From positions 1-52,933 of IMG/VR virus record IMGVR_UViG_3300048818_000172: 52,933 nucleotides of DNA; one strand, written 5' to 3'. Under the pieces are notes generated by a model. It was not told where the DNA came from. It saw only the letters and a program-made list of their open reading frames with translations, and did no database searches. Below, one piece after another: positions 1-52,933 of the stretch (position 1 is the stretch's first letter; each line of letters opens with the position of its first letter). This DNA comes from a virus. The position numbers and the translations under genes were made by a program.

Positions 1-99
1 GGCCGCCAGGCTCAAGGAACAGCGCGAGCGCGAGGAGGCAGAGCGGGCCCGAATCCAGGCGATCGAGGATGAGAACAAGAAGCTGCGCGAGGCCGAGGA
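1..99 (+). repeat. Terminal overlap, left copy (identical to 52298-52396)
   Basis: Bases 1-99 match 52298-52396 exactly and then diverge at base 100 (a versus g). An exact overlap of about this length is typical of a k-mer assembler ending a circular contig inside a repeat or a variant bubble. It supports a circular or circularly permuted genome of about 52,297 bp. Confidence 0.9.
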
Positions 100-763
100 A
101 GCGCGGTTGAAGCTGCTCAGGGAGGCCGAGGAAGCGCGGATCAAGGCCGAGGCCGAGGAACGGGCCGAACAGCAGCGGGCCGAGGCGGAGCGGCTGCGCG
201 TGGAGCGCGAAGCCCTGGACGCCGAGCGAAAGAAGCTCGAAGCCGAGCAGGTCCAGCGCGAGGCCGAGGGCCGCAAGGAACGCGACCGGCTAATCGCCGA
301 GGCCACCGCCTACCAGCAGAAGCAGCAGGCTGAACGCTGGGCCGAACAGGAACGGATCAACGCCGAGCGTGCCGAGCTGGACCGCCAGCGCGCCGAGCTG
401 CGGGCCCAGCAAGAGGAATCGGCCAGGATCGAGCGGGAGCGCGTGGCCAAGGTCGAGGCCGAACAGCAGCGCATCGCCGATGAGCAAGTGGCCGAACAAC
501 GGCGCCTGGCTGCACGAGAGGCCGAGGCCAAGCGGATCGAGGATGAGGCCGCCGCAGCCGAACAGAAGCGGCTCGACAAGATTCGCATGGACGCCGAGGA
601 GCTGGCGCACAGGCAGGCCGAGGAAGCCAAGGCCGAGGCCCAGCGACCGGACAAGGAGAAGCAGGCCAAGATTTACGGTCAGATTATGAAGCTGGTGCAG
701 GACTGGAACCGGCTCCAGCAAAAGATCGGAAAGCCTGAAAAGCTGATAGCGCGGATTGTCTGA
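2..763 (+). CDS. Coiled-coil phage protein, C-terminal part (5' end lies across the contig junction)
   Basis: The frame is open from base 2 to a TGA at 761-763. It is nearly all charged heptad-like helix rich in Glu, Ala, Arg and Lys (repeated EAEEARIKAEAEERAE-type units), ending in a less repetitive segment (QIMKLVQDWNRLQQKIGKP). It is the 3' part of the gene that begins at 51927. Joining the two through the shared 99 bases gives about 377 residues in frame. Long coiled-coil proteins of this kind commonly lie beside ERF or RecT genes in phages, and ERF follows here at 1589. A role in recombination or DNA handling is inferred from position only. Confidence 0.8.
   Translation, partial: AARLKEQREREEAERARIQAIEDENKKLREAEEARLKLLREAEEARIKAEAEERAEQQRAEAERLRVEREALDAERKKLEAEQVQREAEGRKERDRLIAEATAYQQKQQAERWAEQERINAERAELDRQRAELRAQQEESARIERERVAKVEAEQQRIADEQVAEQRRLAAREAEAKRIEDEAAAAEQKRLDKIRMDAEELAHRQAEEAKAEAQRPDKEKQAKIYGQIMKLVQDWNRLQQKIGKPEKLIARIV
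542..603 (+). repeat. Second terminal overlap block (identical to 52872-52933)
   Basis: These 62 bases equal the last 62 bases of the contig. Together with a shared block at 362-414 / 52692-52744 they show that the contig end is collinear with the contig start. The end copy carries 33 extra bases (11 codons), placed between the first and second blocks. Confidence 0.85.
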
Positions 764-854
764 GGCGGCCACCTGGTCGTTCACAAGGAGTAAGGCCCAA
801 CAGGGCCACCAAGCCGCGAGACGGTTGGCGATGACACCGCGACGTTAACAGCGG

Positions 855-1060
855 GTGAGAATCGGCCGCAGGCCGCATGGAAGCGGCCTACCAAGGCGCC
901 ACAGGGCCCGCAACGCCGCCTTACTTGTCGGCAGCGGTCGGCCGGGTTCAATTCCCGGCGGCGCCACTGCAAGAACCGGGGAATCGGGAGGCCCTTCCTC
1001 CCGACAGTCACCTGGGACTTGTGACCGCTTCGTTCCGTGGCCCTACCACGGAGCCAAAAC
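855..1060 (+). ncRNA. Candidate structured RNA or leader with several strong hairpins
   Basis: Bases 764-1112 hold no convincing gene but several short perfect inverted repeats: 870-876/883-889 (AGGCCGC/GCGGCCT), a T-arm-like hairpin 942-958, 984-991/997-1004 (TCGGGAGG/CCTCCCGA), 1007-1011/1021-1025 (GTCAC/GTGAC) and 1034-1040/1046-1052 (TCCGTGG/CCACGGA). The density of stems suggests a folded transcript between the coiled-coil gene and the next small gene. It could be a degenerate tRNA plus an intercistronic leader. No known RNA family is recognised. Confidence 0.35.
895..966 (+). other. tRNA-like element (T-arm and acceptor stem), probably degenerate
   Basis: A textbook T-arm (CCGGG, loop TTCAATT, CCCGG at 942-958) is followed by CGGCGCC and A. 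Six of these bases pair with GGCGCC at 895-900, giving a 72-nt cloverleaf-sized span. However, the middle does not form a normal 5-bp anticodon stem with a 7-nt loop (best is GCCG/CGGC around a 10-nt loop), and the D-arm is poor. I therefore do not call a functional tRNA. Confidence 0.3.
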
Positions 1061-1112
1061 CACGGGCCGGCGTGGGGAGCGAACCGGCCAACTTTTCACA
1101 CACGGTAGCCAC

Positions 1113-1304
1113 ATGACCAAGACACAGGCCAAGAAACTGAAAGCCGGCGACCGGGTTATCTGGAAGCATGGCAAGTTCGAGGTCGGCGGAACGGTCGTAG
1201 GAAAAAAGTGGAATACGGTGTGGATCAATTGGGACGATGGTTTTCAGAAAGTGCATTACGCCGAAACGATGGACTATGTTTTCACAGCCCCGAGGACACC
1301 ATGA
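1113..1304 (+). CDS. Small basic protein of unknown function, possible SH3-like fold
   Basis: It encodes 63 residues (MTKTQAKKLKAGDRVIWKHG...). The alternating hydrophobic strands with KAGDRVIW, GTVVGKKWNTVWINWDDG and VHYAETMDYVF resemble a small SH3/Tudor-like beta barrel of the kind often found in phage early regions. I chose the ATG at 1113. The frame is open upstream, but there the sequence looks non-coding. It overlaps the next gene by ATGA at 1301. The function is unknown. Confidence 0.65.
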   Translation: MTKTQAKKLKAGDRVIWKHGKFEVGGTVVGKKWNTVWINWDDGFQKVHYAETMDYVFTAPRTP

Positions 1305-1585
1305 TCGAGAACACAGGCGGCCCCGCCTTCCCGTCAACAATGCACGAAAGGATACGTTGGCCGGGAGGAACGCGGCCAGGGGGGTTAAGCGAGACAAGCG
1401 ATCCTTACCAGGTCAGCTATCCCGGCATGACCCTACGCGATTACTTCGCCGGCCAAGCGCTGATCGGATGGCTGTCCACCTATTCCCATTCACAAGGGAA
1501 AGAGGCCAACATGGTCGAAGCCGAAGCATATGCGAAATCGGCCTACGAGCTGGCCGATGCGCTTCTCAAAGAAAGGAACAAGTGA
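1301..1585 (+). CDS. Conserved small phage protein (GGPAFP ... GMTLRDYFAGQAL type)
   Basis: The 94-residue product starts MIENTGGPAFPS and contains YPGMTLRDYFAGQALIGWL followed by a helical C-terminus (YAKSAYELADALLKERNK). This pattern is common to small accessory proteins next to phage recombination genes. The ATG overlaps the stop of the preceding gene (ATGA), indicating translational coupling. The ERF gene follows after 3 bases. The biochemical role is unknown. Confidence 0.8.
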   Translation: MIENTGGPAFPSTMHERIRWPGGTRPGGLSETSDPYQVSYPGMTLRDYFAGQALIGWLSTYSHSQGKEANMVEAEAYAKSAYELADALLKERNK

Positions 1586-1588
1586 ACC

Positions 1589-2425
1589 ATGAGCGAAGAA
1601 ACACTACCAGGCAACGGCCTGGCCCAATCAACCGGGGTAACCAACCCCCTCGTGCTGATCGAGCGCATGATCGAGAAGGGCGTCGACCCTACCGCGCTCC
1701 GTCAGATGATGGACTTATCGGAGCGCTGGGAGACCAATCAAGCGGCCAAGCGCTTCGCCGAGCGAATCACCATGTTTCAGTCGAAGTGCGAGGCGGTCTA
1801 CAAGGGCCGCGCGGCGCAATTCGATGAGAAAGACGGCAGCGGCAACAAGACCGGCAACAAGGTCGCGGCCTACAAATTTGCGTCTTACGATGACATCATG
1901 GCCGAGGTGCAACCGATCCTGGCCGAGTGCGAAATCGTCGTCACGTTCAGCACCGACGAGCCGAAGGAAGGCCGCCCCGGGCTCAGCGGAAAGTGCCGCG
2001 TGCGGGTAGGGCAGCACACCGAGGATAGCTACCTCTTCCTGCCCATCCCCGAGATGAAAGTGAACGCCACACAGAAATTCGGCGCCGCGCTCAGCTATCT
2101 CAAGCGCTATCTGCTGTGCGCGGCCCTCAACATCCGCACGACCGACGTTGACGACGACGCCGGGACACAATTCGACACCATCACCGCGAAGCAGCAGGCC
2201 ACCCTGGACGGCTACCGCCAGCAGATCGAGGACGTGCAGGCCAAGGCCACCGGCCAGGGCGTCGTATTCGACAACCCGTTCAGCATGGCCCGCTTCTGGC
2301 AGTGGGCCAAGTGCAAGACGTTCGCCGAGCTGCCAGCCGAGAAGTATGGCGAGGCGGCCAAGCTGCTGAACGAGAAGAAGTGCCGGCTCGAAGAAGAGGT
2401 CGCGGCGAAAGGGGGCGCGAAGTGA
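1589..2425 (+). CDS. erf: ERF-family single-strand annealing recombinase
   Basis: This 278-residue protein has the typical ERF core. An N-terminal helix region (LSERWETNQAAKRFAERITMF) is followed by YKFASYDDIMAEVQPILAECEIVVTFS, then MKVNATQKFGAALSYLKRYLL, which is the hallmark of the family, and TTDVDDDAG. ERF proteins bind ssDNA and anneal complementary strands during phage recombination, usually paired with an exonuclease. That partner is present at 2579. The C-terminal third is helical and variable. The ATG at 1589 lies 3 bases after the preceding stop, and the gene overlaps the next small gene at GTGA. Confidence 0.93.
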   Translation: MSEETLPGNGLAQSTGVTNPLVLIERMIEKGVDPTALRQMMDLSERWETNQAAKRFAERITMFQSKCEAVYKGRAAQFDEKDGSGNKTGNKVAAYKFASYDDIMAEVQPILAECEIVVTFSTDEPKEGRPGLSGKCRVRVGQHTEDSYLFLPIPEMKVNATQKFGAALSYLKRYLLCAALNIRTTDVDDDAGTQFDTITAKQQATLDGYRQQIEDVQAKATGQGVVFDNPFSMARFWQWAKCKTFAELPAEKYGEAAKLLNEKKCRLEEEVAAKGGAK

Positions 2426-2592
2426 GGAACGAGCTGCGGATGATCTTGTCCAGAGACCAACTAACAAAGCTCATCAATGATTTGATGGACCTGTTGGCCG
2501 GCGAGTGCGATGCGGTTCGCCTTGCTTCCGACGATCCGTTGGCCATGACCACATTGTTAGAGCTGGGGGAGGTTTCCCATGCTGTACCATGA
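2422..2592 (+). CDS. Small helical protein between annealase and exonuclease
   Basis: It encodes 56 residues (VRNELRMILSRDQLTKLINDLMDLLAGECDAVRLASDDP...). The GTG at 2422 overlaps the ERF stop, and an ATG at 2440 is the alternative start. It also overlaps the exonuclease start at 2579, so the three genes form one tightly coupled unit. No family is recognised. Its location suggests a partner or modulator of the recombination pair. Confidence 0.6.
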   Translation: MRNELRMILSRDQLTKLINDLMDLLAGECDAVRLASDDPLAMTTLLELGEVSHAVP

Positions 2593-3223
2593 CGTCGAAC
2601 AGGGATCTGAACTCTGGTTCCGTCTCCGCCTGGGCGTGCCCACGGCCAGCAATTTCGACATGATCCTCACGCCGGCCAAGGGCGAGCCGAGCACCTCGCA
2701 GCGCAAGTTCATCGCGCAGCTCATCGGCGAGACCCTGGCCGCGTTCCTCCCGGCCAACGCGCCCAACTACACCTCGCGGGCGATAGATTGGGGCCAGCAG
2801 ACGGAGAAGGAGGCCAGGGACTTCTACGGCATGGAACGCGACACCGACGTTTCCAATGGCGGATTCGTCGAGACAGACGACAAGCGATTCGGTTGCTCGC
2901 CGGATGGATTGATCGGACTTCAACAACTCCCGTCTGGCCTATGGGTCTGCAAGGGCGGCCTGGAACTGAAATGCCCACAGCCCACAACGCACGCCGGCTA
3001 CCTGATGGACGGGCAGAAAGTGCCGCACGAGTACCGGTGGCAAGTGCAAGGCGAGCTGGTCGTGACCGGCGCCCGCTGGTGGGATTTCATGAGCTACTGC
3101 CCAGGCCTTCCGCCGCTCCTCGTGCGCGTCGAGCCCAACGGCGATACCGACCGTTTGCGCGTGGCCCTGGACCGGTTCCACGGCAACTATGTGTTGGCGC
3201 TGGCCAAGGTCAGGGGGAAATAA
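2579..3223 (+). CDS. YqaJ/lambda-exonuclease-type 5'-3' exonuclease
   Basis: The 214-residue product matches the family's usual length. The family core is visible: QGSELWFRLRLGVPTASNFD near the N-terminus, a central helix pair, CSPDGLIG (catalytic Asp), then LELKCPQPTTHAGYL (E-x-K motif) and QVQGELVVTGARWWDFMSY. These are the metal-binding and bridging residues of PD-(D/E)XK nucleases. The enzyme is expected to resect dsDNA ends, producing ssDNA for the ERF protein encoded just upstream. The start at 2579 follows a GGGGGAGG ribosome-binding site. Confidence 0.92.
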   Translation: MLYHDVEQGSELWFRLRLGVPTASNFDMILTPAKGEPSTSQRKFIAQLIGETLAAFLPANAPNYTSRAIDWGQQTEKEARDFYGMERDTDVSNGGFVETDDKRFGCSPDGLIGLQQLPSGLWVCKGGLELKCPQPTTHAGYLMDGQKVPHEYRWQVQGELVVTGARWWDFMSYCPGLPPLLVRVEPNGDTDRLRVALDRFHGNYVLALAKVRGK

Positions 3224-3224
3224 C

Positions 3225-3464
3225 ATGCGCCACCTCTACGAACTGGAGCGGACCATCAACGACGAGTTGAACCGCTACACGGTGGACTGCGACGGCGACC
3301 CGGACGATTGCGACTTCACCGCGAAGATGGCCCGGACGATCTACGACGCCCATATCAAGCCGCTTGTGCATGCGCTGACCGAGGCGGCCCAGGCCTGCAA
3401 TGAACCCAATTCCCATCTCTGCCGACTTCTCAACGCGGCCATTGCCAAAGCCGAGGGCCGGTAG
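3225..3464 (+). CDS. Small acidic helical protein, unknown
   Basis: It encodes 79 residues (MRHLYELERTINDELNRYTVDCDGDPDDCDFTAKMARTIYDAHIKP...). It is predicted to be mostly helical with an acidic Cys-containing loop. The ATG follows the exonuclease stop after one base, so it is probably co-transcribed. No family is recognised. Bases 3465-3604 after it carry no gene that I can support. Confidence 0.65.
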   Translation: MRHLYELERTINDELNRYTVDCDGDPDDCDFTAKMARTIYDAHIKPLVHALTEAAQACNEPNSHLCRLLNAAIAKAEGR

Positions 3465-3604
3465 TACACTTCTTCCTCAGACCACTTGCCCGGTCTCCCC
3501 GACACCGAATACATTCGCTCCACGCCGGCCTCCCCAGGGTCACTTCTACCGGGCAAGGGTCTTGACCTTGACGGGGGCCGGCTGGTTTTCTGCGGAGCCG
3601 CTCG

Positions 3605-3919
3605 ATGCGCAAAGAAACTCTGGAAGAAATGACAGCCAAATGCGCTGAACTGTACCGCCAATCTCTCTTGCATTCAGCCCGAATCCTTCCGCGCGTCACG
3701 GAATTAGGCAAGCACCTGCTGACTATTCGAGAGGAAGGCCCTCCCCGGGATTTCTTCCAGACCGCCGAAGAGGAAATGGGTATGCACCCCATGCAGGCGG
3801 CGATACTGCTGCTCGCTGGCTGCATTGAGCTAAGCCCCGAAGAGTGGAACACCCTTCAGCTTTGCGCGGCGCTGGCCGAGGCCGAGGCTAAGCGATTCGA
3901 GAAGGAGGATGGGCTGTGA
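3605..3919 (+). CDS. Hypothetical helical protein
   Basis: The 104-residue product (MRKETLEEMTAKCAELYRQSLLHSARILPRVTELGKHLL...) is predicted to be all-helical with an acidic C-terminus (LAEAEAKRFEKEDGL). The start follows a gap of about 140 bases. The stop overlaps the GTG of the next gene (GTGA at 3916-3919), indicating coupling. The function is unknown. Confidence 0.65.
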   Translation: MRKETLEEMTAKCAELYRQSLLHSARILPRVTELGKHLLTIREEGPPRDFFQTAEEEMGMHPMQAAILLLAGCIELSPEEWNTLQLCAALAEAEAKRFEKEDGL

Positions 3920-4761
3920 AAAACGATCCTCTTGACATCAACCCGCCGGCAATCGTCCGGCAGGCCGAGACTCCCGACGCCGAGCTGGTCGGCAAGATCA
4001 AGGATGCCTGGAAACGATTCCAGACCGCAGGCCGCTCAATGTGCACCGAGGGCGAGACCATAGGCGAGTGGCTAGAAGCCTGGAAAAAGCGAAATCCAGG
4101 CAAGCTCAAGGCGTTCGTCGCCGAATATCTGCCGTTCAGCTACAGATGGGCCAAGAAACTTTGCCACACGGCAAGACAGGCCATTGCAGATAGGGAAAAC
4201 CCGGAGGAACTTAGTTCCCCTGAGCGCCTTGAACGAAACCTCAAGATTCTGAACGAAGATATTCCAGAGAAAGAGGTTGAGCCGACCGCACCCCCCGCGC
4301 CCGGCAGTGTCGACGCAGCCCTTGCACCGGCCGGAGAGGGGCCACCTCGCGAGCCGGGCGACATGACGCCGGAGGAGGCCGAACAGGACAGAATCGAAAC
4401 GGCGTTGAAGGCCGCGATCAAGAAAGCGCTGGACAAGTGCAAGCGCTGCTCGCGCATCGGCGTGGCCAGCTGCAAAAGCTGCAAGGCCAGGGTCTACGAC
4501 CTGATGCACCCCACGGAGACGCCGGACACCTCGAAGCCGAAGAAGCCGAAGAACACTAGCGGCCAGGCGCTCTTCCTCTGGCCGCAGTATCACAAGGTTT
4601 TCGGCGAGACCGTGCGCGCGGTCGACACGATTTGCAACGGATACGGCATCCCAAGAGTCAACTCCGAGGCCGAAGCGCTGCGTACCGAAATTCGAGCATG
4701 GAACATTCGGTTCAAGGCGTGGACGGCCAAGGTTACGAAGCAAAAACCACCCGAGGCTTGA
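3916..4761 (+). CDS. Hypothetical protein with a central four-cysteine zinc-ribbon-like motif
   Basis: It encodes 281 residues in three parts. The helical N-terminus (about 1-95) holds FSYRWAKKLCHTARQ, reminiscent of small DNA-binding proteins. A Pro/Glu-rich linker follows (about 118-155). The C-terminal part has CKRCSRIGVASCKSC (C-x2-C-x7-C-x2-C) and a WPQYHKVFGETVRAVDTICNGYG segment. The cysteines suggest a structural zinc. It lies between the recombination pair and the helicase, so a DNA-related role is plausible but unproven. The GTG start is set by overlap with the preceding stop. Confidence 0.65.
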   Translation: MKNDPLDINPPAIVRQAETPDAELVGKIKDAWKRFQTAGRSMCTEGETIGEWLEAWKKRNPGKLKAFVAEYLPFSYRWAKKLCHTARQAIADRENPEELSSPERLERNLKILNEDIPEKEVEPTAPPAPGSVDAALAPAGEGPPREPGDMTPEEAEQDRIETALKAAIKKALDKCKRCSRIGVASCKSCKARVYDLMHPTETPDTSKPKKPKNTSGQALFLWPQYHKVFGETVRAVDTICNGYGIPRVNSEAEALRTEIRAWNIRFKAWTAKVTKQKPPEA

Positions 4762-4762
4762 G

Positions 4763-4990
4763 ATGAAAACGAAACTTTCTCCGCAAGATGCCTGGTGGCG
4801 GGTCTATGACGAAGCCTTTGCAAAGGACTGGACTTTTCGCCGCGCGGCTTCGTGGTTTTTCTGCATGTACCATTACTGGCCGCCCACGAACCTTGCGGGC
4901 ATGCCGCGGCGGGAGTTCGACTGGTATCGCAGTGTTCAGGACGTTCCGCTAACCGCGTTAATCGCTTACCGAGAATGCCCAGGAGCGTAG
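4763..4990 (+). CDS. Small protein sharing a C-terminal module with the adjacent helicase
   Basis: This is a 75-residue protein. Residues 24-67 line up with residues 474-518 of the helicase encoded immediately downstream. Shared positions are TFR, A, Y, WP, T, MP, EFD, YR, V and DVP, with LI at the end. The two are therefore probably built from the same ancestral module, by partial duplication or by splitting of a gene. It may bind the helicase or the same ligand. It lies 1 base after the preceding stop and its own stop abuts the helicase ATG. Confidence 0.7.
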   Translation: MKTKLSPQDAWWRVYDEAFAKDWTFRRAASWFFCMYHYWPPTNLAGMPRREFDWYRSVQDVPLTALIAYRECPGA

Positions 4991-6553
4991 ATGGATCGCC
5001 CACGCTGGCCCCTGCAACTGTTCGGTCACCGCGCCGTGCTCGAAGCATTCGACGCCGGCCACCGGACCGTTTGCCTCACCTCGCCGACCGGCACGGGCAA
5101 AACCGTGATGGTGGAGGACATCCTGAAAGACTTCTTGCACCTCGGCAAGCGGTGCGTGCTTTACACCAACCGAAAGATGCTCATTGACCAGCTCAGCAAG
5201 TCGCTCGACGAGGCCGGCATTCCGCACGGGGTTCGCTCGCCCGACCATGACGACGAGCGGCACCTCGACATGCAAATCAGCTCCATCCCCACGGAGGTCA
5301 AGCGCTGGAACAAGCCAGGGTGGGACCTGCACGACGCGCACCTGGCCGTGATCGACGAAGCCCATTTGAACACGGGCGAGGGGGCCCGCAAGATACGCGA
5401 TCGGCACCTCGAAGCCGGCTGCCTCATCCTCGGCCCCACGGCAACGCCGATCGACATGGGCGACTTCTACGAGCACCTCGTCGTGGCCGGCCGCGTCTCT
5501 GACGGCCGCGCCTGCGGGGCCCTGGTGCTCGCCCATCACTACGCGGCCGACGAGCCGGATTGGGCGGAGTTCAACAAGCTCAAGAAGGGCAGGAAGATCG
5601 ACGAGGAGGCCGACAGCATCAGCGCAGCCGAGGCCGACAGCGCGATTATGAGGCCCGGCATCTTCGGCCGCGTGATCGACAACTACCGCCGGTTCAACCC
5701 CGAGCAGCGGCCGACGATCCTATTCGGTCCCAACGTGGCCGGCAGTCTGGCGTTCGCCGAGCAATTCACCGCAGCCGGGATCGAGGCGGTGCATATCGAC
5801 GGCGACGACGTGTGGATCCGCGGCCGGCTCTACAAGAGCAGCCAAACGACCAGGGCAAAGGTATTGGAGGCAAGCAAAGATGGACGTGTCAAAGTCATCT
5901 GTAACCGGTTCGTCCTTCGAGAAGGCGTTGACGCTCCCTGGCTCAGTCATGGCATCTTCGCCACTATCTTCGGTTCGCTTTCGAGTTACCTCCAAAGTGG
6001 TGGGCGCCTTCTCCGTAGTAACGGTGGAGTGGCTGGAGTCACCATTCAAGACCACGGCGGCCATTGGTGGCGATTCGGGAGCCTGAATATCGATCGCCAG
6101 TGGATGCTGGGCCTCACCAATTCGAGCATGTTGGGGATGCACGGCGACCGGTCTCGCAAGCTGCCGAGGCCCAGCCCCTGCCCGCAATGCAAGGAAGTTC
6201 AAATCTGGAAATCGGCCACCTGCCAATTCTGCGGCTGGGTCGCCAAGCCGGGCGCCAAGGTCTCACGGCCGGTCGTGCAGACGAACGGCGAGCTGCGGGA
6301 GATGGTCGGCGACGTGTGGAAGCCGCGGCGCGTCTACACGCGACCGGACGGGCCGGCGAAATGGAAACGCATGTATTACCGGTCGCGGCAACCCAAGGCA
6401 AAGGGCCGGACGTTCCGCGCGGCCATGGCGCTCTACGCCACAGAAAACTACTTCGCATGGCCGGACACGCGTTGGCCGTACATGCCCATCGACGAGTTCG
6501 ACCGATACCGGCGAGTGATCGACGTTCCCGAGGACTGCCTGATTCAAGAATAG
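4991..6553 (+). CDS. SF2 (DEAD/DEAH-type) helicase with zinc ribbon and C-terminal add-on
   Basis: The protein has 520 residues. Walker A SPTGTGKT is at 31-38, the DEAH box (VIDEAH) at 120-125, motif III-like GPTATP at 148-153, and motif VI-like QSGGRLLRS at 335-343. This is the RecQ/UvrB-like SF2 plan often found in phage replication modules, sometimes as the only helicase. A CxxC...CxxC zinc ribbon (397-414) follows the helicase lobes, then a C-terminal module (474-518) that also occurs in the small gene at 4763. It is expected to unwind DNA during replication or recombination. The ATG at 4991 directly follows the preceding stop. Confidence 0.9.
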   Translation: MDRPRWPLQLFGHRAVLEAFDAGHRTVCLTSPTGTGKTVMVEDILKDFLHLGKRCVLYTNRKMLIDQLSKSLDEAGIPHGVRSPDHDDERHLDMQISSIPTEVKRWNKPGWDLHDAHLAVIDEAHLNTGEGARKIRDRHLEAGCLILGPTATPIDMGDFYEHLVVAGRVSDGRACGALVLAHHYAADEPDWAEFNKLKKGRKIDEEADSISAAEADSAIMRPGIFGRVIDNYRRFNPEQRPTILFGPNVAGSLAFAEQFTAAGIEAVHIDGDDVWIRGRLYKSSQTTRAKVLEASKDGRVKVICNRFVLREGVDAPWLSHGIFATIFGSLSSYLQSGGRLLRSNGGVAGVTIQDHGGHWWRFGSLNIDRQWMLGLTNSSMLGMHGDRSRKLPRPSPCPQCKEVQIWKSATCQFCGWVAKPGAKVSRPVVQTNGELREMVGDVWKPRRVYTRPDGPAKWKRMYYRSRQPKAKGRTFRAAMALYATENYFAWPDTRWPYMPIDEFDRYRRVIDVPEDCLIQE

Positions 6554-6581
6554 TTCGCCCTTTCACCCCAGGAGTAAGAAA

Positions 6582-6893
6582 ATGGCCCGCAGAAAGAAAC
6601 CAGCAGATGAGCCGGACATGGAGCAAGGCTACATCCCCGGCACGGAGCCTCCCCGAGTTCCTGCCGTCGACCAGGCGGCCAAGCTGTACCACAAGGTGAT
6701 GCTCGATCGCGTCGAGCTGACCAAGGAGGAACACGAGGCGATGGCCAACCTCGTCGAGAAGATGATCGAAGCCGGCCTGCAATACTACGAGACCAAACAG
6801 GGGCTCGAAGTCAAGCTGACCAGCAAGTCCAAATGCACAGTGAAGCCGGCCAAGAAGAAGCATCCGACCGACGACAACGAGAGCACGAGCTGA
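6582..6893 (+). CDS. Conserved small phage protein (GYIPGTEPP type)
   Basis: It encodes 103 residues: a basic N-terminus (MARRKKPADEPD), the segment MEQGYIPGTEPPRVPAVDQAAKLYHKVMLDRVELTKEE, a helix, and a Lys-rich tail. Proteins with this GYIPGTEPP...ID.AA pattern are widespread in phage recombination and replication clusters, without a known activity. An AGGAG-type site precedes the ATG. The spacing suggests it is in the helicase operon. Confidence 0.75.
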   Translation: MARRKKPADEPDMEQGYIPGTEPPRVPAVDQAAKLYHKVMLDRVELTKEEHEAMANLVEKMIEAGLQYYETKQGLEVKLTSKSKCTVKPAKKKHPTDDNESTS

Positions 6894-7019
6894 ACCATGC
6901 AAAGCTGGATACCAACAGAGAGGGCCCTGCCAAAAGAGGGCCGAGTGGTGGAGACGAAGGTGGACGGCCAGCCCGGTTCCTTCCTTCGCTTGAAGCTGGT
7001 CGGCCCCCTCTGGCTGTTG

Positions 7020-7031
7020 CCCTGCGGAGGG
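7020..7031 (+). repeat. 12-bp direct repeat, left (target duplication)
   Basis: CCCTGCGGAGGG lies just outside the left inverted repeat and encodes PCGG in the interrupted gene. It is identical to 8511-8522. Confidence 0.85.
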
Positions 7032-7053
7032 TAATTACATACTTGGCTCACCA
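7032..7053 (+). repeat. 22-bp terminal inverted repeat, left
   Basis: It begins TAATTACATACTTGGC and ends TCACCA. Its TAA terminates the split DUF551 frame. The probable ribosome-binding site of the methyltransferase (GAAGGAAA) lies just inside it. Confidence 0.88.
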
Positions 7054-7073
7054 CGCGAAGGAAATCTGAACCG

Positions 7074-8507
7074 ATGAAGTCGACGCTTCAAGAAGCCGAA
7101 TGGTCCGGCTGCTACGACGACAACTGGAACGGCTTCATTGTTCCAACTGCCTTCGCCCATCCCGCCAAGTTTGCGCGCGGCCTGGTCACGCGCATCTACC
7201 GGCACATGCTGGAGCAAGGCTGGATCAAGCCGGGCGACGTATGCTTCGATCCGTTTGGTGGTATCGGAACCGGCGGCATTGTCGCGGCCTCGCTGGGCCT
7301 GCAATGGGTCGGCTGCGAATTAGAGGAGCGCTTTTACAATCTGGCCCTGGAGAACTTCGCGCTCCACCGCCGCACATGGGAGGCCATGGGCGACCCGCTG
7401 CCGGTCATTCTGCACGGAGATTCGCGGAACGCAGCGGCGCTGGTGCGGGCGCATGGCGTGGTTTCATCGCCGCCGTTCCTTGACGCCAGAAACGGCACCA
7501 CGGCGTCGACGTCCAGCAACGGTGGTCCTTGCACGGATCGAATCGCCAGCGTCGCCAATGGGGACTTGCTGGGCGACACTCCCGGCCAGCTTGGCGGGAT
7601 GCCCACTGGCGACCTTGACGCAGCGATTAGCTCGCCGCCTTACGCGGAAACTGCCACCAACGGATCTCGCGAAAACCGCGCGGCGAATCTCGACAAGGCC
7701 GGTATCGACAGCAAGGCGTGGCTCGGCAACGCCCGATGCACGCAAGGAAGGTCGGAAGGATACGGCGCGGCCCCCGGCCAGCTCGGGGCCATGAAGGAAG
7801 GCGCGATCGACAGCGTCTTGAGCAGCCCGCCCTACAGCGAGAGCCTTCGTAAAGGAGAGCCGACCGATCCCGTCAAATCGCACGCAAACCAAGCCCGGGA
7901 CATCATGGCCGGAAAAGGCATCGCGTCACATTACGGCGAAACTCCCGGCCAATTGGGGAACCTCAAGGAAGGGGATGTTGACGCGGCAGTGTCATCGCCT
8001 CCGTTTGAGGACAGCGAAGCCATTGCGCCGCGAGCGAATGGCCTGATGGAAAAGGTTGCCAAGAAACACGGCAACAACAAAGCGCGGCAGGAATCGTGCG
8101 ACATGCAGGATTACGGGCGCAGCGCTGGGCAACTCGGCAACGACACCGGCGAAACCTTCTGGGCCGCCGCGCGCCAGATCGTCGAGCAGACCTACCTCTT
8201 GCTCAAGCCCGGCGGCATCGCGGCCTGGGTCTGCAAGGATTACGTCAAGGCCGGCAAGCGTGTCCCGTTCTGCGACAACTGGGCGCGGCTCTGCGAGGCG
8301 TGCGGCTTCGAGGTCATCCAGCGCGTCCGCGCGATGCTGGTCAAGGAAGAAACGCACGCCGGCCTGTTCGGCGCGGTGACGAAGAAGACGGAGAGGAAGT
8401 CGTTTTTCCGGCGGCTGCACGAGCGGAAGCCGGGCGCGGTGCGGATTGATTGGGAGGAAGTTTTGTTCATGCGGAAGCGGGAGAGCCATGGTGAGCCAAG
8501 TATGTAA
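7074..8507 (+). CDS. DNA methyltransferase with four repeated SSPP[FY] motifs
   Basis: This 477-residue protein looks like an amino-methylating DNA methyltransferase. The SAM-binding motif CFDPFGGIGTG is at 57-67, followed by an acidic residue (VGCELEE, 79-85). The catalytic-type motif SSPP[FY] occurs four times: 131-135, 186-190, 250-254 and 307-311. The last three are each preceded by a PGQLG...G...D unit (GQLG at 171, 235 and 292, with a fourth at 352 lacking SPP). The C-terminal third (WAAARQIVEQTYLLLKPGGIAAWV) is the usual fold end. It probably modifies adenine-N6 or cytosine-N4, perhaps against restriction. The last codons and TAA lie inside the right inverted repeat. Confidence 0.85.
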   Translation: MKSTLQEAEWSGCYDDNWNGFIVPTAFAHPAKFARGLVTRIYRHMLEQGWIKPGDVCFDPFGGIGTGGIVAASLGLQWVGCELEERFYNLALENFALHRRTWEAMGDPLPVILHGDSRNAAALVRAHGVVSSPPFLDARNGTTASTSSNGGPCTDRIASVANGDLLGDTPGQLGGMPTGDLDAAISSPPYAETATNGSRENRAANLDKAGIDSKAWLGNARCTQGRSEGYGAAPGQLGAMKEGAIDSVLSSPPYSESLRKGEPTDPVKSHANQARDIMAGKGIASHYGETPGQLGNLKEGDVDAAVSSPPFEDSEAIAPRANGLMEKVAKKHGNNKARQESCDMQDYGRSAGQLGNDTGETFWAAARQIVEQTYLLLKPGGIAAWVCKDYVKAGKRVPFCDNWARLCEACGFEVIQRVRAMLVKEETHAGLFGAVTKKTERKSFFRRLHERKPGAVRIDWEEVLFMRKRESHGEPSM

Positions 8508-8510
8508 TTA
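8489..8510 (+). repeat. 22-bp terminal inverted repeat, right
   Basis: Exact reverse complement of 7032-7053. It encodes the end of the methyltransferase (HGEPSM and its TAA). Confidence 0.88.
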
Positions 8511-8522
8511 CCCTGCGGAGGG
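8511..8522 (+). repeat. 12-bp direct repeat, right (target duplication)
   Basis: CCCTGCGGAGGG, identical to 7020-7031. The sequence after it continues the DUF551-like frame (FRVFYLPTHW). Confidence 0.85.
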
Positions 8523-8576
8523 TTCCGAGTGTTCTACCTGCCGACACACTGGCGGCCGGTCAAACGGGAGTAACCA

Positions 8577-8822
8577 ATGCCAGACCGCGCAACCTGCAAT
8601 AGCTGCCGCGCCCCCATTCTGTGGGTCACCATGAAAAAGACCGGCCGGAAGAACCCCCTCGACGCCGAGCCGACCGAGAAAGGCAACGTCAAGATTCTCG
8701 ACGGCGACGTGGCCGAGGTCGTCACCGGCGACGAGCTGGCCAAGATGCACGAAGAGGGCGAGCTGTTGATGATTTCTCATTTTGCCACCTGCCCGAACCG
8801 AGTTCAGCACAGGAAGAAGTAA
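8577..8822 (+). CDS. Small zinc-ribbon-like protein
   Basis: It encodes 81 residues (MPDRATCNSCRAPILWVTMKKTGRKNPLDAEP...HFATCPNRVQHRKK). The N-terminal CxxC and C-terminal C/H suggest one metal site around a small beta sheet. Similar CNxC-A-PI-W-V...GK-NP-DAEP proteins are frequent in actinobacterial and other phages. GGGAGTAACC precedes the ATG. It overlaps the next ATG by 1 base. Confidence 0.75.
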   Translation: MPDRATCNSCRAPILWVTMKKTGRKNPLDAEPTEKGNVKILDGDVAEVVTGDELAKMHEEGELLMISHFATCPNRVQHRKK

Positions 8823-9109
8823 TGGCCGAGACCGCTTACGAAGCCCTGGCCGAGACCCGCAAGCTGCTCGCCGCTGCCGAGGCAAGGGCCAAGGCAGCGG
8901 AGCAGCTGCTGTACGACCGGTACATGGTCGCCATCCTCGGCGGCCTGGCGATCCGCTACGAGTTCGCCACCGGGCCCGCGACGCTCATGGAGCACGCGGA
9001 GAGGTTGACCCTGGCCGCGCTCAAGGTGAGGAAGCGGTGGCTGTCTGGTGAATCCCCCAACGTGGCGCCGGTGGCTCTTCTGCCGGCCAAGAAAGAAGCG
9101 AAGCCGTGA
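8822..9109 (+). CDS. Hypothetical helical protein
   Basis: The product has 95 residues. The N-terminal half (MAETAYEALAETRKLLAAAEARAKAAEQLLYDRYM) is an Ala/Glu-rich amphipathic helix that could form a coiled coil, followed by GGLAIRYEFATGPATLMEHAERL. The ATG overlaps the preceding stop (TAATG), and its own stop overlaps the GTG of the next gene. The function is unknown. Confidence 0.6.
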   Translation: MAETAYEALAETRKLLAAAEARAKAAEQLLYDRYMVAILGGLAIRYEFATGPATLMEHAERLTLAALKVRKRWLSGESPNVAPVALLPAKKEAKP

Positions 9110-9288
9110 AATTCGTCCAGACGTGGCAAGAGGCAAAAGTCTACCAAAACCGTGACGCTGCCTACCGCGCGGCCCGCAAAGCATCGCGTTCATGCGATCG
9201 CACCGCGAGGCTGATAAGTGGTGCCGGAAATCTCGGGGACGGCAGGTACGTGGCCTATGTTTTTGGGAGAGGATGGATCGGCAAATGA
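9106..9288 (+). CDS. Small basic protein, unknown
   Basis: It encodes 60 residues (MKFVQTWQEAKVYQNRDAAYRAARKASRSCDRT...RYVAYVFGRGWIGK) from a GTG that overlaps the previous stop. It is basic with a beta-rich C-terminus. No family is recognised. Confidence 0.5.
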   Translation: MKFVQTWQEAKVYQNRDAAYRAARKASRSCDRTARLISGAGNLGDGRYVAYVFGRGWIGK

Positions 9289-9312
9289 TCGATCCGGCAA
9301 AGAGGAACAGAC

Positions 9313-9639
9313 ATGCGAATTGTGGATGAAGCCATCCTGAAAGAATTTCGAGGCGGGGTATGCGAATGGTGCAAAATGGCCGTAGCTGTTCATGCCCATC
9401 ATCTTTTCTCGAAAGGGTCCGGCCGCGTCGATTGCCGTTTTAATATCTGCGGAATTTGCGCAAAGTGCCACTTTAACGCGCACAACGCAAATACCGGAAA
9501 CCCGAGTTGCAGGCCGAGTTTCCTTGACCTGTTGAGGCTGATTTCGCGACGGGAGAAGATCGAGCCGGAGTTGCTTATAGACCGAATCCGGGAGTTGCAG
9601 CGTTTACCCAAGGATAGCGAAAGGCCGGTGTGGGCATGA
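9313..9639 (+). CDS. HNH endonuclease-like protein
   Basis: It encodes 108 residues. CEWC (about 18-21), AHHLFSKGSGRVDCRFNICG and CAKCHFNAHN give the CxxC...HH...N...CxxCH arrangement of a zinc-bound HNH nuclease. The C-terminal helix resembles those of small phage HNH proteins. It may be a homing nuclease or a DNA-processing enzyme of the early region. The ATG at 9313 follows GAGGAACAGAC. Confidence 0.8.
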   Translation: MRIVDEAILKEFRGGVCEWCKMAVAVHAHHLFSKGSGRVDCRFNICGICAKCHFNAHNANTGNPSCRPSFLDLLRLISRREKIEPELLIDRIRELQRLPKDSERPVWA

Positions 9640-9818
9640 AAGAACAACGAATTACACTTACCTGCGATCTGTGCGGCGGAACATGCTCAACGCAATCGGT
9701 CGCAGATACGAAGTGGATCGAGATTTCGATCGAGAATAAGCACCTCGACCGCGATTGGTTTGAGAAGCATGTGTGCCCGTCGTGTGTGGCCGCGATTCTC
9801 AAGCAAGCGGCCAAGTAG
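9636..9818 (+). CDS. Small CxxC...CxxC protein
   Basis: It encodes 60 residues (MKEQRITLTCDLCGGTCSTQSV...HVCPSCVAAILKQAAK). The two CxxC pairs indicate a zinc-binding fold. The ATG overlaps the HNH stop (ATGA), so the two are translated together. Role unknown. Confidence 0.65.
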   Translation: MKEQRITLTCDLCGGTCSTQSVADTKWIEISIENKHLDRDWFEKHVCPSCVAAILKQAAK

Positions 9819-9842
9819 TGAGTGGATGATGGAGGACCGGTG

Positions 9843-10061
9843 ATGTTTCCGACGACGTTAGTGGAAGGAAAAGCGGTAACTTATTGTGCTGAATGCCGGC
9901 GTGCCTACCGGCCTTCGACGATCATTGAGATTCCCGACGGAGAGACAGATAGCCGTTCCTGCTGGGGTTCGGGAGTTCCGAGTACCAAGCGTCGATGCAC
10001 GGGCTGCGGAATGGAAGATGGGCCTTGGGTGAGTGCGGATATTGTCGGAGGCGGCTGGTGA
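9843..10061 (+). CDS. Small cysteine-rich protein
   Basis: It encodes 72 residues (MFPTTLVEGKAVTYCAECRRAYRPSTIIE...KRRCTGCGMEDGPWVSADIVGGGW). CxxC and CxxC suggest zinc. An upstream in-frame ATG at 9828 is an alternative start. The TGA at 10059-10061 is directly followed, in the same frame, by a cytosine-methyltransferase C-terminal remnant (next entry). Confidence 0.55.
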   Translation: MFPTTLVEGKAVTYCAECRRAYRPSTIIEIPDGETDSRSCWGSGVPSTKRRCTGCGMEDGPWVSADIVGGGW

Positions 10062-10319
10062 ACCGGGCCAATTCTGAGAACCAAAGGAGCCGATTGCGGC
10101 GGCGAAAATGGTCGCATAACGGCAGGCGCCGGCAACAACGGCAAGGGCCGATACCGGCTCGCCGACGCTCTGAGATTGCAGGGGCTGCCGGCCGACTTCC
10201 TGGATCATTGCCCATTCACGGCCGAGGGCAAGCTAAAGGCAGTGGCCAACGGTGTCCCAATTTCGATGGGCCGGGTGATCGCCGCTGCGGTCAAAGCGGC
10301 CACTCAGGAGGGCCGTTAG
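10062..10319 (+). pseudogene. C-terminal remnant of a C5-cytosine (Dcm-type) DNA methyltransferase
   Basis: The frame immediately after the TGA at 10061 encodes a segment with RLADALRLQGLPADFLDH, then FTAEGKLKAVANGVPISM and GRVIAAAVKAA, ending in TAG at 10317-10319. This matches the end of C5-methyltransferases: the LQG-P-DF segment and motifs IX-X with (G)NGVP and the final helix. The catalytic PCQ loop and SAM motif are absent nearby, and there is no ATG, GTG or TTG start at its head. It is therefore a broken gene or one that needs an unusual start. Confidence 0.75.
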
Positions 10320-10320
10320 G

Positions 10321-10728
10321 ATGGGCATTCTCAAATCCGAAGAAGCGTTGCGGGCCATGCCGGGCTTCGACCCCGCTTTCCATCTCGGAATTGGCGGCCC
10401 GAAGATTCCCTGGGAAGCGGAGGACGTCATGCCGTTCCCCGAGGACTGCGACGAGGTGAAGGTGTTTATGCCCTGGGTCACGGCCTTGGCCGAGGCCCAC
10501 GGTTGGGAGGTATGGCATTGCCGCATTACCAGGTTCTCGAAGGCCGGTTTCTGGGACTTTGAGTTGTGCCGGCCGCCCCGGTTGCTCAAGATCGAATTGA
10601 AATCGATGCACGGCGTGCTGACGCCCGAGCAAAAGAAGTGGCTCAATCTGTACCGGAAGTGCCCAGGGATCGAGGCACACGTTTTCTGGCCGAAGGACTG
10701 GCGGACCATCCGGGAGTTGCTGAAATGA
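10321..10728 (+). CDS. VRR-NUC domain nuclease
   Basis: This 135-residue protein has the compact PD-(D/E)XK-like VRR-NUC core near its C-terminus: GWEVWHC, then AGFWDFELCRPPRLLKIELK (Asp and E-x-K), GVLTPEQKKWL, and HVFWPKDWRTIRELL. Family members are structure-specific nucleases, and stand-alone phage versions are thought to cut branched DNA such as replication or recombination intermediates. It lies in the early operon and overlaps the next ATG (ATGA at 10725). Confidence 0.82.
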   Translation: MGILKSEEALRAMPGFDPAFHLGIGGPKIPWEAEDVMPFPEDCDEVKVFMPWVTALAEAHGWEVWHCRITRFSKAGFWDFELCRPPRLLKIELKSMHGVLTPEQKKWLNLYRKCPGIEAHVFWPKDWRTIRELLK

Positions 10729-10889
10729 CGCTTCCCGAAGCTGAGGCTGAGATAGTCAGGTTGCAACGGCTCAACGCCGGTCTCGTCGACCGCATCGCAA
10801 TGGCGGCCGAGGTCATGGGCAAAGTTGCGAATCGTCTGCCAGTGTGCCGGTGTGAACTTGAGGCCGTTATCAAGGAGCTTTTGAAGTGA
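10725..10889 (+). CDS. Short coiled-coil protein
   Basis: It encodes 54 residues (MTLPEAEAEIVRLQRLNAGLVDRIAMAAEVMGKVANRL...). The N-terminal heptads resemble a leucine-zipper-like helix. It is coupled by overlap both to the VRR-NUC gene before it and to the adenine methyltransferase after it. Confidence 0.55.
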   Translation: MTLPEAEAEIVRLQRLNAGLVDRIAMAAEVMGKVANRLPVCRCELEAVIKELLK

Positions 10890-11890
10890 AGCGACCATTG
10901 CAACAACCGCTCTACGAAGCGATGCTGGCCAAGAACGAAGAGGCCGACACGCCCGAGCCGCAGGTAGCCGCAGGAGATGTGCATTCCCCCGAGCCTCCAC
11001 ACGCGATGCCGCCAGCCAAGGCCCGCGTCAACTCCATCTGCCCGTATTTTGGCGGCAAGAGAACTATGGCACCAGAGATTGTGAAGCAACTCGGCCCCCA
11101 CAAATACTACTTCGAGGGCTGCGCCGGCTCCATGGCCGTCATCATGGCCAAGGCGCCGGCTCATCACGAGACGGTTTGCGACCTGCACGGCGGGGTGACC
11201 AATCTGGCCTGGGTACTCCAGGACGACAAGTTGGCCCCGGAGCTATTCGAGAAGCTGCAGCGCGTCATGTATGACGAGTCGCTTTTCGACCGGTCCAAGG
11301 ACTGGCTGGAGGGCTTCGACGACACTCCCAGGGAGCACGACGGGCTGGAAGCAGATTGGGCTTACCATTACTTCATCGTCTCCTGGATGGGCCGCAACGG
11401 TGTCGCCGGCACCGCCCGCGGCAATTACCAGCTCGCCACCCGCTGGACACACGGCGGCGGCAGCGGCCCCGTCCGCTTCCGATCGGCCGTCGAATCCATC
11501 CCCGCCTGGGTCGACCGACTGCGCAACGTCATCATCCTCCGCCGCGACCTGTTCGACGTCATGCCGAAGCTGGAGGACAACAAGACGCTGGCCGTTTATG
11601 TTGACCCGCCCTACCTGCATGGCACGATGGCCGGCGGCGCGACGTATCTCTACGACTTCGACGCCGAGAACCACCGGCAACTCGCCGTCGAAGCGAAGCG
11701 GTTCAAGCAGGCCCGCGTGGTGCTCAGCTATTACGACGCGCCGGCCCTGCGGGAGCTGTACGAAGGCTGGACGTTCATCGACTGTAGCCGGCACAAGCAC
11801 CTGGCCGTGCAGAACAAGCGGGGATCGAAGCGGACCGAGGCACCGGAAGTTTTAATAATAAATGGTCATCGCAACGACACCTGCCATTGA
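10886..11890 (+). CDS. D12-class (Dam-like) adenine-N6 DNA methyltransferase
   Basis: The protein has 334 residues. After a Pro/Glu-rich N-terminus come FGGKRTMAPEIV (55-66, the FGGK SAM-binding hallmark), YYFEGCAGSM (74-83) and DPPY (240-243, catalytic), then an R-V-V-LSYYD segment. This order is typical of D12 adenine methyltransferases. It probably protects phage DNA from restriction or marks it. The GTG start overlaps the previous stop. It is separate from, and not similar to, the cassette methyltransferase at 7074. Confidence 0.92.
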   Translation: MKRPLQQPLYEAMLAKNEEADTPEPQVAAGDVHSPEPPHAMPPAKARVNSICPYFGGKRTMAPEIVKQLGPHKYYFEGCAGSMAVIMAKAPAHHETVCDLHGGVTNLAWVLQDDKLAPELFEKLQRVMYDESLFDRSKDWLEGFDDTPREHDGLEADWAYHYFIVSWMGRNGVAGTARGNYQLATRWTHGGGSGPVRFRSAVESIPAWVDRLRNVIILRRDLFDVMPKLEDNKTLAVYVDPPYLHGTMAGGATYLYDFDAENHRQLAVEAKRFKQARVVLSYYDAPALRELYEGWTFIDCSRHKHLAVQNKRGSKRTEAPEVLIINGHRNDTCH

Positions 11891-12488
11891 AGCCGAGGCA
11901 CGCCAGTACCGGAAAGGCGACGCAGAAAGGAATTAAACTTGCCGGTCCCGACGTGACGGACTAGACATGAAAGTGCCCTCGCGTGGTGTCAACTCCACCG
12001 AGGGCGTGGCTCAAGCTGTTCTGGGCAGCCGGCAAACCAATTCTACGGGTTTCCCGACTTCTCCTCTACCCCTTGGCCAAACAATTTGATCCGTACACGG
12101 ACGTGCGCCGGTCCGTCTTACCCTGAAAGGGACGTGGTGCAGCAACATCCGGGGGCCGTGACTACATGGCCGTGACATTGAAAAATACACCAGCGTAGCC
12201 GCTGGCTCGGATGCGGTTTCCCCGGCCATTGTTGAGGCCGGCGCTGTGGAGGGATGCGAGGGCGAGAAGGCCCTGTTGCACGGACAGCGGGAGAGGACAG
12301 CGGGAGCACCCGCAGAAGCCTGCCCGCGAAGCCTACCGACGACAGGATACCCGGCTCGCCTGTTCAGCGGCACAGCGTCAACAAAACTCGCGGGGGAGCG
12401 GGCGACCGCTCCGGGGGAGTCTTAACAACCGTTGCGCGCCACGTCAAAGAAATGCTTCTGTTTCATTGCTCCGATGGAAAGGTGAACC
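11891..12488 (+). ncRNA. 600-bp gene-free region rich in inverted repeats; candidate large structured RNA
   Basis: I find no credible ORF here. The region contains a strong hairpin at 11975-12005 (GCCCTCG...CGAGGGC with an inner GTGG/CCAC). It also has short stems ACGGAC/GTCCGT near 12100, CCGGCC/GGCCGG near 12220-12245 and GGAGCGG/CCGCTCC near 12400, plus a 13-bp tandem repeat (GGACAGCGGGAGA, about 12292-12315). The length and stem density fit a large noncoding RNA or an origin-like region. No known class is recognised. Confidence 0.35.
11975..12005 (+). terminator. Strong hairpin after the adenine methyltransferase gene
   Basis: Outer stem GCCCTCG/CGAGGGC (7 bp) and inner GTGG/CCAC around an 8-nt loop. 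There is no T-run after it, so it may be a terminator-like stop of the early operon or a domain of the possible RNA in this gap. Confidence 0.35.
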
Positions 12489-12629
12489 ATGGACGTTGAT
12501 CTCGAAAATGAAGATTGGTGGGACGACATGCGGCGGAGAATCGCTGCACAAGCAGCTGCCGGCAATTTCGACGTAGAGCCGACGCCATCGCCAGAAGATG
12601 ACGAAGAAAGAGCCAAAGTACGAAGGTGA
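12489..12629 (+). CDS. Small acidic protein
   Basis: It encodes 46 residues (MDVDLENEDWWDDMRRRIAAQAAAGNF...SPEDDEERAKVRR). It has an acidic N-terminus with WW and an amphipathic helix. A GGAAAGGTGAACC site precedes the ATG. It is unrecognised and could be an inhibitor or DNA-mimic type early protein, which is speculation. Confidence 0.55.
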   Translation: MDVDLENEDWWDDMRRRIAAQAAAGNFDVEPTPSPEDDEERAKVRR

Positions 12630-12648
12630 CGATCAACGGAGAACCGCC

Positions 12649-12837
12649 ATGAGCGATTACGAAGCCGGATCGATCGAGTTGTGGCGCCGGCTGGTCGACG
12701 ACCATCTCTGGGCCGTTGGGGAGCCGGTGGCCACGCATGCAGAAGCGGCCCAGCTTTACGCGGCCGGGTTGACGCCGAGGCTGGCGGCGCAGCGGCTGGT
12801 ATCTAACAGGGACCGGCAGAAGGAGTGCATGCCATGA
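12649..12837 (+). CDS. Small hypothetical protein
   Basis: It encodes 62 residues (MSDYEAGSIELWRRLVDDHLWAVGEPVATHAEAAQLYAAGLTPRLAAQRLV...). It is helical with a TPRLAAQRL turn that could be a small DNA-binding helix. It overlaps the next ATG by 4 bases. Confidence 0.6.
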   Translation: MSDYEAGSIELWRRLVDDHLWAVGEPVATHAEAAQLYAAGLTPRLAAQRLVSNRDRQKECMP

Positions 12838-13004
12838 AAAACGGCGACTGCGACTTGTGCAAGAAGGAAATCGAGTGCCCGGTGATCGAGGGCCGGGCCG
12901 TGCCGCTGTGCCGGTGGGCGTTTGGGTTCTGTTTCTGTCCCGACTGCTGGAATAGAGCGGCCGAGGCGATCGAGCGGTTGGTCAGCGCGGAGGTGCAAAG
13001 ATGA
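12834..13004 (+). CDS. Small cysteine-rich (zinc-binding) protein
   Basis: It encodes 56 residues (MKNGDCDLCKKEIECPVIEGRAVPLC...FCFCPDCWNRAAEAIERLV). Six or more cysteines, including CDLC and CPDC, indicate a treble-clef or ribbon zinc site. It overlaps its neighbours on both sides (ATGA), so it is part of a coupled string of tiny genes. Confidence 0.6.
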   Translation: MKNGDCDLCKKEIECPVIEGRAVPLCRWAFGFCFCPDCWNRAAEAIERLVSAEVQR

Positions 13005-13219
13005 CACCGGAAGAACGAGCCGACGGGGTTGTCCGCAGCATGATCGACCATTGCGGCGGCAACGTGAATGTGAAGCTGTTCTTTGTGCGGGAGACGCTCA
13101 AGCGCATCGTGGCCGAGGCTATTCAGGAGGCCGTGGCCGAGGAGGGGCAGAGAATATTGAACGAAGCTGCGAACCAGACTTTCTTCCGGCCACCGCTCTT
13201 AGACCCCGGCTACCGCTGA
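13001..13219 (+). CDS. Small helical protein, last gene of the early block
   Basis: It encodes 72 residues (MTPEERADGVVRSMIDHCGGNVNVKLFFVRETLKRIVAEAIQEAVAEEGQ...), an amphipathic helical protein. It ends 29 bases before the convergent late-block gene at 13249. I see no clear terminator hairpin in between. Confidence 0.6.
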   Translation: MTPEERADGVVRSMIDHCGGNVNVKLFFVRETLKRIVAEAIQEAVAEEGQRILNEAANQTFFRPPLLDPGYR

Positions 13220-13248
13220 GCCGCCGGCACATTCTGCCGCAGCCCCGC

Positions 13249-16200
13249 CTACCGCCGCAACCCCATCCTAGCCAACTCCGCGTCTGTCAATCCCCCCTGA
13301 GTGCGGCCGCGGAACTGCGGACCGAACGAGCCCATCAGCCGGAAGGCGTCTCTGGCCTGGTGCTGTTCCCTGGGCCGGTCGAAGCCGGTCAGGGTGGCGA
13401 TCGGCGGGTTCGCCGTGCGGATGGCCGCCATGAGGTTATTCCAGCGCTGAGACTCGCCAGGTGCCGCGCGATCGGCCATTCGCATGCCGATCGAGTTCTC
13501 GCCGGTCAAGGCTGTATCGATGAAGGAGACGGCCGGGCCCATGGCGGGGTGAAAGAGGCCGTGGGCAATGTCGGGAACCATCCGGTCGATCGTTTGGCCA
13601 GGCGTCTTGTGCTGGCGGATGCCTTCGACCAGCGAAGACACTCCGCTAATCTGCCCGGCGCGGCGGAACCCGGTCAGCCGCTGCGGATCGAGGTAAATGC
13701 TCTGGCCGTCCGCGGTGTGGCCGATCAGGATGGCGCCGAAGGGCGTGTTGTCGTCTCCGTCCCATCGTCCCCAGGCGAACAGGTTCACGAGGCTGGCGCC
13801 GACCAGCAGGGCGGTGAACTTCATCAGCATCGAACTGCGGAGGAAAAGGTCGGCCTGGGCGCTGGTGGCGTTGTGGCCGGTGCGGAAAAGCATAACCTTA
13901 TCCCACGCCCGGGCGTTGAAGTTGGCGGCGGCCACGGCGAAGGGGCCGATGCCCGTGTTGCGGAGGAACTGCACCAGGCGGCTCTGGGTCAGCTCGTTGT
14001 AGTTGCCGGTCAGCTTGTTGATGAAGTTGGCTTTCTCCAGGGCGCCGCCCTTGATCTTGCCGGCGGCGGCGAGGCGATCGTGGGCGTTGCCGGCGGTGAG
14101 GCGCATCGCTCGCGTGAAGTTGTCGAGGAACCGGCCCATCCAGTAGGTGGGGTCGGCCTTCGCCGGCAGCGGCTTGTCGAGGATGCCGAACGTCTTGCCG
14201 CCGTAGATGCTGCCCGACTCGACGCTGTTCCGTTCCTTCATCGCGTTGATCCTGGCCAACTCGACAATGGCGTCTCGGATGGCCGGGGTGTCGTGGGCCA
14301 CCTCGACGAAGTTGTTGAAGAAGTCCCTGAAGCGCATGCCGGGCTGCATCATCGCCGTTAGGTTGTTGGCGGTGTGCGCGAGAAACTCCGTCGTCGAGGC
14401 GAGCGATACCGCGGTCAGGGCCGGCGAAATGTAGTCCGAGAAGGCCGGCGCCTGCCACCAGCGATCTTCATAGTCGAGGAGCTGCAGGTACTCGCGGAAG
14501 ATGTTCGGGTGAAGGTACAGGCTCTCCATGCCTCGGATGGCCTCCTGTGTGCCCTTGGGAGGCTTGACGAATGGCACCTCCTGGAAAACAGCGTCCCCCT
14601 TGGTGCGTTCACTCTGCGCGTTGCCCCAGAAGCCCAAGCCCTGGGCCACAATCTCCCGGTTGGCCTCGGCACGGTTGGCCAGGTTCGTTCGCCGGTCGAG
14701 GCTGTTCTGGATCATGCTGGAGATGCGCAGGTCGTATGCCTCGGCGTCCAGGCCGGCCTCCTCGGAGAACGGGTCTTTCTTCTGGCGGATGTTCCGCAGC
14801 TTGCCCCTCGCCGATCGGTAAACCTTCCCCTCGCCGGTCAGGTCGCCTTCCTGGAGCACCTTGGCGTTGAAGGGCAGGCCGGGAATCTGGGTGATCGAGT
14901 CGGGCGGCTTGCCGTTGGCCTTGGTGTAGAGGGTGTCGAGCACACGGCCAAACTCGACGTACCGAGTCATTATCTGGCCGAACACGGGGCTGTTGACGAT
15001 GCGCTGGTATTGGGCTTCGTCGGTAATCATCGAGCCCGGCATGCCGAATACCGTGGTGATGGCCTGGGCCTTGGTGTCGTACTCGGCAGCCGATTTCTTG
15101 TCGCCGCGGGCGAGTGCAGCGTTGGCCAGCTTGCGGAGGTTCTCCTTCGCGGTGCGAAAGCGGAGTTCGTAGAGGGCCGAGGCCGCCCCGCGGTCGAGAA
15201 CGTCGGTGAAGTGCTCGCCGAGGATCTTGCGGGCCCACACCGGCCCGGCTTCCTTGGCGTAGGTCGAGCTGGCCCCCCATTCCATCATGCGGGTGGCGAC
15301 GTCCCGGTTCATCCGGGTTGTCTTTGGGAGACTGACGCCGCCCATCTTCTCGACGGCATCGTAGAAGCCCTGCCACCAGTCACGGACGACGGGGCCCAGG
15401 TCCTTGAAGATGGTAAGGTCTATTGCTCCTGATCGTCGGGGGTATCCTCGGGTGTCTGGGATTCGCTGCTCGATGCCTGGGGCGCCTGGCCGGGCGGCAA
15501 GCTCTGTTCCGGCGTGGCGGAAGGGGACGCCGGGGATGTCTGGGGCGCCTCCTGGAGCGGTAATGGAGGTTGGCCCCCGGTCGGCGGGGTGCTCCCACGC
15601 TTCACCGCGCTCTTCGCCCTCGCCAGCTTCCCCCGAAACAATCTCACGAGCGGCATCAATCTCTGCGGGATGATACGGCCGATCGCCGCGCCGCGCCGCC
15701 GCTTGGTTGACATCGGTAACCTCCTCTCTGGTGACTGGAACCAGTTCGACCAATGCTTGTCTGTATGCCGCGTCCTCACTGATCGGTTTACCTACTGGCG
15801 TTTGCAGCAGCTGCAACAGCCGCTCCTCGCGTACCGCGGGATCGTGACCGAGAAGATTGTGCCATTCGCCTGTTATCCGATGCTGGGCAATGTCGTCCAG
15901 CTCGCGAACCGCGTCGACGCCGAGGCCCTTGCCGGCCCGCATTATGACGGTTCGGAGCTTCGGAAACTCCTTCCAGATCATCTTGCGAAATGCCGTCATC
16001 TCCGCCAGATGGTCGGCGGCCTCTTTGACGATTTCCGCCGCGCGAGAGTGAAGGTGATCGGCCGGCACGCCCTGCTCAGCGCCGGCGGCTCCCCACGCGA
16101 CTTGCTCGGGCGACCTTACGACGTTATCGGCGACGGCGTTCCCGCCGCTTGGGGCAGGCGCAGACCCAACCGGTGGCCTCCCCCCACCAGCTCCTTCTGG

Positions 16201-19200
16201 CGCATTCGCAACTTGGCCGCCCGGAATTGCTGGTGCGGGGGCGTTTGGAACGGGTGGCGGCTGCTGGGGGATTCGTTGGGGGCTTCCGGCAGGCTGGCGT
16301 GGTATGACCGGAGGCGCTGGAGCTTGACCCCGGTGTGCAAGGCTTGCTTTAAGAGCGACTGCAGCTCGGATGAGGCCGGCATTGCCTTTCTTCCCTTCTT
16401 GTTGTTGGGCCTCGGCAAGCACCTTGTCGAGCAGAGGCCCGAGGTCGCTGAGGGTTACCCCGTCTCGCATGGCTACCTGGATGATACGATCTTGCAGCCG
16501 GTCGTGCGCTGCTTCCAGCTCCGCCCCTTCGTTCACAACTTGCTTCTTCACCTCGGCCGGGTCAAAGCTGATTTCTCCGGGCGATAGCTGCTTGCCGTTC
16601 GCCACGCTCTGGGCCAGCTTGCGGGCGCGCCACGACTTCCGCACTTGCTGCCCCTCGGCCAGCGTGAGACCGAGTTTCCCCAGGCCACTCTCCAGCAGCT
16701 GCCCCATGCGCTGCTTCGCGTAGGCGGTGCCGTCCTCCTTCGCCATCGCCGGATGTTGGCGAATCTCGTTGTAGGACGAGTCGTCGAGCCACTGGCGGAG
16801 GACGTGGTTCTCGTGCGGGTCGAGGCCGCTCATTCCGATAACCCGGTCCATCGCGTCCATCGGGGAGAGGTTGCCGGCGGCATAGTTGTCCCAAACCCCT
16901 TGCTTCGTGGCGAGGGGCGCGGCAATGAGCCCCCTGACCGCGCGCGGCGGCATGTTGGCGAGGTCGGCCTGGTCGCGAGCCTTGAGCCGCTGAGCCGCTT
17001 GCACGGCGTCGAGCGTGTGACCGGGCCCCAAGGGCGCCTTGGCCCCTTTCAGCTTCGCCTGCGCCTCCTCGATCGCCGCCAGGCCGCGCTGTTTGTCCAG
17101 CGTGCGCTCCAGCAGCTTCATCCGCTGCTTCGCGGCGGCAATGTCCTTGCGCGCGGCATTGATTTCCTTGGCCTTGTTGCCGCCGATCGCCTGCTGGTTC
17201 TTGTAGCCGGCGAGCCGGGACTGAGCCGCGTTCATGGCGGTGATGGTCTGGAGGTGATCCGCTTCGAGCGACGTTACTTGCTCGCGCGCGGTCCGCTGGT
17301 CGGAGAGCTGGTTGCCGACCGGCGGCCGTTGCCGGGCGTTGCCCTCCCACAGCTTCTTGCCGGCGCCCGTCCGGCCGCCCTCGGAGGGGGTGACGTCGCC
17401 GAACATGCGATGTACATAGTCGTAGATGCCCCTCGCCAGGCCCCGAGGTGCGTTCTCGCCGACCGTGCGAACCGTGTTGACCGAGAAGCTGTTATCTGCG
17501 TTCCGCCCGACCGATGCCTCGGCCACGTTCTGGCCGTTGGCCCCCCGGATTTCAATGCCAATCTCTCCACTGGCCTGCTGGCGCTGGTGGAGGGTGTAAC
17601 TCTCCCCGTCCGATGCCCGAAATGAGGGATGGCCGCCTTCGGTCTGCTCGAAGCGTGTCCCGGTGTCGAGCCAGCGCTGGCCTTGCTCCCCGACCGGCCG
17701 CATGTCCAGGTCATTCGCCGAGGCTACCGCCCCCTCGTGAGACAGACCGCGGCGGCGCGCAGCCCGGTAATCGTCATGCCACGGGGTAGTTTGCTCCGGC
17801 GGAGGGGCCCGCAGGTTCTCGGGAACCATTGCATGGCCAGCTTGGGGCTCGATCCCCGGGCTGGTTTCTGGGGCGCCACTGGCCGCTGTCGGCTGTTCCT
17901 GGGGAACGGGCGGCGGTGCCGGTGCGCTCGTCTCCGTCGATCCTGGCGCTTCTGGGGGTGGTGCTGCCGCGGGCTGTTCAGGTGCGCCTGGGGGCGCACC
18001 TGGGCCTCGGCGGATGCTGTCCCGCACCACTCCCTGGACGTGATCCTGGAACCGGGCTGCGAAGCTGCGCGTATCTCCCCCGGTTGGGCTGTTCTGCAAG
18101 TCGTGCATCGCCGCTTTAAGTATTTCCTGGGCTTGGCTTTCCGAGAACCCGGCCGTCTTGAGGTCGGCAACGCTGCTACGGAAGGCCTCCATGACGGTCT
18201 GCCCTGCGCGCGGAGGAGGCCGCTGTCCGCCACCAGGTCGGCCGCCACCTCCCGGCGGTGGTTGGCCGCCACCAGGAGGAGGCTGGGGCGAAGCACCAGG
18301 AGGAGGAAGGCCGCCGGGCGCCGACTGGTCGGTCAAGCCGGGGGGCCCCTGCGGGTGTGGCTCGGCGGCCGGAGGTCGGCCGGCGTCATGGATGGCCGCG
18401 AAGATGGCGGACGCGGCCACCTGGCGGGTAAGGTCCTCCCAGCCCTTGCCGTGCTCGCCGCGCATCATGGCGCCGATGAACCCGTACCCGGTGTCGAGGC
18501 CATGCACGCCACCGAGAACGTCACTGGCAGCGCTGCTCACAACGTCGAGCGACTGCTGGGCTATGACGTCGGCGCCCACGTTCACGCCGAATCGTGCCAA
18601 GGCTCCCCTGATGCCCGTTAAGCCGAGGACTTCGCCGGGCTTGCCGAACGCGCCCATAACGGCAGTCTGGGCCATGGCGTGGATGAACGGTGCCGGGAAG
18701 CCGGCCGGATGCAGCGGGTCCCGTCCGGCGGCTATGTTCCCCTCGGCAATCTGGTTGGCGTACAGCGACGGCAATACCGCGGTGTGGGCTGCAAGTCGGC
18801 CGCCAAGAGCAGCGGTCTCGACTGCCGCGCCTCGGCCAGCGAACGCAAACACTCCACCGACGCCGGCGGCACGGAGTACGGCGCCGCCAAAGAAGGCTTC
18901 TTGCGCCATGCCGACGAGTCGAGCGGCATCTTCGGTAAGCGCGCCCCCTGTCGTGCGGTTCTGCCCTGCCCGAAGCTCCTGGACGTGTTCATGCAGCGCG
19001 ATGGTCGCGAAGTCCTCGGGCGCTGGAGTGCCGGCGTCGAAGCGCTCCCTGGCGCGGCCGTATCCTGCCGTGCGGCCAAACCCGATCAAGCTGCCACCAA
19101 CCGCGGCCAGGTTCATCGGGTCAGCCCGGTCTCGCGCCTCCACTCCGGCCTCAAGATCGTGCCGCTGTTGGAAGCGGGCCGCGTTGAGCTGCGCATTGTT

Positions 19201-19464
19201 GCGGGCGCGTTCGTAGTGGCCGCGCATTTCCGTGGGGTCCATCAGCGGGAAGGCCGTCGAGAAGTTGTCTCGAACATCTGACCAGGCCGGCGGGATGACC
19301 GGCGGTTGGGATGGGGTAAACGGCGCAGCGGCTGGCGCAGGGGCGGCTGCCGCCGGCGAGGGGCTGGCCGGTGGCGGCGCTGCTGGCGACTCCATCGCTG
19401 TTGGCACTGCTGCCGCCGCCGCGCCCGCAGCTACCGGCTCGGGTTGCTCAATATCTTCGTCCAT
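13249..19464 (-). CDS. Giant (2071 residues) polyvalent internal virion protein
   Basis: It is probably carried in the virion and ejected with DNA, as in podoviruses. The N-terminal 60 residues are Ala/Pro-rich and disordered. Glycine/alanine-rich helical stretches with possible membrane segments follow (about 190-290), then long Pro/Gln-rich linkers alternating with coiled coils. The C-terminal 500 residues (STTEFLAHTANNLTAMM..., RAMRLTAGNAHDRL, FLRNTGIGPFAVAAANFNARAWDK, KFTALLVGASLVNLFAWG) resemble the large-polyvalent-protein-associated domain LPD38. I see no clear transglycosylase or peptidase signature. It overlaps no neighbour and is the last late gene. Confidence 0.75.
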   Translation of the reverse strand: MDEDIEQPEPVAAGAAAAAVPTAMESPAAPPPASPSPAAAAPAPAAAPFTPSQPPVIPPAWSDVRDNFSTAFPLMDPTEMRGHYERARNNAQLNAARFQQRHDLEAGVEARDRADPMNLAAVGGSLIGFGRTAGYGRARERFDAGTPAPEDFATIALHEHVQELRAGQNRTTGGALTEDAARLVGMAQEAFFGGAVLRAAGVGGVFAFAGRGAAVETAALGGRLAAHTAVLPSLYANQIAEGNIAAGRDPLHPAGFPAPFIHAMAQTAVMGAFGKPGEVLGLTGIRGALARFGVNVGADVIAQQSLDVVSSAASDVLGGVHGLDTGYGFIGAMMRGEHGKGWEDLTRQVAASAIFAAIHDAGRPPAAEPHPQGPPGLTDQSAPGGLPPPGASPQPPPGGGQPPPGGGGRPGGGQRPPPRAGQTVMEAFRSSVADLKTAGFSESQAQEILKAAMHDLQNSPTGGDTRSFAARFQDHVQGVVRDSIRRGPGAPPGAPEQPAAAPPPEAPGSTETSAPAPPPVPQEQPTAASGAPETSPGIEPQAGHAMVPENLRAPPPEQTTPWHDDYRAARRRGLSHEGAVASANDLDMRPVGEQGQRWLDTGTRFEQTEGGHPSFRASDGESYTLHQRQQASGEIGIEIRGANGQNVAEASVGRNADNSFSVNTVRTVGENAPRGLARGIYDYVHRMFGDVTPSEGGRTGAGKKLWEGNARQRPPVGNQLSDQRTAREQVTSLEADHLQTITAMNAAQSRLAGYKNQQAIGGNKAKEINAARKDIAAAKQRMKLLERTLDKQRGLAAIEEAQAKLKGAKAPLGPGHTLDAVQAAQRLKARDQADLANMPPRAVRGLIAAPLATKQGVWDNYAAGNLSPMDAMDRVIGMSGLDPHENHVLRQWLDDSSYNEIRQHPAMAKEDGTAYAKQRMGQLLESGLGKLGLTLAEGQQVRKSWRARKLAQSVANGKQLSPGEISFDPAEVKKQVVNEGAELEAAHDRLQDRIIQVAMRDGVTLSDLGPLLDKVLAEAQQQEGKKGNAGLIRAAVALKASLAHRGQAPAPPVIPRQPAGSPQRIPQQPPPVPNAPAPAIPGGQVANAPEGAGGGRPPVGSAPAPSGGNAVADNVVRSPEQVAWGAAGAEQGVPADHLHSRAAEIVKEAADHLAEMTAFRKMIWKEFPKLRTVIMRAGKGLGVDAVRELDDIAQHRITGEWHNLLGHDPAVREERLLQLLQTPVGKPISEDAAYRQALVELVPVTREEVTDVNQAAARRGDRPYHPAEIDAAREIVSGEAGEGEERGEAWEHPADRGPTSITAPGGAPDIPGVPFRHAGTELAARPGAPGIEQRIPDTRGYPRRSGAIDLTIFKDLGPVVRDWWQGFYDAVEKMGGVSLPKTTRMNRDVATRMMEWGASSTYAKEAGPVWARKILGEHFTDVLDRGAASALYELRFRTAKENLRKLANAALARGDKKSAAEYDTKAQAITTVFGMPGSMITDEAQYQRIVNSPVFGQIMTRYVEFGRVLDTLYTKANGKPPDSITQIPGLPFNAKVLQEGDLTGEGKVYRSARGKLRNIRQKKDPFSEEAGLDAEAYDLRISSMIQNSLDRRTNLANRAEANREIVAQGLGFWGNAQSERTKGDAVFQEVPFVKPPKGTQEAIRGMESLYLHPNIFREYLQLLDYEDRWWQAPAFSDYISPALTAVSLASTTEFLAHTANNLTAMMQPGMRFRDFFNNFVEVAHDTPAIRDAIVELARINAMKERNSVESGSIYGGKTFGILDKPLPAKADPTYWMGRFLDNFTRAMRLTAGNAHDRLAAAGKIKGGALEKANFINKLTGNYNELTQSRLVQFLRNTGIGPFAVAAANFNARAWDKVMLFRTGHNATSAQADLFLRSSMLMKFTALLVGASLVNLFAWGRWDGDDNTPFGAILIGHTADGQSIYLDPQRLTGFRRAGQISGVSSLVEGIRQHKTPGQTIDRMVPDIAHGLFHPAMGPAVSFIDTALTGENSIGMRMADRAAPGESQRWNNLMAAIRTANPPIATLTGFDRPREQHQARDAFRLMGSFGPQFRGRTQGGLTDAELARMGLRR

Positions 19465-19467
19465 GGA

Positions 19468-21036
19468 TCACCTAAGACTCGGCTCGCCGCCGTATCGTCG
19501 AGCGAACGCTGCCTCATTCGCCGCTCGCTGTGCCGCAGTTTGGGGCGGGTCCGGCATAAACGCCCGCTCCCACCATGAAGGCGATGATGCAGCTGCTGCC
19601 GGCGCTGGCGCGCCAGCCGGGGTGACTGCAGGCGGCGGAGTGCCGCCCGTTGCTCTGGGCGCGGCACCTCCCCCGCCGCCGCCGAGTTGCTGCATCAAAG
19701 CCGTGAAAGCCTGGGTTTGCGCCGCGCCCTGCGCGCCACCGGTGAGAACGTGACCCTGGCCGACCGATGCGAGGTGTCGCCGCAACCGCAGATCGGTTCG
19801 CCGCTGAATCTGTTCCTCGTTCGTTCCGCCCTCGGCCGCGTCTTGATGCCACTCCGGGCGCGGCGGCCTCGGCGTCGTCGTGCTGGTGTGGTTCAGGTAC
19901 GCGGCGAGTTCGTGGCGAACCCCCGTTTCGATGTGCTGGCGCTGTGTGGCAATCTGTTGCGGCGTCATGTCGGTACTTTTCTCCGGCTTCTCGGGCTTCT
20001 CCGGCTTCTCCGGTTTCAATTCGGTTATGTTGCCATTCGTAGGGTTGATGTGATACCACCCGCCATTGGGGGCCTGAAACATGGTCCGGTGCGCTTCAGC
20101 GGCCATGTGCGCCGCGTCACCGGTCAGCATCGCCGTGCGGTGTGCGTTGGCCTGCTGTGCTTGGAGAAGCTGCTGCTTCGCAATCAATTCAGGCAACGAG
20201 CCCTGGCGGGCCCAAAGGTCTTGAGCCTGCTGCTGAATCTGCTGCCGCAGTCTGCCGGCATCTTGCGGCGTCAGGTCCCCGCGGTGCATCGCCTCGTCAA
20301 CGCCGGACATGGATTGCTGGAGTGCCTGCGCGCGCATCGTCTCGGGTTGCGAAAGCTGTACCCGCTGAATCGTCTGGTTCAAATCCCGCAGCCGGTTTTC
20401 TGGGGTATCGGGAAGCACCTGCCCGGACCCGGGGCCGGTCTGGAACATGCGGGAGCCCGGCGCGTTGGGCTGAGGGTTTTGAGCCGCTTGAGCTGCAGCG
20501 CTTCCTGGGATCGGTTCGAACATGCCAGCGTGTGCCCCAGGCGCTGACGATTGCTGATAGCCGGCGGGCGCGGCGCCCGCACTTTGAAGGTAATCCGCCA
20601 GCTCGTTGGGGCTGCCGAACTGCCCGAGGCCATGCTGCCGTTGAATAATCGCGGCATCATGTTCCGCCTGGTGCCGAGGGCTGCCAGACTCCGGTATCGG
20701 CCCCTGCATTCCCAGCGGTCGCAACGGCCGAGACCAATCGGACGGGTCGGCGGCGTATGCCGGGTTCGACTGCTGCGCCGGCTGAGGGGCCGGCGCTCCC
20801 CCGTAGGCCGAGGCCCAATCGCCACCCCCGCCGCTGCCGGTGTCCTGTTGTGGCGCCGCTGGCTGCGGAGAATAGCCGCCCCAATCCCCGCCGGCGCCGC
20901 TGCCGTCGTCGCGAGTCTCGGCGTTTGCCGACGAAGCCTGCGATTCGATTCGAGCCGGGTCAATCCGCTGCGCGGCGACGGCATCGCGTTCGTTAATAAG
21001 CCGCAGCTCCCGCTCCGCCACGCTTTCTTCGGCCAT
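19468..21036 (-). CDS. Low-complexity internal virion protein
   Basis: It encodes 522 residues. The start is MAEESVAERELRLINERDAVAAQ, then long Gln/Pro/Gly/Ala-rich stretches, a helical middle (LNQTIQRVQLSQPETMRAQALQQSM...), an EKPEKPEKPEK-type repeat and a C-terminus with FAARRYGGEPSLR. It lies 3 bases upstream of the 2071-residue gene. The composition and position suit a core or ejection protein. There is no enzymatic motif. Confidence 0.65.
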   Translation of the reverse strand: MAEESVAERELRLINERDAVAAQRIDPARIESQASSANAETRDDGSGAGGDWGGYSPQPAAPQQDTGSGGGGDWASAYGGAPAPQPAQQSNPAYAADPSDWSRPLRPLGMQGPIPESGSPRHQAEHDAAIIQRQHGLGQFGSPNELADYLQSAGAAPAGYQQSSAPGAHAGMFEPIPGSAAAQAAQNPQPNAPGSRMFQTGPGSGQVLPDTPENRLRDLNQTIQRVQLSQPETMRAQALQQSMSGVDEAMHRGDLTPQDAGRLRQQIQQQAQDLWARQGSLPELIAKQQLLQAQQANAHRTAMLTGDAAHMAAEAHRTMFQAPNGGWYHINPTNGNITELKPEKPEKPEKPEKSTDMTPQQIATQRQHIETGVRHELAAYLNHTSTTTPRPPRPEWHQDAAEGGTNEEQIQRRTDLRLRRHLASVGQGHVLTGGAQGAAQTQAFTALMQQLGGGGGGAAPRATGGTPPPAVTPAGAPAPAAAASSPSWWERAFMPDPPQTAAQRAANEAAFARRYGGEPSLR

Positions 21037-21045
21037 GACCGGCTC

Positions 21046-23154
21046 CTAAAAGTCCTTGCCTCTTGAATCAATGTACCATTGCACGGACAAGCTGTACGTC
21101 GTGCTGACCGCCGAGGTGCCTGCCACGTAAACCTGTTGGCTCGTGTTGGTCTGCATCAACACCGTACCGTAGCCGCTTACCCCCGTCGTGATGGACGCGC
21201 AGAAATAGGTGAGGGGATTCAGGCCCGGAGTTTGCGCGCTATCGCCCAGGCCGGAAATGATGGCCAGCGACTCGTTGGTCACCGTGCCGGCGATGTTGGC
21301 GTAGATCAGCGCCGAGACGGAGATTCCGGCCGGTGTGTAGCTGAGCGTAACCGCCGTGAACGTCGTAGCAGGCGCGGCACCAGTGATGTCATTAGTAATG
21401 TCGAACCAGATGAACTTGTCGCCGATCTGCGTGAATTTCAGGAAGTGGCTCGACGCATCGGTCCGCACCGATCCGATGTAGCGGAAGTAAGTGTACCCGG
21501 TCGGCATGGCGGGACCGGTGGCCACGGCCGCCTTCGTGTAGATGATGTCAAAGAGGCCGGAGCCGTTGCTGATGATGTAGACCTTATACCACGTCGAGGC
21601 GGCGATCGATCCGGTGTCAATGCCGCCGTTGCCCGTTCCCGAGGCCCAGGCCGCTGTCGTTTTGGTGAATGCCGAAACGAGGGGCATGCTGAGCGCGTTG
21701 GTGCTGTCCCGCGCCAGGCCAATCGCAATTCCGATCGCCGTGGTGCTGCTTTGGGAGAGGGTGAGGCCGTCGATGTAACCACGCGGACAACTCGCGTCGA
21801 CGTACATCTTGTTTGCCCCATCCGTGGGATTGACCGCGCCCCCCACATTGGTAAGCACATGGCCGTTCATCGACAAGTTGCCGGCCGGCGGCGTGATGGC
21901 GTCGAGAGTCGGCAGGTAAGCAAAACCGATCGCCGTCCCGTGCCAGACGCCAGTAACGATCGTGCCGAGCGTAGTAATGTCGGTGCCGATGAGCTTGGCG
22001 GCGGCGATCGATCCGGCGAGCATGGCGTTGGTCACCGCCGCGGCCGCGATCGTGGTAACCATCCCCACCGAGGTAACATTGCCGGTCATGTTGCCAAACG
22101 CCGGCGCCGCGTCCGACCGCATGTAGGTGGCGGCCGATCCGTTGACGGCGGCGGTGCCGATGGTGGCGGTTGGGTTGCCAGCAGCTGCCGGCGCGCTGCC
22201 GCTCGCCGCTGCCGTCACGAGCCCCTTGGCATTGACCGTAATGCTGGCGAAGGTGAAGCTGCCGACGTTGCCGTTGACCGTGGCCAGCGTCGTTGCCACG
22301 GCGCCCGCAACCGTCGTTATGTCTCCCGTCAACGCCGGCATGTTCGCCGCCGGCAGAGTGCCCGTCACGGTCGACGTGGTGAGAGCGATCGTGAAACCGG
22401 CCCCCGTGGCGCCGCCGGTGAGCGTGCCTACGCTGGTTAGTGAGGACGCGAGCACATTGCTTGCGAGCGTGGCGCCTGTGAGCGTGCCGGCAGGCGCGGC
22501 ATTCAGGGCCGCCAGCGTGCCGAGTGTCGGCGTGCCGGTGAGAAGCGAGTAGGGAATGGACCCCGCGGAGAGCGTGCCGACGCTGGTAAGCGAGGAAGAG
22601 AGGACGTTGGAGGCGAGCGCGGACCCTGTGAGTGTGCCGGCGGCTGCCGCCACGGTAATATCGGCCGTGCCGTCGAAGGTCACCCCGTTGATGTGCCGCC
22701 CGGTTTGCAGAGCCGTGGCCGTGGCCGCGTTGCCGGAGCAAGTGCCCGCTGTCGTTGCTGTTGTCGCTGTCGTGGCCGTTGTCGCGGTAGCGGCATTGCC
22801 CGAGCAACTGGCCGCCGTCGTCGCCGTGGCAGCGTTGCCCGTGCAACTCCCCGAACTGCCCGAGACCGAGGTTTGGTCACCGGTATTAGTCCCCGAGCTG
22901 GACCCCGAGAAGTTGGAGCCGCTGATTGTCCCCACGGCCGCCACCGACGAGGGGGTTATGGCCCCCAGCGTGAGGGTGATGGCCGGCGTTGTCGTCGCGT
23001 TGGCCACCGTTCCCGAGACACCGTTGGCTGTCACCAGGCTAACCGTGGTCACCGAGCCGAGGCCCGCGGGCAAGTCCGCAAGCCCGATAAACTCGAAGTC
23101 CACCGCTTCGACAAGGCCGTTTGCCAGGGTGATTCGGCTCAGAAACCGATTCAT
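21046..23154 (-). CDS. Tail fibre or spike protein with repeat-rich shaft
   Basis: It encodes 702 residues from the ATG at 23154, which overlaps the upstream stop (ATGA) and is preferred over a longer frame. The N-terminus (MNRFLSRITLANGLVEAVDFEFIGLADLP) probably attaches to the tail. A long shaft follows with GNAATATT repeats and a repeated ALASNVL.SSLTSVGTL unit, then GANKMYVD, typical of phage fibre proteins. The C-terminal 250 residues are likely the receptor-binding head. Similar GNAATA shafts occur in many tailed phages. The host ligand cannot be read from sequence. Confidence 0.8.
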   Translation of the reverse strand: MNRFLSRITLANGLVEAVDFEFIGLADLPAGLGSVTTVSLVTANGVSGTVANATTTPAITLTLGAITPSSVAAVGTISGSNFSGSSSGTNTGDQTSVSGSSGSCTGNAATATTAASCSGNAATATTATTATTATTAGTCSGNAATATALQTGRHINGVTFDGTADITVAAAAGTLTGSALASNVLSSSLTSVGTLSAGSIPYSLLTGTPTLGTLAALNAAPAGTLTGATLASNVLASSLTSVGTLTGGATGAGFTIALTTSTVTGTLPAANMPALTGDITTVAGAVATTLATVNGNVGSFTFASITVNAKGLVTAAASGSAPAAAGNPTATIGTAAVNGSAATYMRSDAAPAFGNMTGNVTSVGMVTTIAAAAVTNAMLAGSIAAAKLIGTDITTLGTIVTGVWHGTAIGFAYLPTLDAITPPAGNLSMNGHVLTNVGGAVNPTDGANKMYVDASCPRGYIDGLTLSQSSTTAIGIAIGLARDSTNALSMPLVSAFTKTTAAWASGTGNGGIDTGSIAASTWYKVYIISNGSGLFDIIYTKAAVATGPAMPTGYTYFRYIGSVRTDASSHFLKFTQIGDKFIWFDITNDITGAAPATTFTAVTLSYTPAGISVSALIYANIAGTVTNESLAIISGLGDSAQTPGLNPLTYFCASITTGVSGYGTVLMQTNTSQQVYVAGTSAVSTTYSLSVQWYIDSRGKDF

Positions 23155-24650
23155 GGAAATGACCCCGAGAGTCCCGAACCACCTCCGCCGCCCCCGCCGA
23201 CCAGCAGCCACACCGCCGATCCAGGCGCGTCTGAAATATTAACATAAACCCCGTTGGTGGCCGTGTTGATCCAGAGCACACCCGGCGTAACCCCGACCGT
23301 TGAATCGTCTCCAGGTCCTGGCGCCCGTGCCACTTCGAAGGCCCCGCTCGCGATCGCCCAACTTGTGGGCGATGTTTGCAGTAGCTGCCCCTTGCCGATC
23401 AAGCTATTCACGATTTGAGACGCCAGTTCTGTGAACCGCCGCATGCGAGGGTCTTGCACCGGATCGCGCGGCAGCAGCGGAGCAAGCTGGCCCGGCCTCG
23501 GCGCCGGCGGCGGCGGGGGCGGGGGAGGTGCGGTCGACGGCGAGAACGTCGGCGGCGGGATCGGCAGGACGGCCACCCAAGGAGCACCTCGCATTGCGGG
23601 CCCGTGCGCAATCTCCGGGGCGTATATCTGGGAGCCGACCCTGGCCGCCGGCGGCGGCGCTTGCACCAGGTTCTGCAACTGGCCGGCGAGGTGAGCGCTT
23701 CCGAACGGCGCCCCGCGCATCGGCGGACCGCTCCGCACCTCGGCCGCGTAATGCGGGATGATCGTCCCGGACGGAATCACGTTCGGCGCGAGCTGAACGA
23801 TCGACGGCTGCACGGGAAGATGCTGGAGCCAGGGCGCGCCACGTAAAGGCGGGCCGCCCTTTATCTCCGGCGAGATGATGAACGACGGCGACGGCAGCGC
23901 CGGCGGTGGCCGCTGCACGACGGACGGCGTGATCGGCAGCAGCTGGGCGAATGGAGCGCCGCGCATCGGCGGACCGTGAACTATCTCCGGCGCGTACTGC
24001 GGGATTTGCGGCACTACAACGCTGGCGGCGTAGCTGGCCGCGCAGCCGATCCAGACCACGATTTGCTGGGAGTTGAAGGTGGCCCCTTCGTTGACCAGCG
24101 CGTTCGTATCGTCGGCAGTTCCCAGCCCAGCCTCTGCAGCGCCATTGAGCAGCGCGGCCCTGTTCGTGAAGGGGCTACTAACCGTGCTGCCGGTGACCGC
24201 TCGTGTGCCCTGGGCATAGGCCGCTGTCACCAGATCGCCAGGATTCGCGATCGTCACTGTGCCGCTGCCTGGCGTGGACGTCGTGCCGAATGCGGCGGTT
24301 GTGTTGGTAACCGGCGCGGTCTGGTTTACGCCACTGTACTCGGCCACGGCGATGCTAAGGGCCGTGTTCTGGTTGGGCGTAACCGTGACCGTGGGAGTCC
24401 CGCCGGCCGTGTTCGGGATGTAATACTTGCCGACTTGGTTGCCAGAGCCACCGGTCTGGATGGCCACGCTGTAGGTGCCATTGATGCTGTCCGAGACGGT
24501 GAAGCTCGTTGCGGAACCGGCGAATGAACCGACCGTGACTTCCAAGAGATTGCCAGGCGTGACAGCCTGCGAGAACGCCAGGGTCTGCGGCGATGGGGAC
24601 GCGGCGAACTGCGCCGCGTTGAACGAACCTGGGACGAAGGCGACACCCAT
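23151..24650 (-). CDS. Tail-associated protein with Ig-like N-terminus and four GPPMRGAPF-type repeats
   Basis: It encodes 499 residues. About the first 215 are Ser/Thr/Gly/Val-rich beta strands (TPGNLLEVTVGSFAGSATSFTVSD...) of the Ig-like or adhesin kind. Residues about 220-390 carry four units of the form PEI.HGPPMRGAPF..LLPI.PSVV, separated by Pro-rich linkers. A polyproline stretch, a short helix and a glycine-rich end follow. The gene overlaps the fibre gene. It probably belongs to the fibre or tail appendage. Confidence 0.65.
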   Translation of the reverse strand: MGVAFVPGSFNAAQFAASPSPQTLAFSQAVTPGNLLEVTVGSFAGSATSFTVSDSINGTYSVAIQTGGSGNQVGKYYIPNTAGGTPTVTVTPNQNTALSIAVAEYSGVNQTAPVTNTTAAFGTTSTPGSGTVTIANPGDLVTAAYAQGTRAVTGSTVSSPFTNRAALLNGAAEAGLGTADDTNALVNEGATFNSQQIVVWIGCAASYAASVVVPQIPQYAPEIVHGPPMRGAPFAQLLPITPSVVQRPPPALPSPSFIISPEIKGGPPLRGAPWLQHLPVQPSIVQLAPNVIPSGTIIPHYAAEVRSGPPMRGAPFGSAHLAGQLQNLVQAPPPAARVGSQIYAPEIAHGPAMRGAPWVAVLPIPPPTFSPSTAPPPPPPPPAPRPGQLAPLLPRDPVQDPRMRRFTELASQIVNSLIGKGQLLQTSPTSWAIASGAFEVARAPGPGDDSTVGVTPGVLWINTATNGVYVNISDAPGSAVWLLVGGGGGGGSGLSGSFP

Positions 24651-24668
24651 CGGGAGCCCTCAAACGAA

Positions 24669-24694
24669 ACGGGCGGCCGCGCTGGGCCGCCCGT
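24669..24694 (-). terminator. 10-bp perfect hairpin between structural genes
   Basis: ACGGGCGGCC/GGCCGCCCGT around a 6-base loop, in the 65-base gap between the genes at 24716 and 24650. It has no long T-run. It may be a partial terminator or an mRNA-processing or stability element. Confidence 0.55.
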
Positions 24695-24715
24695 GCTGAT
24701 CGAACGGCGCGAGGG

Positions 24716-25444
24716 TTAGTTGAGCCCGAGCATCTGCAATTGTTTCAGGGTCGCAGTGTTCGACGCGCTGCTTGCGCTCCACGTACAGGACAAATTCACG
24801 TAGTACGTGACCGAGCCGTCAATCGTGGCCGTCCATGTCGCGGTCGGCGGAGTCGTCGGTTCGAGCGCGTACTGGAACGGCGAGGCAAAGCCGCCCGGCG
24901 ACGACACATAGCCGTTAGCCGTAAGTGTCGTGTTGCCGCTCCCGAGCCCCGCCGTGTAGCACGTCAGGTCGAGCCGGCTTTCCCACCACTGATTGGAGAC
25001 GCCCGAGGCCGTGGTGATGGCGACCGAGACGCCAACCGACGTGCCGGAGAGGTAGGAGCTGCCAAGCGTCGTGCCGAGCCGCCACTGGAAGATGATTGTC
25101 GGCGTCGACGTGGTGCTGAGGATGCCGCGCGCGATCAAGCTGATGCCGCGCTGCTTTCCCTGCTTGTTGTAAAAGAACAGCGCCGGGAGAACCGGCTGAT
25201 CGTTCACGCCCGCCAGCAACGAGCCCTCGCTGGCCGACGTGTTGAAGGCCGAGTAATCGGCCCCGTTGTTGAACATGCACTCCGTCCAGGTGCCGGTTGT
25301 CCCGGAGCACCGGAGGCGGTTCATGCGCCGGCGCGTGCGCTGCGCCAGCAACAGGCCAGGGTCAACCCGCGGAAGGTTGACAAGATCGGCCGCCTTGTAT
25401 GGCTTGAACGCCGGCGGCATCGGAGGGAGCATAAGACCGTACAT
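24716..25444 (-). CDS. Structural protein, beta-rich
   Basis: It encodes 242 residues (MYGLMLPPMPPAFKPYKAADLVNLPRVDPGLLLAQRTRRRMNRLRC...). After a basic N-terminus the sequence is Thr/Ser/Gly-rich with jelly-roll-like strands (SLIARGILSTTSTPTIIFQWRLGTTLG, WTATIDGSVTYYVNLSCTWS). This is typical of small phage virion or decoration proteins. AAAGGACTTCCC precedes the ATG. The exact role is unknown. Confidence 0.65.
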   Translation of the reverse strand: MYGLMLPPMPPAFKPYKAADLVNLPRVDPGLLLAQRTRRRMNRLRCSGTTGTWTECMFNNGADYSAFNTSASEGSLLAGVNDQPVLPALFFYNKQGKQRGISLIARGILSTTSTPTIIFQWRLGTTLGSSYLSGTSVGVSVAITTASGVSNQWWESRLDLTCYTAGLGSGNTTLTANGYVSSPGGFASPFQYALEPTTPPTATWTATIDGSVTYYVNLSCTWSASSASNTATLKQLQMLGLN

Positions 25445-25465
25445 GGGAAGTCCTTTCGAAAGAGG

Positions 25466-26413
25466 TTAGAAGTCGCCGCCGCCCGCGCCGTAATCGTAAC
25501 CGGGATAGCTCGATCCACCGGAGATGCCCGAAGCCTGGCTGGGATCGTAGCCGGTGCCGTACTGCTGTGATGGGTCGCTGAGGCCGCCCGGCGCAACGCC
25601 GAGGCCACCCTGAGCACCATAGTAGCCGCTGGCGCTCCCGCCGCTGGCAATTCCACTGCCGAGGCTGCCGCTGCCGCCGTACATGCTTTGCGCGCCACTC
25701 CCGAAGCCGCTGAATCCAGGAGGAGCTGGCGGAGGTGTCATGCCGCCGCCTTGGAAACCCTGTCCGGGCGGGTAACCCGGCAATGTCGGGTCCTTTCCGC
25801 TCGGGAAAGCCTGGTTCTGCGGGCTGCCGCTGCTCGGCGCACCGATCGCACCGCCGCCCATCGGCTGCTTCTGGCCATACCCCTGGCCGTGGTAAGCGCC
25901 CTGGTATCCGAGTTGGGCCATGTTGATGGCCGTATTCTGCTGGTTCGCTTGGTTCGCGTAGTTCAGGCCGGCGAGCCCGAGTTGAGACTGGTAACCGGCG
26001 TAGGTCTGGGCGAGTTGGGCCCCGAGGCCGCCGTATGCCTTCGCCGCGTCCAAGCCGATGCCGCGTTGCACCGACTGTAGGACGGTCGAGTTACCGAGGC
26101 CGCTGTTGATGAGGCCCTGCTGCGCGTTGCCGCTTTGCGAAGCGTACAGGTCGGCGATCGACTGAGCGGCCGGCGCCGCCACGCCCCAGGGTGTCCCGCC
26201 GTAGCCGAGGGTATTCGCCACCTGGCCTTGCAGCGCGCCGTAGCCGGCCTGGATCGGCGCCTGCGCCGCCTGCTGGCCAGACAAGGCGGACTGGTATCCC
26301 GACATGACATCGGAATAGGAGTCCTGCGCCTGGCTAAGCTGCGTCTGATACGAGCCAAGGCCGCCACTGCCGGCCATTGCGGGGGCCGGTCCTGCTCCTG
26401 CTGGTGAGGCCAT
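25466..26413 (-). CDS. Gly/Gln-rich internal virion protein candidate
   Basis: The protein has 315 residues. The N-terminal 180 are helical with Ala/Gln heptads (YQTQLSQAQDSYSDVMSGYQSALSGQQ, QSVQRGIGLDAAKAYGGLGAQLAQTYAGYQSQLGLAGLNYANQANQ). The rest is Gly/Ser/Tyr-rich low complexity. This resembles pore or ejection proteins that lie between the tail nozzle and large internal proteins in podoviruses. Confidence 0.6.
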   Translation of the reverse strand: MASPAGAGPAPAMAGSGGLGSYQTQLSQAQDSYSDVMSGYQSALSGQQAAQAPIQAGYGALQGQVANTLGYGGTPWGVAAPAAQSIADLYASQSGNAQQGLINSGLGNSTVLQSVQRGIGLDAAKAYGGLGAQLAQTYAGYQSQLGLAGLNYANQANQQNTAINMAQLGYQGAYHGQGYGQKQPMGGGAIGAPSSGSPQNQAFPSGKDPTLPGYPPGQGFQGGGMTPPPAPPGFSGFGSGAQSMYGGSGSLGSGIASGGSASGYYGAQGGLGVAPGGLSDPSQQYGTGYDPSQASGISGGSSYPGYDYGAGGGDF

Positions 26414-26439
26414 GACGACTTCCTAGAATGAGCAGGAGA

Positions 26440-26464
26440 CCGGGCGAGGTGCAAACTCGCCCGG
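26440..26464 (-). terminator. 9-bp perfect hairpin beside the inserted homing endonuclease
   Basis: CCGGGCGAG/CTCGCCCGG around a 7-base loop, in the gap between the + strand HNH gene and the - strand gene at 26413. It has no T-run. It could act on either strand. Confidence 0.45.
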
Positions 26465-26494
26465 CTCCCTAAACCCGACTCGGAGTAGCGAGCC

Positions 26495-27058
26495 ATGTCT
26501 TCCGTTCAACCTATCGAATACCGCGATCTTGCGGCCCTCGGTTTTCCAGGTTACCGTGTCGGCGACGATGGCAGCGTGTGGACTTGCTGGAAGATGGTCG
26601 GCAACGGCTACGGCGGCGGCTTCCACTGCGTCATGAGCCAAACGTGGAGGCGACTGCGACCCAAAACCCGCAAGGGCTACCGTTACGTCAATTTGAAGGG
26701 CCGCATGCAGCTTGTCCACCGCCTTGTTCTCGAAGCATTCGTTGGCCCATGTCCGCCGGGGATGGAATGCTGCCACGGGCCAAACCGCGGTCGCGGCCGA
26801 GACTCCTTGCCGAATCTTCGGTGGGGAACGCAACAGTCCAACGAAACCGACCGTCGCGGCCACGGTCACATTCGACGCGGCGAGCGACACGGCTTGGCGA
26901 AGGCTACGGCAGCGGCGGTACGCGATATCCGACGACGCTTTGCCACCTACAGCGGCGTTCGGTGGCGGTTCCTGGTGTCGTTCGGTCGCAAGCATGGGCT
27001 CTCTCCGGCGGCAATCGGCAAGATCGTTGATTGCAAAACGTGGCGTCATGTTCAATAA
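26495..27058 (+). CDS. HNH homing endonuclease (NUMOD4-HNH type), antisense to the late operon
   Basis: It encodes 187 residues. The N-terminal part (EYRDLAALGFPGYRVGDDGSVWTCW) is a NUMOD4-like segment. YRYVNLKGRMQLVHRLVLEAFVGPCPPGMECCHGPNRGRGRDSLPNLRWGT is the HNH core (VHRLV...C-H...N-LRW), and GERHGLAKATAAAVRDIRRRFATYSG is a helical DNA-binding tail. It stands against the direction of all neighbouring structural genes and overlaps the end of the nozzle gene by 7 bases. This is the usual mark of a free-standing homing endonuclease that has inserted itself. Confidence 0.9.
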   Translation: MSSVQPIEYRDLAALGFPGYRVGDDGSVWTCWKMVGNGYGGGFHCVMSQTWRRLRPKTRKGYRYVNLKGRMQLVHRLVLEAFVGPCPPGMECCHGPNRGRGRDSLPNLRWGTQQSNETDRRGHGHIRRGERHGLAKATAAAVRDIRRRFATYSGVRWRFLVSFGRKHGLSPAAIGKIVDCKTWRHVQ

Positions 27059-28737
27059 CCTCGGCCGCGCACCATTCCGCGAGTCCCAACGACCAGACGA
27101 ATCGACTCCATCGCCCAAGGGTTGGTCGCCGTCAACCTTATGTAAAGCGCATGGCCAGCCCACCGAAGATGCTCAGTGTAGTTCCGGCCTGCTTGCAACA
27201 TGCCGCTTTGGACCGGCACGGACGCCAATGCTTTCTCAGCGGTACGGCCTACCAAAATCTCGTAAAAGACCGGCCCGCTGGTCTCGCCGAGGACGGCCTG
27301 GATTTCTTTTGCAAACATCTCGTCTAAGTTTTTGGACAAAATGGGGCCGATCACAACTTGCGACGTGAATGGATAGCTGTCGTCGGTCGATGCAGTGGGG
27401 TCGAAAAATCGAATGAAGCCGTCCCAGCTCCCGATGAGGGCAACGCGGTCACCCGGATCGTTGCCGTCGAACTGGCAGCAACAAAGCGGGTTGTAGTTCG
27501 TGCTGGCGAACTGGTCTTGCCACCAGCTATTCGTGCGCTGTTCCCAGAAGAAGTGTTGGCTTACGTTGTCGCTGCCGGTCAAGCTGATGAACACATGCAG
27601 CCCCTGAAACTGATCGTTCCACAACATCGTGATCGTGTAGGCCCCGGTGACGAGGTTCTGCAAGAGCTGCTCGATGCCCTGGCTGATGCGCTGCGGCGGC
27701 CCCTGCCCGGGCGTCATCACGTAAATGCCCATCTTGTTCGACACGAAGTAAACCCCGCCGTAGGGGTCCTTGCACCAGGCCGCGCCCCAGCCTATGCCGA
27801 TCACGTCGCTAACCAAGTCCACTTGGCCGCCGGCGAGGGGGTCGCCGTTGATGAGGTTGATGGTGTGATCGGTGCCAACAATCATCACGTCATTCGTATA
27901 CGGCATCAGGGCCGTGATGACGTCGCCCACCACTCCCTGCTGGCCCACGGTCAGAGCCACCGCCTCGGTCGCTGTCGTCGAGAGCGGCGAGTAATCCCAA
28001 TTCGTCGGGTCGCCCACGGCCGACATGTAGATGGCCTGGGGAGCAAACAACAACCCAGAGAGGCAGATCCGGCCCCGCCAGCTCGCAATGAGCCTCGGCG
28101 CGTTGCCGGCCGAGTCCACCGGCAGGGCTCCGGCAGAAGCGACCCAAGTGTTCAATGTGTTGGTCGATGGAGTATAGACAACCCAATTCGCGCCGTCCGC
28201 AAACCAGAGCTGTTGATTGTTGGCCGCGCTGTAGATGATGCCGTTGGCATTGAGCGGCGGATTGAACGCGGTCGCGTTGATGGCCGGCGTGTATGCCGTG
28301 TCCCCCGAGGCGAACACGAACACATTGCCCTGGCTGACGGCAACGCCTGTCACGACTCGGCCGCTGTTACTTTGTTGTGGCACACCGCCTCCGGGGTTCG
28401 CGTAACCCGTGCCGACCATCACATTCAGCAACTGTATCAGGTTCGCCCCCGCCGGCTGCGCGTTGATGTACCGAGTGAGGCCCGGCCGCTGGGCCCCACG
28501 GGCGCGGTTTGTCAAAGGCTCGAAGCTGCGGACGTTCAGGCCGACCGGAGCCGTGCGCACGTAATTCACTTCGGCCACCGGCGCGGGTTCACTGCCAACA
28601 GGTAGGCCCGTCGAAGGCGGAGTGTAGGACGAAATCGGCCGGTTCGGTTGCTTGCAAAACGCGCCGGTAAGGTCGATGCCCGCCAGCGGGAAGTGCAGGC
28701 TGACTTGCCGATCAGGGGCTGGCCTCGTCGCTGGCAT
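27052..28737 (-). CDS. Tail nozzle (stabilisation-type) protein
   Basis: It encodes 561 residues. The N-terminal domain has VGLNVRSFEPLTNRARG (65-81) and RPGLTRYINAQ (84-94). It is followed by a beta-propeller-like body with repeated hydrophobic blades (LWFADGANWVVYTPSTNTLN, LIASWRGRICLSGLLFAPQAIYMSAVGDPTNWDYS, DVMIVGTDHTINLINGDPLAGG, GVYFVSNKMGIYVMTPGQ). This plan matches podovirus nozzle proteins (P22 gp10 / T7 gp12 functional class), which close the tail tube. Its ATG overlaps the stop of the upstream gene, with which it shares its N-terminal domain. Confidence 0.78.
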   Translation of the reverse strand: MPATRPAPDRQVSLHFPLAGIDLTGAFCKQPNRPISSYTPPSTGLPVGSEPAPVAEVNYVRTAPVGLNVRSFEPLTNRARGAQRPGLTRYINAQPAGANLIQLLNVMVGTGYANPGGGVPQQSNSGRVVTGVAVSQGNVFVFASGDTAYTPAINATAFNPPLNANGIIYSAANNQQLWFADGANWVVYTPSTNTLNTWVASAGALPVDSAGNAPRLIASWRGRICLSGLLFAPQAIYMSAVGDPTNWDYSPLSTTATEAVALTVGQQGVVGDVITALMPYTNDVMIVGTDHTINLINGDPLAGGQVDLVSDVIGIGWGAAWCKDPYGGVYFVSNKMGIYVMTPGQGPPQRISQGIEQLLQNLVTGAYTITMLWNDQFQGLHVFISLTGSDNVSQHFFWEQRTNSWWQDQFASTNYNPLCCCQFDGNDPGDRVALIGSWDGFIRFFDPTASTDDSYPFTSQVVIGPILSKNLDEMFAKEIQAVLGETSGPVFYEILVGRTAEKALASVPVQSGMLQAGRNYTEHLRWAGHALYIRLTATNPWAMESIRLVVGTRGMVRGRGY

Positions 28738-29507
28738 CAGAGGTTCCCCGTTACTACCTGCGTGCCGCCGGTCGTTCCAGGCAGCATTTGGTTCTCAATA
28801 CCCTGCGACTGCAATGGCAACACGTATGCCCAGAAGATGAATTGGGCCTGATACGTGTTGAACAATATGTCGGCGTTGGTCCAGGTGAACGTCGTTGCAA
28901 GGACGTTGGTTCCAACCGGGCGAAGCGTCAAGGCTCCCGTGTCGAACGTAACGCTGTTGGGCGCCGGGAAGTTCGCCAAGAGCGAGCCGCTGTAGAACGT
29001 CGTGCCGTTCAGCTTGGCCACGACTGAAACATTCAGCGTAGGGATCGGCGGACCAAAGCCGCCATCGCTTTGAGTGATCTGAAATGTGCATCGAAGTTGA
29101 GAACCCGGCGGCGTTGGGTACGTCCGCCCGGGTTCAACCGGATACCGCACCGGCGCGAAGCCGCCCACGCCACCGAAGGAGTTTCGGTTCGGAGCCGTTG
29201 ACTGACCCACCGGCCCGACGTTGTTCCCAGGCAGCGCCTCGGCCTGGGGGTCGACGATGTACGTGAGGTGCTGAATCTTGTTCGCCCCAGATACCTGGGC
29301 GTTGATGTACCGGCTCAACCCTGGCCGTGTGCCGCCACGTCCTCGGCGAGTGAGTGCCTCGAAGGTCCGCACGTTCAGGCCGACCGGCGTTGTGCCGCTC
29401 GGCTGGGAGTCGTAGGTACTGGCGACATTCAGGCCGTTCAGCGGGAATAGCTGCTCGACGAGGCTCTCCTGGGCCGCGATCTGCACCGGTCTGTTTTGCT
29501 TGGCCAT
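28737..29507 (-). CDS. Tail protein carrying a second copy of the nozzle N-terminal domain
   Basis: It encodes 256 residues from the ATG at 29507 (GGTGGA ribosome site). Residues 42-81 (VGLNVRTFEALTRRGRGG, RPGLSRYINAQ, SGANKIQHL) closely match residues 65-103 of the next protein. The remaining 170 residues are a different beta-rich domain (FGPPIPTLNVSVVAKLNGTTFYSG...). The two proteins could occupy paired positions in the tail hub, or the gene could be an adaptor evolved by partial duplication. Confidence 0.7.
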   Translation of the reverse strand: MAKQNRPVQIAAQESLVEQLFPLNGLNVASTYDSQPSGTTPVGLNVRTFEALTRRGRGGTRPGLSRYINAQVSGANKIQHLTYIVDPQAEALPGNNVGPVGQSTAPNRNSFGGVGGFAPVRYPVEPGRTYPTPPGSQLRCTFQITQSDGGFGPPIPTLNVSVVAKLNGTTFYSGSLLANFPAPNSVTFDTGALTLRPVGTNVLATTFTWTNADILFNTYQAQFIFWAYVLPLQSQGIENQMLPGTTGGTQVVTGNL

Positions 29508-29525
29508 TGTCCACCTAAACCGGAA

Positions 29526-29558
29526 AAGGCCGGCGGCGTCATAGAAGCCGCCGGCCTT
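29526..29558 (-). terminator. 12-bp perfect hairpin
   Basis: AAGGCCGGCGGC/GCCGCCGGCCTT with a 9-base loop. It is the first of two strong hairpins in the 137-base gap between the genes ending at 29645 and starting at 29507. It has a short T-run (TTTTCC) on the - strand side. Confidence 0.6.
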
Positions 29559-29567
29559 CGTTAATAA

Positions 29568-29631
29568 CCCGCTTCGGCAACGTCCCAATATCCGCGCGAG
29601 CTGGAAAAGGGCAACATCGTCCCGAAGCGGG
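29568..29631 (-). terminator. Second hairpin of the same gap
   Basis: CCCGCTTCGG (29568-29577) pairs perfectly with CCGAAGCGGG (29622-29631) across a 44-base loop. Together with the stem at 29526-29558 it marks this gap as a likely transcription-attenuation or RNA-processing point within the late operon. Confidence 0.45.
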
Positions 29632-29644
29632 TGGCCCCCCTTGC

Positions 29645-29962
29645 TTATCCCTTCAAAATGCGGCTGTTGATCCCGTTGGCCTCTTGCGCCGCTGCCTGGG
29701 CTTGAAGCGCCGCCTGCATGTTCGCCTCGTTCATCTTCTGCATCCTTGCCACGTTCAGGTCGAACTTGGCCGCGTTCAGCGCCATCTCCAGCAGCGCACA
29801 ACGCATATCCCAGGTCTTGATCCGCTCGTCATACTTCATGGCGACGCCCTGGGCGTCCTGGTTCCATTCGATCGTGATGGTGGGGTGCTCGGTGTCCTCC
29901 TTCATCACTCGCCGGCCTCCTCGGTTGTCCATGCCCGGCTGGTCTGGCTGTCCGTTTACCAT
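29645..29962 (-). CDS. Small hypothetical protein with helical Ala/Gln-rich C-terminus
   Basis: It encodes 105 residues from the ATG at 29962 (MVNGQPDQPGMDNRGGRRVMKEDTEHPTITIEWNQDAQGVAMKYDERIKTWDMRCALLEMALNAAKFD...). The last 50 residues form a coiled coil. Its place between minor tail genes suggests a virion or tail-assembly role, possibly a chaperone. Confidence 0.6.
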   Translation of the reverse strand: MVNGQPDQPGMDNRGGRRVMKEDTEHPTITIEWNQDAQGVAMKYDERIKTWDMRCALLEMALNAAKFDLNVARMQKMNEANMQAALQAQAAAQEANGINSRILKG

Positions 29963-30008
29963 GGCTCGCGCCCTCTTGAAACTCGGATGTCGACACCGAG
30001 CCAGTCTA

Positions 30009-30647
30009 CTAACTGAACGGCGTGGCCGCCGTGCCGGTGATCGAGGTAAGACCGCGCACGCTCCATTGGTTGGTGGCGACGTCCTCAAGGTCGATGAAGT
30101 CTCCCGCCAGGCCGCCCTTGGTCGAGCCGTTCAGGGTAATGGTTGTGCTCGGCGCCGCTGTCCATGCCGTGGCCGCTCCGCTCGCCCCGGCCTGCACGAT
30201 GTTGCCGTAGAGGTAGGCCCCCGTCGCAACGATCGTCATTCCAACCGAGGTAACCGTGGTGCCGATGAAGAAGCGGTAGAAGTTGCCCGAGCCGGTCGCC
30301 GCCGGCAGGGTAACCGCGAACCCGGCCGCGTTGTTGAGGTTGATCGTCTTGCCGGTAAGCAGCTTGAGCGCCGCCGCGGAAAGGGCCGCCGTTACCGTGG
30401 TTTCGCGGGAAGCCGCCGAGGACGGGTCAACCTGGACCCACAAGGAGGACAGGTTGGTCCCCTGGTTGACAAAGATCACGCCGGCGAGGGCCGCCGATCC
30501 GAGCACCAGGCAAAGGCAACCCGTGTCGAATCCCGCCTGCGCGTTGGCCGGCGGCAAGCCGGTGCGCGTGTAGATGAAGAACTTCCCTGTCGGCTCGTCG
30601 TCGCCGATGACACCGGTGGCGTCCTGGATTCGGAAACGCTCGCTCAT
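30009..30647 (-). CDS. Structural protein, Ser/Thr/Gly-rich beta protein
   Basis: It encodes 212 residues from the ATG at 30647 (MSERFRIQDATGVIGDDEPTGKFFIYTRTGLPPANAQAGFDTGCLCLVLG...). The strands, and motifs such as INLNNAAGFAVTLPAATGSGNFYRFFIGTTVT, resemble phage decoration or spike-associated modules. It lies 11 bases downstream of the next gene in the same operon. Confidence 0.6.
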   Translation of the reverse strand: MSERFRIQDATGVIGDDEPTGKFFIYTRTGLPPANAQAGFDTGCLCLVLGSAALAGVIFVNQGTNLSSLWVQVDPSSAASRETTVTAALSAAALKLLTGKTINLNNAAGFAVTLPAATGSGNFYRFFIGTTVTSVGMTIVATGAYLYGNIVQAGASGAATAWTAAPSTTITLNGSTKGGLAGDFIDLEDVATNQWSVRGLTSITGTAATPFS

Positions 30648-30658
30648 ATCACACCGCC

Positions 30659-31240
30659 TTATAGAAGGGCCAGCAACGCGTTGCAACTGGTCGCGCTGCC
30701 TCCCGTGGTGAACGACAATTCGAGTTTCTGGAAACCGTAGATCGGCACTTTGACCCAGGCCGGATCGCCGTTTGCCGGATCGTAAAGCTCAAGCAGCGAA
30801 AGACTCGCCGCCGCCGCAGACACGGTGCCGGTCAGCAACGGTTGCGAGGTGACCGTCAACGTGTCCGCGAAGTAAGTCGTGCTGGCGGCGTATTGCCCGA
30901 CGAGGGGCAGGCCGCTCTCAAGGGTCGCCTGGAACACGGCAAGAGTGGATGGATCCCACATTGGCAGCGGCGTGTTTTCTCCAAGGACCCGCCAGCCGAT
31001 CACTTTGAAGGAAAACGTGGTGGCGTCCGCACCGACGCCGTATGGCTTGATGAACAGGAAGTTTTGCGTGAGGCCGGCTTGCCCCTCGGGGAGCCCGAGT
31101 TGGATAACCGAAGTGCCCGTGGCTGTCCCGGCATCGCCAAGCGGTTCCGTCACGGTCGGAATCTTGGAGACGTAGCCGTTGCTGGTCTGATTGACCGAGC
31201 GGGCCCGCCGGAAACCGGAGCATAGCGTTTCGAGGTGCAT
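30659..31240 (-). CDS. Structural protein, virion-associated
   Basis: It encodes 193 residues from the ATG at 31240 (MHLETLCSGFRRARSVNQTSNGYVSKIPTVTEPLGDAGTATGTSVIQLGLPEG...). It is beta-rich throughout. The ATG overlaps the stop of the adaptor gene (TGATG), so the two are translationally coupled, as expected for connector proteins. The exact role is unknown. Confidence 0.6.
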   Translation of the reverse strand: MHLETLCSGFRRARSVNQTSNGYVSKIPTVTEPLGDAGTATGTSVIQLGLPEGQAGLTQNFLFIKPYGVGADATTFSFKVIGWRVLGENTPLPMWDPSTLAVFQATLESGLPLVGQYAASTTYFADTLTVTSQPLLTGTVSAAAASLSLLELYDPANGDPAWVKVPIYGFQKLELSFTTGGSATSCNALLALL

Positions 31241-32085
31241 CAGGGGTTCCCGTCGTAAAGCACACCGGAGAACGTAGCGAACGCGCCCTCGTATTCCCGC
31301 CGGTTCCGCCGCCGGCCGCGGTCGTCCGACCCGTCGAGGTTGAAGCCGATCACCTGGGCCTTGAGGTTCCGATCGTAACTGATCGAGGCCGCCAGCAGCT
31401 GCTGGTAGTGAGCTTCGTGTTCGGCAATCTTGCCGTCCATGTCCCGCTCCCAGGCGGCCAGGCACGCTTCGAGGATCGTCCCGGAGTGAGCCGCCCCGCC
31501 GTAAACAAACGGCAGCGCTCCCGAAAGGTAATCGGGCAGGATGTAATACTCAAGCTCAAGCGTGTAGGCTTGATCGGTCACCGGGTAAATCTGCAATTGG
31601 AATCGCTGGCCGGCGTTGAACGCTGTTCCCTTCAACGGAGCCACGGCCACCATCTGCGGAGGCCCGGTCTGGCTCGCAAAATCCGACCATGCTTGCCGAA
31701 TCCTGCCCACGCCAACCACATCGATCGGCCGCGGAAGCGTCTCGTTGCTCGACGCCAATATCTCCGACGTTCCTTCGAGACCGGCGAAGTCCTCGGGGAG
31801 CTGGATTGTCACCTCGCCCTGCGCTATGGCGAGGCTGGCCGTGGGCCGCAGGAAGCTCCAATCGTGGGCCGCTGGTTCGCCGGGCAGCATTGCGGAGAAG
31901 TAGAAGCGGCGCATGCCCTTCTTGGTGGCCGAGTCGATCGCCTGCTGCTTGCGCTGGCTACCTTGCGGGGAGCCGTCGTCGGCCCAATCAGGATCACCGT
32001 AAAAGGTGCCTCTTCCCCAGCCGGCATTTAAGCCGATCTCGCCTTGCAGCTCGCGAAAAGCGATGGTGAGGGTCGATTCTGCGAT
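31240..32085 (-). CDS. Head-tail adaptor (gp4-like); no canonical start codon at its N-terminus
   Basis: The conserved reading frame begins ESTLTIAFRELQGEIGLNAGWGRG and continues through KKGMRRFYFSAMLPGEPAAHDWSFLRP, typical of podovirus tail-connector adaptor proteins. The first internal ATG (31914) would remove about 57 residues. In frame after the preceding TGA (32089-32091) there is only GCC, then ATC at 32085, spaced about 10 bases from AAGGGG. I therefore place the start at that ATC (281 residues), with a CTG at 32049 or the ATG as alternatives. The rest includes TYTLELEYYILPDYLS-like beta strands and a helical end. Confidence 0.7.
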   Translation of the reverse strand: MAESTLTIAFRELQGEIGLNAGWGRGTFYGDPDWADDGSPQGSQRKQQAIDSATKKGMRRFYFSAMLPGEPAAHDWSFLRPTASLAIAQGEVTIQLPEDFAGLEGTSEILASSNETLPRPIDVVGVGRIRQAWSDFASQTGPPQMVAVAPLKGTAFNAGQRFQLQIYPVTDQAYTLELEYYILPDYLSGALPFVYGGAAHSGTILEACLAAWERDMDGKIAEHEAHYQQLLAASISYDRNLKAQVIGFNLDGSDDRGRRRNRREYEGAFATFSGVLYDGNP

Positions 32086-32088
32086 GGC

Positions 32089-32289
32089 TCAATACCCCTT
32101 GCGTCGGTTCTTGGCGGTTCGCTGCCCGCGTTTGGGCAGCTTGCGTTTGGCCTTCTTCGGTTTGGCTTTCTTCACGGCTTTCACCCGCTTTGGCAGGGGG
32201 CCAGCGTTATCGAAGTGATGAGCCTTGGCCCACTTCGCCCCCTTCACGCCGAATGCCCATTTGCGTTGGGCCTGAGACTTGGCCGGCAT
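32089..32289 (-). CDS. Small very basic protein
   Basis: It encodes 66 residues (MPAKSQAQRKWAFGVKGAKWAKAHHFDNAGPLPKRVKAVKKAKPKKAKRK...). The N-terminal SQAQRKWAFGVKGAKWAK...HHFDN is a pattern common to tiny phage virion-module proteins. The rest is a Lys/Arg tail likely to contact DNA or RNA. It lies directly upstream of the adaptor gene in the same frame. Confidence 0.75.
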   Translation of the reverse strand: MPAKSQAQRKWAFGVKGAKWAKAHHFDNAGPLPKRVKAVKKAKPKKAKRKLPKRGQRTAKNRRKGY

Positions 32290-32292
32290 CGG

Positions 32293-32535
32293 TTACCCCT
32301 TAAAGCCCGGCATCACATGCTGGAAAAGCATGTCTACCCTGGCGGCCGTCGCCTTGAGCGACTGGTCGGCCGCGCCCTCTACGCTGTCGAGGCGACCCTT
32401 GAGCGCCACGATGTCGGCCACCTGCGCCTTGAGGGCCGCAATGTCGGCCTTCATCGCCTCCAGCTCTCCGGCGGGAACCGCCACGGTGGGCGGAGCAACG
32501 GGGGTCGGCGTCTCGGGTTTCACTTCGTCTGCCAT
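32293..32535 (-). CDS. Small coiled-coil protein
   Basis: It encodes 80 residues (MADEVKPETPTPVAPPTVAVPAGELEAMKADIAALKAQVADIVALKGRLDSVEGAADQSLKATAARVDMLFQHVMPGFKG). A Pro-rich N-terminus is followed by a regular heptad coiled coil. The ATG at 32535 is preferred over the one at 32550 because of GGTGGAG spacing. It is probably a virion assembly or trimerisation element. Confidence 0.65.
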   Translation of the reverse strand: MADEVKPETPTPVAPPTVAVPAGELEAMKADIAALKAQVADIVALKGRLDSVEGAADQSLKATAARVDMLFQHVMPGFKG

Positions 32536-32588
32536 GTTCGTCTCCACCATTGCCTCGATCACCCCCTCCCCTGGCCGCAGCCCGGATT

Positions 32589-33497
32589 CTAAGGGTATAG
32601 CTGGGCACACCTCCACCACTTCATGTACACCGCGCCCGTGCCGGTCCCGATGACGGCCAGCATCATCGCCAGCGAGTTCGCCTTGAGGTTCGTGGTGCCG
32701 ATCAACGAAGCGTTGCTGTATTGCGTGGCGAACGGCAAGCCGTCCTGGAAGAACGTGATGCAGCCGCCCGACTGAGCCGGATCGTAGATCATGCCGAGCT
32801 TCGTGAACGTGTAGGCCGTCGCGCCGAAGGAGCCGGCCGCCACGCCCGCGGGCGGGCCCGCCGGCTCGAAGGCGGGCACAAGGCCAACCGGCAGCGTGCC
32901 AGCAACGCCGGCCTGAATCGTGGTGAACGACGTTGCCCGGTCGGACATCACGGTGTTGATCGCGAGGGGCCCGGTCTCGATCGACTGGAAGCCGATCATG
33001 GAACCGCCGTTGGTGATCGTCGCCGCCCCGCCGTTGATCGGAACGCCGGTAGCCAGCGTGAACAGGTCCGTCTCGGCCAGGCCGAGGAAGAAACCCTGAG
33101 TTGTCGCGAGGATGCCCTTGATGGCAACGCACGCTTCAAACCACAGCTTGCCGTCCGTTCCGGTGACGCCCGAGAGCCGGGCCTGACCGTATGGCTGCGC
33201 GATGGATGCCGACGTTGACACCACCACGCTATTCGCCAGGACGATGCCGGTGTCAACTGAGTTGACGGCGTGAACCGGCGCCACGGATGCCGAAGTCGTG
33301 GCGAAAACCTTGTAATCGCCGTAGGCAATCTGCGTGGTCTCGGTGGGCGCCAGCGGCAAGTCCCGGAAGTCGTCGTAGAAGATCCAGCCCTTGCGAAGAT
33401 CTGAGCCGAGTTCATCGACCGGGCACGTTCCCCAGATGCTATCGCTGGGCTCGCGCGTGTTGCTGGCGTCGAGGAAGGTTGTTTTGTTGACCGGCAT
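32589..33497 (-). CDS. Capsid decoration-type protein with a lectin-like fold
   Basis: It encodes 302 residues from the ATG at 33497, which follows AAAGGAG. The sequence (MPVNKTTFLDASNTREPSDSIWGTCPVDEL..., KLWFEACVAIKGILATTQGFFLGLAE, GGCITFFQDGLPFATQYSNASL) has the concanavalin-like beta-sandwich look (G-K-x-WFE...F-x-GL) of phage head-decoration or minor capsid proteins encoded next to the capsid gene. Confidence 0.65.
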   Translation of the reverse strand: MPVNKTTFLDASNTREPSDSIWGTCPVDELGSDLRKGWIFYDDFRDLPLAPTETTQIAYGDYKVFATTSASVAPVHAVNSVDTGIVLANSVVVSTSASIAQPYGQARLSGVTGTDGKLWFEACVAIKGILATTQGFFLGLAETDLFTLATGVPINGGAATITNGGSMIGFQSIETGPLAINTVMSDRATSFTTIQAGVAGTLPVGLVPAFEPAGPPAGVAAGSFGATAYTFTKLGMIYDPAQSGGCITFFQDGLPFATQYSNASLIGTTNLKANSLAMMLAVIGTGTGAVYMKWWRCAQLYP

Positions 33498-33537
33498 CGA
33501 AAGCACTCCTTTGAATCAGGCCGCGGCCTGGGTTGTT

Positions 33538-33933
33538 TCACGCAAGGTCGGAAGCCATCGCCGCTTCGAACGCATCCGATTCACGCTTGGCCGACGTTTC
33601 AACGCCGAGTTGGTCGAGGACGTACCGCATGTCCGGGATGATCGACGCATTGATCCGCGCGATGGGGCTGCCGTTGCGGGCCGCGCGAGTGAACTTCCTC
33701 TCCAACTGGATCACGGCCAGGTCCGCCTCGGCCAAGGCCGGCTCGATCGGATGCGACCCCTTGGGATCGTGTTTCCGCTTGTTGATGAGCTGGTCGACCA
33801 GCCAGCGCCACTCCGGGACGACGATAGCCGCGCAGGGAACGATCGTCCCGTCCTGGATCGCTTCCCAGGCATCCTCTTCCAAGGACGCGATCCGGCCCTC
33901 GACGTCGCGGAGGTTGTAATTCGGCTTGTTCAT
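33538..33933 (-). CDS. Hypothetical helical protein of the head region
   Basis: It encodes 131 residues (MNKPNYNLRDVEGRIASLEEDAWEAIQDGTIVPCAAIVVPEWRWLVDQLINKRK...). It is mostly helical and mixed-charge. It lies between the decoration gene and the inserted endonuclease gene. It may be a head-completion or minor capsid protein. No family is recognised. Confidence 0.6.
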   Translation of the reverse strand: MNKPNYNLRDVEGRIASLEEDAWEAIQDGTIVPCAAIVVPEWRWLVDQLINKRKHDPKGSHPIEPALAEADLAVIQLERKFTRAARNGSPIARINASIIPDMRYVLDQLGVETSAKRESDAFEAAMASDLA

Positions 33934-34007
33934 GTTCGGTCCCTACAATGAGTTGGCCACGCGCTGCTTCAACAGCCGTGGCCCGGCACGCAACCTATGG
34001 AGTTGAC

Positions 34008-34514
34008 ATGCAAGACAATTCTACTGACCTTTTCGGCGAGCAACCGAGCACACCCGGCAAGACCTGCACGAAGTGCCGGCGATTCAAGCCGTTCGACCAG
34101 TTTCGGATCAAAGAGTACAAATGCCGCAGCCGCCCAAACCGTCCGGCACGCCGCGACTCCGCGTGCAAAGACTGCCGCAAGGAGCGATGCTGCCATTACA
34201 ACAAATCCCCTCGCGGCCGAACGGCATCCAAGAAGAGACGTTGCAAAATATACGGCATCACGATTGCCGAACACGACACGATGTTTGCTGCCCAGGGCGG
34301 CGCGTGTGCCCTTTGCGGAGACACGGAACTTCCAATCGATCCGAGAACCGGCAAGCCGTACAACCTCGCGATCGATCATTGCCACGCGACCGGAAAGGCG
34401 CGAGCGCTCCTTTGCCACCACTGCAACGTGGGGCTCGGCGGCTTCAAGGATCGTCCGGACCTTCTGCAAGCTGCAATCTCCTATCTCGCGAGACACGCGG
34501 CATCGTCGGCGTGA
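34008..34514 (+). CDS. Endonuclease VII-like HNH nuclease inserted beside the capsid gene
   Basis: It encodes 168 residues from the ATG at 34008. CTKCRRFKPFDQF is an N-terminal zinc ribbon. ALCGDTELPIDPRTGKPYNLAIDHCHATGKARALLCHHCNVGLGGFKD is the recombination-endonuclease-VII-type HNH core (C-xx-C, DHCHATG, L-C-xx-CN-xx-LG). It is on the + strand within the - strand head operon, immediately 3' of the major capsid gene and convergent with it (stops 5 bases apart). That suggests a homing-type insertion rather than a housekeeping resolvase. Confidence 0.88.
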   Translation: MQDNSTDLFGEQPSTPGKTCTKCRRFKPFDQFRIKEYKCRSRPNRPARRDSACKDCRKERCCHYNKSPRGRTASKKRRCKIYGITIAEHDTMFAAQGGACALCGDTELPIDPRTGKPYNLAIDHCHATGKARALLCHHCNVGLGGFKDRPDLLQAAISYLARHAASSA

Positions 34515-34519
34515 GACTA

Positions 34520-35596
34520 CTACACCGCTGTGGCGGCAGGCATGGTGGTATCCGTTGAAATGACACCATGGCGCCTTCTGTTGCGAGTTATTAAATTCCA
34601 GCTGCAATCAGTATGCGTTTGTGAAACAGTGTGCTGGCCCGGCACGACGGGAATCACGGTCTCAAACATCCACTCGCCGCGGAGCCCGACCGTGTGCAGC
34701 TCGCCCCAATTCAGGGCGTAGCATGGGTTCGTGGTGTCCAGGTCGAGCTGGCGAACCGGTGTCAGCGGCCTCCGGCGAAGCTCCGCCTTGCCGTCCATGC
34801 TGGCCACGTCCTTGCCGAGGTTCTCGTTCTGAGCCTCCAGCAGCTCCTCGATACCCGCGAGCGTGGCGTAGTTCAGGTACAGCCCGTAGTCATCGCCGAG
34901 GTTGTAGGTGGGAATCTTGTCGACGAGCGGCAAGAAGTCGGTGTAGTACAGCATCCGACGCATCTTCCTCACGAAGTCGTCTTTCGTCAGGAGGGTGTAC
35001 TGTGTGGCGTAGTTCTGCCACCGGGTAAGCGTCGTCGGGTTGATGTTCGCGACCGTGACGTAGCCGCTGGGGAGCGAGCCGTTGAAGCCGTTGTTGTTGG
35101 CCTGGGTCGCGGCCGTGTTGCTCTTGACCACGTAGGTTGGAATGCCCCACGCGCTCTTGAGGTCCGTGATGGCCGGGGCCTGCCAAAGCTGAATCTCGAA
35201 GCCGATAATCGCGTCCCCGAAGGCCGCGATACGCTGGGTTTCGAGAAGGTCGACGATGCGCGACGGCTCGCGGTTCATCGCCAGGATGCGGCGATCGTGG
35301 GCCCAATTCCACGTCGAATGACGCCAGGGCACTTCGCCCTTGGTCATCACGTTGGGGATGGAAACCTGATCGATTTCCCCAATGCCGACCATCTTGAACG
35401 AGCCGTTGGTCCCGATGATGAGGTTGAAATCGATGGCCGACCCGCTCTGGAAGTCGGTCTTGTGCTTCTTGAACACTCGCTTGAGGGCGATCGTGTTCTG
35501 GTAGTTGCTCATCAAGTCCGTGAACTTGAGTTTGCCGAGCTGCGGCAGCGTCATGGAAACCAGGTCGGCAATGCCCGAAGATTGGAGAACAGGCAT
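34520..35596 (-). CDS. Major capsid protein
   Basis: It encodes 358 residues (MPVLQSSGIADLVSMTLPQLGKLKFTDLMSNYQNTIALKRVFKKHKTDFQ...), with FNLIIGTNGSFKMVGIGEIDQV and TRWQNYATQYTLLTKDDFVRKMRRML (191-216). Size, lack of transmembrane segments, and position just after the scaffold and before decoration genes identify it as the shell protein, likely HK97-fold, though the fold cannot be proved by eye. A fragment with close similarity to residues 192-227 survives at 39180-39290. Confidence 0.85.
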   Translation of the reverse strand: MPVLQSSGIADLVSMTLPQLGKLKFTDLMSNYQNTIALKRVFKKHKTDFQSGSAIDFNLIIGTNGSFKMVGIGEIDQVSIPNVMTKGEVPWRHSTWNWAHDRRILAMNREPSRIVDLLETQRIAAFGDAIIGFEIQLWQAPAITDLKSAWGIPTYVVKSNTAATQANNNGFNGSLPSGYVTVANINPTTLTRWQNYATQYTLLTKDDFVRKMRRMLYYTDFLPLVDKIPTYNLGDDYGLYLNYATLAGIEELLEAQNENLGKDVASMDGKAELRRRPLTPVRQLDLDTTNPCYALNWGELHTVGLRGEWMFETVIPVVPGQHTVSQTHTDCSWNLITRNRRRHGVISTDTTMPAATAV

Positions 35597-35629
35597 GTTT
35601 CATTCCTTGTAGTTGCCGGCATTGCCGGG

Positions 35630-36739
35630 TTAATCGGGGATCGTGTCCTCGTCGCGCTCGACTGTTCCGTTGGGTCCGTCCTGGGCGAAGAAATCCCGCT
35701 TCTTCAGCTCCTCGGTAACGAAGGCAATCGCCTTCGCTTTGCCGGGAGGGAGAACCGGGCTCGCGCGATGACTTGGGCGCTGCGTCGCTGCGGCGTTCCA
35801 CTGCTCGACCGTGATCCGGCCGGTGATCCGTCCATCCGGGCCGCGCTGGATCAAGTCGGCCTCGGTGGGGCCGGCAGAAGCGGCGGGCGCCGCGGGGGCC
35901 TGATAGCCGACTGCCGGCGCCGCCGGCGGCGAGGGGCTCCCGAAAAGCGACAACGCTTTGCGCGCGCTGGCAAGGCGAACTTCGAGCGGCAGCTTCGGAT
36001 CGTCGGCCCGCGCCAACTTGTCCACGGCAAAACGGCGTTGCATCTCCGTGCTGTCGGCTTTCAACTCATGGGCCGTGCCTTTTCCGAACAGCGCCTCATC
36101 CTTGGCGAAAAAGCGCTCGTAGCGCTCTTGCTGGGTTTCGGCCTGCCTCTGCTGCTCGCGTTGCTCGATCGTGCCGAGCTTCCCCTTGAGCCCGCGCAGC
36201 TCTTGCACCTCGTCGGCCAACTTCTTGAGCGCGCCGGAGATGGAGGGGTCGAGGGCGTCCATCACCTCGGGGGGGATGCCCAGGTCGAACTTCTCGGGAG
36301 CGGCCGGCTGAGCCGGAGCCGCGGGCGCCGCTGCGGCCGGTTGCGTGGCCGGTTGTGTGATGAACCGCTGCCGATCGGCCAGCAGCTGCCGGTTCAAATG
36401 AATCAGCGTCTCTTCGAGCACCTCGGGATCGGTCGCGTCGATTTCAGGTTGGGGGATGCCGAAGTCGGCGGCCATGCGCAGGACGCGCGGGGAATGCTTG
36501 GGAGGAAGAGGGGCAGCAGGGGCCACCGCTGGAGTTGCTGATGTGGAAGCAACGGCCGGCGGCGTCGTAATGCCACCTGCTGCCCGAATGAAGTCGGGAT
36601 CGAAGTCGGAATTAGGTAGTTCGTATTCGGCCGCGAGTTGCTGTTGCGGCGTGAGAACCGGAGCCGCGGGAGTCTCCGCGGGAGCGGCCGGCGTCAGATT
36701 GGCTACTGAGATTTCTTCGGGATTGGTCGGAACTGACAC
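35630..36739 (-). CDS. Scaffolding protein
   Basis: It encodes 369 residues from a GTG. The N-terminus is Ala/Pro/Thr-rich, the middle has an acidic coiled coil (LKKLADEVQELRGLKGKLGTIEQREQQRQAETQQERYERFF), and a charged C-terminus ends in DFFAQDGPNGTVERDEDTIPD. Low complexity, high charge, coiled coil, and a site directly before the capsid gene are classic for phage scaffolds, which guide prohead assembly and then leave. Confidence 0.8.
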   Translation of the reverse strand: MSVPTNPEEISVANLTPAAPAETPAAPVLTPQQQLAAEYELPNSDFDPDFIRAAGGITTPPAVASTSATPAVAPAAPLPPKHSPRVLRMAADFGIPQPEIDATDPEVLEETLIHLNRQLLADRQRFITQPATQPAAAAPAAPAQPAAPEKFDLGIPPEVMDALDPSISGALKKLADEVQELRGLKGKLGTIEQREQQRQAETQQERYERFFAKDEALFGKGTAHELKADSTEMQRRFAVDKLARADDPKLPLEVRLASARKALSLFGSPSPPAAPAVGYQAPAAPAASAGPTEADLIQRGPDGRITGRITVEQWNAAATQRPSHRASPVLPPGKAKAIAFVTEELKKRDFFAQDGPNGTVERDEDTIPD

Positions 36740-36810
36740 CGCACAGCTCGTTCTCTCTCGCGCTGCGGTGGAGCATACGACAATGCGGGCCGGTTGTCAA
36801 AGCGCTCAAC

Positions 36811-37182
36811 TCATTGCGAGATCAAAAGGAATTCCATCTGAACCGGCGCAACCGTAGCTTGACCGTAAAGAACGACGGCCGGGGCAAGGTAGAAGATGTG
36901 CCAGCTTGACGGCAGCAATTCAAGGAACGCCGTACCGCCGGAGCCGTTGAACAACGTGAGGTTATTATTCGTGTCCAGATTATGCGCGATCATGCGTCCG
37001 GGCACGGTCACCGGGCCGTAAGGAATCAGCGTCGGGCCGCTATTGCTAACGAGGACGGAGGCGCGGTTGAATGCCGTTCCCGAGACCGACTCCAGATAAT
37101 TCGTGAACGACAGCCCCTCGGCCGCCGCCATAATCTGCGCCTTGAAGAAGCTAAGGGAGAAAGTGATCGTGGTTTCATTCAT
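36811..37182 (-). CDS. Small virion protein, beta-rich
   Basis: It encodes 123 residues (MNETTITFSLSFFKAQIMAAAEGLSFTNYLESVSGTAFNRASVLVSNSGPTLIPYGPVTVPGRMIAHNLDTNNNLTLFNGSGG...). It is all-beta with no cysteine. Its ATG overlaps the end of the small membrane protein gene upstream. It may decorate the head or belong to the accessory cassette. Confidence 0.6.
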   Translation of the reverse strand: MNETTITFSLSFFKAQIMAAAEGLSFTNYLESVSGTAFNRASVLVSNSGPTLIPYGPVTVPGRMIAHNLDTNNNLTLFNGSGGTAFLELLPSSWHIFYLAPAVVLYGQATVAPVQMEFLLISQ

Positions 37183-37285
37183 CGTCGTTCCTCGGCTTTC
37201 TGTAGAGCCAGATTTCGTATATGACCCAGCCTACTCCGAACACGACGATGAAGCAAACCAAGTCGCCCCTTATTGCAGCCATCAT
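37175..37285 (-). CDS. Single-pass membrane mini-protein
   Basis: It encodes 36 residues (MMAAIRGDLVCFIVVFGVGWVIYEIWLYRKPRNDDE). One hydrophobic segment (about 9-27) is followed by a basic then acidic tail, so the C-terminus is likely cytoplasmic. It could be a small lysis-type or host-takeover membrane protein. It is too short to name. Confidence 0.55.
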   Translation of the reverse strand: MMAAIRGDLVCFIVVFGVGWVIYEIWLYRKPRNDDE

Positions 37286-37301
37286 CGCCGGGCCTCCAAA
37301 C

Positions 37302-37337
37302 AAAAAGGGCCCCAGAGTCTCGTGGTCTCTGGGGCCC
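37302..37337 (-). terminator. Rho-independent terminator on the - strand
   Basis: An 11-bp GC-rich stem (GGGCCCCAGAG/CTCTGGGGCCC, 37307-37337) is followed on the - strand by TTTTTG. This is one of the clearest terminators in the window. It separates the accessory genes upstream (37.4-42.2 kb) from the scaffold and capsid genes. Confidence 0.85.
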
Positions 37338-37372
37338 CTGCGCTGACCTTGCAACATGGCTCTACCAGTCTA

Positions 37373-37930
37373 TCAACAACCGCCGGCGCCGGCACCCCCG
37401 CTTCTCGCCGCCCGTCGCGCCGCGCGTCGTGTGCCCCCGCCGAACAAGCCGGGCCGTTGCACTCCAACGCTGACACCGGCACTTGTGGACGAACTGCATG
37501 CGGCGACTGACTGGAGGGCCGCGCATGCGTCCGCTGTCAAAGAGACAGACGAAGGCCCGTAGGCCGTGGTATTCAACAATGGGGCGTAGACCGTGCCGTT
37601 GAAGAGTATTGTGCCGTCACTCCTCAACAGAGGGACCGGGGCGGTAGGCGCCGGGACCGAACCGGGTTGGGAGGGTTCGGCCCGCGGCGGAGCTACCGTT
37701 TCAGGCGCCGGCGTCGCCGGCGCGTTGAGTAGCTTGTCGAGCTTCTGATTGATGATGGATAGTTGCTTCTCGAAGATCGCATTTCTTGCCTGGAGTGCCG
37801 CAATCTCGGGGTTGGTACTCACCGCCGGCTGAGCCACCGCCACGCCTTGCGCGTACGCCGTTTCATAGTGACCGGGAAAGGCCAGGCACGAAAGGGCCCC
37901 CATAACGATGATGCCGAGTAGATACCGCAT
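37373..37930 (-). CDS. Exported or lipoprotein-like coiled-coil protein
   Basis: It encodes 185 residues from the ATG at 37930. The signal-like N-terminus MRYLLGIIVMGALSCLAF holds a lipobox-like L-S-C. A short coiled coil (EIAALQARNAIFEKQLSIINQKLDKLL) and a Pro-rich linker (PAPETVAPPRAEPSQPG) follow, then a Ser/Val-rich region and a basic Arg/Gly/Cys tail. Export to the envelope is likely. It could be a spanin-like or host-surface factor. The family is not recognised. Confidence 0.6.
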   Translation of the reverse strand: MRYLLGIIVMGALSCLAFPGHYETAYAQGVAVAQPAVSTNPEIAALQARNAIFEKQLSIINQKLDKLLNAPATPAPETVAPPRAEPSQPGSVPAPTAPVPLLRSDGTILFNGTVYAPLLNTTAYGPSSVSLTADACAALQSVAACSSSTSAGVSVGVQRPGLFGGGTRRAARRAARSGGAGAGGC

Positions 37931-37931
37931 A

Positions 37932-38186
37932 TCAATCCTCCGTGGGTGGTGTGATGACGATTTCGTAGGTGTTTGTGAAGGGGTCGACTGAGCCGGTTCC
38001 CCGCAACGGCTGGACGTGGGCCGTCGCGTCCCCGACAATTTCGGTCATGGTGCAGATCGATCCATCCGGCAAGGTGAACGTCCCGACGCCGGTAGTGCTT
38101 TTGGCAATCCAAGTGTCGAGGCTGACCCCCGGCCGCTCCATGGGACCCGAGGGGAAGGTGATCGAGAACTTGACGGTGCCTTGCAT
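37932..38186 (-). CDS. Small beta-sheet protein
   Basis: It encodes 84 residues (MQGTVKFSITFPSGPMERPGVSLDTWIAKSTTGVGTFTLPDGSICTMTEIVG...). It reads like a single Ig-like or decoration domain. It lies 1 base upstream of the lipoprotein-like gene. Unknown. Confidence 0.55.
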   Translation of the reverse strand: MQGTVKFSITFPSGPMERPGVSLDTWIAKSTTGVGTFTLPDGSICTMTEIVGDATAHVQPLRGTGSVDPFTNTYEIVITPPTED

Positions 38187-38205
38187 GGGTTACCCCAGAG
38201 AAAGG

Positions 38206-38252
38206 CCCCGGCCGATGCGCCGACCCGCCCAAGTCGACGACACCAGCCGGGG
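38206..38252 (-). terminator. Weak terminator-like stem
   Basis: CCCCGGC/GCCGGGG stem with a 33-base loop between the genes at 38262 and 38186, followed on the - strand by CCTTTCT. Low confidence because of the long loop. Confidence 0.35.
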
Positions 38253-38261
38253 TTGCTCGAA

Positions 38262-38831
38262 TCACGGGCCGAGGATCGGGATGCTGTGCGTGGCCACCAG
38301 GTTGCCGGGCGCCCCGCTGATGGACACGGAATCGGAGAGCGTGAGAACCGTTCCGTCCGGGAAGGTGGCCTGAATCGCCACCACGACCGAACCCGTTCCC
38401 AGGAAGTGCTCGCCGTAGGCATTGGCGATCGGCGCGTCCGTGGTAAGCAGCGCCGGCGTGCCGCTGGTCGCCACGATGACGGCCCCGGTCATGGGGAACG
38501 CCACGGGCGGCGTCGAGTTGTCCATGCAGGTGATGGTCACGGTGTCCTTGTCGCCGCTGGGGACATTCGCGTCCCTGACCGGCGGCCGTGCCCTGCCGAG
38601 TTTGGCTGGCTTGCTCATAGAAACAGGCTCCTTTGTTGGGTCGCTGTGTGTGGCGACCAGGTGTAGACCGCCGAGCTTGTCGGCGATCCGGGAAAGCGTG
38701 GCGGCCATTACCACCAGCGTCGTTTTGATGTCCGCGAGGGTCTCCGCGATGGCGTGAATGTCGTTCCCGCGCGCGTCTGTACTTTCGGGCAACGGCGAAT
38801 CGGGAAGAGTAACTGTTACACTGGCACCCAT
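38262..38831 (-). CDS. Two-part protein: helical N-terminus and Ig-like C-terminal domain
   Basis: It encodes 189 residues. The N-terminal 70 (MGASVTVTLPDSPLPESTDARGNDIHAIAETLADIKTTLVVMAATLSRIADKL) are helical. The C-terminal 110 (MSKPAKLGRARPPVRDANVPSGDKDTVTITCMDNS..., FPDGTVLTLSDSVSISGAPGN) are Ig-like. The segment VATHS occurs twice. GAGGGG precedes the ATG. It is probably a virion surface or assembly protein of the accessory section. Confidence 0.55.
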   Translation of the reverse strand: MGASVTVTLPDSPLPESTDARGNDIHAIAETLADIKTTLVVMAATLSRIADKLGGLHLVATHSDPTKEPVSMSKPAKLGRARPPVRDANVPSGDKDTVTITCMDNSTPPVAFPMTGAVIVATSGTPALLTTDAPIANAYGEHFLGTGSVVVAIQATFPDGTVLTLSDSVSISGAPGNLVATHSIPILGP

Positions 38832-38840
38832 GGCATCCCC

Positions 38841-39176
38841 TCACGCGGCGTCGTTCAAACATCCTTGGATGAATGTATCCTCGGCGCTGGCAATCGTCGC
38901 CTGCACGCTCGCGACGACACCGGGGCCGTCGTGCGTGCGCCACGCGCCGAGGCCGAAGTCCTGGATGAGCTGAGACCGCACCGCGTAAGCGATGTACTCG
39001 CCCTGGGTCGCCGCGGCCTGTTTCACGCTGGCCGGTGTCGGCGTCGGAGCCAGGCAGCCGGTCAACATGGTCATCAGCAGGGAGATGATGTTGGCCCAGG
39101 GGATGGCCTTGGCCGTGCCCTTGTAGTTGGCCTCCAAGCGGGCCCGGGCTTCGTTGAAGTTGGCGAGACTGAGCAT
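38841..39176 (-). CDS. Hypothetical protein with a hydrophobic segment
   Basis: It encodes 111 residues from the ATG at 39176, which follows AGGAGA. MLSLANFNEARARLEANYKGTAKAIPWANIISLLMTMLTGCLAP contains one membrane-like stretch, followed by a helical C-terminus. The frame upstream of this ATG is not part of the gene but a capsid-gene relic (next entry). Confidence 0.55.
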   Translation of the reverse strand: MLSLANFNEARARLEANYKGTAKAIPWANIISLLMTMLTGCLAPTPTPASVKQAAATQGEYIAYAVRSQLIQDFGLGAWRTHDGPGVVASVQATIASAEDTFIQGCLNDAA

Positions 39177-39179
39177 TGG

Positions 39180-39290
39180 CTTCTCCTGAATTAGCGGTTC
39201 AAAAACTATCGATCCGGCCACTTCTCTTGCGCGCCGAATGAACTCTTCTTTGTCGATGGTCGTGTATTGCGTGGTGTAGTTCTGCCACCG
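39180..39290 (-). pseudogene. Relic of a major-capsid-like gene (residues about 192-227)
   Basis: The frame reads RWQNYTTQYTTIDKEEFI, then RRAREVAGSIVFEPLIQE. It lines up without gaps with RWQNYATQYTLLTKDDFV and what follows in the capsid protein encoded at 34916-35023. At DNA level, 26 of 29 bases around the WQNY codons agree. It is bounded exactly by the stop of the gene at 39292 and runs into the ribosome-binding region of the gene at 39176. It is not itself a gene. It looks like a leftover of a second, diverged capsid copy. Confidence 0.75.
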
Positions 39291-39291
39291 A

Positions 39292-40905
39292 TCACTTCCT
39301 GCTGACTGGCTCCATGCCGTGAAACCTCGGCGGGCCGCCACCCCCCAGGGCGGCGATCATCGCGGCCAGCTCCGCGAACTTCTCCCGAGTGCCGGCCGGC
39401 ATCAGCTCGAAAGTCCCCAGCGCCGGCGGATTCGAGAACGTGAAGCTAACCGGGGTGATGGTCAGGGTCAGGCCGCTTGGCGGCGGCGGAGGAGGCGGAA
39501 CGACGTTTGGCGTGGCCGTCCCGACGAGGTTGCCGGCGGAGTCCCGGATGCTGACCGGCACCTGATCGTGATTCGCCAGCGCCTGAGCTGCAGCTCCGGC
39601 CGTCACTGCATCGGGGTAGCCGGTGACCAGGCCCATGAGGGTCTGCCCCTCGAAGATGTAGTACGGCGGAATGAACACGGGCCGAGGAGGTGGCGGAGGT
39701 GGCGGTGGTGGAGGAGGAGTCGGGCCGCCGGTGATGTAGACGGAATCCGGCGCCGGCACCCCGGAGCCCGTGTTGACGCTACTCGGGTTGCGAATCCACG
39801 CTTCGCCGGTCATGTTCACGAAGGCCGGGAAAGCACACCACCCGATGGTGCTCCAGGTGTAGATGGCCACACCGACCGCGTTCAGATCGATGGGCGCTCC
39901 GTTGCCGTCCGCAGTCGGCACCGGCAAGTTGAGGCCGAAGGCCGCGTTGATGGCTGCGATGAACTGGCCGATCGTGCCGAAGCCGCACGCCCCCATGCAG
40001 TGATCTTCGTTGGTGTCCGGCGAATCGGCGGCCAGCGTCCAGCCGTTCGAGTTGCCGGCGCCGGGCGGCAACTGGTTGGCGGCCAGGCCGAACTTCACGC
40101 AACCGCCCTGCTGACCGGCCGCGTAAATGGCGGCGTTGAGCGTTGGCTGGTCGCCGTAATTGACGCCCAACCCGGCGCCGTCGCCGTAGACATTCCCGTC
40201 CTGGGGGAAGCCGGCGGCCTGCATCTGCTGAATCACTGGTTGCAGGTTGGCGCCGTTCAGCGTGCCGTTCTTATTGCACCAGTCCACAACAACCTGATCG
40301 CTGATGAAGATGCCGTTGCAGGCCTTGTTGAACGCTTCCTCGGCGGTGACGCAGTTTCCGTAGGTGGCATTGCCCCAGCAGGTCAGGGCGCCGTTCTGGT
40401 CGATGTTCTTCGGGAAGATGAAGAAATACGGCGGCGTCGCGCCGAGCGGACGGAACGGCTGAGCCGCGAGTAGAAGGTGCCTCGGCGTCGGATGAGCCCC
40501 GCGCGGGAACGGTCGGCCAGTTCGGTTGTTCAAGTGGTTTAACATCGGCTTCGCTTCCTCCTGGATGGGAAATGTCTCTCGTGTGGATGTGCTGGCGATT
40601 GTTGCCGGGAGGCTCTGGGTCGCCTGCGCGTCCGGTTTCTTCCGCCGCATGTACGCTGCCCCGAGGCCGGCGAGGATAGCGGCAGCCGCTCCTCCACCGA
40701 CGAGGGGGATGGTATTGTCCGTTCCACCAGCCGCGCCAGCAGCTGGCTCCGTGCCGCCAGGTTGATCCGTCTCCCTAACTGGCGCGGCCTTCGGTGGCTT
40801 GATGTCCGCCAACTCCCGCTCAGTCTCGGCCCACTTCATTTGCAGATCGTCGAGCGGGGGCTGAGCGAGTAACAGGGCGAGTGCCAAGGCGAGGGCAATC
40901 CTCAC
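39292..40905 (-). CDS. Exported protein with papain-like cysteine-protease domain; possible two-gene fusion
   Basis: It encodes 537 residues from the GTG at 40905. The N-terminal signal-like segment (1-16), a Pro-rich linker and a second hydrophobic helix followed by RRKK (70-90) are consistent with a membrane protein. Then comes a domain with CWGNATYGNCV (Cys185), DHCMGACGFG (His302) and IYTWSTIGW (Trp351), the Cys...His...WG order of papain-fold (C1-like) phage proteins. Two polyproline linkers and small C-terminal domains follow. A strong AGGAGGA lies 10 bases before an in-frame ATG at 40545, so a 417-residue shorter product is likely as well. Confidence 0.6.
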   Translation of the reverse strand: MRIALALALALLLAQPPLDDLQMKWAETERELADIKPPKAAPVRETDQPGGTEPAAGAAGGTDNTIPLVGGGAAAAILAGLGAAYMRRKKPDAQATQSLPATIASTSTRETFPIQEEAKPMLNHLNNRTGRPFPRGAHPTPRHLLLAAQPFRPLGATPPYFFIFPKNIDQNGALTCWGNATYGNCVTAEEAFNKACNGIFISDQVVVDWCNKNGTLNGANLQPVIQQMQAAGFPQDGNVYGDGAGLGVNYGDQPTLNAAIYAAGQQGGCVKFGLAANQLPPGAGNSNGWTLAADSPDTNEDHCMGACGFGTIGQFIAAINAAFGLNLPVPTADGNGAPIDLNAVGVAIYTWSTIGWCAFPAFVNMTGEAWIRNPSSVNTGSGVPAPDSVYITGGPTPPPPPPPPPPPRPVFIPPYYIFEGQTLMGLVTGYPDAVTAGAAAQALANHDQVPVSIRDSAGNLVGTATPNVVPPPPPPPSGLTLTITPVSFTFSNPPALGTFELMPAGTREKFAELAAMIAALGGGGPPRFHGMEPVSRK

Positions 40906-41168
40906 TTGCCACCCTGCGCCTTGCGCATCTCGATAATGGCCTGCAACTCGGCCGGCGTCAACGCCACCGGCGCGGGCGCAACTTGCACGGCCGCGGGAAC
41001 GGTGGACGTGCCAGTGGGGAATGGAGTCGTTTTGAAGTAGAGGGCCCCCGCCCCGGCGATGGCCAGGAACAGGCCGACGAGCCAGGAATGGACGTTGGGG
41101 TTCTGCCAGAACGACATCAGGGCAAACGTCGTGGGAGCGGAAGGAGGAGCATCTTCGGGAGCGGCCAT
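40902..41168 (-). CDS. Single-pass membrane protein
   Basis: It encodes 88 residues (MAAPEDAPPSAPTTFALMSFWQNPNVHSWLVGLFLAIAGAGALYFKTTPFPTG...LTPAELQAIIEMRKAQGGK). A membrane segment (about 29-45) is flanked by a disordered N-terminus and a Pro/Val-rich, then helical C-terminus. It overlaps the papain-like gene by GTGA. It may be a pinholin, antiholin or anchor. Unproven. Confidence 0.55.
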   Translation of the reverse strand: MAAPEDAPPSAPTTFALMSFWQNPNVHSWLVGLFLAIAGAGALYFKTTPFPTGTSTVPAAVQVAPAPVALTPAELQAIIEMRKAQGGK

Positions 41169-41303
41169 AGGTCACCAGGCGTTAGGGAAGTGGTTCGCTG
41201 GTGACCATCATACTGAATTGTCGGCCAGAGAGGGCAAGGCGGCTCCCCCAAAGCGGGGTGGGGGACAATAGCGCGTTAGGTTTGCCGCCCTGCCCGGTGC
41301 CGA

Positions 41304-41507
41304 TCAGGGCCGCGAGGCCACGACTTGCGTAACCGGATTGCCGCTTGACGGCTGGATGACGTCGCCGGGCCTCAGATCGGACAACGCGACCTTCTGGCCG
41401 TTCAGCGTGATCATCGCGTTCGACGCGACTGCCACCGCTACATCCGGCGGCGCTTCCTCCGAAAGATGCAGTGTCGTGCCGTCGATCAACTTCAACTTCT
41501 TGGCCAT
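41304..41507 (-). CDS. Small basic SH3-like protein
   Basis: It encodes 67 residues (MAKKLKLIDGTTLHLSEEAPPDVAVAVASNAMITLNGQKVALSDLRPGDVIQPSSGNPVTQVVASRP). Short beta strands and the L-RPGD-V-x-P motif suggest a barrel-like protein. AAGGAGTCTC precedes the ATG. Confidence 0.6.
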   Translation of the reverse strand: MAKKLKLIDGTTLHLSEEAPPDVAVAVASNAMITLNGQKVALSDLRPGDVIQPSSGNPVTQVVASRP

Positions 41508-41550
41508 AAATGAGACTCCTTGAAAGAAGGTGGATATACACGCTTGCCGG

Positions 41551-41754
41551 TCAGGGCAGATGAGCCGAGCCGGACGGCATCACGTTCATCACCAGCAAGA
41601 TCAGGAAGATGAGCCCCACCAGGCCGATGATGATGAGAGCGATTTGTTGCACCGGAGGCGGCAAGTCCAGCATGCCGAGGATGAGCTTGGCCACGTACAA
41701 GACGACGGCCAATACCAGGCATCCGACCAGGAAGTAAAGAAGTGCGATCAGCAT
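41551..41754 (-). CDS. Holin-like two-span membrane protein
   Basis: It encodes 67 residues from the ATG at 41754, which follows AAGGAG. Two hydrophobic spans (LIALLYFLVGCLVLAVVLYVA and IALIIIGLVGLIFLILLVM) are joined by a short PPPVQQ loop. Small size, two spans and a cluster with other membrane proteins fit a class II-like holin, which would time host lysis. Function is inferred from topology only. Confidence 0.6.
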   Translation of the reverse strand: MLIALLYFLVGCLVLAVVLYVAKLILGMLDLPPPVQQIALIIIGLVGLIFLILLVMNVMPSGSAHLP

Positions 41755-41764
41755 GGCAGACTCC

Positions 41765-42157
41765 TTAGTGCAACGGCTCCGGGGGTGCATCGAGCGACCG
41801 CGCCTCGGCAAGACCGGCTTCGACACCGGCTGCCGCCCCGACTTCCCCGGCATGCTTCACTGCGGCCGATTGCTTCATGTTAGCGATGGTCGCTTCCAAG
41901 AGCGTTATTTTCTCCAGCAGGCCGGTCAGCTTCCCGTCCACCTGGACGCCAACCGCTTCGATCTTCTTGGCCACATGGTCGGTCTTTCTGTCGTTGTTCT
42001 GCACCTTCATGTAGGTGAGGACATGCCCGACGATGCCGACGATGACGAAGCCGACCGCCCCGATCCAGTAGCCGGAAATCACGTCGGACATGGCGTACAG
42101 CACCACGCCTAAAGCGACAACGGCCTCGCCAATGACCACCCCAAATAGAACCTTCAT
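41765..42157 (-). CDS. Membrane protein with two spans and coiled-coil tail (lysis candidate)
   Basis: It encodes 130 residues from the ATG at 42157 (GGAGGA site). Spans near 2-20 and 28-47 (LFGVVIGEAVVALGVVLYAM, GYWIGAVGFVIVGIVGHVL) are followed by a long coiled coil (KIEAVGVQVDGKLTGLLEKITLLEATIANM). This arrangement occurs in phage holin or antiholin proteins and some inner-membrane spanins. It is 10 bases upstream of the holin-like gene. Confidence 0.55.
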   Translation of the reverse strand: MKVLFGVVIGEAVVALGVVLYAMSDVISGYWIGAVGFVIVGIVGHVLTYMKVQNNDRKTDHVAKKIEAVGVQVDGKLTGLLEKITLLEATIANMKQSAAVKHAGEVGAAAGVEAGLAEARSLDAPPEPLH

Positions 42158-42170
42158 GCAATCCTCCGTG

Positions 42171-42533
42171 CTAGTACCCGGTGAACGAGCTGAAATCGAC
42201 CTTGCCGAGTGCCTTGAGCACGCGGCGCCTGTGCTGCCGGTCTCGCAAGACCGGCCGACCCATGGCGTCAATGTGCGTGTCCCCGATGCCCAACTTCTTG
42301 AAGTGCTCCCTGGCCTCGGGAATCTGCTTGGGATGGTACGCCAGCGCCTCGGAGCTGATCGGCACGAACACGGTCGGCCGGTACGGTTCCCCCACGATGA
42401 TCGGCTGCGGCGGGAACTCCACCTCAAACTCGGCCTTCGAGACTTCGGTGCCGTCGAGGAAGTAGGTCGCCACCGTTTCGAACTCGGCGGTCTCCATGTT
42501 CAGCTTACGCTTGAAGATCGTCTGGCCCCTCAT
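42171..42533 (-). CDS. Hypothetical basic protein of the portal region
   Basis: It encodes 120 residues (MRGQTIFKRKLNMETAEFETVATYFLDGTEVSKAEFEVEFPPQPIIVGEPYRPTVFVPISSEALAYHPKQIPEAREHFKKLGIGDTHID...). It is a mixed alpha/beta protein ending in a basic helix. GGGAG upstream supports the ATG. Possibly a head-assembly or portal-associated protein. Unknown. Confidence 0.6.
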   Translation of the reverse strand: MRGQTIFKRKLNMETAEFETVATYFLDGTEVSKAEFEVEFPPQPIIVGEPYRPTVFVPISSEALAYHPKQIPEAREHFKKLGIGDTHIDAMGRPVLRDRQHRRRVLKALGKVDFSSFTGY

Positions 42534-42548
42534 TTCGCCGCTCCCTTC

Positions 42549-42875
42549 TTATTCCTTCTTTCGTTCATCCTGCGATATCACCCAATCGGACCGGTCAATT
42601 TCTCCGGCCGAGAACGGCAGCAGCGGCAGCGTCTGGCCTGCGAACTCATGTGAGTTGTCGCCGTGATACTCGATCATGCCCTTGGTTATCGTGAAGTGGC
42701 AACGGGTTTTCTGATCGACGCCTGGCTGCCCCTGCAACTCGCGCACGCTCGGCGAGAACGTCGGGCACTCAGCGTTGCCGTCGTAGTGCCAACGGTTAGC
42801 GGGTATGTTGTGCCATCCGTGCGCGTGGCATTTGACCTCGGCTAAATCGTCGTGCAGCAATACGAGAATAGCCAT
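42549..42875 (-). CDS. DUF6527-like phage protein
   Basis: It encodes 108 residues (MAILVLLHDDLAEVKCHAHGWHNIPANRWHYDGNAECPTFSPSVRELQ..., CHFTITKGMIEYHGDNSHEFAGQTLPLLPF). The W-x-F/Y-x-GN-x-E-x-PT-F-x-PS and C-H-F-x-I-x-x-G-x-I-x-Y/F pattern with a final G-Q-T-L-P is shared by a family of small phage proteins next to portal and terminase genes. The role is unknown, perhaps metal binding through the Cys/His pairs. It ends 1 base past the portal gene stop. Confidence 0.7.
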   Translation of the reverse strand: MAILVLLHDDLAEVKCHAHGWHNIPANRWHYDGNAECPTFSPSVRELQGQPGVDQKTRCHFTITKGMIEYHGDNSHEFAGQTLPLLPFSAGEIDRSDWVISQDERKKE

Positions 42876-44725
42876 TATTTCGCCGCTCCGTTCATTGCCC
42901 CGTTCGAGCCGCCCACAGGCTTCCCAGAAATCAGGGTAGCTGCCAGGTTTCGGTCGCTTCCCGCGGGCGTGGCCTGGCTCTCCGACTGCCGAACATAGTT
43001 CCGCGTCGTCGACGCCGGCTTACCTGGTGCATCGCCGCCGCCCGCTCCCCCGCCGCTGCTCTCGGGAGGCTCGCGGATCGACACCAGCTCCGCCATGTCC
43101 GGCATGTCCTTGTATTCGCCCAGCTTCTTGAGGAAGAAGTTGAGATCGAGGTTCAGCCCCTGGGCCGCCAGCGCCTGCATCATCGGCGTGATGATCGTCT
43201 GCACCACGCCCTGCAAGTCGGCCGCCCGGCTATCCGGCGTCGACTTCTTGAGCGAGTACACGTCGAGCCGGACATCCAAGTCATCCCACGGCACTTGTTG
43301 CCGCTGCGCCGGTGTTACCGTCCGGTCAATCGAGATGCCGAGGCTCGCCGAGGCCACATACTCCGACTTCATTTGTTTGGTCGGATGGTGATGGTGCAGC
43401 CACGCGAGACTCGTCAACACCTCCTCGACGAACTCGATCGTCTTTTGCTGCTTGTTCTGCGTGGCCGAGGATGCCGCCGAGTTGAGAATCTTAGACTCGG
43501 TAGCCGTCGGCGCCTGCGGAGCCAGGCCGCCCTGCGCCTCGATGTTGCCGGCCAGGACGTTGAATCTCTGAATCGCGTCGACGAACACGCCCCAATTGAG
43601 CTGGGATGGGCCACCGAATGACATCTCTTTGATGCGCTCGGGATTGTCCACCCGAATTACCTCGCCGTCGTCGGCTAAGATCGTCCGCGTGCCGTCCGCG
43701 TCCGCAGATCCCGCCACCAGCAACAGCGTCTTTTGCCGTTCGCATTGCCGGATGATCTTCCGGTAAAGCACGTTAATGAACTGGTGCATGTCGGCCAGGT
43801 CCTGGAGAGGCGCTTTGAACATCAGGTTACCGGGCAGGATGCCGTAGCCGAGCGGATGGTAACCGCCGAGGGCCCGGTCTGGCCCGATGTATTGCTGCTC
43901 GCGTAGCGGATGGTTGTCCTCGCTGAGCGCGCACTGGCCATTGTCCTCGGCCTTGAACGTGAGAATCTTGTTGTGCCTGGGAAGCCATATCTGCCACAGG
44001 TCGACGTGATCCTCAAATTCCTGTTCGTAGCTCTGGTAAACCGTGCGGCCAATGACGGAGATTTTCGGGTCGCCTTGCTGGTTGTACAACGCGTCGGTCG
44101 ATGCCGTCAGGTCCTTGCGGAACCGCGTAAAACTCTTGTCCTCCTTGATCGCCGCCAGCGGCCGGCGTACCCGGTGGCCGATGAAAGACAACTCTTCCCA
44201 GGTCCGGGCGTGCAGGTCGAACACAATGTCGTCGAAGTCCACCGACTCGGCGAACGGCTCGCCGGCCTGCACTTCCCAGCCCCGTTGCGCCGAATCTGCC
44301 GGGCTCGCGATGCCGACGTAGCAGCAGCCCATGCCGAAAAGCGCGTCGACGATGCAGCGCTCGAAAGTGGCCGTCAAGTTGGTCTTGACGATTTCCTTGT
44401 TGAGCCACTCCATTTCGGCGTGGATGATCGGCTTAGCCTGGGGGTTGAAGCTGGACAGCATGGCCCGCGGAGCGTCCGGGGAAAGCTGCCTGGCGATGAC
44501 ATCGACGTAGAGGGAGAGCATGTTCAGGGGCTGAATCTTGGCGGCCCCTTCTTCGGAATAGCGCGTGCCGGCGAACTGGCGAACCAGGTTGAACCGCAAC
44601 TCGCGCGGCCACCGAAGCGCCAGGCGGGCCCGCTCTACGGCTGCACAGAGACGTGTAGGATCGGCGTCGAACTTTGCCACGGCATCGGCGTTCTCTCGCG
44701 CTGCGGGCCATTGTATCAAGCCCAC
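42875..44725 (-). CDS. Portal protein
   Basis: It encodes 616 residues from a GTG. Long helices with an amphipathic N-terminal wing, a central helical stem region and a C-terminal Pro/Gly/Ser-rich tail make up the typical podovirus portal. Clear segments include LNMLSLYVDVIARQLSPDAPRAMLSS, QRTLLLVAGSADADGTRTILADDGEVIRVDNPERIKEM, and PTATESKILNSAASSATQNKQQKTIEFVEEVLTSLAWLHHHHPTKQM. It forms the dodecameric DNA gate and lies just downstream of the large terminase, which overlaps it. Confidence 0.88.
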   Translation of the reverse strand: MGLIQWPAARENADAVAKFDADPTRLCAAVERARLALRWPRELRFNLVRQFAGTRYSEEGAAKIQPLNMLSLYVDVIARQLSPDAPRAMLSSFNPQAKPIIHAEMEWLNKEIVKTNLTATFERCIVDALFGMGCCYVGIASPADSAQRGWEVQAGEPFAESVDFDDIVFDLHARTWEELSFIGHRVRRPLAAIKEDKSFTRFRKDLTASTDALYNQQGDPKISVIGRTVYQSYEQEFEDHVDLWQIWLPRHNKILTFKAEDNGQCALSEDNHPLREQQYIGPDRALGGYHPLGYGILPGNLMFKAPLQDLADMHQFINVLYRKIIRQCERQKTLLLVAGSADADGTRTILADDGEVIRVDNPERIKEMSFGGPSQLNWGVFVDAIQRFNVLAGNIEAQGGLAPQAPTATESKILNSAASSATQNKQQKTIEFVEEVLTSLAWLHHHHPTKQMKSEYVASASLGISIDRTVTPAQRQQVPWDDLDVRLDVYSLKKSTPDSRAADLQGVVQTIITPMMQALAAQGLNLDLNFFLKKLGEYKDMPDMAELVSIREPPESSGGGAGGGDAPGKPASTTRNYVRQSESQATPAGSDRNLAATLISGKPVGGSNGAMNGAAK

Positions 44726-46572
44726 GCCATTTCATCCCGCCGCTTATCCTCGCGCATCTTCCGCCGATGCCCCATCGAGCCGAACGGCTCCTCCGCCTCG
44801 GCTTCCTTCTGTCTCGTGTCCCTCGCCATCAACCGGCGCATCTTATTCATTATCGCATCGGCCATGGCTTGATCCGCGTGGTTTACCCTGGCCCCCGAGG
44901 GATCGTCGCCGCCGGCAACCATCGCATGCTCAACATACCCGTCCGCCCCGTACCGGAAAGACAGGCACTCCCACAGCGACGCTTCCGAAGGGTTCTCGAT
45001 CGCCCCGCTTTTCAGGTCGGCCCGGTAATCTTCCAGCAGGTCGAGCGCCGTACGCACCGAGTTAGGCCACCCTGGGGCGTCGCCCTGCTTCGGGTTTATG
45101 ACCGATTCGTTGCCGCGGCAGTAGACGTTGCGGTAGCCCAGTTCGAGCACGCGCTTGCCCGTCGTTGCACCGGGACCGGGTATCTCCCAAGCAAGGTGAG
45201 CCCCTTGCCCGTCAGGGTCACGGAACAGCCAGGACAGAGCCACGAGTAGGACACCGAAATCGCCGGGCTCAATGAAGGGGTCCGCATATTCCATCACCTT
45301 CCTGCCGAGGTGGACGTCGCAGATCGAAATGCAAGAGGCCGTGGCGCCCGAGCCGCTCGCCACGTCCGCCCCCGCCACATACCGGCCATAGGGCACGAGC
45401 CCCTCGGCGTTCGGCATGATCCACAGCTTGACCCGGCCCCCCGTCCTGGCCACCAGCTTATGAGGCCGCCCCAGGTCCCGGTCGTAGTCCAGGTCGCCTT
45501 CCCACAACGGCGGCGAGCAGTGGGCCGTCAGGTCGTGGATGAGGAGGGCGTTGAAGAATTGGGAGTCGGACCCTTTGGGATCGATGTCCAGCTCAACAGC
45601 CACGCCGCGACTCGATCCAATGTCATGGCACTTCGCGTCATACCACGGAGACCGTATCCCTGGGAAAGGCCCCCCCGTGGGGGACCCATCAAGCACATAT
45701 CGATAGTCCGGTTCGTACTCATAACTCTTGTCCAACCTCTCTACAACATTGTTCCGACCCACCCGGTACAGACCCCTCCGCTTGTCGGGGTGTTGAGTCC
45801 AATGCAACACGATCTTGCCGATTTCCGGGCTCTGAGTCAACCGGTAGAACTCAGTGTCAATTCCAACGTGCGTTCCGTTGAAGAATCGCGTATCGCTAAC
45901 GCTTGCCGTGCTCCGCCTCACCTCGGCCGCTTCCTTGATCTTGCTCATCTCATCCACGAATATGCAAGAGCCGCGGCCGCCTGTGAATGCTAAACCCGTG
46001 CTCGCCTCACCCGTGGCCACCGACTTGGTTCGCGTCCACTCTATATACATCTTGGTTTGTAGCACTTTGCCCTTCATCCAATCGGGCAAATGTTCGTGCA
46101 TGAACCGCATTTTCCAAAACAACGAGTCCGGCGATTTGCAATCTACCGCGTCGGCACTCCGCGATATGTTCAGCAGCTGCACCCGGTCATGGAACAAGCC
46201 GAGCCACAACTGGAAGATCAGAAACAGCCAGGAGGCCCCCATCTCGCGGCTCTTCTCGATCACGCAGCTCTTGTCGTGCTGGTAATACCACAGGATGCCC
46301 CGCCGCTTCGTGGTCTCCGGCGTGTCCAGCAGCGCGTCCTCCTGGCACGGCCAGGTGATGAACGGTCCAACCGGGATGCCCTTCTTCTTCGGGTTGAACT
46401 GCACTATGAAAAGGCAGATGAAGAAAATGATGTCCTGCCGGCACACCTCCATGATGCCCGCTTGCAAGACCGGATCGAACTCGGCCGCCTTGAGCAGCCA
46501 AATTCGATACCTGGCGTTCTCCCCAGGATCACGCGGTACTTTCAGGTGCCACTTACCGGGAGAAAGACTCAT
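44716..46572 (-). CDS. terL: Large terminase subunit
   Basis: It encodes 618 residues from the ATG at 46572, overlapping the stop of the nuclease gene before it (ATGA). ATPase: KSRExGASW (107-115, atypical Walker A) and CIFVDEM (203-209, Walker B), preceded by a Gln-rich adenine-binding region. C-terminal nuclease: VAGADVASG and WEIPGPG, then VNHADQAMADAIM, which carry the expected acidic residues. It translocates and cuts DNA during packaging. The N-terminal motif LLKAAEFDPVLQAG also occurs in a small protein encoded at 47387. Confidence 0.92.
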   Translation of the reverse strand: MSLSPGKWHLKVPRDPGENARYRIWLLKAAEFDPVLQAGIMEVCRQDIIFFICLFIVQFNPKKKGIPVGPFITWPCQEDALLDTPETTKRRGILWYYQHDKSCVIEKSREMGASWLFLIFQLWLGLFHDRVQLLNISRSADAVDCKSPDSLFWKMRFMHEHLPDWMKGKVLQTKMYIEWTRTKSVATGEASTGLAFTGGRGSCIFVDEMSKIKEAAEVRRSTASVSDTRFFNGTHVGIDTEFYRLTQSPEIGKIVLHWTQHPDKRRGLYRVGRNNVVERLDKSYEYEPDYRYVLDGSPTGGPFPGIRSPWYDAKCHDIGSSRGVAVELDIDPKGSDSQFFNALLIHDLTAHCSPPLWEGDLDYDRDLGRPHKLVARTGGRVKLWIMPNAEGLVPYGRYVAGADVASGSGATASCISICDVHLGRKVMEYADPFIEPGDFGVLLVALSWLFRDPDGQGAHLAWEIPGPGATTGKRVLELGYRNVYCRGNESVINPKQGDAPGWPNSVRTALDLLEDYRADLKSGAIENPSEASLWECLSFRYGADGYVEHAMVAGGDDPSGARVNHADQAMADAIMNKMRRLMARDTRQKEAEAEEPFGSMGHRRKMREDKRRDEMAWA

Positions 46573-47090
46573 ATCGCGTACGTCCTCAAATAACGTGCCG
46601 CCTCTTCGAGGAGTTCGGGATTGTCGCGAGCCCTTCCCAGCACGACGTTGCAGGAATCGCAAAGCAGCCCTCTGACAGAACCCGTTTCGTGGTTGTGATC
46701 GACGGACAAAAAGTTAATCCTTCCGTCATGGTGATTTCGCTTGACCTCTGGCTTTTTGCAAATGGCACAGACGCCATTTTGCAATCGAAGCTTCTCATCG
46801 AATTCTGCTTTCGACAAGCCGTACATCTTGAGGCCCTGCCGAGTCCTGTCCTGGTATTCACGATTCTTTGCCTTGCAACATCCCTTGCAAAAAGCGTACT
46901 TTCCGTGGTTGCCGCCTTTCATCGTGTTGAATTCATCAAAGCCCTTGATCTTCTTGCATTTGCCGCACTTCTTGAAATACTTCCTGGACACCGGATCGAC
47001 GTAAGTTCCAACCGTTCTTATGCCTGCTGAACGCGATACGCGAATCAACTCTTGTGCGCCGGCATCGAAAAGGGTAGGTTGATCGGACAT
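46569..47090 (-). CDS. Endonuclease VII-like HNH nuclease next to the terminase
   Basis: It encodes 173 residues. CGKCKKIKGFDEFN and CKGCCKAKNREYQDRT form zinc ribbons. The catalytic core is CAICKKPEVKRNHHDGRINFLSVDHNHETGSVRGLLCDSCNVVLGRARDNPE (DHNHETG, LC-xx-CN). HNH nucleases beside terminases often help cut the concatemer, but a homing origin is also possible. It is on the same strand and ATGA-coupled to the large terminase, which suggests a packaging role. Confidence 0.9.
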   Translation of the reverse strand: MSDQPTLFDAGAQELIRVSRSAGIRTVGTYVDPVSRKYFKKCGKCKKIKGFDEFNTMKGGNHGKYAFCKGCCKAKNREYQDRTRQGLKMYGLSKAEFDEKLRLQNGVCAICKKPEVKRNHHDGRINFLSVDHNHETGSVRGLLCDSCNVVLGRARDNPELLEEAARYLRTYAI

Positions 47091-47121
47091 GCTTCGGACC
47101 CTCGCATGGTCTGAACGTGAA

Positions 47122-47153
47122 AAGGCCGGTGCAGTTCACGCTGCGCCGGCCTT
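47122..47153 (-). terminator. Terminator-like hairpin before the nuclease-terminase genes
   Basis: AAGGCCGG, a wobble pair and GCAG/CTGC close a 6-base loop (47122-47153), and the - strand continues TTTTC. It separates the small gene at 47172 from the endonuclease gene. It could reduce transcription into the late block. Confidence 0.6.
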
Positions 47154-47171
47154 ACCGGGGCTCAGCATGGG

Positions 47172-47390
47172 TCACCTCACAAATCGGTAGGTCGCCCCCA
47201 ACTCCGTGATGCACTCCAGCCGATACTCCCAAATCCTCATCGGAACCACGGCCGGCAATTCGTCGACCCTGAGACACGCCAGCGGTCTAAAGCGGTCGGC
47301 CAACACGTTTATGTACGGCCGTGGCGGTTCGTCAACCTCCGTCACATGCAGATCCGCACCAGGAGGACTTCCAACCAGAAACGCCCTCAT
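47172..47390 (-). CDS. Small hypothetical protein
   Basis: It encodes 72 residues from the ATG at 47390, overlapping the stop of the previous gene (MRAFLVGSPPGADLHVTEVDEPPRPYINVLADRFRPLACLRVDELPAVVPMRIWEYRLEC...). It is a beta-rich mixed sequence. It may belong to the small terminase or packaging operon. Unknown. Confidence 0.55.
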   Translation of the reverse strand: MRAFLVGSPPGADLHVTEVDEPPRPYINVLADRFRPLACLRVDELPAVVPMRIWEYRLECITELGATYRFVR

Positions 47391-47695
47391 CCCTTCACCT
47401 GCCCCGCTTGATTCTCGTATGCCTTGACGAGCATCCTCTTCATCTCCTGGTGCCGTTCGCTCATGGTGCATACCAGCGTTAACAACATCTGCGTCTGGCT
47501 GCACTCCCCATGCGACAAGAAAAGCAACCCCGCTTGCACCACCGGATCAAACAACGCCGCTTTCTCAAGATCGGCCAGAGTTTTCATCGCTTCACTGGCG
47601 ACCAGCACTTCCTTGCCGTCCTCTTCGATGCCGTAAATCACGGCCCTCTTGCTCTTGCGGATCACCTCGCCGAGCATCCACGGCTCGTTTTTCAT
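47387..47695 (-). CDS. Small protein sharing a motif with the large terminase N-terminus
   Basis: It encodes 102 residues (MKNEPWMLGEVIRKSKRAVIYGIEEDGKEVLVASEAMKTLADLEKAALFDPVVQAGLL...). Residues 43-57 (LEKAALFDPVVQAGL) align with residues 26-40 of the large terminase (LLKAAEFDPVLQAGI), also at DNA level. The rest is helical. It could be a terminase partner carrying the same docking element, or a relic. ATGA coupling to the next gene upstream is visible. Confidence 0.6.
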   Translation of the reverse strand: MKNEPWMLGEVIRKSKRAVIYGIEEDGKEVLVASEAMKTLADLEKAALFDPVVQAGLLFLSHGECSQTQMLLTLVCTMSERHQEMKRMLVKAYENQAGQVKG

Positions 47696-47853
47696 CCCTC
47701 ACCCCCCAGGTCCAGGTTCACCTCGTCGAACAAATCCCGCTGAGCCGCCCGATCAAGGTCTCTCTGCAACACGAACGCATCGGCCCAATACCCCGGCCAA
47801 AGGTATTGAAGGCAGGCCAACGCTCCTTTCCTAACCAGCCGAGCCACCCGCAT
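47692..47853 (-). CDS. Very small protein
   Basis: It encodes 53 residues (MRVARLVRKGALACLQYLWPGYWADAFVLQRDLDRAAQRDLFDEVNLDLGGEG) from the ATG at 47853 with a GGAGGG site. It overlaps both neighbours, so it is part of a dense overlapping set at the head of the late block. Unknown. Confidence 0.5.
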   Translation of the reverse strand: MRVARLVRKGALACLQYLWPGYWADAFVLQRDLDRAAQRDLFDEVNLDLGGEG

Positions 47854-48310
47854 CCCATCCCTCCAGAAACTTCTCCAACGCCCCCACCGCCGTTCCCGAC
47901 CCCACATCCGGCGCCCTTGACCCCTCCCCGCCTTCCGGCACCACCGCATTCCGCCGACCCCGCATCTCCAACAACTGACCCTCCAACTTCGCCATCTCCG
48001 CCATGAACTGCCGTCTCGAGTCCTTGTAATACTTCCGCAACTCCCGCACCCGGTACGTCTCCCCCTCCTTCTTCGGCCCCGATACCACCAACCGCATGTC
48101 CACCAACCCCTGCGGCTCGTCCCCCTCCAACTTTTGTACCACCGCCGGACCCGTAACTTCCTCCACCACTTCCTTTTCCGGCATCGGCAGCAACTTCCCC
48201 TTCGCGTCCCGCTCTTGCCCAGGAACCGCTCCCCTCTGTCCAGATCGCTTTTTTGGCGGACCGCTCGCGGTTTCTTCTCGCGGCCCCTCCGGTTTCCCTT
48301 CCATCCCCAC
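47831..48310 (-). CDS. Small terminase subunit candidate
   Basis: It encodes 159 residues from a GTG at 48310 (ATG at 48304 is an alternative). The N-terminus is basic and disordered, with a central helical region (EGDEPQGLVDMRLVVSGPKKEGETYRVRELRKYYKDSRRQFMAEMAKLEGQLLEMRGRR) and a C-terminal GTAVGALEKFLEGWDAGG. It is the first gene of the late block, five genes before the large terminase. Size and position suit a small terminase, but no recognisable HTH motif is visible. Confidence 0.4.
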   Translation of the reverse strand: MGMEGKPEGPREETASGPPKKRSGQRGAVPGQERDAKGKLLPMPEKEVVEEVTGPAVVQKLEGDEPQGLVDMRLVVSGPKKEGETYRVRELRKYYKDSRRQFMAEMAKLEGQLLEMRGRRNAVVPEGGEGSRAPDVGSGTAVGALEKFLEGWDAGGSAG

Positions 48311-48357
48311 AAACTACCCCCTTCCACCGGTCCCGTCAATCCCTCCCTTGGCGCAGA

Positions 48358-48375
48358 GGGGAACTATAGTTCCCC
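48358..48375. promoter_or_regulatory. 18-bp perfect palindrome in the divergent control region
   Basis: GGGGAACTATAGTTCCCC is a perfect inverted repeat placed 48-65 bases upstream of the late block and about 300 bases upstream of the early block. Its length and symmetry suit a dimeric regulator's operator. The 48311-48677 gap between the blocks has no convincing gene. I could not place a good -35/-10 pair with confidence. Confidence 0.55.
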
Positions 48376-48677
48376 CGCTTTTTCCCTATGCCTCCTCCCG
48401 TCGTCTTTATCTACCCCACTCCCCTAATGTCTTGCAGTTTATGGGAATAGGTTAAGTCGCCCCGGAGCCACCCTGCGAGGCCGGGGGGTCCGGTTCAAGC
48501 CTCCTGGCTCGGCAGGCACCGGTCTCGCCCTGCCACGGCGCCTCGGCATGGCAGCAGCGGCTCGCGTGCGTGCTCGTGCGGATCGCATTGGGGATTTGAC
48601 GGCGATACGAGGGGTAGGAAGGCGGTCGATTGGGGGGTCAGTCGACGCATGTCTCGGGGCTGATGGGGGATACGGCG

Positions 48678-48944
48678 ATGATAGCGGCATGTGTAGGGCA
48701 ATGGCTGCTGGAGACAGGGCGACAGGGGGCATACTACGGGGCGTGGGTGAGCAATCAGCAGCGGTACGTGGTTGGGTATGGCCGGGGCACGACGGAGGCC
48801 GATGCGGTGCGGGCTGCGTTGGTGGATGCCCGGCACCACTACAAGGCTGACCATGACGTACAGGCCATGCTGGAGAAGACATACTTCGGTCCGCATGGCA
48901 TGGTAGGCGGGGCGTTGCTGGCCAAGGGTGAAGCCGCGGTGTAG
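48678..48944 (+). CDS. Small protein, first gene of the early block
   Basis: It encodes 88 residues (MIAACVGQWLLETGRQGAYYGAWVSNQQRYVVGYGRGTTEADAVRAALVDARHHYKADHDVQAMLEKTYF...). I take the ATG at 48678 (GGGGGA at a good distance). ATG 48663 and TTG 48630 are in-frame alternatives. A two-strand, two-helix small domain is likely. Unknown function, possibly a takeover gene. Confidence 0.6.
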   Translation: MIAACVGQWLLETGRQGAYYGAWVSNQQRYVVGYGRGTTEADAVRAALVDARHHYKADHDVQAMLEKTYFGPHGMVGGALLAKGEAAV

Positions 48945-49015
48945 CGTGTGGCCGGTGATCCTGGGCTATGCTTGTGGCGTGGCCTGGGGACGCTGGCAGG
49001 GTGGAGGGTGTGACA
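48945..49015 (+). repeat. Intercistronic leader repeat, copy 1
   Basis: About 70 bases upstream of the ATG at 49016. It shares CGTGTGGCCGGTGA at its start, GTGGCCTGGGG in the middle and GGAGGGTG...GACAATG at its end with 49350-49417. Confidence 0.55.
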
Positions 49016-49348
49016 ATGCGGGATTACTGTGTGCTGGCCGTGGATCGGGGCTGCTGGGAGAAGGTGTTGCACGTGCAGGCCGTGAGCCGGGAGGCCGCTG
49101 TGCGGTGCGCCCTGGCCGCTGGAATGGTGCGTGTACTGAACGTAATCGAGGGGACAGGGGGCCGAGTGGTGGGCAAGTGCCCGAACGGGCTGGGCTGCCA
49201 GGACTCGATAAGCCGGAAGTGCGAGATGTGCAGCGACGACGGTGAGCTAGACTTGGCCGAGGGGAATGATGCGGCGATGCACATGGTGCAGCCGCTGACC
49301 CGTGGGAACAGCGACAACGACCCTGAGCGGTCCGATGCGGCGTGGTGA
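49016..49348 (+). CDS. Small protein with a CxxC-like C-terminal half
   Basis: It encodes 110 residues from the ATG at 49016 (GGAGGG site). MRDYCVLAVDRGCWEKVLHVQAVSREAAVRCALAAGMVRVLNVIEG is a beta-alpha-beta-like start. CPNGLGCQDSISRKCEMC carries four cysteines. Unknown early protein, possibly zinc-binding. Confidence 0.6.
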   Translation: MRDYCVLAVDRGCWEKVLHVQAVSREAAVRCALAAGMVRVLNVIEGTGGRVVGKCPNGLGCQDSISRKCEMCSDDGELDLAEGNDAAMHMVQPLTRGNSDNDPERSDAAW

Positions 49349-49417
49349 GCGTGTGGCCGGTGACCTGCCCCGGGCTCGTGGCCTGGGGCGGGGAGCCGGC
49401 ATCGGGGAGGGTGGACA
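49349..49417 (+). repeat. Intercistronic leader repeat, copy 2
   Basis: Second copy of the leader at 48945-49015, directly upstream of the ATG at 49418. A weaker resemblance (GCTCGTGGC, then GGGGGAGTCTG) is seen upstream of the ATG at 49706. Confidence 0.55.
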
Positions 49418-49639
49418 ATGGCAACGTGCAAAGTGTCGGTATTTGTGATCGTTAGCAGCGATGGGGAATACGCTTGCGGAGTTGATATCGACGATGCTAT
49501 CGCGTCGTACGACAACGACTACGGGGATGCCGTACGCCGGGTAATCGAGCTGGTGGTGGACGTGCCGGTTCCGACCGTGACCGTTCTGGAGGGGACGTGC
49601 CCGGCGGAACAGGAAGTGGGCAAGCTGCTGGTGAAGTAG
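49418..49639 (+). CDS. Small acidic early protein
   Basis: It encodes 73 residues (MATCKVSVFVIVSSDGEYACGVDIDDAIASYDNDYGDAVRRVIELVVDVPVPTVTVLEGTCPAEQEVGKLLVK). It is an alpha/beta protein with acidic loops. No family is recognised. Confidence 0.6.
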   Translation: MATCKVSVFVIVSSDGEYACGVDIDDAIASYDNDYGDAVRRVIELVVDVPVPTVTVLEGTCPAEQEVGKLLVK

Positions 49640-49705
49640 GGGCAGGAAGCTGGCCTGGCTGTGCTCGTGGCACGGCTGGGCCGGCTCTTCGGGGGAGTCT
49701 GAGCC

Positions 49706-49852
49706 ATGTACGACGAAGACGCTGGAGAAGGCGTGCCGGAGCGTGTGCGGCGAGTGTGGACAGCGTTCGAGCAATCGGCCGGTGTCGCGGCCGCGGTGCT
49801 CATTGGCCTGGCGATAGTCGCGGTGCTCGCCCTGTTGGGGGGCCACCGATGA
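49706..49852 (+). CDS. Tiny single-pass membrane protein
   Basis: It encodes 48 residues (MYDEDAGEGVPERVRRVWTAFEQSAGVAAAVLIGLAIVAVLALLGGHR). The C-terminal half is a membrane segment, so the acidic N-terminus probably faces the cytoplasm. It overlaps the next ATG (ATGA). An early membrane peptide, for example superinfection exclusion, is a possibility only. Confidence 0.55.
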   Translation: MYDEDAGEGVPERVRRVWTAFEQSAGVAAAVLIGLAIVAVLALLGGHR

Positions 49853-50055
49853 CAGCGAAACAGACAATCCGGCGAATGGCGGCGGGCGCCGGGCGGATAC
49901 AGCCAGCGTTGCGAACCCTGGCCGATCTGCGGCGGGCCGTGACGGACGGCGCCGAGCTGGCCGACGTGCTGCTGTTGATCGATGAGCTGACGAGCGACCT
50001 ATTGCGGGTGGAGGATGCCGTAGGCGTTGTGACGCCGGCGGCACTGTTCGAGTAG
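49849..50055 (+). CDS. Small helical protein
   Basis: It encodes 68 residues (MTAKQTIRRMAAGAGRIQPALRTLADLRRAVTDGAELADVLLLIDELTSDLLRVEDAVGV...). It has a basic N-terminus and amphipathic helices. It is coupled to the preceding membrane peptide. Unknown. Confidence 0.55.
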   Translation: MTAKQTIRRMAAGAGRIQPALRTLADLRRAVTDGAELADVLLLIDELTSDLLRVEDAVGVVTPAALFE

Positions 50056-50156
50056 CTGAGGGGCGCCCCGAGAGGGGCGTTAAAGCCAAGGGCCGGTCCC
50101 AATGCCGGCAGTGCGGCCTGTAACGAGCACCGACACCATAAGCCACGGGAGAGACC

Positions 50157-50429
50157 ATGAAAATCTGCATTGACGGCCACCGTTTCGACACGAAGCGGGC
50201 TACCCATCACTGGGACCTGTCATGGCACGACGAGCGCAGCAACGAACACACCGGGGACCTATACCGGAGCGCCAAGGGGACATGGTACGTTTACACGCCG
50301 TCCCAATGGGGAAACCGACACAGTTGGGAAATCATCACGCCGGAGGATGCGTTAGACCAATACAGCCGCTATCTCACCAACGAGGAAAAGACCGAAATTG
50401 CTGAGGTCGCCGGCCTGGATTGGGAATAG
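50157..50429 (+). CDS. Small hypothetical protein
   Basis: It encodes 90 residues (MKICIDGHRFDTKRATHHWDLSWHDERSNEHTGDLYRSAKGTWYVYTPSQWGNRHSWEIITPEDALDQYSRYLTNEEKTEI...). It is a compact domain of alternating strands rich in Trp/Tyr/His. GGGAGAGACC precedes the ATG. A hairpin (CGCCCC, loop GAGA, GGGGCG) lies in the 100-base gap before it. Confidence 0.65.
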   Translation: MKICIDGHRFDTKRATHHWDLSWHDERSNEHTGDLYRSAKGTWYVYTPSQWGNRHSWEIITPEDALDQYSRYLTNEEKTEIAEVAGLDWE

Positions 50430-50518
50430 CGGAGGGGGCCGGGGAGACCCCCGGCTTAACGCATCGGCGCCGCCGTCCCAAACCGGCGGGCACACACCAC
50501 CAAGGGAGCCACGGACCA

Positions 50519-50782
50519 ATGAACACGGAATCGATGATTACGGACATCCGGTACGCGATGGGCCAGATTCGGCGACTGCTGCCCAATGGCAGCGTGCAGA
50601 CGGAGGACACGTGTTGCCGGGCGTTGGACGCCCTGGAGCGCGTCGAGACCGAGCTGAGCCAAGCGGACGATGGGCCAGAGCCTGTCACACCGTCAATGCC
50701 GCTGCCGAGCGGCTACGGCACATACGATCCGCCGGCCGCCCACGAATGGACGGCCGAGGAAATACTTCGGCAGGAAGGCTAA
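50519..50782 (+). CDS. Small hypothetical protein
   Basis: It encodes 87 residues from the ATG at 50519 (MNTESMITDIRYAMGQIRRLLPNGSVQTEDTCCRALDALERVETELSQADDGP...AEEILRQEG). It is mainly helical with a disordered Pro-rich linker. It is preceded by a GC-rich hairpin (GCCGGGG, loop AGAC, CCCCGGC, near 50440) and AAGGGAG. Confidence 0.6.
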   Translation: MNTESMITDIRYAMGQIRRLLPNGSVQTEDTCCRALDALERVETELSQADDGPEPVTPSMPLPSGYGTYDPPAAHEWTAEEILRQEG

Positions 50783-50865
50783 TTTGACACACCCCGCTAT
50801 TACAGCGGACCCCGCGAATCGCGTACAGCCGCATCGCAACCGGCCGCGGGCCTGACACCCCCCGA

Positions 50866-50888
50866 GGGGCAACGGATTGCCCCTTTTT
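50866..50888 (+). terminator. Rho-independent terminator
   Basis: Stem GGGGCAA/TTGCCCC with a CGGA loop followed by TTTTT. It ends the first small-gene transcript. A promoter begins right after it. Confidence 0.85.
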
Positions 50889-50892
50889 CCTC

Positions 50893-50921
50893 TTGATTCG
50901 CCACCGGAGCTATGGTTTAAT
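50893..50921 (+). promoter_or_regulatory. Sigma70-type promoter
   Basis: TTGATT (50893-50898), a 17-base spacer, and TTTAAT (50916-50921) match the -35/-10 consensus at four and five of six positions. The promoter lies just after a terminator and 137 bases before the gene at 51058. It probably drives the recombination module that runs across the contig junction. Confidence 0.65.
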
Positions 50922-51057
50922 CCCCTCACTCCCGCCACGGAGCCCCCAGCAAGCACACACGTACAACCTGATCCACCAGCCGGCCGCGCGTCTCTACCGT
51001 GGCGGGGAGCGCCGGCCGCGCTGGTGATCTAAAGACACCTAACGGGAGGATAGGACG

Positions 51058-51288
51058 ATGAAGAATCTTGCCGCGTGTATCGTGTGCGGCGGAACTGATT
51101 GCGGCGCGACGTGGTGCCGTGGGTCCGGAGAGGCGTCGGTGAAGGATTGCCGGCCTGGTCCGGGAATGCCACCTGGTCAAATATGCACGGTGCGCGGATG
51201 CGCCCGTGAAGCCGAGCATTACGTGGACGGGACGCAGTGGTTTTGTCAACGGCACAACTCTAATTTTGCGCGGGCCGCCAACCGCTAA
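51058..51288 (+). CDS. Cysteine-rich small protein
   Basis: It encodes 76 residues (MKNLAACIVCGGTDCGATWCRGSGEASVKDCRPGPGMPPGQICTVRGCAREAEHYVDGTQWFCQRHNSNFARAANR). Eight cysteines in CxxC-like pairs plus His suggest two zinc sites. GGGAGGATAGGACG precedes the ATG. Confidence 0.65.
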   Translation: MKNLAACIVCGGTDCGATWCRGSGEASVKDCRPGPGMPPGQICTVRGCAREAEHYVDGTQWFCQRHNSNFARAANR

Positions 51289-51310
51289 ACCGGAAATGGA
51301 GGATCGAATC

Positions 51311-51517
51311 ATGGACACCGAACAGGGGCCCGAATGCCCGCCACCGGATTACAACCCCGGCTTTCACGACGACGAGGAACCGACGACGACGCCGGAGGAA
51401 TACATGCGGCGCCGCAAGCGGGCCGCGGCGCGCAGCCGAGCACCTCGGCCACTGCCGGCCGTTCTGATGCCCGAGGTGCATGACGACGAACCGCGAACAA
51501 CCGGGGAGGGCGATTGA
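51311..51517 (+). CDS. Small acidic, disordered protein
   Basis: It encodes 68 residues (MDTEQGPECPPPDYNPGFHDDEEPTTTPEEYMRRRKRAAARSRAPRPLPAVLMPEVHDDEPRTTGEGD). Acidic and basic blocks alternate. It overlaps the next ATG. Unknown. Confidence 0.55.
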   Translation: MDTEQGPECPPPDYNPGFHDDEEPTTTPEEYMRRRKRAAARSRAPRPLPAVLMPEVHDDEPRTTGEGD

Positions 51518-51846
51518 TGGCCACCTTCCGAACACACCTGGAGCTGGGCGTTGACGGCCGCGAGGTGCCGGTCGAGGTCAGCTACGCCTACCACCGGCCG
51601 CACCGCGGCGCCACAGACGGGCGCCACGGGCCGCCCATCGAACCGGACGATCCGGGGGGAATCGAAATCGATGGCTGCACACTGGCCGAGGACGGCCGAG
51701 AGGTCGAGTTGACCACAGCCCAAGAGGAATCGATCGAGCTGGACATTGGCGAGTGGCTTTCCCAGATGGAGAAGGATTGCGACTACCCTGTAATCGAAAT
51801 CAAACCCGGCGCCGACGTGCCGCATCCCGATGGGATCGGCCGATGA
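51517..51846 (+). CDS. Hypothetical beta-rich protein
   Basis: It encodes 109 residues from the ATG at 51517 (TGATG overlap with the previous stop). MATFRTHLELGVDGREVPVEVSYAYHRPHRGATDGRHGPPIEPDDPGGIEIDGCTLAEDGREVELTTAQEESIELDIGEWL... is a Gly/Asp-rich beta domain followed by a helix. Its ATGA overlaps an alternative start of the coiled-coil gene (51843). Confidence 0.65.
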   Translation: MATFRTHLELGVDGREVPVEVSYAYHRPHRGATDGRHGPPIEPDDPGGIEIDGCTLAEDGREVELTTAQEESIELDIGEWLSQMEKDCDYPVIEIKPGADVPHPDGIGR

Positions 51847-51926
51847 TACCTGACCCTGGATTTATCGAAGCCCTGGGCCGCGCATGCGACCCGTGGGAAA
51901 TGCCACCTACCCGGAGGACACCACCG

Positions 51927-52933
51927 ATGCCCGAGACAATGACCGAGCCGGCCAGCAACAGCGTGGCCGAAGCGATCCCGTCAATGAACGCAGACCTGGC
52001 CGAGTTCCGCCAGCGCAAGGCCGCCATCGCCGAGATGAAAGCCAAGTATGCCGACGTGCAGCTCGTGCCGGCCATCGTGCCCGCCGGCTATGAAGCCCGG
52101 CGCGTGGCGGTTGGCGAGCTGCGCAAGTTCCGCGGCGCCGTCGAGCGCCGGCGCGTCGACCTGAAAGCCGAATCGCTGGCTTATGGCCGTTCGGTCGATG
52201 AAGTGGCGCGGGAGCTGAAAGCCGCGGCCGAGGCGATCGAGAACCCGCTAAAACTGGAGATGGAGGCGGTCGACGAAGCCGAGCTGAAAGCGGCCGAGGC
52301 CGCCAGGCTCAAGGAACAGCGCGAGCGCGAGGAGGCAGAGCGGGCCCGAATCCAGGCGATCGAGGATGAGAACAAGAAGCTGCGCGAGGCCGAGGAGGAA
52401 CGTCTGCGCGTCCAGCGTGAGGCCGAGGAAAAGCGGCTCAAGGCCGAGGCCGAAGAACGGGCCGAGAAACTGCGGATCGAGGAGGAACGTCTGCGAGTCG
52501 AACGCGCGGCCCTGGCCGCGGAACGCAAGAAGATCGAAGCCGAGCAGGTTCAGCGTGAGGCGGCTGCGCGGGAAGAGCAAGAGCGGTTGGCCGCAGAAGC
52601 CGCGGCCTACGCATCGAAGCAAGAGGCCGCGCGCCGGGCCGAGGCGGACCGCATCGAAGCCGAATACCAGGCCCAGCAAGCCACCCTGAAAGCCGAGCGT
52701 GCCGAGCTGGACCGCCAGCGCGCCGAGCTGCGGGCCCAGCAAGACGAGGCGGCGCGGATCGAGCGCGATCGCCTGGCCAAGATCGAGGCCGAACAGCAGC
52801 GCATCGCCGAGGAGCAAGCTGCCGAGGCGCGGCGCACCGAGGCCAGGTTGCAGGAGGCCAAGCGGATCGAAGATGAGGCCGCCGCAGCCGAACAGAAGCG
52901 GCTCGACAAGATTCGCATGGACGCCGAGGAGCT
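51927..52933 (+). CDS. Coiled-coil phage protein, N-terminal part (3' end beyond the contig end)
   Basis: It is open to the contig end. The ATG at 51927 follows GGAGGA; 51843 is an in-frame alternative. The first 130 residues (LAEFRQRKAAIAEMKAKYADVQLVP..., VGELRKFRGAVERRRVDLKAESLAYGRSVDEVARELKAAAEAIENPL) match the globular N-terminal type of phage recombination-associated coiled-coil proteins (DUF1351-like). Then the same Glu/Ala/Arg/Lys coiled coil begins as at 2-763. This copy differs from the contig-start copy in sequence and by 33 bases. Confidence 0.8.
   Translation, partial: MPETMTEPASNSVAEAIPSMNADLAEFRQRKAAIAEMKAKYADVQLVPAIVPAGYEARRVAVGELRKFRGAVERRRVDLKAESLAYGRSVDEVARELKAAAEAIENPLKLEMEAVDEAELKAAEAARLKEQREREEAERARIQAIEDENKKLREAEEERLRVQREAEEKRLKAEAEERAEKLRIEEERLRVERAALAAERKKIEAEQVQREAAAREEQERLAAEAAAYASKQEAARRAEADRIEAEYQAQQATLKAERAELDRQRAELRAQQDEAARIERDRLAKIEAEQQRIAEEQAAEARRTEARLQEAKRIEDEAAAAEQKRLDKIRMDAEE
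52298..52396 (+). repeat. Terminal overlap, right copy (identical to 1-99)
   Basis: This is the right-hand partner of the 99-base overlap. The overlap begins at GGCCGCCAGGCTC and ends where the two contig ends first differ (base 100 / 52397). Confidence 0.9.

Follow-up and report, generated by a model that had tools for sequence, protein, structure and literature searches.

The window, the whole stretch of 52,933 nucleotides of viral DNA analysed here (record G000), contains a unit of 1483 bp at 7030-8512 whose inverted ends are perfect over 24 nt. The unit carries a single gene, predicted to encode a DNA methyltransferase, and splits a small phage gene. The features of the locus are as follows.

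6897-7029, plus strand: 5' part of the interrupted phage gene, including the left duplication (from ORF 6897-7034, the joined frame and the homologue in contig L006)
7022-7029, no strand: left target-site duplication, CTGCGGAG, 8 bp (length taken from relatives with exact 8-bp duplications)
7030-7053, plus strand: left terminal inverted repeat, GGTAATTACATACTTGGCTCACCA, 24 nt
7074-8507, plus strand: DNA methyltransferase gene, 477 aa, the sole cargo (from PF01555, PHROG and homologues)
8489-8512, minus strand: right terminal inverted repeat, 24 nt, a perfect inverted copy of the left
8513-8520, no strand: right target-site duplication, CTGCGGAG, 8 bp
8521-8573, plus strand: 3' part of the interrupted gene, ending PTHWRPVKRE (from a gap-free junction alignment with L006)

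Boundaries and cargo of the unit

The original prediction had described 22-bp ends and a 12-bp duplication. The letters are exactly so: a perfect 22-nt inverted repeat lies at 7032-7053 and 8489-8510, and a 12-nt direct repeat, CCCTGCGGAGGG, stands immediately outside it at 7020-7031 and 8511-8522. The boundaries required correction. Because the 12-nt repeat is nearly palindromic (CCCT GCGG AGGG), the window copy alone allows any reading from 22-nt ends with a 12-nt duplication to 26-nt ends with a 4-nt duplication, and a plain inverted-repeat search indeed returned a perfect repeat of 26 nt, spanning 7028-8514. Relatives with unambiguous 8-bp duplications (see below) set the boundaries at 24-nt ends and an 8-bp duplication; this length is thus borrowed from them, the copy itself permitting 4-12 bp. 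A degenerate form of the 24-nt end is expected about 5e-8 times by chance in the window and was found twice, correctly paired, which excludes a chance origin of the paired ends. As the degenerate consensus was built from the window's own ends, independent support has to come from the relatives, with their paired ends, duplications and transposases.

The cargo is a complete gene whose 477-aa product matches N6_N4_Mtase (PF01555; E 7.1e-14, 52.7 bits against a curated cut-off of 26.7) and a PHROG DNA methyltransferase family (E 1.9e-14), bearing out its earlier identification as the only gene in the unit. The protein has four catalytic-type SPP[YF] motifs, each within a repeated module (..GQLG.x..G..DA..SSPPY). 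Homologues in viral contigs L004, L007, L061 and L068 belong to the same family of phage N4/N6 methyltransferases, are 44-50% identical and share the motifs, with three modules in L004 and L061 and two in L007 and L068, but none of their genes is flanked by IS1595-type ends of the kind described below. Methyltransferase genes of this kind are thus established in phages, and the one in this record has such ends on both sides. Its G+C content and third-position G+C are similar to those of neighbouring genes. An AlphaFold model had low confidence (mean pLDDT 52), and the best matches in a fold search of the PDB were SAM-dependent methyltransferases with low TM-scores, which is consistent with the predicted function rather than proof of it. 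A tblastn search with the protein against annotated phages and plasmids gave no match, and a related-locus search with a two-sequence methyltransferase alignment returned nothing further. In L004, the end of the contig (4161-4302) is a near-exact repeat of its own positions 2915-3058, directly after the methyltransferase gene, and represents a tandem duplication or an assembly artefact.

An empty site in a related virus

The related viral contig L006 carries an intact gene of 63 aa (8919-9110) at the place corresponding to the unit. Gene order is the same in both: a helicase (4991-6553 in the window, upstream of the unit and 79% identical to that of L006), a homologue of 105 aa for the window's 103-aa gene, the 63-aa ORF and a homologue of the window's 81-aa gene. 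In the occupied window, the 5' frame (ORF 6897-7034, 45 aa) ends within the left inverted repeat, at a stop at 7034. Deleting 7030-8520, that is, the unit and one repeat, yields an open frame of 61 aa, as had been foreseen for the fused flanks. The alignment of this joined frame with the L006 gene runs across the junction without gaps, and the region shows 70% identity over 736 aligned positions. The intact, uninterrupted gene in a syntenic contig thus shows, by comparison of the sequences, that the unit was inserted into a small phage gene. Empty sites had been proposed as something to look for, and this one counts in favour of insertion. The description of the interrupted gene as DUF551-like did not survive: neither the joined frame nor its L006 homologue matched DUF551 in Pfam at E values up to 10, although both end in PTHWRP. 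No Pfam family gave a convincing match to the gene, so we dropped the name.

IS1595-type ends and transposases in other viral contigs

The original prediction had also suggested searching for the 22-bp repeat elsewhere and for a transposase with matching ends. In IMG/VR, the exact 22-mer occurs nowhere else, and it was also absent from the 17-mer matches in genomes, so that no second site holding the exact window cassette was found in either. Five exact 16-mer matches in IMG/VR lacked inward-facing paired ends and were set aside as chance. Related ends, by contrast with the exact copy, are present in at least eight other viral contigs (consensus GGYAATNAYATACTTGRCKCAYCA). The path to these began with a 17-mer of the end, which had 11 matches in GTDB genomes, 10 of them apparently due to chance; the remaining one, in an Opitutae metagenome-assembled genome (L028), contains 21 of the 22 bases of the repeat, preceded by GGG, with a second, diverged copy nearby. 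A degenerate pattern derived from these sequences led to L033-L037, and the refined consensus to 14 stretches in all. We scanned the fetched loci for paired ends and flanking duplications, and found exact 8-bp duplications around six elements:

L035, 459-2420: ATTACGAG
L051, 592-2722: CAAATTTG
L052, 639-3222: CTAATTAG
L049, 3892-6740: CAAAGAAA
L055, outer element, 2559-6087: CAAATGAA
L055, nested unit, 4076-5603: ATCGGCTC

Elements in L037, L053 and L058 have the ends without matching duplications. The 24-nt end of the window unit is identical at 23 of 24 positions to the right end of the L051 element, and at 22 of 24 to both ends of the elements in L035 and L037; in L037, the inverted ends enclose a 323-aa transposase, lie 2160 bp from each other and adjoin phage terminase genes. 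The transposases of L035, L037 and L049 contain both DDE_Tnp_IS1595 (PF12762; E 1e-35 to 1e-38) and Zn_ribbon_IS1595 (PF12760), and those of L051 and L052 contain the PF12762 DDE domain. Among the aligned transposases, the five besides that of L035 share 54-75% identity with it. In several cases, reading frames are restored when the element is removed: in L035 a clamp-loader-like gene, in L051 a cysteine-rich frame and in L052 a further frame. The window unit therefore shares its terminal inverted repeats with elements that encode IS1595-type transposases, and CTGCGGAG stands on both of its sides as an 8-bp duplication, the length fixed by L035, L051, L052, L049 and L055. An affiliation with IS4/IS231, guessed from the 12-bp duplication, was given up in view of the 8-bp duplications and IS1595 transposases of the relatives. 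Together with the empty site in L006, these matching ends uphold transposition as the reading of the structure.

In line with the prediction that the unit encodes no transposase, no IS1595 transposase (PF12762) was detected in the window record or in the four viral records to which its helicase led. Against the window, tblastn with three transposases of the family produced nothing better than weak similarity within the element, where it coincides with the methyltransferase frame. The gene begins about 20 nt in from the left end, and its stop codon falls within the right end. The cargo thus fills the space between the ends and leaves no room for a transposase remnant. Lacking a transposase of its own, the unit would have to be moved by one made elsewhere.

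Sister units occur in a viral contig of 59 kb (G393, the source of L036 and L055), which has no PF12762 match yet contains at least three IS1595-type units clustered at L055 2559-7728. The outer element (2559-6087) carries a phage PAPS-reductase-like gene (E 2e-20) and a broken transposase. Nested within the IS1595 transposase frame is a transposase-less unit of 1528 bp (4076-5603) that has perfect duplications and contains a 207-aa minus-strand ORF; removal of this unit restores the N-terminal part of the transposase. A nested cassette with exact duplications of its own suggests that such cassettes transpose without a transposase of their own. The third unit (6119-7728, 1610 bp) has paired ends around a gene for a C5 cytosine methyltransferase (E 4e-27). 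It has no matching duplication, and the pattern is therefore less firmly supported by it.

The searches yielded several further observations. In L028 (665-1115), a pair of like-oriented IS1595-type ends 427 nt apart encloses a short N-terminal transposase remnant. A unit of only 176 bp with IS1595-type ends is present in L053. At L053 8658-9003, and also at L049 1974-2319, the frame for the C-terminal part of a C5 methyltransferase extends with its last codons into an IS1595-type end, much as the window gene has its stop within the right repeat. The autonomous IS1595-type element of L052 (639-3222) has adjacent DUF433 and DUF5615 genes, which we take to resemble a toxin-antitoxin pair. In Verrucomicrobiota, the ends were found in 2 of 384 genomes in a class-level search and in 3 of 388 in a phylum-level search, and are thus rare there. 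TIGR02996, tried as a marker of planctomycete hosts, gave no signal in the window or in controls.

A proposed transposase-less cassette and its relation to known elements

Collectively, these results make it very probable that 7030-8512 is a non-autonomous cassette with IS1595-type ends and a single methyltransferase passenger, inserted into a phage gene by a transposase supplied in trans. An IS1595-type DDE transposase, originating from the bacterial host or a second element within that cell, would recognize the 24-bp ends and insert the cassette into the small phage gene, duplicating the 8 bp CTGCGGAG and inactivating that gene; by the same means, the cassette may still be mobile. The gene could have been captured either when a passenger-carrying insertion sequence lost its transposase or when two ends came to flank it. 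The methyltransferase would modify phage DNA, for instance against host restriction. As the cassette is co-directional with the surrounding phage genes, it is probably expressed from the phage operon.

The original prediction had left two origins side by side, mobilization in trans or decay from a known insertion sequence, and the pair is well matched by the IS1595-type ends, the empty site and the absence of a transposase from the record. We consider the second unlikely in the form of an autonomous IS1595 element with a passenger (a transporter IS) that lost its transposase after arriving in the phage and is now a dead relic. Autonomous relatives in L035, L049 and L052 do carry passenger ORFs next to the transposase, and decayed transposases are common in the family (the outer element of L055, and L053), but the unit has no transposase remnant, its ends and duplications are perfect, its cargo fills the available space exactly, and the nested cassette of L055 is likewise transposase-less with exact duplications of its own.

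Two other explanations are highly improbable. Inverted repeats around a modification gene are common in invertible switches, and those of the window might function in phase variation, through site-specific inversion of the methyltransferase gene, and not in transposition, but the empty site in L006 and the flanking duplication show insertion, and matching ends flank IS1595 transposases at unrelated sites. Equally, we give almost no credence to the idea that template switching or misassembly created the repeats on either side of an ordinary phage gene for a methyltransferase: independent contigs also have this end sequence, there accompanied by IS1595 transposases and 8-bp duplications. The window record does contain a second exact inverted repeat, of 27 nt (1355-1381 and 2733-2759, about 1.35 kb apart), with its right arm in a YqaJ recombinase gene and its left arm in another coding frame. 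With no flanking duplications, it looks like a short inverted copy and not a transposon, indicating that short inverted copies arise by other routes too.

Beyond the non-autonomous cassette in the window, IS1595-type ends in phages might form a general system that repeatedly packages single DNA-modification or accessory genes, moved between phages by the transposases of neighbouring elements. Candidate cargoes are the N4/N6 methyltransferase of the window and, in G393, the C5 methyltransferase unit, the PAPS-reductase-like gene and others. We regard this broader idea as speculative and rather doubtful; if true, anti-restriction genes would be transposable units in their own right.

MIC231 of Bacillus derives from IS231, of the IS4 family. 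In PMC3129680, mobile insertion cassettes (MICs) such as MIC231 are described as having insertion sequence ends and no transposase, a cognate transposase being considered to activate them. The window unit resembles them in its IS-type ends, intact passenger gene and lack of a transposase, and differs from MIC231 in its IS1595-type ends, its methyltransferase and its location in a phage genome. With MITEs, it shares the absence of a transposase, IS-type inverted ends and a target duplication, but MITEs are short and have no coding cargo, whereas the unit spans 1483 bp and holds a 477-aa gene. Nor is it an autonomous insertion sequence, as it encodes no DDE_Tnp_IS1595 transposase.

IS1595-type elements have ends of about 25 bp, 8-bp duplications and documented passenger genes (PMC5704250; the duplications also in PMC10045372). 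MTnSag1 and tISCpe8 are members of this family with passenger genes (Siguier et al. 2009, as cited in PMC5704250). The window unit is like them in its inverted ends of about 25 bp, 8-bp duplication and passenger gene, and ends like its own flank IS1595-type transposases; unlike them, it has no transposase, carries a DNA methyltransferase instead of antibiotic resistance and resides in a phage. The earlier view that single-gene methyltransferase cassettes are not well described thus holds in part: MICs and IS1595 passenger genes are known, but the titles and abstracts of the searchable literature contained no precedent for an IS1595-type methyltransferase cassette in a phage.

Phages often gain methyltransferases by routes that are usually unclear, and transposon ends defined base for base, together with an empty site, provide a concrete and testable one. 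Insertion sequences are considered rare in phages (Leclercq and Cordaux 2011, as cited in PMC8136500), and IS1595-type elements and transposase-less cassettes, one of them nested, occur in these very genomes. As far as the searchable literature goes, the methyltransferase-only IS1595-type cassette in a phage, with its empty site and sister cassettes, is new.
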